Source: an uncultured Geobacter sp.
Lineage (GTDB): Bacteria; Desulfobacterota; Desulfuromonadia; Geobacterales; Geobacteraceae
DNA length: 34,776 nt
Direction: 5' to 3'
NCBI GenBank assembly: GCA_903915655.1
Contig: CAIWTU010000033.1
Coordinates: 1-34,776 of the forward strand
The translations under genes and the position numbers were made by a program. Below the pieces are notes generated by a model. That model saw only the letters and a list, made by a program, of their open reading frames with translations. It searched no databases and was not told the DNA's origin. The number at the start of each line of letters is the position of its first letter. Within the stretch, counting starts at the first letter, position 1. Shown here one piece after another: positions 1 through 34,776 of the stretch.

Positions 1-870
1 ATATGCCCTGGCAGAGAGAGTGTAGGCGCCGTTGGCTGCAGCAGCCGTATTCCAGCTGTAGCTGTAAGGTGCTACGTTGCTTGCTGCCAGGAGTATTCCG
101 TTTTCGAAAAATTCGACCCTGCTCACGGCAACGTTGTCACTCGCGATGGCAGCGATTGTCACGGTCCCGCTTACAGTGGCATTATTGGCCGGTGAGGTCA
201 CTGTAACCGTCGGAGAAATGCTGTCATTAACGACCGATACAGAAACATTGCCCGATTGCCCGACGTTGCCGGCCGCATCATACGCCTTAGTCATCAGCGT
301 ATAACTCCCTGCCGCAAGCGCTGTTGTGTTCCACGAATAAACGTATGGAGCCGTGGTGTCCGTTGCCTGAAGGAGACCGTTCAGATAATACTCTACCTTT
401 GTGACCCCTACGTTATCGGAAGCGGTGGCGGAAACCGAGACCGTCCCGCCGACTGTAGCGTTGTTGGCCGGGGATGTGAGGGAGACTGTCGGGGATGTCA
501 TTTCAGGGACGGCGACGATGTTCGAGTAGGAGCTCTCGATACCAGAGGTATTGTACGCGGTTACTGCGAAGTAGTAGGCATGGTTCGGGTCAAGGCCGCC
601 GACGGTTGCAGTGGTCTGTTTAAGGACATCGACGGGGGCAGCCCCTTGAATGGCGCCGGTCCCTTGAAAGGGGAGCGTCGATGCATCCGCCTGATAATAG
701 ATCTTGTAACCGGCAAGATCCGACTCGGCATTGGTATCCCACTGGAGGGTCACAGTCGTTGCGAAACAGGTTGTCTGCCAGGCGAGAAACAGAATCCATG
801 TAAATATCATGGCAAAAAATATTTCAAACCTGACAATCTCTCCTTTTCCTTCTGATTTTTTCGTGGCCAT
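1..870 (-). CDS. Secreted fibronectin type III / bacterial Ig-like repeat protein (partial, C-terminus off window)
   Basis: The reading frame starts at ATG 868-870 behind the ribosome site AAGGAGAGG and stays open for 290 codons to the window edge, so the C-terminus is missing. After a basic N-terminus there is a hydrophobic segment at about residues 17-37 (signal peptide or anchor, ending near the motif TTCFATT). Residues 40-121 look like a fibronectin type III domain, with a QWD start and YKIYY and YYFAVTAYN strands. Two Ig-like repeats follow at about 126-216 and 219-290+, each with SPTV.LTSPANNATV..TV, ASDNV.V..VE and YSWNT, resembling the Big_7 type. Such modules are usual in secreted, cell-wall or matrix proteins for adhesion or carbohydrate binding. 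The catalytic or anchoring part, if any, is not visible. The gene lies behind a GEMM-I riboswitch, which suggests second-messenger control of a surface or biofilm function. The exact role is unknown. Confidence 0.85.
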   Translation of the reverse strand, partial: MATKKSEGKGEIVRFEIFFAMIFTWILFLAWQTTCFATTVTLQWDTNAESDLAGYKIYYQADASTLPFQGTGAIQGAAPVDVLKQTTATVGGLDPNHAYYFAVTAYNTSGIESSYSNIVAVPEMTSPTVSLTSPANNATVGGTVSVSATASDNVGVTKVEYYLNGLLQATDTTAPYVYSWNTTALAAGSYTLMTKAYDAAGNVGQSGNVSVSVVNDSISPTVTVTSPANNATVSGTVTIAAIASDNVAVSRVEFFENGILLAASNVAPYSYSWNTAAAANGAYTLSARAY

Positions 871-895
871 TTGTCCTCTCCTTGTTCCCGGCATG

Positions 896-929
896 AAAAA
901 GCCGTGTTGTGTCTGCTTCACAACCCGGC
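896..929 (-). terminator. Second (promoter-distal) intrinsic terminator of the riboswitch leader
   Basis: On the minus strand GCCGGGTTGTG (929-919) pairs with CACAACACGGC (911-901). The 11-position stem has a single G/A mismatch, the loop is 7 nt, and TTTTT (900-896) follows. It lies 26 bases before the start codon. Its 5' arm can alternatively pair with the 3' arm of the upstream terminator. Confidence 0.75.
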
Positions 930-941
930 TTGATCAGTACC

Positions 942-988
942 AAAAAAGCCGGGTCCTTAATACCTCGTTGGTATTTCGGCAACCCGGC
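942..988 (-). terminator. First intrinsic terminator, overlapping the riboswitch aptamer
   Basis: On the minus strand GCCGGGT (988-982) pairs with ACCCGGC (954-948) and TTTTTT (947-942) follows. A small inner hairpin (AATACC/GGTATT) lies in the loop. The 5' arm belongs to the conserved 3' edge of the GEMM-I aptamer. Folding of the aptamer and of the terminator should therefore exclude each other, the usual layout of a ligand-ON transcriptional switch. Confidence 0.8.
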
Positions 989-1055
989 TGTCTCAAGGAG
1001 ACCCATTAGGCTTTCCGTCCCATCCTTGCGAATGGTTTAGTATTGTCGTTTACCG
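977..1055 (-). promoter_or_regulatory. GEMM-I cyclic-dinucleotide riboswitch aptamer (leader of the FN3/Ig protein)
   Basis: The minus strand shows the GEMM-I core: AAACC, a hairpin ATTC-GCAA-GGAT with a GNRA loop, GGGACGGAAAGCC, a GTCTC/GAGAC helix, then AGCCGGGTTGCCG. The 5' CGGTAA (1055-1050) can pair with TTGCCG (982-977) as closing helix P1. GEMM-I RNAs bind c-di-GMP, and a Geobacter subtype binds 3',3'-cGAMP. By hand alignment to the Vibrio Vc2 aptamer, the ligand-contacting G before AAACC is not a G here (A or T, depending on a one-base gap). That would fit the cGAMP-type or promiscuous subclass, but the alignment is uncertain at this point. Confidence 0.85.
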
Positions 1056-1080
1056 CATATACGCCCCTACTTCTGTAACG

Positions 1081-1124
1081 AGTATTGGCCGAAACCGAAA
1101 CAATTGGTGTGATAAAGATCACCG
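1081..1124 (-). promoter_or_regulatory. Candidate class II Crp/Fnr-type promoter driving the riboswitch transcript
   Basis: A palindrome GTGA-N6-TCAC (1109-1122, TGTGATAAAGATCACC on the plus strand) matches the Crp half-site pattern. On the minus strand a weak -10 element AATACT lies at 1086-1081, which would set a start near 1074. The palindrome centre is then at -41.5, the classical position for a Crp-family activator overlapping -35, and no good -35 is present. The transcript would begin about 20 nt before the aptamer. The geometry is seen in the sequence; which regulator binds is unknown. Confidence 0.5.
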
Positions 1125-1276
1125 AATTAGAGAGAAGTGACAGGCGATAGAAATCTCCTGTCAAGATTCGGGATGCTGCTGTTCGATATTCATCTGGTCG
1201 GAGCAGGGGAAGATCCGTCTAATTCGACTCATCAGTAAAATTGACTTTTCCAGCTGTGGGGCATTGTGTTATAAAT

Positions 1277-1307
1277 AGTTTTGATCGGGAGTATCCGGAT
1301 CAAAACT
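1277..1307. repeat. Perfect 10-bp inverted repeat upstream of the deacetylase-family gene
   Basis: AGTTTTGATC (1277-1286) and GATCAAAACT (1298-1307) are exact reverse complements separated by 11 bases. The element lies 44 bases before the TTG start at 1352, in its presumed 5' leader or promoter. No T-run follows, so it is not a terminator. It could be an operator or an mRNA hairpin. Confidence 0.5.
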
Positions 1308-1351
1308 CTAAATAAAGATCGCAATTGAGATAACATTACGGGGAGTCTGTC

Positions 1352-2314
1352 TTGGCAAAGGGAAACAGGAGAGTGAATCAGGGAAGGAGAAAGCTGACAG
1401 GTAAATTTCGCCTGCTGGCTCTGCTGCTGATCATTGTCGCGCTGATAGTTCTGGTTTTATACCTGTTGGAAAAAATCAGGAAACCGGTGGTGGAAAAACC
1501 TGCGGAAAAACGGCCTGTAGTTGAGCATAAGGCGCCACCGGCAAAACCGCCACTAAAAATAGTTAAACCACCTGTCGTAGAGAAACAGTATCCGTCGTCG
1601 GCAAAACTCCCTGATCAAGTCAGGCCTCCGGGGAAAATTGCACCGATTGGTCACGGTATCGTTGCCATAATCATCGACGATATGGGGAGCAGCATGCAGG
1701 AGGCGGAGTCGCTGCTGGCAATTAAGGCCCCGCTGACTTTTTCCATAATACCAGGCCTCGGAAAGGGGCGGGAAGTTGCCGAGGCGGCGCATGCCCGGAA
1801 CCATGAGGTAATGCTTCATATGCCGATGGAACCTAGGGATTATCCGCAGCGTCGGCTGGAGAAAAATGGTCTTCTCATGGCAGAGAGTGACCAGGAGATA
1901 GGGAGACAGGTGAATGAGTACGTTCGGACGATCCCGTATGCAATCGGGGCTAACAACCATATGGGGTCACGCTTCACAGAGGATAATCAGAAAATGCGGG
2001 ATGTTCTGCTTGTTTTGAAGGAAAGGGGACTCTTTTTTGTAGATAGCATGACCACCCCGAATTCGGTCGGGTTGAAACTGGCCAGGGAGATGGGGGTAAG
2101 GACTGCAGCCAGAAATGTTTTCCTTGATAATGTCCAGGATGTCTCCGCAATCAGGACGCAGATTGAGCAACTGGCGAGACTGGCGGCGAGGCGGGGAAGC
2201 GCCATCGGTATCTGTCACCCCCACCCGGCTACCATCGAGGCGCTGGCGGTGGAATTGCCGATCCTGCAGAAGAGGGGGATAACCTTTGTTTATGCCTCGG
2301 AACTGGTCAGGTGA
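1352..2314 (+). CDS. Divergent polysaccharide deacetylase family protein (YibQ/DUF610-like)
   Basis: The product has 320 residues. The start is TTG at 1352, supported by GGGGAG six bases upstream. A basic N-terminus is followed by one membrane helix at about residues 18-40 and a Pro/Lys-rich linker to about 100. The conserved domain then carries VAIIIDDMG, LHMPMEP, NNHMGSRFTE, DSMTTP and GICHPHPATIEAL, typical of the divergent polysaccharide deacetylase family (PF04748). These share the NodB-like barrel, with Asp and His residues that could bind metal. The protein is probably anchored in the inner membrane with its domain in the periplasm, acting on envelope glycan. The substrate is not known for the family. 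It converges with the ParA-like gene, the ends being 49 bases apart. Confidence 0.88.
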   Translation: MAKGNRRVNQGRRKLTGKFRLLALLLIIVALIVLVLYLLEKIRKPVVEKPAEKRPVVEHKAPPAKPPLKIVKPPVVEKQYPSSAKLPDQVRPPGKIAPIGHGIVAIIIDDMGSSMQEAESLLAIKAPLTFSIIPGLGKGREVAEAAHARNHEVMLHMPMEPRDYPQRRLEKNGLLMAESDQEIGRQVNEYVRTIPYAIGANNHMGSRFTEDNQKMRDVLLVLKERGLFFVDSMTTPNSVGLKLAREMGVRTAARNVFLDNVQDVSAIRTQIEQLARLAARRGSAIGICHPHPATIEALAVELPILQKRGITFVYASELVR

Positions 2315-2363
2315 GGCAGGAGACAGCGAGCGATAGCGTACAGTAACTTTTAACAGCCAACCG

Positions 2364-3755
2364 CTAACCGCTCCCTTCTGCCATATTATGCATCAGGCGA
2401 TTGAACGTCTTGTAGTTGTCTTCGTGGAGGATCGAGTGCGGATTCTTCGGATTTACCGGGTGTATCAGCAGGAAGGTATCCCTGATAGGGCCCCTGTAAT
2501 CTCCGAGGGTCTCTGAAACAAGAACGTGAAGGGTGCTCTTTTCACGGCTCAGCAGCCTTCCTTCATATTCCCTGAGAGGGTAAAGTTTTCTAGCGAGAAG
2601 GGTTCCTTTGAGGGTGTAGCGGCTGAACTCCACCGCAGGTTCCTCTCCGTTATTTCTGGTCTTCAGGATGAAGAAAGATTCCCGGGAAGAATCCTGGAAC
2701 ATCAGTCTGACCTGGTTGTCGGCATCCATTTTCTTGTCAAGGTTGTAGATGGCTGAAAGAAGGAAGTCGGTAAAGCACTTTTCTTCGAGAAAACCGGCAG
2801 CGGCACCATCGGATGTTTCATAATAATAGGAGACGTCCACGCCCTGTTCCCCGGAAAGAACGTGGTTGCAGAGGAGGCAGTCCGGCTTGAGTCTCGAAAG
2901 TCGAGACTCATAGGCCTCTTTTTTTCTCTCCTCTTCGGACTCAAGCCAGTTCTGGAAGAGAAGCGACCTCGGAGTATCGGTTTGCCGGTATTCCTGCAGG
3001 ACCTGCCTGGCTAGATTTGAAAACTGGTTATATACTTCGGTCCCACGGGCATGGGTCAAGATCGGATAGATTCTGCCTTCCGGATTGGTATTCAGTCCTT
3101 CCACTTTCGGACTTTTTGAGATAAAAATATCGGAACAGCGATAACCCCGGTTTGTGGCATAGGCTCTGAGCAACGTTTTCTGGTCCCGGAAGGGTCCATT
3201 GAACTTGATCCTGGCATCGACCAAGCAGGGGATGAGGGATAGGCTTTTCTTATCGAGGCCCCGTTTGTCAAAGAGGTCGAAAATATTGCGGCAATTTTCC
3301 AGGCTTGGCATGTCCTTAACCGGAATGATAACGCGGTCCGATGCGTAAAGTGCATTCTGGGTCAGGATATCAAGTTCCGGTCTGGTGTCTACGATCAGAA
3401 TTCCAGAGATGCACGATCCTGCAAGGAGGCGGGCAAGAACCATCGGCCCCTTGATGGAGTTGCGCAGATCCGCCAGTTGAGACGAAGAGGGTATGTAGTT
3501 GACGCCGAACTGGCCCGTATGCAGTAACTCGCTTCCCCGTGTCTCAAGCAGCAGGTCGGCCACATCTCCCCTGACCGGCTGCCCCTTGAAGGCAAACATC
3601 TTGTCAATGGTGAAGTGGTTGTCGAGTGAAAAGATGGAGACCGGCAGGTCTTCGCTCAGGGCCTTCAGATATATAGCCAGATTGGTTGCGATCGTAGTCT
3701 TGCCGACCCCGCCCTTTTCCGATGAGATTGTTATAACGTACGGGTAGTTTTCCAT
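2364..3755 (-). CDS. Orphan ParA/MinD-type ATPase with long C-terminal extension
   Basis: The product has 463 residues. The N-terminal half is a deviant-Walker ATPase: KGGVGKTT at 14-21, switch region SLDNH near 44-48, and Walker B ILIVDTRP near 119-126. Family members position DNA, protein arrays or flagella/pili by ATP-dependent dimerisation. Residues from about 262 onward are an extra region I cannot assign; it has a charged helix (LESEEERKKE) and a CxxC (C293, C296), unlike plain ParA of about 250-290 residues. No ParB or MinE partner and no parS-like repeats are beside it. It is divergent from xseA. A TTGACC/TATTAT pair on the minus strand (3792-3787 and 3771-3766, 15-base spacer) would start the transcript only a few bases before the ATG, and no Shine-Dalgarno is seen. 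Confidence 0.82.
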   Translation of the reverse strand: MENYPYVITISSEKGGVGKTTIATNLAIYLKALSEDLPVSIFSLDNHFTIDKMFAFKGQPVRGDVADLLLETRGSELLHTGQFGVNYIPSSSQLADLRNSIKGPMVLARLLAGSCISGILIVDTRPELDILTQNALYASDRVIIPVKDMPSLENCRNIFDLFDKRGLDKKSLSLIPCLVDARIKFNGPFRDQKTLLRAYATNRGYRCSDIFISKSPKVEGLNTNPEGRIYPILTHARGTEVYNQFSNLARQVLQEYRQTDTPRSLLFQNWLESEEERKKEAYESRLSRLKPDCLLCNHVLSGEQGVDVSYYYETSDGAAAGFLEEKCFTDFLLSAIYNLDKKMDADNQVRLMFQDSSRESFFILKTRNNGEEPAVEFSRYTLKGTLLARKLYPLREYEGRLLSREKSTLHVLVSETLGDYRGPIRDTFLLIHPVNPKNPHSILHEDNYKTFNRLMHNMAEGSG

Positions 3756-3791
3756 TGGACGGATGATAATATAAAGTTGCCTTCATGGTCA

Positions 3792-5177
3792 ATGCTTACT
3801 TTACAAAGGCTTAAAAAGCCTGCGAGGGAGGTTCATCTGGAGCTTTTTGCCGATAAAAAGATTTTGACCGTCAGCCGTTTCACGGCCCTTGTCCGTGACC
3901 TGCTGGAGGAAAACTTTGATCAACTCTGGGTGGAGGGTGAAGTCTCGAATCTTGCTATGCCGGCCTCCGGGCATTATTACTTCACCCTGAAGGATAGTGG
4001 GGCGCAATTACGCTGCATAATGTTCAGGGCTTCCTCCCGTGCCCTAAAATTCAGGTTACAGAACGGTATGGCCCTGATTGTCCGCGGCAGGGTGACGGTA
4101 TATGACCAGCGGGGTGAATACCAGTTGGTGGTTGAATACATGGAGCCAAAGGGGATTGGAGCGCTGCAGCTTGCCTTTGTCCAGTTGAAGGAGCGTCTGG
4201 CCAGAGAGGGACTGTTTGACGAGTCCCATAAAAAGCCTTTGCCGATTCTGCCCAATTGCGTAGGGGTGGTTACCTCCGCAACCGGGGCAGCGATCCATGA
4301 CATCCTGAATGTGCTCCGTCGCCGTTATCTGAATATCGAAGTACTTATCTGCCCGGTTAAGGTTCAGGGAGAGGGGGCCGCCGGGGAGATTTCCGCCGCG
4401 ATTCGCGACTTTAATCTTTACAGGAAGGTGGATGTAATTATCGTAGGGCGTGGCGGAGGTTCGCTGGAAGATCTTTGGCCTTTCAACGAGGAAGTTGTGG
4501 CCCGTGCTATCTATGCCTCAAAAATACCGGTAATTTCAGCGGTCGGGCACGAGGTCGATTTTACCATAGCCGATTTTGTTGCCGATCTCAGGGCGCCTAC
4601 ACCCTCGGCAGCAGCCGAACTGGTGGTCAGGAACAAGGCCGAACTTGTGGCGGAGGTTGAAAACCTCTCTCGCCGTAATCTCTTTGCCATGCAGCACAGT
4701 TTTACCCGATTGTGGAACAGACTGGAAAGTTTGACCCGCGCAGTGAAGGCGCCTGACATGCTGGTAGGCCACCTGGCCCAGCGGGTAGATGATCTCACGG
4801 ATCGCTTCCACCGCTCTTTCACTGTCGATATCCGCTGCAGGAGGGAGCGTCTTTCTGCCCTTCTCAACCATCTCAGGCTGACAAACCCGGTGGTGGAACT
4901 GGAGCGCTGTCGGGAGCGGCGGCTGAAGCTTTCCGTCCGGCTGGAAAACGCCATGCGGCAGAGATTGGACGATGGGCATGGGGCAACTGCTCTCTGTGCG
5001 GCCTCACTCAGTGCGCTGTCGCCTCTTGAGACTCTCGCCCGCGGATATTCGCTGGTCCGGAAATATCCGCAGGGATCTCTGGTTACGGATAGTCAGCAGA
5101 TTGAGGCGGGCGAATCTCTGGAACTTCTTTTCCGCCGTGGCGCGGCAGTCTGTGTCGTTGAGTCAGTGCGGGAGTGA
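3792..5177 (+). CDS. xseA: Exodeoxyribonuclease VII large subunit
   Basis: The catalytic large subunit of exonuclease VII degrades single-stranded DNA together with XseB. An N-terminal OB-fold (LTVSRFTALVRDLLEENF, WVEGEVSNL, SGHYYFTLKD) is followed by the catalytic core with GRGGGSLEDLWPFN, AVGHEVDFTIAD and DLRAPTPSAAAE, then a helical tail and the C-terminal LARGYSLV element. The length of about 450-460 is normal. The start is uncertain. ATG 3792 is used here; TTG 3777 is in frame upstream, and neither has a ribosome site. The only strong Shine-Dalgarno, GAGGGAGG at 3824-3831, sits five bases before an in-frame CTG at 3837, which would give an N-terminus MELFADKKILTV. xseB follows after a 251-base gap with its own promoter. 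Confidence 0.95.
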   Translation: MLTLQRLKKPAREVHLELFADKKILTVSRFTALVRDLLEENFDQLWVEGEVSNLAMPASGHYYFTLKDSGAQLRCIMFRASSRALKFRLQNGMALIVRGRVTVYDQRGEYQLVVEYMEPKGIGALQLAFVQLKERLAREGLFDESHKKPLPILPNCVGVVTSATGAAIHDILNVLRRRYLNIEVLICPVKVQGEGAAGEISAAIRDFNLYRKVDVIIVGRGGGSLEDLWPFNEEVVARAIYASKIPVISAVGHEVDFTIADFVADLRAPTPSAAAELVVRNKAELVAEVENLSRRNLFAMQHSFTRLWNRLESLTRAVKAPDMLVGHLAQRVDDLTDRFHRSFTVDIRCRRERLSALLNHLRLTNPVVELERCRERRLKLSVRLENAMRQRLDDGHGATALCAASLSALSPLETLARGYSLVRKYPQGSLVTDSQQIEAGESLELLFRRGAAVCVVESVRE

Positions 5178-5236
5178 GTCTGACTTGGGGCTTATCTTCG
5201 TTTGTACCCTTCATCTGCCTCGCTGGAAGGCAACTC

Positions 5237-5264
5237 TTGACTGAAAACACCGAATCTGTATAAT
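5237..5264 (+). promoter_or_regulatory. Sigma-70 type promoter for xseB-ispA-dxs
   Basis: TTGACT (5237-5242) and TATAAT (5259-5264) are separated by 16 bases, close to the consensus. The expected start near 5271 gives a leader of about 158 bases before xseB. The two genes, usually transcribed together, thus look uncoupled. Confidence 0.65.
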
Positions 5265-5428
5265 GACGCAAGAGCTTACCCGATCAGACGCTTTCTCCCG
5301 CTATTTTTTTAAACACGCCACTCTCCCTGGTCTAAAGGCCGGGCAGGCGAATGTTGCTGATCCGCTCTTCCTTCAGTCACGTTTCCCCGCACCAGGAGCG
5401 CTGACAATCCTTAGAAAAGGGGCCTTCT

Positions 5429-5656
5429 ATGGCAGCTGAAAAATTCGAAACAGTTCTGAAAAAGCTGGAAGAGGTGGTTCTCCGACTGGAAGGTGGGGAA
5501 CTCTCCCTTGACGATTCGCTCAAGGCCTTTGAAGAAGGGGTGAAATATGCCAATTTCTGCTCCAGAAAACTGGATGAGGCGGAAAGCCGTGTAGAATTCC
5601 TCCTGAAGCAGAAAGATGGCGCCTTTGTTAAAAAACAGTTTCAGGTTGAAGAGTAA
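5429..5656 (+). CDS. xseB: Exodeoxyribonuclease VII small subunit
   Basis: A 75-residue helical protein of the XseB family, with the hallmarks FETVLKKLEEVVLRLEGGELSLDDSL and AFEEGVKYANFCSRKLDEAE split across two helices forming a coiled coil. Several small subunits bind the helical part of XseA and are needed for active exonuclease VII. The length is typical for the family. A purine-rich AAAAGGGG lies seven bases before the ATG. It is followed after 89 bases by ispA, and xseB-ispA-dxs is a widespread bacterial arrangement. Confidence 0.95.
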   Translation: MAAEKFETVLKKLEEVVLRLEGGELSLDDSLKAFEEGVKYANFCSRKLDEAESRVEFLLKQKDGAFVKKQFQVEE

Positions 5657-5703
5657 AATATAGTGTATAAAAGGTTGCGACGATCTGAGCAGTTGACCGC
5701 CCT

Positions 5704-5724
5704 ACACGCTACACGCTAAACGCT
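5704..5724 (+). repeat. Three tandem heptamers upstream of ispA
   Basis: ACACGCT, ACACGCT and AAACGCT follow one another directly, then AAAACT, 22 bases before the ispA start. A similar doubled AACCGCT occurs at 2359-2372. The function is unknown; it could be slipped-strand expansion or a protein site. Confidence 0.45.
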
Positions 5725-5745
5725 AAAACTCAAAGAGAGAATCCC

Positions 5746-6639
5746 ATGGACTTGAAACTTTACCTGAAAGAAAAATGTCAGATGGTCGATGCAGCCCTTG
5801 ATAGATATTTGCCGAAGGAAAATGACCTCCCCTCCTCCCTCCATAAGGCCATGCGTTACTCGGTTTTTGCCGGAGGAAAACGGGTTCGGCCTGTTTTGCT
5901 GCTGGCAGCTTGCGAAGCTGTGGGGGGGGATATTGCCAATGCTCTCCCTGCGGCATGCGCCATGGAAATGATCCATACCTATTCGCTCATACATGACGAT
6001 CTTCCGGCAATGGATAATGATGACTTCAGGCGCGGCAGACCGACCAACCACAAGGTCTTTGGCGATGCGACAGCGATTCTGGCTGGAGATGCCCTGCTTA
6101 CCGAGGCTTTCATTCTACTGAGCAATCAGCTGGCAGCTCCTTCTGTCGACCCAATGAAGCTGTTGCAGGTCATTGACGAAATAGGTCGGTGCGCCGGATC
6201 GCGAGGGATGATCGGCGGACAGGTGGTTGATATGGAGAGTGAGGGTAAACCGGAAATCGACTTTGCCACGGTTCAATATATCCATGCCCGCAAAACGGGA
6301 GCGCTCATAAAGGCCTCCATACGGGCCGGCGCCCTGCTTGGCCTTGCTGAGCCGTCCGGAGAGGATGCCCTAGTCAAATATGGTGAGGCAGTCGGTCTGG
6401 CCTTTCAGATTGCGGATGACATCCTCGATATCGAGGGGACTACCGAAGAGCTTGGTAAAGATGCCGGGAGCGACCAGGAGCGTGGGAAAGCCACATACCC
6501 CGCAGTTATCGGTCTGGCCGAGTCGAAGAGGAGGGCTCTGGAGCTTGTACAAGTGGCGCTGGAAGCGCTTTCAGGCTTCGACGACAAGGCTGACCCTTTG
6601 CGGGAGATTGCCTCGTACATCGTCAAGCGGAAGTCCTGA
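5746..6639 (+). CDS. ispA: Polyprenyl (farnesyl/geranyl) diphosphate synthase
   Basis: A 297-residue trans-prenyltransferase that condenses dimethylallyl/geranyl diphosphate with isopentenyl diphosphate in the cytosol. GGKRVRP at about 43-49 binds the diphosphate. The first Asp-rich motif is [10 protein letters not shown] (residues 83-92) and the second is ADDILDIEG (about 223-231), both chelating Mg. The length fits FPP synthases, which carry this insertion in the first motif. The residues before the first Asp motif (MIHTYSLI) set chain length; farnesyl diphosphate is the likely product, but geranylgeranyl cannot be excluded. Its TGA overlaps the dxs ATG by one base, showing translational coupling to the first enzyme of the same pathway. 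Confidence 0.93.
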
Positions 6640-8513
6640 TGACCGATATTCTCGGCACCATAAACTCCCCTGATGATCTCAAAAAACTATCGGTTCCCGA
6701 TCTGAAACTTCTTGCCGGGGAGCTGCGTGAAGTGATTATTTCAACCTGTGCGGCCAATGGCGGCCACCTCGCTCCGAGCCTCGGGGTGGTTGAATTAACC
6801 ATTGCGCTGCACAAGGTCTTTAATTCTCCCCAGGATCAGATCGTCTGGGATGTGGGTCATCAGGCATATGCCCACAAGCTTTTGACCGGACGTCGAGAAC
6901 TTTTTGCTACGCTCCGGAAACCGGGAGGGATCAGCGGGTTCCCTAAACGTGCGGAGTCCCCCCACGACATCTTTGATACGGGTCATTCGTCAACCTCCAT
7001 ATCTGCTACCCTCGGTCTTGCCACCGCACGTGATCTCAAGGCCGCATCCAATAAGACAATTGCGGTGATCGGTGACGGTTCGATGACCGGTGGACTGGCC
7101 TATGAAGGGTTGAACAATGCCGGGCATCTGAACAAAGACCTGGTGGTTATCCTGAACGATAACGAGATGTCAATTGCGGAAAATGTCGGAGCCCTTTCCA
7201 ATTTTCTAAGCCGGACCATAACCAACGAATTCGTGCATAAGATCAAAAAAGAGCTTCAAAGTTTTCTGGGTGGTCTTGACGGTATCGGCAAGGGAGTTTT
7301 GAAGATAGCGCAGCGCGCCGAGCAGTCACTGAAGGGGCTCTTTACTCCCGGTATGCTGTTCCAGACATTCGGGTTTGAATATGTCGGCCCGATAGACGGA
7401 CACAATATCGAATTGCTGCTCCGCACCCTGGAAAACGTCAAGCGTTTCGACAATTCCGTCCTGATTCATGTGTTGACCACAAAAGGGAAAGGATACCCCC
7501 CAGCCGAGCGTAATCCCGCACTGTTCCATGGGATTGGACCATTTGACAAGACAACCGGCAAGGTGCTGAAGGGGAAGGCTGCGGCGGCATCCTACACGGC
7601 GGTCTTTGGCAATTCTATCATGAAGATAGCGGCCGATAATGAACGGGTTGTGGCTATAACCGCAGCCATGCCCGAGGGGACCGGGCTTGCGGGCTTTGCC
7701 GCTGAATTCCCTGATCGGTTCTTTGATGTGGGAATAGCCGAACAGCATGGCGTGACATTTGCCGCCGGCCTTGCAGCGGAAGGGTTACGACCTGTATTCG
7801 CCCTCTACTCAAGTTTTATGCAGAGGGGGTACGATCAGGTGATGCACGATGTCTGCCTGCAGAATCTCCCTCTGGTCTTCGCCCTGGACAGGGCTGGAGT
7901 GGTAGGAAGCGACGGTCCTACCCATCATGGTCTGTTCGATCTCTCCTATCTGCGGCATCTTCCGAATATGACTCTCATGGCCCCCAAAGACGAGAACGAA
8001 TTGCAACATATGCTGCAGACCGCCATCGAGCATGATGGACCGATAACTGTACGCTACCCACGGGGCAACGGCTACGGAGTGGCCCTGGATCAGAAATTTA
8101 CGGCTCTCCCGATCGGCAAGTCTGAACTCCTGAGGGAAGGGGAGGGGGGGGTGATATTTGCGCTCGGAACGATGGTTTATCCGGCACTTGCCGCAGCGGA
8201 GATCCTTGCCGCGGAAGGTGTGAGGGTTTCAGTGGTGAATGCCAGGTTTGTCAAGCCGCTGGACAGGGAAATGATTGTGTCGCTTGCCGTGAAAACTGGT
8301 TTCCTGGTGACGGTTGAAGAGAATGTCCTTGCTGGCGGTTTTGGTACGGCAATTCTGGAACTGCTGGAAGAAGAAGGTCTCTACAATATCAAGCTGTTGC
8401 GTCTCGGTTTCCCCGACATTTATGTCGAACAGGGAGAGCAGGGTGAGTTGCGCTCGATGCATGGTCTCGATGCAGAGGGGATAGCGGCTGCGGTCAGGAA
8501 AAGATTGAAATGA
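6639..8513 (+). CDS. dxs: 1-deoxy-D-xylulose-5-phosphate synthase
   Basis: A 624-residue thiamine-diphosphate enzyme that joins pyruvate and glyceraldehyde 3-phosphate, the entry step of the MEP isoprenoid pathway. It shows [14 protein letters not shown] near residue 41, the ThDP/Mg motif GDGSMTGG near 145 with LNDNEMSI after it, the pyrimidine-binding Glu in [14 protein letters not shown], and [15 protein letters not shown] with active-site histidines. The C-terminal transketolase domain ends in LLRLGFPD. The length is normal. The start ATG 6639 overlaps the ispA stop. Together with ispA it supplies precursors for quinones (used by the nearby cytochrome bd), undecaprenol and hopanoids. Confidence 0.97.
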
Positions 8514-8526
8514 TACATTATTTGAG

Positions 8527-8555
8527 TTGACATGTCTGCTAGGGGACGCTATATA
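8527..8555 (+). promoter_or_regulatory. Sigma-70 type promoter of the Rrf2-cydAB operon
   Basis: TTGACA (8527-8532), a 17-base spacer and TATATA (8550-8555) form a near-consensus promoter 32 bases before the regulator gene. An 8-bp palindrome GACATGTC (8529-8536) overlaps the -35. Confidence 0.7.
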
Positions 8556-8558
8556 AAA

Positions 8559-8571
8559 GACTAAAAAGGTC
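8559..8571. promoter_or_regulatory. Possible Rrf2 autoregulatory operator
   Basis: GAC-TAAAAAG-GTC, an A-rich imperfect dyad, sits just downstream of the -10, where a repressor would block initiation. Rrf2 proteins (IscR, NsrR) often bind GACT-type dyads. This is a weak match made by eye. Confidence 0.3.
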
Positions 8572-8586
8572 ATAAAGGTATCTTGT

Positions 8587-9030
8587 ATGATGGAGTTGAC
8601 ACGAAAGGGCGAATACGCAATACGGGGTATCCTCTACCTGGCCAGCCTGCCAGGGGGAAAGGTTGCGCTGATCTCCGAAATAGCCGGGGTTGCCGATGTG
8701 CCGAAAAGCTTTCTGGCAAAGATCTTTCAGAACTTTGCCAAGCTCGGTCTGGTAAAATCTTCGAGGGGTACAGGCGGTGGTTTTGTCCTTGCGCGTCCGG
8801 CGACTCAGATTACACTCCGGGAGGTTGTGGAGGCCGTGGAGGGGCCGATAGTCCCGAATCGCTGTCTTGTCGGGAAGGGGGCCTGCGCCAGGGAATCCAC
8901 CTGTACCGTCCACCCCGTCTGGAGGAAGGTGCAGAATGAAGTCGTGTCGATTCTGGAAGGGATAACCCTTGAGGACCTTAGCCGAGAGAGAGGTTTACCT
9001 GATAAAGGAGAAAACGTATGGATGTCGTGA
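8587..9030 (+). CDS. Rrf2 family Fe-S transcriptional regulator
   Basis: A 147-residue Rrf2 regulator. The N-terminal winged helix (ELTRKGEYAIRGILYLA, then SEIAGVADVPKSFLAKIFQNFAK) has the RGTGGGFVLARP wing typical of the family. C93, C100 and C106 (C-x6-C-x5-C) lie in the loop that holds a [2Fe-2S] or [4Fe-4S] cluster in IscR and NsrR. A cluster sensing O2, NO or redox state is therefore likely. ATG 8587 and ATG 8590 are both possible starts. The 3' end overlaps cydA by 13 bases, so regulator and oxidase are translated from one message. This strongly suggests it controls cydAB and itself. Which signal it senses cannot be told from the sequence. Confidence 0.92.
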   Translation: MMELTRKGEYAIRGILYLASLPGGKVALISEIAGVADVPKSFLAKIFQNFAKLGLVKSSRGTGGGFVLARPATQITLREVVEAVEGPIVPNRCLVGKGACARESTCTVHPVWRKVQNEVVSILEGITLEDLSRERGLPDKGENVWMS

Positions 9031-10367
9031 TATTGAGCAGGTTACAGTTTGCGGTTACCAGTATGTTTCATTTCATTTTTGTCCCTCTCACCCTTGGTCT
9101 TTCACTCATGGTTGCCTGGATGGAGACCCGTTATCTCCGTACTGGTAACGAGCAATATTTGAGGATGACGAAGTTTTGGGGAAAGTTGTTTCTGATAAAC
9201 TTCGCCCTTGGGGTCGTAACCGGAATAACCCTTGAATTCCAGTTCGGCATGAACTGGGCCGAGTATTCCCGCTACGTTGGCGATATCTTTGGCGCTCCCC
9301 TGGCAATAGAGGCTACGGTTGCTTTTTTTATCGAGTCGGTATTTATAGGGGTCTGGATTTTTGGCTGGAATAAGGTCTCAAAACGGGTTCACGCCCTTTC
9401 GATCTGGCTGGTAGCTCTCGCTACCAATCTCTCCGCCCTCTGGATTCTGTTGGCCAATGGCTGGATGCAGCACCCGGTCGGTTACGTGCTCAGGAACGGC
9501 AGGGCCGAGATGGTCGATTTTCTGGCTATGGTTACCAACCCGTACGGTCTGCTTAAGTTTGCCCATACTCTCCTCGGAGGCTATACCGTAGCCGCATTTT
9601 TTGTCCTCGGTATATCGGCCTATCATCTGCTGAAAAAGAACGAAACAGATTTTTTTAAACGCTCATTCGGTATGGCTGCGAAATTTGGTCTCTTCTCTAC
9701 CCTGCTCCTCTTGCTTGTAGGTGATTTCCATGTCGTCGAGGTCGCAAAAACCCAACCGGCAAAATTTGCGGCTATGGAGTCGGTCTGGGAGACAAGAACT
9801 AATGTCGGGTTCAATGTCTTACTTATCCCTGATGCCGTTAATGAATCTAACCTGTACGAGAAATTCTGCATACCGGGCATGGTTAGTTATCTCGCCTTTC
9901 ATACTACCGATGGCGAGGTCAAGGGGCTCAAGTCTTTCCCCAGGGATGAGCGACCACCGGTTGCCCCGGTTTTCTTCAGTTTCAGGTTGATGGTTGCGCT
10001 CGGACTTTTTTTCGTCCTTGCGTCACTTCTGGCCGTCGTCATTGCGACGCGCGGTACCCTTGAAGCTAACCCGCTCTTTCTGAAATTACTCCTCTACTCC
10101 ATACCGCTTCCCTATATTGCCAACCAGTTGGGCTGGATTGTGGCGGAAGTAGGCCGTCAGCCCTGGATCGTTTATGGTGTGATGAAGACTTCGGATGGCG
10201 TTTCCCGCTCTATCAGCGTCTCGCAGGTTTTAGGATCGCTGATCGGCTTCACCCTCCTCTACACTCTCCTTGGCTTTATTGATATCTTCCTTTTGGTGAA
10301 ATTTGCGCGAAAGGGGCCGGATAATGATCTTACGTCTATTATAAAACCTGCGGGAAGGGAGGTCTGA
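9018..10367 (+). CDS. cydA: Cytochrome bd quinol oxidase subunit I
   Basis: A 449-residue polytopic inner-membrane protein, the haem-carrying subunit of cytochrome bd. It oxidises quinol and reduces O2 to water with high affinity and without proton pumping. H18 (in SMFHFIF) matches the haem ligand near the N-terminus. The pair of Glu in IEATVAFFIES matches the haem b595/proton-channel residues. FAHTLLGGY supplies another conserved His, and GRQPWIVYGVMKTSDGVS is a family signature. The periplasmic Q-loop after HTTDGEVKGLKSF is short, as in the short-Q-loop class found in many non-enteric bacteria. The ribosome site AAAGGAG lies inside the end of the regulator gene. In a strict or microaerotolerant anaerobe the enzyme mainly removes O2. 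Confidence 0.96.
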   Translation: MDVVILSRLQFAVTSMFHFIFVPLTLGLSLMVAWMETRYLRTGNEQYLRMTKFWGKLFLINFALGVVTGITLEFQFGMNWAEYSRYVGDIFGAPLAIEATVAFFIESVFIGVWIFGWNKVSKRVHALSIWLVALATNLSALWILLANGWMQHPVGYVLRNGRAEMVDFLAMVTNPYGLLKFAHTLLGGYTVAAFFVLGISAYHLLKKNETDFFKRSFGMAAKFGLFSTLLLLLVGDFHVVEVAKTQPAKFAAMESVWETRTNVGFNVLLIPDAVNESNLYEKFCIPGMVSYLAFHTTDGEVKGLKSFPRDERPPVAPVFFSFRLMVALGLFFVLASLLAVVIATRGTLEANPLFLKLLLYSIPLPYIANQLGWIVAEVGRQPWIVYGVMKTSDGVSRSISVSQVLGSLIGFTLLYTLLGFIDIFLLVKFARKGPDNDLTSIIKPAGREV

Positions 10368-10368
10368 T

Positions 10369-11397
10369 ATGGAATTACAGATTACCTGGTTCGTGTTATG
10401 GGGGGTGTTATGGGGGGTCTATTTCATGTTGGACGGTTTCGTCCTCGGGGTAGGGATTCTGCACAATTTTCTTGGAAGAAACGAAGCTGAGAAGAGGGTG
10501 CTGATCAATACTGTGGGTCCGGTCTGGGACGGCAATGAAGTCTGGCTGATTACTGCCGGCGGCGCTACTTTTGCGGCGTTCCCCGGGACCTATGCGCTGA
10601 TGTTCAGTTATCTTTATACTCCACTGCTACTCCTCCTTTTTGCCCTGATAATACGCGGGGTTTCGTTTGAATTTCGCGGCAAGATGCCTGGAAAATGGTG
10701 GAAAAAAGGGTGGGATAGCGCCATTCTGCTTGGGAGCTTCCTTCCCGCGCTTCTCTTCGGTGTTGCTTTCGGCAATATCTTCAGCGGACTTCCGATGGAT
10801 GGAGCAGGTTATCACGGTTCATTCCTTTCTCTCCTCAACCCGTATGGACTCTTGACAGGTTTGTTGTTTCTCCTCCTCTTCGTCGAGCACGGGGCGCTCT
10901 ATATATCCGTTAAAACTGTGGGCGACCTGAGATCCCGTGCGCATCTCTTGGCTGACTCTCTCTGGCCCTTTTTGCTTCTGGCAGCAGCAGCTTTCCTTGT
11001 CTACACCAGATATGCCACAAAACTCTACGATAACTTTTTCAATCTTCCGTTCCTGCTGGCTCTCCCGCTTGCTGCTGTTGTTGCGTTGGCCTCTATCCGT
11101 CTCTTTTCCGCACAGGGAAAGCTGTTGCACGCATTTGCCGCATCGTCCCTGACAATCTTGCTGGTAGTCGCTATCGGCGTCACAGGGCTTTTCCCGAACC
11201 TCATCCCTTCCACCCTCGATCCCCTTTCAAGTCTTACGATATATAATACTTCGTCAAGTCCGTATACATTGAAGATAATGACAGTGGTTGCGCTGGTCTT
11301 CGTTCCTGTTGTCATTGCCTATAAAATATGGGTCTACAGGGTTTTCCGCGGCGTCGTAACCGCTGAGGAGGTGTTACAGGACGAGCAGGCATACTGA
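10369..11397 (+). CDS. cydB: Cytochrome bd quinol oxidase subunit II
   Basis: A 342-residue membrane protein starting two bases after the cydA stop. WGVYFMLDGFVLGVGIL, then VGPVWDGNEVWLITAGGATFAAFPGTYA and ALIIRGVSFEFR, are signature stretches of CydB, which pairs with CydA in the oxidase. About eight membrane helices are visible. The length is close to the usual 335-380. No small CydX-like gene was found in the following 77 bases. Confidence 0.96.
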   Translation: MELQITWFVLWGVLWGVYFMLDGFVLGVGILHNFLGRNEAEKRVLINTVGPVWDGNEVWLITAGGATFAAFPGTYALMFSYLYTPLLLLLFALIIRGVSFEFRGKMPGKWWKKGWDSAILLGSFLPALLFGVAFGNIFSGLPMDGAGYHGSFLSLLNPYGLLTGLLFLLLFVEHGALYISVKTVGDLRSRAHLLADSLWPFLLLAAAAFLVYTRYATKLYDNFFNLPFLLALPLAAVVALASIRLFSAQGKLLHAFAASSLTILLVVAIGVTGLFPNLIPSTLDPLSSLTIYNTSSSPYTLKIMTVVALVFVPVVIAYKIWVYRVFRGVVTAEEVLQDEQAY

Positions 11398-11422
11398 AAG
11401 AGTGGACAGTTGTTAACAAGCT

Positions 11423-11447
11423 ACCTCCTGGAGTAATATCAGGTGGT
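11423..11447. other. Imperfect hairpin between cydB and the MoxR gene
   Basis: ACCTCCTG (11423-11430) pairs with CAGGTGGT (11440-11447) with one T/T mismatch and a 9-base loop. A perfect 10-bp palindrome TTGTTAACAA lies at 11410-11419. There is no T-run, so this is not an ordinary terminator. It may be an operator for the next operon. Confidence 0.3.
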
Positions 11448-11474
11448 CCGAGAAATGTTTGAAAGGCGCGAATC

Positions 11475-12416
11475 ATGAACCTGCCGAAACGGGATGAGAT
11501 ATTACATGTTATCGATACACTGGTTACGAAATATTTGCGGGGAAAGATAAAAGCTGTCGAGCTGTCGGTTATTGCCCTTTTGTCGGGCGGACATATCCTG
11601 CTGGAAGACATCCCCGGCCTTGGGAAGACCACTCTGGCTCTGGCGCTTTCCGGGGCGCTCGGACTCTCTTTCGGCCGGATCCAGTGCACCAGCGATCTGA
11701 TGCCGTCAGACATCACTGGTCTTTCCATATTTAACCGGGAAGAGAGCCTCTTCAAATTCATAAAGGGGCCGATTTTCAATAATATTGTCCTGATGGATGA
11801 GATAAACAGGGCGATGCCCAAGACCCAGAGCGCCATGCTGGAGGCGATGGAAGAACGAAGGGTTACAGTGGAGGGGACGACATATCAGCTTCCATCCCCA
11901 TTCCTTGTTATAGCCACCCAGAATCCGATGGAGCAGGTGGGGACTTACCGGCTGCCGGAATCCCAGATGGACAGGTTTCTTATCCGTACGGGAATCGGCT
12001 ACCCGACTGGATCCGTAGAAAAGGCGATCATCAAGGGGGGAAGTATTCGGGATGAAATCAAAAACATGCAGGCGCTGGTTTCCTCGGAAGATATCCTTGC
12101 CGCGCAGAAATTTGTTAAAGAGGAGATCTATATATCCGACAAGATCGTTGACTACATTTTTCAACTAGTCACGGAGACGAGGAAACACTCTCCCATATTG
12201 TCAGGGATATCGACAAGAGGGGGGATTAATATCGCGGATTCAGCCAAGGCTCATGCCTTTCTCAAAGGGAGGAATTACGTGATTCCTGAGGATGTGAAGG
12301 CTGTAGCGGTGCCGGTAGGTGCCCACCGTCTCGTGCTGAAGATGGAAAACGAGGATCTGAACAAGGAGGAACTATTAGACTCGGTACTGAAAAATATCGC
12401 GGTGCCTCTGGTCTGA
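11475..12416 (+). CDS. MoxR family AAA+ ATPase
   Basis: A 313-residue AAA+ ATPase. Walker A is DIPGLGKTT (about 45-53) and Walker B is VLMDEINRA (about 104-112). Sensor elements include IATQNPMEQVGTYRLPESQMDRFLIR, the MoxR hallmark. MoxR proteins act as chaperone-like ATPases that mature or activate partner proteins, and typically sit beside DUF58 and transglutaminase genes as here. ATG 11475 has GAAAGG eight bases upstream; an earlier ATG at 11455 stops at once. The TGA overlaps the proposed CTG start of the DUF58 gene. Confidence 0.93.
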   Translation: MNLPKRDEILHVIDTLVTKYLRGKIKAVELSVIALLSGGHILLEDIPGLGKTTLALALSGALGLSFGRIQCTSDLMPSDITGLSIFNREESLFKFIKGPIFNNIVLMDEINRAMPKTQSAMLEAMEERRVTVEGTTYQLPSPFLVIATQNPMEQVGTYRLPESQMDRFLIRTGIGYPTGSVEKAIIKGGSIRDEIKNMQALVSSEDILAAQKFVKEEIYISDKIVDYIFQLVTETRKHSPILSGISTRGGINIADSAKAHAFLKGRNYVIPEDVKAVAVPVGAHRLVLKMENEDLNKEELLDSVLKNIAVPLV

Positions 12417-13291
12417 AACTGACAAAATCGGGTCTATTCTATATACTCCTCACCCTGTTTATCGGCTTTGCCGCAGTCAATACCGGGAACAACCTCCTCT
12501 TTCTCATCGTTGCGGCACTACTCGGTTTTATGGCGGTGTCCGGTGTTTTCGGCTGGCTGAACATACACCGTCTAGCCCTGCATATCGAGCTCTCTGACGA
12601 GGTTTACGACGGTACGGAGACCTTTGTCATTGTCACTCTGGAGAACAAAAAGTCGATAATGCCTGCCTTTCTCATCGGGGTAAAATTGGACGGAGAATGG
12701 CTTAAATTCAACCTGGTGAATAGGCGGGGAAGCGAGAGCGGCTCACTCGCCCTGAGATTTCATGGCAGAGGCTACTCGACACTTACCGAAACAGTTATAC
12801 AGTCGCGTTTTCCGATAAATTTCTTTATCAGGAGTAAATTCTTCAAGATTCCGGAGAGTTTTGTTCTCTTTCCTGCGCCAAGGAGCTGTTATGCGCCGGT
12901 CGATCCGACCGTCAGAAATGGACGCGGCGAATCTCTTGCCTGCTCCAGAGGGTTTGACGGGGATGTAATGAAAATAAATAATTATACAGGATATGAACCG
13001 TTGAAGCTGATTCATTGGCGCATTTCGGCGAAGCACGATGAATTCAAGGTGAAGGAAATGGCTGACAGCAGAGGTCAACCGCTCATCCTCGACATAGAAC
13101 TTCTCCCCGGCGCCGACCTCAACGAGGCGCTCTCCTGCGGAGTTTTTCTGGTCAACAGGTATATCCGGCAAAACCGTCCGGTTGGTCTGAAGGGAGGTGG
13201 GTTGTTATTGCAGCCTGACCTCTCTAAAGCGCACCGGTTGCGACTTCTGACGGAGCTTGCTCTATATGGTAAACATTCAGACTGTTCTTAA
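12413..13291 (+). CDS. DUF58 domain protein, probable CTG start
   Basis: The only ATG-type start, 12530, lies inside the protein. The frame continues upstream without a stop and encodes LTKSGLFYILLTLFIGFAA, then NTGNNLLFLIVAALLGFM. This is the two-helix N-terminus that DUF58 proteins normally have. No ATG, GTG or TTG exists in frame there. A CTG at 12413-12415, overlapping the MoxR stop as CTGA, gives the family-like N-terminus MKLTKSG and 292 residues. The DUF58 core (VNRRGSESG, NYTGYEPLKLIHWRISAKHDEFKVKEMADSRG) is intact. It is presumably a membrane protein cooperating with the MoxR ATPase. Its 3' end overlaps the transglutaminase gene by 26 bases. The domain call is firm and the start is an inference. 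Confidence 0.87.
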   Translation: MKLTKSGLFYILLTLFIGFAAVNTGNNLLFLIVAALLGFMAVSGVFGWLNIHRLALHIELSDEVYDGTETFVIVTLENKKSIMPAFLIGVKLDGEWLKFNLVNRRGSESGSLALRFHGRGYSTLTETVIQSRFPINFFIRSKFFKIPESFVLFPAPRSCYAPVDPTVRNGRGESLACSRGFDGDVMKINNYTGYEPLKLIHWRISAKHDEFKVKEMADSRGQPLILDIELLPGADLNEALSCGVFLVNRYIRQNRPVGLKGGGLLLQPDLSKAHRLRLLTELALYGKHSDCS

Positions 13292-15164
13292 CATCCTGGC
13301 TTATTCTGTCACCCTTCTGGGTGTGGTTCCGGTATTTTTTTATATTGATATGGCGCCAAGGCTCATTTTTGTCGCATCCCTTATCTGCGGTTGCGCCTTT
13401 GACCTCAAAGAACGCTATCACCTTCATGGTTTACCGCCGACACTCGTTTCCCTGATTTTTTTTATCGTTTATGCCGCCCAGTTTTCAAGGGAAAACCTGG
13501 TCGTCCCGGCTCTCAATATCCTGGTTATCCTCCTGTCCGTCAGGTTGCTCAGTGAGAAAAACGTAAGAAATTATCTGCAGCTGCTTGCCCTGTCGCTTTT
13601 TGCCCTGGCAGGTTCCTCTCTCCTGAGCCTGAGCATGACCTTTCTCCTCTTTCTCTTTCTCTTCCTTATAACAGTCGCTATTTTTCTCGTCTTTCTAACC
13701 TTTTCCACATTCACCTCTGGGCAATCCATTCCTTCGAATGAGCTGAAAAAAATTCTTTCTGTTTCACTTTTAATGCCTGCAGCCTCAATCCCGCTCCTGC
13801 TGCTCTTCTTTGTCATCCTTCCCAGGACCCAGTTCCCCCTCTGGCATTTTCTTAATTCTCGAGGGGGAACGGTTGCCGGTTTCAGTGAGCGAGTTGAACC
13901 GGGAGCTGCTGCAGAGGTTGGTGTGCGGAAAAACGTGGTGTTCAGGGTGCAGAGCATCAAAATCGACTATGCTGATCTCTACTGGCGGGGTATTGTCCTG
14001 AATACCATCCAGGGGAAGGCTTGGGTCAGGTCTCAAAAGCGTTTGGTGGAGGAGGTCTCTGCAGGTAAGGGGAGGGTCGTCCGGCAAACCGTTTATCCGG
14101 AACCGTCTGCAACGCCCTATCTTTTTGTTCTTAACCTCCCTCAAACTATCTACGGCATAAGGGTGGAGCGGGAGACCGATTACGTCTTTCGGAGCAGTGC
14201 TCTCCGGGGGGGGAGGATGAGATACGATACCATCTCCGTCCTAACCGACACCATCAGGGGAAGGCCAGATATAGAGAGAGTCTTTTACCTGGAGACTCCG
14301 GTGCGTCTCTCCGCCAGGGTTATTTCCCTTGCCGCCGATCTGGCGAGGAGAGGAAAAAGAGATGAAGAGAAAATCTCGGCATTGAAAGACTTTTTTCTCT
14401 CCGGCAAATATGCCTACTCCACCACTAATCTTCCACAATCCGCTGACCCTATTGATGAGTTTCTCTTTGAGAAGAAGTCGGGCCACTGCGAATTCTTTGC
14501 CTCATCCTTTGCCATAATGCTGAGGCTGATAGGCGTGCCGTCGAGACTGGTGGGAGGATATCGTGGTGGAGAATACAACACCATTGGGGGGTATTACTTG
14601 ATTACCGAGGAGATGGCTCATGTATGGGTGGAGGCCTACCTGGAAGATATCGGCTGGCTGAAGATAGATCCGAGCGAATTTGCCGTGAATCGTGCACCTC
14701 CGGGTCAGACCCCCCAGCTTGGTTTATATGGGAAGCTGCGGCTGATTTCCGATTCGTTCAGTTATTACTGGAACCAAACGGTTATCAATTACGATCTGGA
14801 GAAGCAGGTGCAGATCCTGAGGGAAACAAACGCCCTACTGCAAGGGGTCACTCTCTCATTTAAACCGGAAAAGCTGCTATATGCGCTACCCCTCCTTATC
14901 TTCGCCGCTCTATTTATCGGTGCGATAAAATGGCGAAGAAGTTCGCGGGAGGAACGGCTGGTAAGGGGATTTTTGAAAAAAGTGCGGAGGAAATATCCCG
15001 TAGCGGAAATCACCCCCGCGACAGGTTTAAAGGAGCTGGCAGAGGTTCTTGATGATCCTGACGTTAGCCAGTTTGCTGATATTTATTGCGCATCTCTATA
15101 TCGCGACCGAAGACTGTCCGCCAGAGAATTCACCCTTTTGCGCGAAGTTGTCTCAAGGCTGTAG
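13266..15164 (+). CDS. Membrane-bound transglutaminase-like protease-fold protein (TgpA type, DUF3488)
   Basis: A 632-residue membrane protein from ATG 13266 (TTG 13257 is an alternative, but its ribosome site is too close). About six hydrophobic segments occur in the first 200 residues (DUF3488/TgpA_N). A periplasmic transglutaminase core follows with the triad Cys in KSGHCEFFASSFA (about 407), His in MAHVWVEAYL (about 451) and Asp in LKIDPSEF (about 468). One C-terminal helix (LLYALPLLIFAALFIGAI) and a cytosolic tail end the protein. MoxR-DUF58-TgpA trios are widespread. The Pseudomonas TgpA is an essential periplasmic transglutaminase, but the natural substrate is generally unknown. Confidence 0.9.
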   Translation: MVNIQTVLNILAYSVTLLGVVPVFFYIDMAPRLIFVASLICGCAFDLKERYHLHGLPPTLVSLIFFIVYAAQFSRENLVVPALNILVILLSVRLLSEKNVRNYLQLLALSLFALAGSSLLSLSMTFLLFLFLFLITVAIFLVFLTFSTFTSGQSIPSNELKKILSVSLLMPAASIPLLLLFFVILPRTQFPLWHFLNSRGGTVAGFSERVEPGAAAEVGVRKNVVFRVQSIKIDYADLYWRGIVLNTIQGKAWVRSQKRLVEEVSAGKGRVVRQTVYPEPSATPYLFVLNLPQTIYGIRVERETDYVFRSSALRGGRMRYDTISVLTDTIRGRPDIERVFYLETPVRLSARVISLAADLARRGKRDEEKISALKDFFLSGKYAYSTTNLPQSADPIDEFLFEKKSGHCEFFASSFAIMLRLIGVPSRLVGGYRGGEYNTIGGYYLITEEMAHVWVEAYLEDIGWLKIDPSEFAVNRAPPGQTPQLGLYGKLRLISDSFSYYWNQTVINYDLEKQVQILRETNALLQGVTLSFKPEKLLYALPLLIFAALFIGAIKWRRSSREERLVRGFLKKVRRKYPVAEITPATGLKELAEVLDDPDVSQFADIYCASLYRDRRLSAREFTLLREVVSRL

Positions 15165-15456
15165 CCTATCCACGGATACTATTTTTGCAAAGCAGTACAG
15201 CTGGTACGGCTACCGACGTATCATCGTATTCTCCTTTGATGCGAAGTTTCTTTAGAAGAGAAGGGCTGATTTGGACAGTAAATAAATAGCTTCCATCCGG
15301 CAACTTCGGATGGGAATTACGTACTCCTGATTACTTCCTTTACTTATATTTTTACGTTGTTATTATTAAATATATGAGATAACGTCAGGCTGTAAAACTA
15401 AATAAGGACCAGTAGAATACAGGAACAATGTATTACTGACCGAAAAGGACTATAAC
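15165..15456. other. Intergenic region before lpxD with two hairpins
   Basis: No convincing gene lies in these 292 bases, which are AT-rich after 15320. CCATCCG (15293-15299) pairs with CGGATGG (15307-15313) but no T-run follows. In the lpxD leader CAGTA-GA-ATACA (15410-15421) pairs with TGTATTACTG (15429-15438), a 10-bp stem with a 2-base bulge, 18 bases before the start codon. No clear promoter was found. Confidence 0.4.
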
Positions 15457-16488
15457 ATGAGTAAGACTTTGCTTGAGCTGGCCGACCACCTTGGCGGTAA
15501 GATCGTAGGCAATCCGGATGCTCGTATTTACGGGCTTGGAACACTGGATAATGCGATTGAAGGACAAATTACTTTTCTTGCAAACCCCAAATATGCAAAG
15601 AAAGTCGAAACTACGAAAGCAACAGCAGTCATTCTACCACCGGGAGCTGATCCTTTCGGACATAATGCTATTATATTGGCCAACCCCTACCTTGCTTTTG
15701 CCAAACTTCTTACACTGTTCACTTTCATAAACCGGGCTGTCAAGGGGATAATGGATGGCGCATTTGTCAGTAAAGAGGCTATTGTCGGTAAGGATGCAAC
15801 TATCTACCCCTGCACCTTTATCTCGGACGGGGTACGGATCGGTGACAGAGTGACGATTTATCCGAATGTTACACTCTATGAAGGGGTCATATTGGGTGAC
15901 GATGTTACTCTTCATGCAGGAGTCTGCGTACGAGAGGGGTGCAAGATCGGGAACCGGGTTACAATCCACAACGGCTCTATAATTGGAGCCGATGGCTTTG
16001 GTTACGTGCCGGATGGCCAAGCTTGGTTTAAAATCCCGCAAATCGGTATTGTTGTTATTGATGATGATGTGGAGATTGGCGCCGGCACAACAATTGATCG
16101 CGCTGCTTTGGAGGTAACTCATATCGGTCGAGGCACAAAAATCGACAATTTGGTACAGGTGGCACATAATTGCATGATCGGAGAGGATTGCATTATCGTA
16201 GCTCAGGCCGGTATTGCCGGAAGTTCCAAATTAGGCAAACATGTAACGCTTGGAGGACAAGTTGCGATAACAGACCATATAACAATCGGTGACAATGCGA
16301 TGATCGCAGGCCAATCAGGCGTTTTTGGAAGCGTGGCGCCAGGAGCGGTGTTAAGCGGGACTCCAGCCATACCTCACAAGACAAGGCTTAAAGCAGCAGC
16401 CGTATTTTCCCATCTCCCGGAAATGCGCAAGTCTATTATCAGGATGGAAAATAGATTGGCAAAAGTTGAGGAGGGAGAAAACCCCTAA
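15457..16488 (+). CDS. lpxD: UDP-3-O-(3-hydroxyacyl)glucosamine N-acyltransferase
   Basis: A 343-residue left-handed beta-helix acyltransferase that adds the second hydroxyacyl chain to UDP-GlcN in lipid A synthesis. The N-terminal uridine-binding domain (to about residue 100) ends in [13 protein letters not shown]. Hexapeptide repeats such as [15 protein letters not shown] and [13 protein letters not shown] follow. The general-base His lies in [10 protein letters not shown] and GADGFGY is conserved. A C-terminal helix ([17 protein letters not shown]) completes the normal length. It stands alone here, without fabZ, lpxA, lpxB or bamA, which normally surround lpxD. It may be a second copy or a displaced gene. 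A ribosome site AAAAGGAC precedes the ATG. Confidence 0.93.
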
Positions 16489-16528
16489 CCCCTCATCTCC
16501 TCCCTCTATCGGATCAAGGAGTTTTATC

Positions 16529-17842
16529 ATGGGACATCTGGTCGCTAAAGACATTTTTCGAAAGCTTGGCAGAAAGATTGACGGCCTCGAGACACGTGCA
16601 CCCTGGAATGACAGACTGTACGCACTCCTGAAGGAGCTTTACTCCGCAGAAGAAGCAGAACTTGTAGTGAAAATGCCGTACGGATTATCCACTTTAGAGC
16701 AGATGGAAAAAACCACCGGCTACGAAAAGCCGAAACTGCGGAGAGTTCTGGATAGTTTGACTGCAAAGGGTCTTGTGATGGATCTCTGGATAGGTGAAGG
16801 ATATCATTATGCCCCTTCTCCTATGGTCGTCGGAATTTTCGAGTTTACCATGATGAGGATGGGTCCGAACAGTGACAGTAAGAAATGGGCAAAGCTGCTG
16901 CACGAATATATGGAGGTCGATGGTTCCTTCCTCGCGGCAAACTTCGGGAATGATGAACAGCTCTCGATCATGCGGGCAATGCCGCACGAGGAGACCCTGG
17001 ATCCTTCTGACTGCTTCGAGGTTCTTGATTACGAGAAGGTATCGTCTCTTATTGCCGGGGCGGATAAATTTGCTATAGGACTTTGCAGCTGCCGTCATGA
17101 AAAGATGCATCTGGGAGAAAAAGAGTGCGATATCCCACTGGAAAAATGCTCGCAATTCGGCTATGCTGCGGATTTCATGATTCGTCATAACCTTGCGCGT
17201 GAGGTCACCAGATCCGAGATGGAGGACAACTTCGTCCAGTCGCGGGAAACAGGGTTGGTTCTCTCCGCCGATAACGTGCAGAGAAATATGAAATTCGTCT
17301 GCCACTGTTGCAAATGCTGCTGCGCTCCCCTGCTGGCAATTAGGAAGTTTGGCTACCCCAATGCCATCGTCACCTCGAATTTCATTGCCGGGATAAGGGA
17401 AGAGTTATGTATCGGCTGCGGAAAATGCGCAAAGGCCTGTCCGATCAATGCAATCGGAATGGTCCACCTGGAAAACCCGGACTCAAGGAAGAAACAGCCT
17501 GCCCAGGTTGATACTGCCATCTGTATAGGTTGCGGGGTTTGCGCCATCAACTGCCCTACCAAGGGATGCCTGTTGACAAAACGTGGTAAGCGGGTCATCC
17601 ATCCGGAGACCACCTTTGAGCGCCTTATGCTGCAATGCCTGGAAAAAGGGACACTCCAGAACCAGATCTTTGCCAACCCCGAGAGCATCAACGAAAAATT
17701 CATGCGTGCCTTTGTCGGAGCGTTTCTGAATCTTCCTCCGGTCAAGAAAGCCCTCATGGGCGACAAACTCCGATCCAGGTTTCTCAAGGCTATGAAGCAA
17801 GGGGTTGCGAAGCAGGGGAAGGGGTGGCTGACCGAGATCTGA
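16529..17842 (+). CDS. Winged-helix / multi-cysteine 4Fe-4S ferredoxin-domain protein
   Basis: A 437-residue protein, start ATG 16529 behind AAGGAG. The first 95 residues look like a winged helix (YGLSTLEQMEKTTGYEKPKLRRVLDSL, then TAKGLVMDLW). A middle region carries C186-x-C188, C200 and C207. An unusual cluster CHCCKCCC spans residues 258-265. Two classic 4Fe-4S motifs follow: C294-x2-C297-x2-C300-x3-C304-P and C332-x2-C335-x2-C338-x3-C342-P. The C-terminus is Lys-rich. The protein should carry at least two, perhaps four, Fe-S clusters and is probably cytosolic, as no signal or membrane helix is seen. The partner and reaction are unknown. The radical SAM gene follows after 50 bases and may work with it. 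Confidence 0.85.
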   Translation: MGHLVAKDIFRKLGRKIDGLETRAPWNDRLYALLKELYSAEEAELVVKMPYGLSTLEQMEKTTGYEKPKLRRVLDSLTAKGLVMDLWIGEGYHYAPSPMVVGIFEFTMMRMGPNSDSKKWAKLLHEYMEVDGSFLAANFGNDEQLSIMRAMPHEETLDPSDCFEVLDYEKVSSLIAGADKFAIGLCSCRHEKMHLGEKECDIPLEKCSQFGYAADFMIRHNLAREVTRSEMEDNFVQSRETGLVLSADNVQRNMKFVCHCCKCCCAPLLAIRKFGYPNAIVTSNFIAGIREELCIGCGKCAKACPINAIGMVHLENPDSRKKQPAQVDTAICIGCGVCAINCPTKGCLLTKRGKRVIHPETTFERLMLQCLEKGTLQNQIFANPESINEKFMRAFVGAFLNLPPVKKALMGDKLRSRFLKAMKQGVAKQGKGWLTEI

Positions 17843-17892
17843 AGCTGTGCAAGAGAACTGAAAACAACTCCAGCTCCCGAGGGTATCAGCAA

Positions 17893-19143
17893 ATGTCATC
17901 ACCACCCTATCTCCTTTCTTATCTCAACGAAAGTGTTCAGCAGGAGCTGATCGAGTCCAACCGTCGCGAGTACGGTCGCCGGTACGAACTGCTGACCTTT
18001 GCAACTCCAGAACAGCTGGCTGCAGCTCGCGCAGAGCGAAAAGAGCTCCTGGATTGGCTGGAGCAGCACGCCTCTTTCGGCTACGCCGGGACCAAGGTGG
18101 ATTGTAACGGACTCTCTCCAGGTTGCAGGAGCTGCGGCGATGGCGGTTGGTCCTGCCTGTTCGTTAATGGGCGCTGCAACGTGCGCTGCTTCTACTGCCC
18201 TACGGCACAGGACGATGACGGGCCGCCGGTTACTAATGGCCTCGCTTTTACCAGTCCGGAGGAGTATGCCGCCTATGTGGCCACCCTGGGGTTGAGCGGC
18301 GTCAGCATAAGTGGCGGTGAACCGCTGATGACGCCGGATCTCACACTCTCCTACTTGCGCGCTCTTCGCAAGCGTTGCGGTAATGACGTTCACCTCTGGC
18401 TCTATACCAACGGCACACTGTTGACTGCCGATCTCTGCAGCCGACTGCGGGATGCGGGCCTGGACGAGATCCGGTTTGACCTTGGCGCTGTCCGCTATCA
18501 TCTCAAAAAATTGCGCCTGGCGGTGGGATCAATTCCAACGGTAACAGTGGAAATTCCTGCGGTGCCGGAGGATGAAGAGCTCCTGAAACGGAAGATGATC
18601 AAACTGGCCGAGGCAGGGGTCCATCACCTCAACCTGCACCAGCTTCGGTTGACACCGTACAACTTTGGCCCGTTGACGGAGCGCGGCTATACCTTTCTTC
18701 ATGGCGAGAAGGTCACTGTGCTTGAGTCGGAAATCTCCGCCTTGCGGATAGTTCGTTTCGGGCTGGCTCAAGGGATTCCACTGCCGGTGAATTACTGTTC
18801 ATTTTCCTACAAACGCCGCTTTCAGCACGCAGCAGCCCGACGTCGTGCGGCCCTGACCGTCTGCGCTGATACTGAGATGGTAACGCAACCGGGCTATCTG
18901 CGGACCCTTTCAGCGACGGGTGTACGCTACTGCGAGGCTGTTCTCCTGCAAAATCCAAGCTACCGCTACCCGTTTGAAAAGATTACGCTTGAAACCGGAC
19001 GTCCGCTGTATCTGGAGCGACGGCCAGTGACGCCGGAATTGGCGCTGTCGAAAGTAGAAATAACAGCTCTTGAAGAGGGCCGGCCGCCGGAGCGAGTAGT
19101 CCGTTTTGAAAGTATTGAGTGTGGTCTGGCCCATTATTTCTGA
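17893..19143 (+). CDS. Radical SAM protein with extra N-terminal cysteine motif
   Basis: A 416-residue protein starting at ATG 17893, with GAGG upstream. The radical SAM cluster motif is C95-N-V-R-C99-F-Y-C102, followed by SISGGEPLMTPD (SAM amine binding) and WLYTNGTLLT. Just before the motif are C71, C78, C81 and C88 in CNGLSPGC-R-S-C and WSC, which may bind a further cluster or a metal. There is no SPASM or B12 domain by eye. Radical SAM enzymes cleave S-adenosylmethionine to start radical chemistry; the substrate here is not recognisable. It lies between a polyferredoxin-like protein, a plausible electron source, and a Crp-family regulator, all on the same strand with short gaps. Confidence 0.86.
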   Translation: MSSPPYLLSYLNESVQQELIESNRREYGRRYELLTFATPEQLAAARAERKELLDWLEQHASFGYAGTKVDCNGLSPGCRSCGDGGWSCLFVNGRCNVRCFYCPTAQDDDGPPVTNGLAFTSPEEYAAYVATLGLSGVSISGGEPLMTPDLTLSYLRALRKRCGNDVHLWLYTNGTLLTADLCSRLRDAGLDEIRFDLGAVRYHLKKLRLAVGSIPTVTVEIPAVPEDEELLKRKMIKLAEAGVHHLNLHQLRLTPYNFGPLTERGYTFLHGEKVTVLESEISALRIVRFGLAQGIPLPVNYCSFSYKRRFQHAAARRRAALTVCADTEMVTQPGYLRTLSATGVRYCEAVLLQNPSYRYPFEKITLETGRPLYLERRPVTPELALSKVEITALEEGRPPERVVRFESIECGLAHYF

Positions 19144-19182
19144 TCCCCACTCACCGGCGGATTACGGCGAGGAGCCCATCTC

Positions 19183-19926
19183 ATGGTTCGAACAAATTTT
19201 GATACGGAGCTTGCGAAAAAAATTGTGAAGACGATTCCTATGTTTGCAGGGTTCTCCGATTCAGAATTATCCGAACTGCTTGAAAGAACCGGCATTTACA
19301 TGTACCACAGGGGTGAAACTGTTTTTCTTGGGGATGAAGAGAGTCTGCAGATGTATATCATTCTCAAGGGAAGGGTCAAGGTGGTGGAAAACAGTCCGGA
19401 TGGCCGCGAGCGTATAATGGCTATCAGGCATAGCGGAGACTATTTTGGCGATATGGGTCTCCTTGATGGAAAGACCGATTATGCCACGGTTATCGCCATG
19501 CAGCCGAGCAAGATGCTCTTAATAACAAAGGGGGTGTTTGATGATTTTTTTCTTAAAAACAGTGCTGCATTGCAGTCAATGATTATGTTGCTGTGCGGTC
19601 GCCTGCGTGAAAGCTGGCTTTTTCAGACGATTATTGGTACAAACGATGCGGAATCAAAAATCAGGGTGACCTTGGCACGTTATGGCAAGACTTTAGGAAT
19701 AAAAGACCGCAGCGGTGTTATCATTAACACAGTCTTAACCCACCAAAGTATTGCCGATCGCGTGCTGATTACCCGCGAGACGGCAACCCGTGTCCTTAAG
19801 AGATTGAGAGATCAAAATGAAATAGAAATGGTTGGACGACACATCAAGCTTTTAGACACGTTTTTTTACAAAAACAAGCAATGCGAGCTATACCAGACTT
19901 TAAAAGCAATGGAAAACAGCCCCTGA
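19183..19926 (+). CDS. Crp/Fnr family transcriptional regulator
   Basis: A 247-residue regulator. A cyclic-nucleotide-binding-type beta roll spans about residues 18-135 (MFAGFSDSELSELL, YIILKGRVKVV, GDYFGDMGLLDG). The dimerisation helix follows, then a winged HTH at about 185-225 with LTHQSIADRVLITRETATRVLKRL split over both helices. It lacks the N-terminal Cys cluster of Fnr, so O2 sensing by a 4Fe-4S cluster is unlikely. The cNMP arginine pattern is not clear, and the ligand is unknown. It starts 39 bases after the radical SAM gene and may regulate that cluster. A Crp-type palindrome lies in this window upstream of the first riboswitch, but a link is only conjecture. Confidence 0.92.
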   Translation: MVRTNFDTELAKKIVKTIPMFAGFSDSELSELLERTGIYMYHRGETVFLGDEESLQMYIILKGRVKVVENSPDGRERIMAIRHSGDYFGDMGLLDGKTDYATVIAMQPSKMLLITKGVFDDFFLKNSAALQSMIMLLCGRLRESWLFQTIIGTNDAESKIRVTLARYGKTLGIKDRSGVIINTVLTHQSIADRVLITRETATRVLKRLRDQNEIEMVGRHIKLLDTFFYKNKQCELYQTLKAMENSP

Positions 19927-20095
19927 TAAATTATTTTGAGATTCAAATCCCCATTTCCTATCCTGATATCCATGCCCGAAGCACCGCTTATTACCGAAGA
20001 ACTGAGGTTTGAGAATGGCTTGACCTGCCGAATACAGGTCCAGGCGCTCTTATCCCGATACTGAAGATAGCAAATTCAGCTGACGAGGTTTATTC

Positions 20096-21724
20096 ATGAT
20101 CCATTTATCTAATATAAACAAGCAGCACGGTGCGCAGTTTCTGTTCCGTGATGCCAGCTTCCAGATTTTACCCGGTTCTCGCAACGGTCTGGTCGGTCCA
20201 AATGGTGCTGGAAAGACCAGCATCTTCCGTATCATCACCGGGGAAGAGGAGGTGGATTGCGGTGAGATCACCTGCGCAAGGCGCACGACCATCGGCTACT
20301 TTTCCCAGGATGTGGGAGATATGGCCGGGCGTTCGGCCCTCGATGAGGTCATGGCCGGGTCGGCCGAGACCATGCGTCTGGCGGGTGAACTCAAAGAAAT
20401 GGAAGCCGCCATGTGTCTGCCGATGGAGGAGGGGCCAATGGCCGCGCTGCTGGAGCGATACGGAGTGGTCCAGGAGGAGTTCGAACATCGTGGCGGCTAC
20501 GACCTGGATACCCGAGCCCAGACAGTGCTGACCGGACTTGGAATCGGTCCGGATCGCTTCAATCACCCGGTTGAGTCCTTCAGTGGCGGTTGGAAGATGC
20601 GGATCGCCCTTGCACAAATTCTGACCCTGAAACCGGATGTCCTCCTACTGGACGAACCGACCAATCACCTCGACCTGGAGTCGATCATCTGGCTGGAGGA
20701 ATGGCTTGATACCGAGTTCGACGGCGCTCTCCTCATGACCTGCCATGACCGTGATTTTATGAACCGTATTGTGACCCGCATTATAGAAGTTGCCAACAAA
20801 ACCGTCACTACCTATGGTGGGAACTACGACTTTTACGAGAGGGAGCGGGAGATTCGCCGCGAGCAGTTGCTGGCCAGCCACAAGCGCCAGCAGGATATGC
20901 TGGCCAAGGAGGAGGAGTTCATTGCCCGTTTTGCTGCCAGAGCCTCCCACGCTGCCCAGGTGCAATCGCGCGTCAAGAAGATTGAAAAAATTGAACGTAT
21001 CGAAATCCCCCCTGAAGAGCGGGTGGCGCGTTTCGATTTTGCCGAGCCTCCGAGGAGCGGCGACGACGTGGCTGTCGTGGACAAACTGGCGAAAAGCTGG
21101 ATATTGCCGGACGGTCGCGAACACCCTGTCTACAGCGCTGTTTCAGGTGTCGTCCGACGGCAGAACAAGATTGCGGTAGTTGGCGTAAACGGGGCAGGTA
21201 AATCGACATTTCTCAAGGCGCTCGCCGGTCAGACCGAACCGTCTGCGGGAAGCGTTTCCCTTGGCGCCAACGTCGAGTTGGGGTACTTCAGCCAGCATGC
21301 CATGGAGGTCCTTGAACCGAAGAAAACCGTCTTCGAGACCCTGCAGGAGACTCTCCCCATGGCCACCATCGGTGTTGTCAGGAACCTCTTGGGTTCTTTC
21401 CTCTTTTCAGGTGATGCGGTTGAAAAGCGGGTTGAAAACCTTTCCGGTGGTGAGAAAAGCCGGTTGGTCCTTGCAACTTTGTTTGCCAGGCCGGTCAATT
21501 TCCTTCTGCTGGACGAGCCGACCAACCACCTGGACATCAAATCGAGAGAGATCCTCCTGCATACCCTGCAACGATTCTCGGGCACTGTGGTGCTCGTCAG
21601 CCATGATCGTCACTTCCTACGTTCGCTGGTGAACCGGGTTTTTGAGATCAACCAGGGCGAAATGCGCGTCTATGAGGGGAATTACGAATATTACCTTTCC
21701 AAGTCACTTGAGTTTAATAGTTGA
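20096..21724 (+). CDS. ABC-F family ATPase (ribosome-associated type)
   Basis: A 542-residue protein with two ABC ATPase domains and no membrane helices. Domain 1 has GPNGAGKTS, SFSGGWKMR and LLLDEPTNHLD. The linker near residues 240-300 is rich in charged residues (KRQQDMLAKEEEF, RVKKIEKIERI). Domain 2 has GVNGAGKST, NLSGGEKSR and LLLDEPTNHLD. ABC-F proteins act on the ribosome (EttA, Uup, YbiT, YheS); the length and linker fit the YbiT/YheS type but I cannot assign one. The start has GAGG eight bases upstream. A 6-bp hairpin GACCTG/CAGGTC lies at 20022-20040 in the preceding gap. Confidence 0.92.
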   Translation: MIHLSNINKQHGAQFLFRDASFQILPGSRNGLVGPNGAGKTSIFRIITGEEEVDCGEITCARRTTIGYFSQDVGDMAGRSALDEVMAGSAETMRLAGELKEMEAAMCLPMEEGPMAALLERYGVVQEEFEHRGGYDLDTRAQTVLTGLGIGPDRFNHPVESFSGGWKMRIALAQILTLKPDVLLLDEPTNHLDLESIIWLEEWLDTEFDGALLMTCHDRDFMNRIVTRIIEVANKTVTTYGGNYDFYEREREIRREQLLASHKRQQDMLAKEEEFIARFAARASHAAQVQSRVKKIEKIERIEIPPEERVARFDFAEPPRSGDDVAVVDKLAKSWILPDGREHPVYSAVSGVVRRQNKIAVVGVNGAGKSTFLKALAGQTEPSAGSVSLGANVELGYFSQHAMEVLEPKKTVFETLQETLPMATIGVVRNLLGSFLFSGDAVEKRVENLSGGEKSRLVLATLFARPVNFLLLDEPTNHLDIKSREILLHTLQRFSGTVVLVSHDRHFLRSLVNRVFEINQGEMRVYEGNYEYYLSKSLEFNS

Positions 21725-21973
21725 TTTTGTATCAATCGAAACGTTGATGAAGTTCTGCTTGTCTGCCCCCTTACAGCTGGGAAATTCTGCGATCCGAGCC
21801 AACGCTTATGGCGGTTCCGTTGCCTGATTACGGATGGAAACTACCTGATATTGGAACAAAGTGGGATATTTTGACACTATTTTAGTTGAAATTTTTCCTT
21901 ATATAATAGTTCTGAAAGCTTTATCTATTCGAAATATATGTTAAAACAACCGATTCCACCTTATGGGGACAAT
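21725..21973. other. Intergenic stretch upstream of the pilus promoter; no gene seen
   Basis: There is no credible coding frame. The sequence becomes AT-rich after 21850. A TTGACA (21871) and a TATAAT (21902) occur but are 25 bases apart, so they do not form a normal promoter. TTGAT-N5-ATCAA at 21721-21735 overlaps the stop of the ABC-F gene. Enhancer sites for a sigma-54 activator such as PilR would be expected here, but I could not identify one. Confidence 0.5.
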
Positions 21974-21989
21974 TGGTAAAGAAATTGCA
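21974..21989 (+). promoter_or_regulatory. Sigma-54 (RpoN) promoter of the pilMNOPQ operon
   Basis: TGGTAAAGAAATTGCA carries the invariant GG (-24, 21975-21976) and GC (-12, 21987-21988) with exactly ten bases between them, and matches TGGCAC-N5-TTGCA well. A start near 22000 would put the GEMM-I aptamer at the very 5' end of the RNA. Sigma-54 control of type IV pili by PilS/PilR is established in other bacteria including Geobacter. Confidence 0.7.
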
Positions 21990-22017
21990 GTGTTCTAACC
22001 TGATTAAATATCTATGA

Positions 22018-22090
22018 ACTAACGATGCGGATCCCTGCGAATGCAGAACGGAAAGCCTGATGGGTCTCACCGAGACAGCCGGGTCTCGGA
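22018..22090 (+). promoter_or_regulatory. GEMM-I riboswitch aptamer ahead of the pilMNOPQ operon
   Basis: ATCC, a hairpin CTGC-GAAT-GCAG, AACGGAAAGCC, TGATGGGTCTC-ACC-GAGAC and AGCCGGGT (ending 22084) form a GEMM-I core. Its 3' half is nearly identical to that of the riboswitch at 977-1055. It differs in a non-GNRA GAAT loop and in having no clear P1 helix. GAGAC can pair with the GTCTC on either side, giving two alternative hairpins. The expected ligands are c-di-GMP or 3',3'-cGAMP, both of which regulate surface functions. Because the 5' half departs from consensus, ligand binding needs proof. Confidence 0.75.
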
Positions 22091-22124
22091 AGTCTAAGTA
22101 CTGATCTCCAGACCGGGCTTTTTT
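22077..22124 (+). terminator. Riboswitch expression-platform terminator
   Basis: AGCC-G-GGTCT (22077-22086) pairs with AGACC-G-GGCT (22110-22119) with a single G/G mismatch, and six T follow (22119-22124). The 5' arm is shared with the aptamer, so ligand binding should favour read-through into the HTH and pil genes. Confidence 0.78.
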
Positions 22125-22248
22125 ATATTACAGATACTTAGTTTTGTTAAATTGCTATAAATTGCTACTATTTGTTGTTAAAGTTGTTGACTTTCAATAG
22201 ATATGTGTTAAAAACCTAAAAACGCTCTTCTTTTTCTAGGATGTTTTA

Positions 22249-22449
22249 ATGAAATGTGAGAATAATGTTCAGAAAATAAGGATAGCACGTCTAATAAGTA
22301 AGTCTGAATTGGCCCGGATCGCCGGGGTGGTGCCGGCGACCATCGACCGGGTGGAACGCGGTGAGGAGTGCCGAATGGAAACCAAGCGAAAAATTCTTCT
22401 CGCTCTAGGTTTTTCTTTATCAGATAAAGAAAAAATCTTTATGGATTAA
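22249..22449 (+). CDS. Small HTH (XRE/Cro-CI type) DNA-binding protein, first gene of the pil operon
   Basis: A 66-residue protein that is almost entirely an HTH_3 domain: KIRIARLISKSELARIAGV (helices 1-2), PATIDRVERGEECRM (recognition helix region) and KRKILLALGFSLSD. AGGA lies eight bases before the ATG. It sits 125 bases downstream of the riboswitch terminator and 17 bases before pilM, so it should be co-transcribed with pilMNOPQ. It may regulate the operon itself or other pilus genes. No sensing domain is present. Short XRE proteins also occur as antitoxins, but no toxin gene is adjacent. Confidence 0.85.
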   Translation: MKCENNVQKIRIARLISKSELARIAGVVPATIDRVERGEECRMETKRKILLALGFSLSDKEKIFMD

Positions 22450-22466
22450 CATGGACGGGACCCGAT

Positions 22467-23519
22467 ATGTTATTTGCAAAAAAGAAGGAAATAGTAGGGA
22501 TCGACATCGGCTCAAGTTCTGTCAAGCTGGTTCAGCTTAAAGAAATCAAGGGCGCCTACCAACTCCAGAATGTCGGCATACTGCCGCTTCCGAGTGAGGC
22601 TATCGTTGATAATAGCTTGATGGATACGAGCGCTATTGTTGAAGTAACTAAAACTTTAATAAGAAGCCTCGGAGTGAAGGCTAAAGAAGCAGCTTGTTCC
22701 ATATCAGGCAATTCCGTAATTATAAGAAAAATTACACTTCCGGCCATGACTTCCGAAGAGTTGGAAGATCAGATATTGTGGGAAGCCGAGCAATATATTC
22801 CTTTTGATATCAATGATGTCCATGTAGATTTTGAAATACTTTCGAGTGACCTTGCGGGTACAGGCAAAATGACGGTACTGTTAGTGGCCAGCAAGAAGGA
22901 CATTATAAATGAATACGTTTCGGTTTTTAACGAAGCAGGGATAAACCTGGTTGTTGTTGATGTAGATTCTTTTGCGGTACAAAATGTGTTCGAGCTTAAT
23001 TACGACGAGGAATATGAAAATGTAGTTGCTCTGGTAAACATTGGAGCGACTATTATGAATATGAATATTGTCAAGGGAGGGGTCTCGCTCTTTACACGTG
23101 ATGTGCAGCTTGGTGGCAACCTTTACACGGAAGAAATCCAGCGACAGTTCTCGCTCAGCGCTGAGGAAGCCGAGAAAATAAAGATTACAGGTGTATATCC
23201 CGACCAGTCCAAATTGCAGTATGTTATAGGACGGGTCAATGAAACTCTCACAATGGAAATCAAGCGATCTTTGGATTTTTATAATTCCTCGGCGGATGAC
23301 GAAAAGATAACCAAGGTCTTCCTCAGCGGCGGATCTGCCAAAGTTTCGCAGCTGCCGAACGCAGTGAGCCAACGTTTGGGCCTTCCTGTTGATACATTAA
23401 ATCCTTTTCTAAAGCTGAAATACAGTGAGAAGGAGTTTGACCCTGAATACCTACAGGAAATAGGCCCTTTTATTGTCGTTGCAATGGGTCTTGCTATGAG
23501 GAGGTTAGGGGATAAATGA
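22467..23519 (+). CDS. pilM: Type IV pilus assembly protein PilM
   Basis: A 350-residue actin-like cytoplasmic ATPase of the pilus alignment complex. It has the phosphate-1 motif EIVGIDIGSSSVKLVQL near the N-terminus, LVNIGATIMNMNIV in the middle and a phosphate-2/adenosine-type KVFLSGGSAKVSQLP near residue 280. PilM binds the short cytoplasmic tail of PilN at the inner membrane. The length matches PilM of other species. Its last codons overlap pilN by four bases (ATGA). Confidence 0.96.
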   Translation: MLFAKKKEIVGIDIGSSSVKLVQLKEIKGAYQLQNVGILPLPSEAIVDNSLMDTSAIVEVTKTLIRSLGVKAKEAACSISGNSVIIRKITLPAMTSEELEDQILWEAEQYIPFDINDVHVDFEILSSDLAGTGKMTVLLVASKKDIINEYVSVFNEAGINLVVVDVDSFAVQNVFELNYDEEYENVVALVNIGATIMNMNIVKGGVSLFTRDVQLGGNLYTEEIQRQFSLSAEEAEKIKITGVYPDQSKLQYVIGRVNETLTMEIKRSLDFYNSSADDEKITKVFLSGGSAKVSQLPNAVSQRLGLPVDTLNPFLKLKYSEKEFDPEYLQEIGPFIVVAMGLAMRRLGDK

Positions 23520-24103
23520 TAAAAATAAATTTATTACCCATCCGTGCTTCCAGAAAAAAAGAGACTGCAAAACAGCAAATCACCGTATTCGTTGTGTCAA
23601 TCATTGCTGTAGGGCTGGCGGCGCTGGCCGTCTACTCCTTGTTTAGCCTGCAAATTCAGTCAACAAAAAACGAAATATCTCGTGCCGAGACCGAGATACA
23701 GGTATTAAGGGCTAAGATAGGCAAGATAAACAATCTTAAAATGCTTCAGAAGGAAGTTCGCAAGAAGCTGGATATTCTTGTATCGTTAAGGAAGGGCAAA
23801 GTTGGTCCGGTTCAAAGGCTTGCCATACTAACTGATTCCGCGCCGGATAAACTCTGGTTAACCAAGTATTCTGAGAGTGGAAGTAGTGTCATTATTACAG
23901 GGGTTGCTTTTAATGAGGATCTGATAGCCGAATACATGCGGAACCTTGAGGCCTCCACAGGTTATGAAGCAGTTGAATTGATTGTGTCGGAACAAGCAGA
24001 AATGACTGGTATCAAGTTGAAGAAATTTGAACTGAAGATGCAGCTTGAGGATATTAAAACACCGGTGCCTCTATCTGTACCGGCAAAAACAGGCAGGCAA
24101 TAA
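23516..24103 (+). CDS. pilN: Type IV pilus assembly protein PilN
   Basis: A 195-residue bitopic inner-membrane protein. The N-terminal MIKINLLPIRASRKKE carries the INLLP motif that docks on PilM. It is followed by one membrane helix (VFVVSIIAVGLAALAVYSLF, about 25-46) and a periplasmic coiled coil plus ferredoxin-like domain. PilN pairs with PilO to link the cytoplasmic PilM ring to PilP and the secretin. The ATGA overlap with pilM shows coupled translation. Confidence 0.95.
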   Translation: MIKINLLPIRASRKKETAKQQITVFVVSIIAVGLAALAVYSLFSLQIQSTKNEISRAETEIQVLRAKIGKINNLKMLQKEVRKKLDILVSLRKGKVGPVQRLAILTDSAPDKLWLTKYSESGSSVIITGVAFNEDLIAEYMRNLEASTGYEAVELIVSEQAEMTGIKLKKFELKMQLEDIKTPVPLSVPAKTGRQ

Positions 24104-24157
24104 AAAATTGGTGTATAGTTTCCGATTTAAGCTTACAGAGAGATGACAAGGAACGCT

Positions 24158-24757
24158 ATGGATCCCAGAATAGAAAAAATAATAAAGCTTCCGACCAAGC
24201 AAAAAATACTTATTTTATCTTTTACTATCATATTGATTGCCGTAGCTTTTTATTTTCTGCTTATCAAGCCTAAACATGATGAGTTAAAAGATATACAGAA
24301 AAAATTGTCGGATCTTCAGACTCAGGTTCAGGAAAGCAAAAAAATTGCAGATAATCTCCCTAAGCTTCAACAGGAATTCAATCAATTAAACAAGGAACTG
24401 GAAAGAGCGTTAACGGAGCTGCCTGACCAGAAACAGATACCGCTCTTATTGACCAGTATTACAAGCGCGGGTAAAGCTGCAGGCTTGGACTTTTTGGTCT
24501 TCAAGCCCAAGCCAGAAGAACCAAAAGAATTTTATGCCTCTGTACCGGTTGATATTACTGTTTCCGGATCTTTCAACGGAGTTGCGAAATTTTTCGCAGC
24601 TGTTTCAGATTTGCCGAGAATAGTCAATATCAGTAATGTAGTTTTTTCCGACATGAAAAGTTCTGCTGATAAATTAAATTTAAAAGTTACCTGTCTTGCA
24701 ACCACATTCCGTTTTTTGGATAAGAAAGAAACAGAGGATGAGAAAAAAGCAAAATAA
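24158..24757 (+). CDS. pilO: Type IV pilus assembly protein PilO
   Basis: A 199-residue bitopic protein. ATG 24158 is preferred to 24143 because AAGGA lies six bases before it, giving MDPRIEKIIKLPTKQK. One membrane helix (about 16-37) is followed by a Gln/Lys-rich coiled coil (about 45-95) and a ferredoxin-like periplasmic domain with the PilO signature VPVDITVSGSFNGVAKFFAA. It forms a heterodimer with PilN and contacts PilP. Its 3' end overlaps pilP by 20 bases. Confidence 0.94.
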   Translation: MDPRIEKIIKLPTKQKILILSFTIILIAVAFYFLLIKPKHDELKDIQKKLSDLQTQVQESKKIADNLPKLQQEFNQLNKELERALTELPDQKQIPLLLTSITSAGKAAGLDFLVFKPKPEEPKEFYASVPVDITVSGSFNGVAKFFAAVSDLPRIVNISNVVFSDMKSSADKLNLKVTCLATTFRFLDKKETEDEKKAK

Positions 24758-25283
24758 TAAGAAGTTTTATCTGCCGCTTTTTGTTTGCCTGGTACTGATC
24801 TTGGCCGCTTGTGGTGAAAAACGGGCTCAAGCTCCACAGCCGGCGCTAAAGCCAAAACCGGTGGCCAAGACAGCTTCCCCGGCACAGACGCAGCCATCGT
24901 CGGCAAAAGTTACAGTCAGCACATCGCCTCAATTTAATTTTGACAACAAAAAGGACCCCTTCAGACCATTTGTTGTCGAGACTAAACCGGAAGCAAAGCA
25001 AACCAGGGGTGGTTCATCCTCAACAGGTTTACCGATAACCAATTACGAGGTGAACCAATTCAGAGTACTGGGGATAATTACAGGCCTTAAAGAAGATAGT
25101 GCTCTCGTCGTAGACCCTGCTGGCAAGGCATACGTTGTCAAGAAAGGGATGCAAATCGGCAAGAATAACGGACATATAGTTCAAATCAAGAATAGAGCAA
25201 TCGAAATCTTTGAAAATACCCGGGATGAAAGCGGCAAGTTTATCAAGCGAACTGTCAGGTTAACCTTGCCCAGGAAAGAATAA
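24738..25283 (+). CDS. pilP: Type IV pilus lipoprotein PilP
   Basis: A 181-residue lipoprotein. ATG 24738 gives a basic start, a hydrophobic stretch (FYLPLFVCLVLILAAC) and a lipobox LAAC. The frame is open upstream to 24696, but that would remove the signal peptide. A Pro/Ala/Lys-rich tether follows, then the PilP domain: KKDPFRPFV, the HR-type domain with YEVNQFRVLGIITG, and VKKGMQIGKNNG. PilP bridges PilN/PilO and the secretin PilQ. pilQ follows after 13 bases. Confidence 0.94.
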   Translation: MRKKQNNKKFYLPLFVCLVLILAACGEKRAQAPQPALKPKPVAKTASPAQTQPSSAKVTVSTSPQFNFDNKKDPFRPFVVETKPEAKQTRGGSSSTGLPITNYEVNQFRVLGIITGLKEDSALVVDPAGKAYVVKKGMQIGKNNGHIVQIKNRAIEIFENTRDESGKFIKRTVRLTLPRKE

Positions 25284-25296
25284 GGAGATTCATATT

Positions 25297-28041
25297 ATGA
25301 AAGCCTTTAATAACCCTGTTTTAACGGCTACTTTTAAAATTGTCCTGGCAGGTTGTCTCTTTTTGTTCAGCGGTTGCGCCCAGGCCAAATATTCGGTAAA
25401 AGATACGGCATCTGCCTCGAGCCAGGCCGTTTTGCAAGACATAAAGGTATCGGGCAGCGGTGATGACACAAAGGTAGAAATAACAGCAAGCAGTTCGCTT
25501 GTTTATACCGATTATGCTGCTTCTGATCCGCCCCGTTTTATTGTTGATCTCTCGTCGACTGATCCGGGGTCCTTTAGTTCTCCACAACTAACTAATTCGA
25601 CACTGATAAAAGAGATTGAGATTCAAAAAAAAGATTTGGCTGGTGGTTCACTCACACGGGTCATATTTAAATTGACAAGGCATGTCGAGTTTTCTGCGAG
25701 GATAGATGCTTCAAACAATCAGAAGCTCGTCTTCTCTGTAGTGAAGAAAGAGAGAGAAGGTCAAACCTCCCCCTCTCCCAAAACTGATGCAGCTACTCTC
25801 CCCGCTGCGGGTTCAGTTACCGCCAACGGAGTCGGTGATACGTCAACAAAACTTCCGGCAGGGGAAAATATAGAGGGCATGCAACAGGGAAAACTGACAA
25901 ATACGTCGGAAGTAAGTTATCCGACCGAGGCGTCAATATCTTCAAAAAGTGCGCAAACATCAGTTAATAAACAGTCACTAACTTCTGCAACCAGAATGAT
26001 AAATGCCTTGAATGTCACCCCGGAAGGGGTAGAGATTGTTTCAAATACCGATCTTGACAACTACAGACATTTCATGCTGGCTAAGCCACGCCGTCTGGTC
26101 CTCGATTTTGCAAATACTAAAACAACTATCGCTGCTGCTTCACTCCCTATCGGCAAATTTGGTATAGGGAGTGCTCGATTGGGCATCTATCCCGACAAGA
26201 CCAGGATAGTTCTCGATTCAACCAAACCACTGTTCCCAGAATACAGGATTGAAAAAACTGAAAACGGCTTGAACGTGATTTTCATAGAAGAAGTCGCTCA
26301 AGCTGAACCGAATAGGAGACCTGAGGCAAAGACCTTGTCACTAGGAGAAAACGCCCCGGTTACAGATGTTCCGGTGACCGCGAAGACCAGAGCGTCCAGA
26401 GTCGAGTCTATCGATTTCAAGATAGAGGGTGGTTTTTCACGAATTTCAGTTCGTGCGAACGGAAGTTGTCTTGCTTCCGAACCGGTAAGGACCCCGGATG
26501 GTCTTGTTATGACTATCCGGGGTTGTTCCCTTCCTGACAGGTTGAAGCGTACTTTTGATACGAGTGGTTTTACAAGCGTAGTTAAAAAAATTGTCCCATA
26601 TCAAGTGAAAGTAAAGGGTAAGCTGGATACCAAAATTCTTGTCAAAATGAGTAACGATGCACCCTTCAACTTCTTGCGTGAGGGTAATACCTTTCAGTTG
26701 GCTATAAAAAACCCGGAAATTGCCGATTTTCCTAAGCCTGTTGCAGGGGGTGTAAGGCCTTTGCTGATTCCGCAGGACCGGCTTGTAGGAAAAACTAATC
26801 CGGAGATGCAGCCTTTTGCCAGCAGGAAGGCTTACAGCGGTAGAAAAATAACACTCGAGTTTGCCGATGCAGATGTCAGAAAGATTTTCCAGCTGATAGC
26901 TGAAGTAAGTAATTTGAATTTTATACTTGGGGATGATGTTTCCGGGACAATCAGCATAAAGCTGGTTAACGTTCCATGGGATCAGGCGCTAGACATAATT
27001 CTTGAGACCAAGAGCCTCGGTATGAAGAGGGACGGTAATATTGTTCTTATAAGACCAACCGGCAAAATACAGTCTCTCGCTGACGAAAAGGCAGCCGAGA
27101 CAAAGGCTTTGGAAAGAGCCATGGAGATGCGTTTAAAGGTATACGACATTAATTTTGCAGCTGTGTCTGATATTGCAACCCAGTTCAACGCATTGAAGAG
27201 TGAGCGCGGTTTAATTGCTCAGGACTCACGCACCAACCGGGTCATAGTGACAGACATCGCACCTGCGATAGAAAAAATGACCGTTCTGCTGGCGGCCCTC
27301 GATATACCGGAAAAACAGGTATTGATCGAGGCCAGGATAATTGAGGCCAGTTCGAATTTTTCCAGAGATCTCGGAGTCCAGTGGGGGATACATTATAAAG
27401 ATGGCTCTGCTTCTTGGCTCGGCATTAATCAGCTTGACACCGGTTTTGGGGGACTTGTGAATAATGTCGCTCCTGCCTCCGGTTTTGCTTTGAGTCCGGG
27501 CGCGGCTATGGGGATATCTTTCGGTAAATTGACGAGTAATGTCAAGGTCGACCTAAGATTAGCCGCTGCCGAGACTACAGGGCAGGTAAAGATTATCTCT
27601 ACTCCCAAGATAGTTACCCTGAACAACAAGGCGGCAAAAATTTTACAGGGGACATCAATTCCCTATCAGTCTTCCTCTCTTAATGAAGGGATAAAAACTG
27701 AATTCGTCGAGGCATTGTTGACTCTTGAGGTAACCCCCCATATTACTTCAGACGGGCACGTCTCCATGAAGATTAAAGCCACCAATAACGCGCCGATGAA
27801 ACTGATACAGGGGACCGATGCGCCCCCTATCAGTAAAAAAGAGGCGACCACCGAACTTCTTGTAAAAAATGGCGAGACCACGGTTATTGGCGGTATTTAC
27901 GTGGACCAGGATGACTCTAGTACCAGTGGAGTACCTTGGCTAAAGGATATTCCGGTGTTGGGCTGGTTGTTTAAATCCAATACGAGAACATCTACCAAAA
28001 CGGAATTACTGATTTTCATAACGCCGAGGATTGTTTCCTGA
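25297..28041 (+). CDS. pilQ: Type IV pilus secretin PilQ
   Basis: A 914-residue outer-membrane secretin through which the pilus leaves the cell. A signal sequence ends near GCAQA; AQA|KYS would fit signal peptidase I, while FSGC could serve as an imperfect lipobox. Two or three AMIN domains (about 42-130, 232-330 and 370-470), which bind peptidoglycan, are separated by a Ser/Thr-rich low-complexity linker (about 150-230). The N0/N1 domains follow from about 520 (KITLEFADADVRKIFQLIAEVS). The secretin core is at about 670-914 with VLIEARIIEAS, VEALLTLEVTPHIT and LLIFITPRIV. It is long for PilQ because of the linker. AAGGAG precedes the ATG. Confidence 0.96.
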   Translation: MKAFNNPVLTATFKIVLAGCLFLFSGCAQAKYSVKDTASASSQAVLQDIKVSGSGDDTKVEITASSSLVYTDYAASDPPRFIVDLSSTDPGSFSSPQLTNSTLIKEIEIQKKDLAGGSLTRVIFKLTRHVEFSARIDASNNQKLVFSVVKKEREGQTSPSPKTDAATLPAAGSVTANGVGDTSTKLPAGENIEGMQQGKLTNTSEVSYPTEASISSKSAQTSVNKQSLTSATRMINALNVTPEGVEIVSNTDLDNYRHFMLAKPRRLVLDFANTKTTIAAASLPIGKFGIGSARLGIYPDKTRIVLDSTKPLFPEYRIEKTENGLNVIFIEEVAQAEPNRRPEAKTLSLGENAPVTDVPVTAKTRASRVESIDFKIEGGFSRISVRANGSCLASEPVRTPDGLVMTIRGCSLPDRLKRTFDTSGFTSVVKKIVPYQVKVKGKLDTKILVKMSNDAPFNFLREGNTFQLAIKNPEIADFPKPVAGGVRPLLIPQDRLVGKTNPEMQPFASRKAYSGRKITLEFADADVRKIFQLIAEVSNLNFILGDDVSGTISIKLVNVPWDQALDIILETKSLGMKRDGNIVLIRPTGKIQSLADEKAAETKALERAMEMRLKVYDINFAAVSDIATQFNALKSERGLIAQDSRTNRVIVTDIAPAIEKMTVLLAALDIPEKQVLIEARIIEASSNFSRDLGVQWGIHYKDGSASWLGINQLDTGFGGLVNNVAPASGFALSPGAAMGISFGKLTSNVKVDLRLAAAETTGQVKIISTPKIVTLNNKAAKILQGTSIPYQSSSLNEGIKTEFVEALLTLEVTPHITSDGHVSMKIKATNNAPMKLIQGTDAPPISKKEATTELLVKNGETTVIGGIYVDQDDSSTSGVPWLKDIPVLGWLFKSNTRTSTKTELLIFITPRIVS

Positions 28042-28090
28042 TCAATGAAATATCATAATATTTGATTGAACCTCATGCAAAAGTCGGAAC

Positions 28091-28128
28091 AAATGTCATT
28101 CAGGCACGCTTCCAGCTGGAATCCAGAT
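28091..28128. repeat. Possible degenerate REP-like palindrome
   Basis: TGTCATTC, then a perfect 12-bp palindrome TTCCAGCTGGAA (28110-28121), then TCCAGA resembles the widespread GTCATTCC...GGAATCCAG intergenic repeat. Only one copy is seen here, so this is tentative. Confidence 0.3.
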
Positions 28129-28232
28129 TTTAACTGACTGATAAGAGTGCCTCCCCGTTGGATCTATTCGGGTGTGACAATCATTTTACAAAAGCCTCGT
28201 TAGGGATTATTACTTTTTCACGGGAGGGATGG

Positions 28233-28859
28233 ATGAGTTATTTCAAAGTTTTTATGGCAGCTTTAGCCTGTATAATCGTCTTGGTAAGCGCAGGTTGCGG
28301 TGGGAAAAACGTGAACGGTTCTCTAACCGTTGATTCCACACTTGATTCAGCAGAAACCACGGCTTTGGTTACTTTTTCTGTCCAATATACAAACCCTCAA
28401 GTAACCGATCTCATTAATACTAAAGTTGATTATCAATTATTTGTGGATGGCACCTCCTACGGATCGGGAACTCAATACACCAATAATTCAGGTGCGTTTA
28501 GTATAGGATTTGCTTTTGATCGTTCTGCTGCCGATCAGGTGATCAAGTTTGTTGCAAGAACCGGCGATTTAGAAAGCATAGAGAGCGTGATAATACCGGG
28601 ACTTGGTAAGTTAGCGGTAAGCGAAGGTGTAGTCGACTTAACCTCCACAACTTCTGCATCTGTCACCATATCTGGGGGCCTTCCCCCTTATAATACGACA
28701 GTTCCTTCCGTTTCCGGAATAACAGCACAAATCTCTGGTGGTGACACTTTGCTATTTTTTAAGAACAGTATTACTGTTACTACCCATGGGACTACGACTG
28801 TTACTGTGACCGACAGTAGCACGCCGGCACAATCCCTGATCGTAAGTATTATTTATTAG
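28233..28859 (+). CDS. Predicted lipoprotein between pilQ and aroC, function unknown
   Basis: A 208-residue protein, start ATG 28233 with GGGAGGG just upstream. A signal peptide (FKVFMAALACIIVLVSAGC) ends in a lipobox SAGC. The mature part is Ser/Thr/Val-rich and probably all beta: one domain with TALVTFSVQYTNP and YQLFVDGTSYGSG, then a second short repeat with GVVDLTSTTSASVTISGGLPP and TVTVTDSS that resembles Ig-like or invasin folds. It has no enzyme motif. Its place right after pilQ suggests an accessory role such as a pilotin or a surface protein, but pilotins are usually helical or TPR-rich, so this is a guess. A long hairpin follows it. Confidence 0.75.
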   Translation: MSYFKVFMAALACIIVLVSAGCGGKNVNGSLTVDSTLDSAETTALVTFSVQYTNPQVTDLINTKVDYQLFVDGTSYGSGTQYTNNSGAFSIGFAFDRSAADQVIKFVARTGDLESIESVIIPGLGKLAVSEGVVDLTSTTSASVTISGGLPPYNTTVPSVSGITAQISGGDTLLFFKNSITVTTHGTTTVTVTDSSTPAQSLIVSIIY

Positions 28860-28926
28860 ACTGGTTTTCAAATTTAAGATAAAAGCGGTGATACGACATC
28901 GTACCTATTCTATTCAGATCTAACCG

Positions 28927-28962
28927 ATCAAATGCCAGGGTCCCCACACCCTGGCATTTGAT
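28927..28962 (+). terminator. Perfect 15-bp hairpin between the pil operon and aroC
   Basis: ATCAAATGCCAGGGT and ACCCTGGCATTTGAT are exact complements around a 6-base loop. Only a broken T-run follows (the next bases are TTAAAT), and the aroC ribosome site starts nine bases later. It probably ends pil/lipoprotein transcripts or limits read-through into the aro genes. It may also protect the 5' end of the aro message. Confidence 0.65.
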
Positions 28963-28983
28963 TTAAATATGAAGGAGAAATTG

Positions 28984-30168
28984 ATGATATGCTATCTAAC
29001 TGCGGGTGAATCACACGGCCCGCAACTCACCTCCATCGTAGAGGGTCTCCCTGCAGGTCTGCATATTTCGTCCGAGATAATCAACGCCGATCTCGCCCGC
29101 AGACAGGGGGGGTATGGACGTGGTGGCCGGATGCAGATCGAGAAGGATACTGTAGAAATATTGTCTGGGGTCCGCTGGGGTGAGACCCTTGGCTCGCCGA
29201 TAACGCTCGCTGTAAAAAACCGGGACTGGGAAAACTGGGAGGAGAGGATGTCTATCCTCGACCTGCAGAGGGATGATTCCATTCGAGTGACCCGCCCGCG
29301 TCCAGGTCATGCTGATCTTCCGGGCGCTATGAAGTACAATCACCGAGATATTCGCAACATACTGGAACGTTCCAGTGCAAGGGAAACTGCAGTCCGGGTT
29401 GCTGTCGGCTCAATCGCGAAGTCCTTCCTCAGGGAGTTCGATATAACCGTATCCGGATATCTGACCGAGTTAGGCGGAATTCCCGCGGTTCGCCCGTTGG
29501 CCTTGAATAGTGATGTATTGTGCGCAAAGATCTCCGAATCCGAGCTTTATACCTTTGATCCGGACGCAGAAGCCCGCATGAAAAATTGTATCGACGAGGC
29601 TCGTGCCGCAGGGGATACGGTTGGAGGGGTGATAGAGGTCACTGTAAGCGGAGTTCCGGTCGGACTCGGCAGCCATGCTCAATGGGACCGGAAACTGGAT
29701 GCACGTCTCGCGATGGCGCTGATGAGTATTCAGGCTATAAAGGGTGTGGAGGTCGGGATTGGTTTTGATGCAGCCAGAAGACCCGGTTCAGCGGTTCATG
29801 ATGAAATATTCTTCGATCGATCACGAATTGAGCATGGCGCGGTAACAGGTTTTTATAGAAAAACAAACAGAGCAGGTGGTATAGAAGGCGGAATCAGCAA
29901 TGGAGAGGAGATAATAGTACGTGCGGCCATGAAACCGATCCCGACTCTCTATAAGCCTTTGAAATCTGTCGATATTGACAGTAAAGAGCAGTTTGAGGCG
30001 ACGGTTGAGCGATCCGATGTCTGTGCGGTCCCGGCTGCGTCCGTTGTCGCTGAAGCTGTGGTGGCTATAGAAATGGCGAATGCTTTTCTGGAAAAATTCG
30101 GTGGCGATTCCATCTCGGAGATCAGGCGGAATTACGATGGATATTGTGACTATCTGAAGTCATTCTAG
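28984..30168 (+). CDS. aroC: Chorismate synthase
   Basis: A 394-residue FMN-dependent enzyme that turns 5-enolpyruvylshikimate 3-phosphate into chorismate, the branch point to aromatic amino acids, folate and quinones. ATG 28984 is chosen because AAGGAG lies six bases upstream; ATG 28969 would put that site inside the gene. Family motifs are [53 protein letters not shown] and GISNGEEI. The length is normal. aroK starts one base after its stop. Confidence 0.97.
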
Positions 30169-30169
30169 C

Positions 30170-30694
30170 ATGAATAATATTATCCTTACAGGCTTTATGG
30201 GTACTGGCAAGAGTAGTGTAGGAAAGATGCTTGCTAAGGAGACCGGATATCTTTATTGTGATCTGGATGCCATGATAGTTGAGCAGATCGGAATGACAAT
30301 TAACGAGATATTCGCTATACATGGTGAGGCATTTTTCAGAGATCTCGAAGCAGATGCCGTAAAACAGGTTTCGTCTGCGGCGAGGCTGGTTGTAGCTACC
30401 GGCGGTGGCGCCGTTATTCGGGAAGAAAATCGGGCGTTGTTGCGCAAGTCAGGCGTTGTAGTCAATCTGGAAGCTTCGCTGGAAGAAATTTATAACCGGT
30501 TGAGTAACGATTCCGAAAGGCCGCTCTTTAATGACCGGAAGTCACCGGGAAAACTGGCTGAACTTCTTGAACAACGTGAACCATATTATGCCGATGCTGA
30601 CATAAGAATTGACACTACTGGCAGAAAAGTAGAAGATGTGGTCCAGGAAATATTGCTTCTATTGAGAGGAATGTCAGGTTTTGGAAACTCTTAA
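30170..30694 (+). CDS. aroK: Shikimate kinase
   Basis: A 174-residue P-loop kinase that phosphorylates shikimate at O3. Walker A is GFMGTGKSSVG at about 8-18. The shikimate-binding DLDAMI and FRDLE motifs and GGGAV follow, and the lid arginine is in SERPLF. The length is typical. The gene is immediately after aroC and its end overlaps aroB by 14 bases. A pilMNOPQ-aroK-aroB order also occurs in gammaproteobacteria (hof genes in E. coli), so this neighbourhood is old. Confidence 0.95.
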   Translation: MNNIILTGFMGTGKSSVGKMLAKETGYLYCDLDAMIVEQIGMTINEIFAIHGEAFFRDLEADAVKQVSSAARLVVATGGGAVIREENRALLRKSGVVVNLEASLEEIYNRLSNDSERPLFNDRKSPGKLAELLEQREPYYADADIRIDTTGRKVEDVVQEILLLLRGMSGFGNS

Positions 30695-31763
30695 GGTTGA
30701 TCTTGCAGAAAGAAGTTACGATATAATATTTGGTGACGGTATCCTTCCCCGTTTTGGCTCCTTTTGCCGCGCTCTGGCACTGGGAGAAAACGTTATGATT
30801 ATTACCAGTTCTGTCATAGGTAATTTTTATCTTGAACCTCTAAGAAGATCTCTGGTCGATTCTGGCTATAATGTTCACGTATGCATTCTTCCTGACGGTG
30901 AGGAACAGAAGAATTCTGATACCCTGCACCATGTTTATGATGAGCTCCTCTCTGCTCACCTCGACAGAGGCGCTTTTATAGTTGCTGTTGGGGGCGGAGT
31001 TGTCGGTGATATCTCCGGTTTTGCGGCCGCCACCTATCTGCGCGGAATTCCCTTTCTGCAGGTGCCGACAACTTTACTAGCGCAGGTTGATAGCAGTGTC
31101 GGAGGGAAGACCGGCATTAATCTCCAAAAGGGTAAAAATCTTATAGGCGCCTTTTATCAGCCTAGACTTGTCTTTATTGATTTGGCCACTTTGGATACAC
31201 TCCCTGATCGAGAATATCTCAGTGGTTTAGCCGAAGTAGTGAAATACGGGGTGGTTGCCGATGCCGACTTCTTTAATTATATATATGACAATTCAGCAAG
31301 AGTACTGATAAGGGACAAAGAATCTCTGCTGGCTCTGGAAAAACGCTCCTGCGCGATAAAGGCCTCTGTTGTGGCGCGGGATGAAAGGGAATCCGGACTG
31401 CGTGCCGTACTTAACTTCGGTCATACAATCGGCCATGCCATAGAAAGTCTTTCCGGATATAAAAAGTACCTTCATGGAGAGGCCGTTGCGATAGGGATGG
31501 CTCAAGCTGCCAGGATTTCCGAGGCAATGGGGCATTCAGCAAAAGCGGATACCGACAGGATTATTCGGCTGCTTGAAATGTTGCATCTTCCGGTCGAGCT
31601 CCCCTATTACAGTCAGGAAAACTATCTGAAGGCGATACTTCGCGATAAAAAAGTCAAAGACGGCTCAATCACTTTTGTCCTGAATAAAGGGATCGGGAAT
31701 TTTTCGCTTGTAAAAATATCTGATTTGAAGGCCGTGTTGGAAAAATGCGGGATTGGTGGCTGA
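30681..31763 (+). CDS. aroB: 3-dehydroquinate synthase
   Basis: A 360-residue NAD- and metal-dependent enzyme making 3-dehydroquinate from DAHP. The start is TTG 30681, which overlaps aroK; METLKVDLAERSYDI matches the expected N-terminus. NAD-binding GGGVVGDISGFAAATY, VPTTLLAQVDSSVGGKTGIN, the metal-binding Glu in GLAEVVKYG, and the His residues of NFGHTIGHA and YLHGEAVAIG are all present. It completes an aroC-aroK-aroB set. The 3' end lies three bases before the TPR gene. Confidence 0.96.
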   Translation: METLKVDLAERSYDIIFGDGILPRFGSFCRALALGENVMIITSSVIGNFYLEPLRRSLVDSGYNVHVCILPDGEEQKNSDTLHHVYDELLSAHLDRGAFIVAVGGGVVGDISGFAAATYLRGIPFLQVPTTLLAQVDSSVGGKTGINLQKGKNLIGAFYQPRLVFIDLATLDTLPDREYLSGLAEVVKYGVVADADFFNYIYDNSARVLIRDKESLLALEKRSCAIKASVVARDERESGLRAVLNFGHTIGHAIESLSGYKKYLHGEAVAIGMAQAARISEAMGHSAKADTDRIIRLLEMLHLPVELPYYSQENYLKAILRDKKVKDGSITFVLNKGIGNFSLVKISDLKAVLEKCGIGG

Positions 31764-31765
31764 TA

Positions 31766-32692
31766 ATGGAGAAAGTATCTACCTCCTTCTGGGCGGAGAT
31801 CAAGAAATTTGAAGACATGCTTCTGGTAGACCAACGCTCATACTGTTTTGCCCCTCTTTCTGATCTCTATCGCAAGCTGGGACTGTTGGACGATGCTCTG
31901 AATGTGGCCAAACGCGGGATAGCGATCCATCCCGAGTACGTGGGCGGCTACATGGCGCTTGGCAGGGCCTTCCATGAAAAAGGTATGAAGGAAGAGAGCA
32001 TGGCGGCGTTGCAGCATGTCGTCAAGGTCACTCCGGATAACCTTCTAGCCCAAAAACTTTTGAGTCAGCTTTATCTAGAGAATGGGGACGTAACTTCCGC
32101 CGAAAAAACACTCAAGGTTCTGCTGCTGTTGCAGCCGGAAGAAGTGGAAGCAAGGCAGATGCTGGAAGCTTTGGAGAAGGCGACAGATATAAAGAGAGAG
32201 TCTGAACAGCTTATATTCCGTGATGAGGAAACAGTCGGCGAAGAGGGTACTGATGCGAACGCAAACTTTTCTGAAGCTTACGGTATCACCGGAGATACGG
32301 AATCTGTTGATATTGCCGAGTCGCTAATGGTAGGAACGAGTTTCGTAAAGGATCCTCTGGCTACGGTCACAGTGGCGGAGTTGTATGTTGAGCAGGGATT
32401 TCTGGAGAGGGCAATCGATGTTTACCGTGGGTTGCACCAGTCTCACCCCGATAATAATGAGATAAAAAAACGTCTGGCTGTTTTGTTATGGCATCGCGAA
32501 GAAAATCAGGCGGCAGATGAAAATATCGGTGCTGTTGAAGTGACGGATGCTTCTGTTAATTCAGCGGGTCTTGAAGGCACCTGTTCAGCGGGAGAGGGTG
32601 CTTTTTATTCCGGCCGACTATCTGAATCTTCAGCAGTTGCTATACTGGAGCGCTGGCTGGAGAATATCAAAAGGGGGCGGAATGTCCATTAG
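31766..32692 (+). CDS. TPR repeat protein in the shikimate cluster
   Basis: A 308-residue soluble protein. ATG 31766 follows the aroB stop by two bases; an alternative ATG at 31745 would overlap aroB. TPR-like repeats are visible at about 30-140 (LLDDALNVAKRGIAIHPEY, YMALGRAFHEKGMKEESM, LLSQLYLENGDVTSAEKTL). Another lies at about 200-240 (VAELYVEQGFLERAIDVYRGL). An acidic stretch lies between them and a low-complexity region lies near 255-285, and the protein ends in AVAILERWLENIKRGR. There is no signal peptide, so it is cytoplasmic. It overlaps the roadblock gene by 11 bases and the two products may form a complex. The function is unknown. Confidence 0.85.
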   Translation: MEKVSTSFWAEIKKFEDMLLVDQRSYCFAPLSDLYRKLGLLDDALNVAKRGIAIHPEYVGGYMALGRAFHEKGMKEESMAALQHVVKVTPDNLLAQKLLSQLYLENGDVTSAEKTLKVLLLLQPEEVEARQMLEALEKATDIKRESEQLIFRDEETVGEEGTDANANFSEAYGITGDTESVDIAESLMVGTSFVKDPLATVTVAELYVEQGFLERAIDVYRGLHQSHPDNNEIKKRLAVLLWHREENQAADENIGAVEVTDASVNSAGLEGTCSAGEGAFYSGRLSESSAVAILERWLENIKRGRNVH

Positions 32693-33044
32693 AAAAATAC
32701 TCAAAGATATGGTAGACAATGTGCAGGGTGGAGTTGGCGCCGTTGTGATGGGGTATGATGGGATATCCATTGATGAATATGTCAAGGAAGATTCAAATCT
32801 GGATCTCCCCTTGCTTGCAATAGAATATTCCGCACTGCTCAAGGAAATCAAAAAAACTGTTTCGGTTCTGAAAATTGGGAAGATGGAAGAAGTTTCAATT
32901 AATACAGAATCTTTTTTGGTAATAATCAGAGCTATCAATGAAGAGTTGTTTGTTGTTCTTGCTGTAATGCAAGAAGGGAATTATGGAAAAGGGCGCTATC
33001 TCTTGAAGGTGAATTCCCTGGAACTTTATAAATTTCTGGCTTAG
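32682..33044 (+). CDS. Roadblock/LC7 domain protein
   Basis: A 120-residue protein. ATG 32682 follows GGGGGCGG; the frame is open further upstream, but only within the TPR gene. The sequence IRKILKDMVDNVQGGVGAVVMGYDGISID, then SALLKEIKKTVSVLKIGK and VIIRAINEELFVVLAVM, fits the small roadblock/LC7 fold. In bacteria these proteins are often partners or GAPs of Ras-like GTPases (MglB with MglA) that set cell polarity and type IV pilus switching. No MglA-like GTPase is in this window. The overlap with the TPR gene points to a working pair. Confidence 0.82.
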   Translation: MSIRKILKDMVDNVQGGVGAVVMGYDGISIDEYVKEDSNLDLPLLAIEYSALLKEIKKTVSVLKIGKMEEVSINTESFLVIIRAINEELFVVLAVMQEGNYGKGRYLLKVNSLELYKFLA

Positions 33045-33102
33045 ACATTTTTATTTAATATTTCAAATATAATCCAAAGCTCAAAATTTTGTGTGGTGCG
33101 AT

Positions 33103-33537
33103 ATGAAAATACTGGTTGTGCATGGGCCAAACCTGAATCTTCTCGGGATACGTGAGCCGGATGTATATGGTAAAGTGACATTGGCAGAAATAAACAGTGA
33201 AATATCCGACCTGGGGAATGAACTGGGCCTTGATCTCCATATCATGCAATCCAATTCTGAAGGTGATCTGGTCGATATAATCCAATCCGCACAGGGTCTC
33301 TATAATGGAATACTGATAAATCCCGCCGCGTATACCCATACAAGTGTGGCGATACGCGACGCACTCTCCGCAGTTGCCCTTCCGACTGTAGAAGTACATC
33401 TTTCAAACATTCACAGCCGAGAGGAATTCCGTTCAAGGAGTTTTATTGCTCCAGTTGTACTTGGCCAGATTAGTGGTTTCGGTACAGACAGTTACCTGCT
33501 TGGCCTCAGGGCGCTCTCACAGCATATCAAAAAATGA
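33103..33537 (+). CDS. aroQ: 3-dehydroquinate dehydratase, type II
   Basis: A 144-residue enzyme that dehydrates 3-dehydroquinate to 3-dehydroshikimate. ATG 33103 gives [23 protein letters not shown], the family N-terminus with its catalytic Tyr. The lid and active site include [31 protein letters not shown] and [14 protein letters not shown], with the catalytic His. The length is normal for the dodecameric type II enzyme. The ribosome site is weak (GTGTGGTG). With aroB and aroK it covers several steps of the pathway. Confidence 0.96.
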
Positions 33538-33556
33538 TTGTCATAGGGGTTTGATT

Positions 33557-34624
33557 ATGCTAAAAAACAGGGTCGCCGCAGCCAGGGGTTATCTGGATAA
33601 CCTTTGTCTTGATGCAGCGTTCTTTCTAAACCCTGGCAATATCAGATATCTGACCGGTTTCACTGGAAGTGAAGGAGTGCTGCTCTTATCGGTATCTGAA
33701 GGAAGCTTTCTCACTGATTCTCGCTATTCAATCCAGGCGAAACAGGAAGTTACGGAATTCAAGACCGTTGAGTATCGCGAAAAACTGGCCGATATAGTTT
33801 CTCTTTTGATTGAGATTGGTGCGGTAAGAATAGGTTTCGAGGCTGAGCATATGACGGTAGCCTTTTACAAGGCTATTTCTGATCGACTCCCCTCTTGTGA
33901 ACTGGTTCCACTTGGCGCAGAGCTGGATACCTTGCGTATGATAAAGGATGCCGGGGAAATGCAGCTTCTTGGCAAAGCTGCTGAAATTGCTTCTCGCGCC
34001 TTCCTTGAGATAGTTGATTCGATCAGGCCAGGCCTCTCTGAGAGTGAACTTGCCCTTGACCTGGAAGTGGCGATGCGTAAATCCGGGGCCGAAGACAAGG
34101 CGTTCGAATTCATTGTTGCTTCGGGTGTCAGGGGCGCTTTACCCCATGGAAAAGCCGGCGGAAAAAGAATACTTTCAGGCGAGTTGGTAACAATTGATTA
34201 CGGGGTACTCTGTAACGGCTATAACTCAGATGAAACTGTAACTTTGGCCGTAGGGAGACCTGACAGCAGGCAGCGTGAAGTTTACCAGATTGTCAAGGAT
34301 GCACATGCCTTTGCTCTGGAGGGGGTCAAGCCGGGTATAAGCTTCAGGGAGCTTGACGGCAAGGCAAGAAATTATATAGAAAAAAAGGGATATGGGAACT
34401 ATTTCGGTCATTCGCTCGGTCATGGCCTCGGGATAGATATTCATGAGAAACCGGTGGTTTCATCCCGCAGTGAAGGTCTGGTTGAGGAGGGAATGGTTTT
34501 TACCATAGAACCTGGCATTTATCTGCCGGGATGGGGCGGTGTAAGGATAGAAGATACTGTCTGTGTGACTGTTGATGGTTATCGCCTCTTGACAAAGGTT
34601 CCCAAGGATCTGCGGGTTCTGTAG
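33557..34624 (+). CDS. Xaa-Pro aminopeptidase / M24 family metallopeptidase
   Basis: A 355-residue M24 peptidase that removes an N-terminal residue ahead of proline. The N-terminal creatinase-like domain (about 1-125) starts MLKNRVAAARGYL. The catalytic pita-bread domain has all five metal ligands: Asp in TIDYG, Asp in NSDET, His in GHSLGHGLG, Glu in FTIEPGIYL and Glu in VRIEDT. ATG 33557 is chosen over the longer frame that overlaps aroQ. Genes of this type are often followed by efp; here an insertion-sequence start follows instead. Confidence 0.93.
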   Translation: MLKNRVAAARGYLDNLCLDAAFFLNPGNIRYLTGFTGSEGVLLLSVSEGSFLTDSRYSIQAKQEVTEFKTVEYREKLADIVSLLIEIGAVRIGFEAEHMTVAFYKAISDRLPSCELVPLGAELDTLRMIKDAGEMQLLGKAAEIASRAFLEIVDSIRPGLSESELALDLEVAMRKSGAEDKAFEFIVASGVRGALPHGKAGGKRILSGELVTIDYGVLCNGYNSDETVTLAVGRPDSRQREVYQIVKDAHAFALEGVKPGISFRELDGKARNYIEKKGYGNYFGHSLGHGLGIDIHEKPVVSSRSEGLVEEGMVFTIEPGIYLPGWGGVRIEDTVCVTVDGYRLLTKVPKDLRVL

Positions 34625-34706
34625 GAAGAGAAAAGAGGCTGCTCGCTATTACAAGTGGGTAGTCTCTTGTTAATGAGTTGTTAAAAATGATACTTGTAGA
34701 TCCATT

Positions 34707-34776
34707 ATGAGAGACACCGAACTTTTTCAACTAGCCCTTGGCTTGTCGTCACCATGGCAAGTTTCATCATCTGAAT
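34707..34776 (+). mobile_element. Start of a probable ISL3-family transposase (runs off window)
   Basis: From ATG 34707 the frame reads MRDTELFQLALGLSSPWQV and stays open to the window edge (23 codons). MRDTEL-QLALGL-PPW-V type beginnings are characteristic of ISL3-family transposases. The left end of the element would lie between the peptidase stop (34624) and 34707. AAGAGGCTG near 34631 and TAGTCTCTT near 34661 form an imperfect inverted pair, but the terminal repeat cannot be fixed without the other end. Confidence 0.72.

Follow-up and report, generated by a model that had tools for sequence, protein, structure and literature searches.

A tandem-terminator leader behind a predicted cGAMP-type GEMM-I riboswitch in Geobacter and its possible operation as a four-segment cascade

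In four-segment attenuators of the trp type, overlapping RNA segments are arranged such that pairing of segments 2 and 3 (2:3) is the antiterminator of the hairpin formed by segments 3 and 4 (3:4). Attenuators of the rplJL type are similarly described with overlapping anti-antiterminator, antiterminator and terminator segments (PMC4538822). Two terminators in one leader have been reported for rimP of several Gammaproteobacteria, where tandem terminators are accompanied by a potential antiterminator (PMC2965389), and for tandem riboswitches like the Na+/c-di-AMP pair, whose T1 and T2 are described as acting independently (PMC9337991). Among riboswitches of the GEMM-I (c-di-GMP-I) family, in which position 20 of the aptamer governs ligand selectivity (PMC9262584), the cGAMP switches of Geobacter such as those of pilM and GSU1761 are described as ON switches that work through one terminator, with terminator and aptamer excluding each other (PMC9262584, PMC6456294). 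The c-di-GMP-I riboswitch Bc1 of the Bacillus cereus group carries two terminators 28 bp apart in one expression platform. Ligand opens T1 but not T2, and Bc1 appears to be locked in the OFF state; according to its authors, a dual terminator within one platform is rarely seen (PMC11218506). Two terminators in a row are expected to be less leaky than a single one, provided that one signal opens both; otherwise, as the description of Bc1 illustrates, a dual terminator can lock a riboswitch OFF.

Here we describe a leader on the minus strand of a 34,776-nucleotide stretch of DNA from an uncultured Geobacter sp. (contig CAIWTU010000033.1; hereafter the window, meaning the whole stretch). By sequence and predicted fold, a single GEMM-I platform of the window holds two intrinsic terminators, which makes Bc1 its closest described counterpart in anatomy, with the same aptamer family and two intrinsic terminators in one platform. 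The published account of Bc1 has T2 staying folded with ligand and describes no 2:3 coupling, whereas such coupling is proposed here, a contrast drawn from the description of Bc1. The leader shares its aptamer family, ON logic and aptamer/terminator exclusion with the Geobacter switches of pilM and GSU1761, but these are described with a single terminator, and the window has a second one interlocked with the first. As in the accounts of the trp and rplJL attenuators, the segments overlap and 2:3 would antiterminate 3:4; there, however, 1:2 is a pause or anti-antiterminator hairpin, while in the window it is a predicted terminator and segment 1 lies in a riboswitch aptamer. The rimP leader resembles the window in its two tandem terminators and potential antiterminator, but it is a different leader whose description mentions no GEMM-I aptamer, and the Na+/c-di-AMP riboswitches have two terminators per leader as well, but are described with one aptamer for each. 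In the literature searched, we recognised no report of a single-aptamer leader in which an arm of the first terminator acts as the antiterminator of the second. An initial annotation of the locus had called the exact design unfamiliar; dual GEMM-I terminators are already in print with Bc1 (PMC11218506), and what stands of that claim is the coupling, which is not described there.

Table 1. Coordinates of the leader and its downstream gene in the window
Feature	Positions	Strand	Basis
c-di-GMP-I / GEMM-I riboswitch aptamer, A20 type (AATACTAAACC), predicted cGAMP-responsive	975..1051	(-)	Rfam RF01051
Segment 1, GCCGGGT: aptamer helix 3' strand and terminator 1 5' arm	982..988	(-)	sequence; Rfam consensus paired region
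Segment 2, ACCCGGCTT: terminator 1 3' arm and proposed antiterminator strand for terminator 2	946..954	(-)	sequence
U-run after segment 2	947-942	(-)	sequence
Terminator 1 (T1): 1:2 hairpin, inner AUACC/GGUAU hairpin, then UUUUUU	942..988	(-)	ViennaRNA fold
Segment 3, AAGCCGGGTTGTG: terminator 2 5' arm	919..931	(-)	sequence
First nine bases of segment 3, AAGCCGGGT, complementary to segment 2	931-923	(-)	sequence; arm runs on to 919
Segment 4, CACAACACGGCTT: terminator 2 3' arm	899..911	(-)	sequence
U-run after segment 4	900-896	(-)	sequence
Terminator 2 (T2): 3:4 hairpin, then UUUUU	896..931	(-)	fold; inner stem in consensus terminator scan; models R1 and R2
Ribosome-binding-site-like AAGGAG, 7 nt upstream of ATG	878..883	(-)	read from sequence
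Downstream gene, fn3 + Big_7 (bacterial Ig) protein, 5' part; continues past contig end	1..870	(-)	translation; Pfam

All four segments that the initial annotation had named were found in the sequence in the order that it gave (Table 1), and its 2:3 helix, in which nine Watson-Crick pairs enclose a 14-nt loop (945-932), is exact. The 3:4 helix of T2 contains one mismatch, A905 opposite G925. The stem region of T1 reaches -21.7 kcal/mol (ViennaRNA), and this terminator was missed by a simple terminator scan of the window with a loop limit of 8. The gene that begins with the ATG at 870 encodes a protein with fn3 (E 1.1e-09) and Big_7 (E 5.7e-46) domains by Pfam, which is probably secreted because it has, as judged by eye, a hydrophobic N-terminal stretch. 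No sigma-70-like promoter site was found in positions 860-1340, which we count against the cascade interpretation outlined below. We also considered that a coding sequence might run through T2 into the gene (window 868-921), since such a frame is open in six of the eight leaders checked; we rejected it as probably due to chance because, with respect to arm 4, every one of the three possible frames occurs among these eight.

The aptamer matches RF01051 over the complete model (1-87) at 51.5 bits, with a gathering score of 35, and is the only Rfam match above gathering in the window; in its genome, GEMM-I is matched 14 times at E <= 0.001, and 13 of these matches exceed the cut-off. In the alignment to RF01051, it carries an A at the position where the family consensus has G, and we take this to be position 20 (G20 of Vc2). 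An A in place of G20 is the mark of the GEMM-Ib subclass, and from it cGAMP is predicted as the ligand. The 3' strand of the aptamer's paired region doubles as the 5' arm of a terminator (segment 1, 988-982), as in transcriptional ON riboswitches. Aptamers of the AATACT type are very common in the family, the pattern being present in 47 of 48 genomes with at most 20 matches per genome. One related leader (L196, contig C89 of genome G120) shows GG near aptamer position 20 and is by eye of the predicted c-di-GMP type; its platform consists of T1, a segment-3-like AAGCCGG and a T2 remnant, and the tandem platform may therefore have moved from one ligand class to another.

On balance, we find it rather probable that the leader is a cGAMP-class GEMM-I ON riboswitch whose platform works as a four-segment cascade on two intrinsic terminators, a reading for which we infer the identity of the ligand, termination at T1 and T2, and a kinetic release. 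Without ligand, 1:2 would form T1, and any polymerase escaping it would meet T2, segment 3 being free to pair with segment 4. With ligand, segment 1 would be locked into the aptamer helix and T1 would fail; the freed segment 2 would then capture segment 3 ahead of the synthesis of segment 4, and 2:3 would keep T2 from forming until polymerase has passed. The G:A mismatch of T2 is located at the point where arm 4 has to start displacing segment 2 and would slow the formation of T2 while leaving 2:3 unharmed. As the initial annotation proposed, a very low OFF state would be expected of such a design. Such a leader suggests a route for coupling serial terminators, in that the displaced arm of the first becomes the antiterminator of the second, and it offers a compact natural model of RNA strand displacement during transcription as well as a template for tighter synthetic riboswitches.

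Our starting sample comprised 105 distinct leaders of the window's aptamer subtype from its family, among which a second terminator was recognised by eye in at least three (the window, L048 and L108, among the leaders listed). In a first automated scan for second terminators, L048 went undetected because of a bulge, and the weak A+T-rich hairpin that the scan gave for L020 was not counted. A covariance model of the T1 and T2 platform built from three leaders (R1) recovered the other tandem leaders in a search of 141 genomes of the order. When a second model built from 10 leaders (R2) was run on 277 genomes of the class, 10 of them yielded a total of 12 loci scoring 66 bits or more, a count that is a lower bound because stricter filters score few candidates per genome. 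Ten of these loci are the model's own training rows, and all 12 fall into two families, both of the window's order (Geobacterales); the next scores are 58.4 bits (a degraded leader of G040) and 51.6 bits. In a named genome collection, the T2 pattern occurs in two stretches, from Oryzomonas japonica (NCBI order Geobacterales) and from a Desulfuromonadales MAG. Across their first 140 residues, the proteins encoded downstream of eight loci share only 41-65% identity, so these tandem leaders are not recent copies and have had a long time to diverge. Four of the downstream proteins were compared with Pfam (fn3 in three, Big_7 in all four), and the remaining ones were assessed from their alignment. 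Across 10 leaders, 94.3% of the cells of the 1:2 helix are paired, and hardly any alignment is possible in the spacer that separates T1 from segment 3. Leader counts given here are not counts of independent events, since the leaders share descent.

Of the 12 loci that reach 66 bits, eleven enter the leader tables; the twelfth (G117a, L183, 71.0 bits) was omitted for its degenerate aptamer and segments, and G040, L010 and the C89 leader of G120 were omitted as degraded. The leader of G113 was retained and that of G114 (L186) used as an aside only; in both, no clear gene start was found within ~260 nt downstream. Our alignment (A6) has 10 rows, as G005 was absent after a shift by MAFFT and was added by script for the 11-leader counts. 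In its G027 row, segment 3 is one base out of register (one G deleted), which inflates the unpaired cells in counts from A6; the deletion was placed by hand in the 11-leader count, and in the predicted fold of this leader the A opposite is a bulge, not a mismatch. The omitted G117 locus is the first of two leaders, with a degenerate aptamer (AATTCTAAATAATCC) and both terminators degraded, and lies ~240 nt upstream of an intact tandem leader.

Energies, pairing probabilities and barriers of the eleven leaders were computed. The isolated 2:3 and 3:4 hairpins of the window come to -16.9 and -15.8 kcal/mol, respectively, so that both are predicted to be stable while being mutually exclusive, as in a four-segment attenuator. 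When the full leader is folded with nothing held, 1:2 and 3:4 form in all eleven (P >= 0.74 and P >= 0.94, respectively), suggesting two closed terminators as long as segment 1 is free. Holding the aptamer helix, of whose 10 chosen pairs 8-10 were enforceable, brings P(1:2) to zero in all eleven, and with segment 1 held and arm 4 not yet made, P(2:3) is at least 0.98 in ten of them (0.43 in G113). The mutually exclusive set of 1:2, 2:3 and 3:4 that the initial annotation had pointed out is thus real and recurs in related leaders, with both terminators predicted throughout. Its further proposal, that ligand frees segment 2 to take segment 3 and thereby releases both stops, agrees with the folds that precede arm 4 and disagrees with those at equilibrium: once the full transcript is present and the aptamer helix held, 3:4 beats 2:3 in 9 of 11 leaders, including the window (T2 0.77 vs 2:3 0.22), and 2:3 is favoured in G123 and G076 only. 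Any release of T2 would therefore have to be kinetic.

In the stretch from segment 2 to segment 4 folded without segment 1, P(2:3) amounts to 0.98 in the window, 1.0 in G123, 0.98 in G076 and 0.49 in G033a, and to at most 0.013 in the remaining seven leaders; replacing the mismatch of the window by C lowers the value from 0.98 to 0.001. The barrier to displacement of segment 2 by arm 4, as estimated by the heuristic findpath on secondary structure only, amounts to 10.3 kcal/mol for the window leader and drops to 3.4 kcal/mol with the mismatch mended, and the natural barrier exceeds that of the C version by at least 2.5 kcal/mol in 7 of 11 leaders. Mending changes little or nothing in G027, G076 and G113, and G005 already has C; these four have low barriers of 3-4 kcal/mol. 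Since T2 is also favoured at equilibrium in G027, G113 and G005, these three match the cascade poorly on barrier and equilibrium alike. At common base-pair rates, a barrier of 10 kcal/mol would correspond to seconds and one of 3 kcal/mol to far less than 1 second, with polymerase transit taking ~1 second.

The segments, their complementarity and their recurrence can be read from the aligned leaders, and so can an asymmetry in how T2 is mismatched. Segment 3 contains a GGG whose middle G has a pairing partner in segment 2 in all eleven leaders (10 C-G, 1 U-G), but one in segment 4 in only three (1 G-C, 2 G-U); the base that segment 4 places opposite is A in four leaders, G in another four, U in two and C in the remaining one. 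The position equivalent to A905 is thus unpaired in 8 of 11 leaders, compared with 0-2 of 11 at each of the other five positions of the 3:4 core. These counts indicate that the opposing base varies but rarely mends T2 while the G stays, and one base of segment 3 is kept where 2:3 pairing alone explains it. The recurrent mismatch therefore weakens T2 at the very site at which 2:3 is perfect. Outside the core, 3-5 of the 11 leaders have a break at any given position of the inner 2:3 extension, which counts against the cascade, and the extension pairs are Watson-Crick in 5-8 of 11. G005 has a G-C pair at the mismatch site of T2, and its 2:3 hairpin is the most stable of the eleven (-19.2 kcal/mol), with C-G where six other leaders have U-A. 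We tentatively suggest that the recurrent T2 mismatch is a kinetic latch blocking displacement of 2:3 by arm 4 while polymerase passes T2, so that one binding event, read once by segment 1, would open two serial terminators by relay; we give this idea slightly less than an even chance. If true, strand displacement in this riboswitch would be opposed by a purpose-built barrier, and because the key position is mismatched, wobble-paired or paired across eleven related natural leaders, the idea is directly testable.

Covariation of 2:3 in homologues, the absence of which would speak against the coupling according to the initial annotation, was absent from the core: no compensatory double change was found there over 10 leaders, and shuffles equal the observed covariation. 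This counts against the cascade, although the aptamer fixes segment 1 and hence segment 2 and any partner of it, so that covariation in this core is hardly possible. The only double change in 2:3 among the two-terminator leaders analysed concerns one pair outside the core, in G005. For 3:4, a double change from U-A to C-G in G076 keeps the pairing and supports T2 as a real hairpin.

For comparison with chance, we assembled 172 distinct leaders of the same aptamer subtype, of which 153 were scored and 19 remained unscored. A downstream stretch of at least 7 contiguous bases complementary to segment 2 by Watson-Crick pairing occurs in 14 of the 153, seven being tandem-terminator leaders and seven not (including G114). 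Shuffled downstream stretches contain 7 contiguous complements in 2.0% and 8 in 0.4% of cases, and the 2:3 complementarity exceeds chance. Two single-terminator leaders, L096 and L220, have exact segment 2 complements of 9 and 8 nt downstream and no second terminator; the complement in L096 is located ~20 nt upstream of the likely start codon.

The main rival to the cascade is a T2 that is a plain back-up terminator untouched by ligand, as in Bc1, with the 2:3 complementarity arising from the GCCGGG/CCCGGC arms that both terminators share. Bc1 itself provides the precedent, since c-di-GMP is reported to unfold its T1 but to leave intact a T2 that masks the response (PMC11218506), and both the preference for 3:4 at equilibrium in nine leaders with the aptamer held and the 2:3 core without covariation are in line with it. 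However, we infer that a strong unconditional T2 should silence the gene, yet the arrangement persists in front of genes with products only 41-65% identical, and independent terminators would not be expected to show a 3:4 mismatch opposite the very G that pairs with segment 2 in all eleven leaders. We therefore regard a ligand-independent back-up as unlikely, if still to be taken seriously. Much less probable, in our view, is that the end of the aptamer and T1 were once partly duplicated, with T2 and segment 3 as the decaying copy, and that the likeness of segments 1 and 3 is inherited, not functional. GCCGGGT is indeed common to both segments, and a segment 3 without a full arm 4 is seen in L010 of the same genome, in G114 and in the C89 leader of G120, but segment 3 and arm 4 are kept in two families although almost no alignment is possible in the spacer that precedes segment 3, and the U-A to C-G change of G076 has preserved the 3:4 pairing.

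It is also conceivable, if improbable, that T2 is the operative terminator and 1:2 mainly an anti-antiterminator as in classic attenuators, the stop at T1 being secondary or lost. This would fit the weaker-looking U-tracts of T1 in tandem leaders, where at most five T of seven are found in 5 of 11 compared with 13 of 143 others (18 more unscored) if the first core is picked (one-sided p 0.008), and the G033a leader, in which the T1 U-tract is degraded (AGACUUU). The contrast hinges on the rule for picking cores, however, since the best-core rule gives 6 of 11 versus 39 of 158 (3 more unscored; p 0.085) and unequal rules for the two groups give 5 of 11 versus 17 of 158 (p 0.014), and the p-values of both single rules are uncorrected for kinship of the leaders, so that weaker T1 U-tracts in tandem leaders are suggestive only. 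Moreover, T1 of the window has an intact UUUUUU and the more stable stem. As G033a retains 1:2, 2:3 and T2 despite its degraded U-tract, the cascade may be its chief route of ligand control.

Several related leaders depart from the platform of the window. On the minus strand of contig C32 of the same genome, a paralogous leader (L010) precedes a related fn3-type gene and keeps T1 and a segment-3-like CCGGGTTGTGAAG without arm 4; its segments 2 and 3 are both altered, to CCCGGT and ACCGGG, with their complementarity kept. The L186 leader of G114 (minus strand) has a 10-bp 2:3 helix directly followed by a U-rich run and no arm 4, and 2:3 could therefore act as a terminator itself in this case. 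Four other related leaders (L223, L224, L227 and L229) contain an extra hairpin-like stretch after T1, which lacks a U-run, lies near the likely ribosome-binding site and reads CCGGGC...GCCCGG in two of them.
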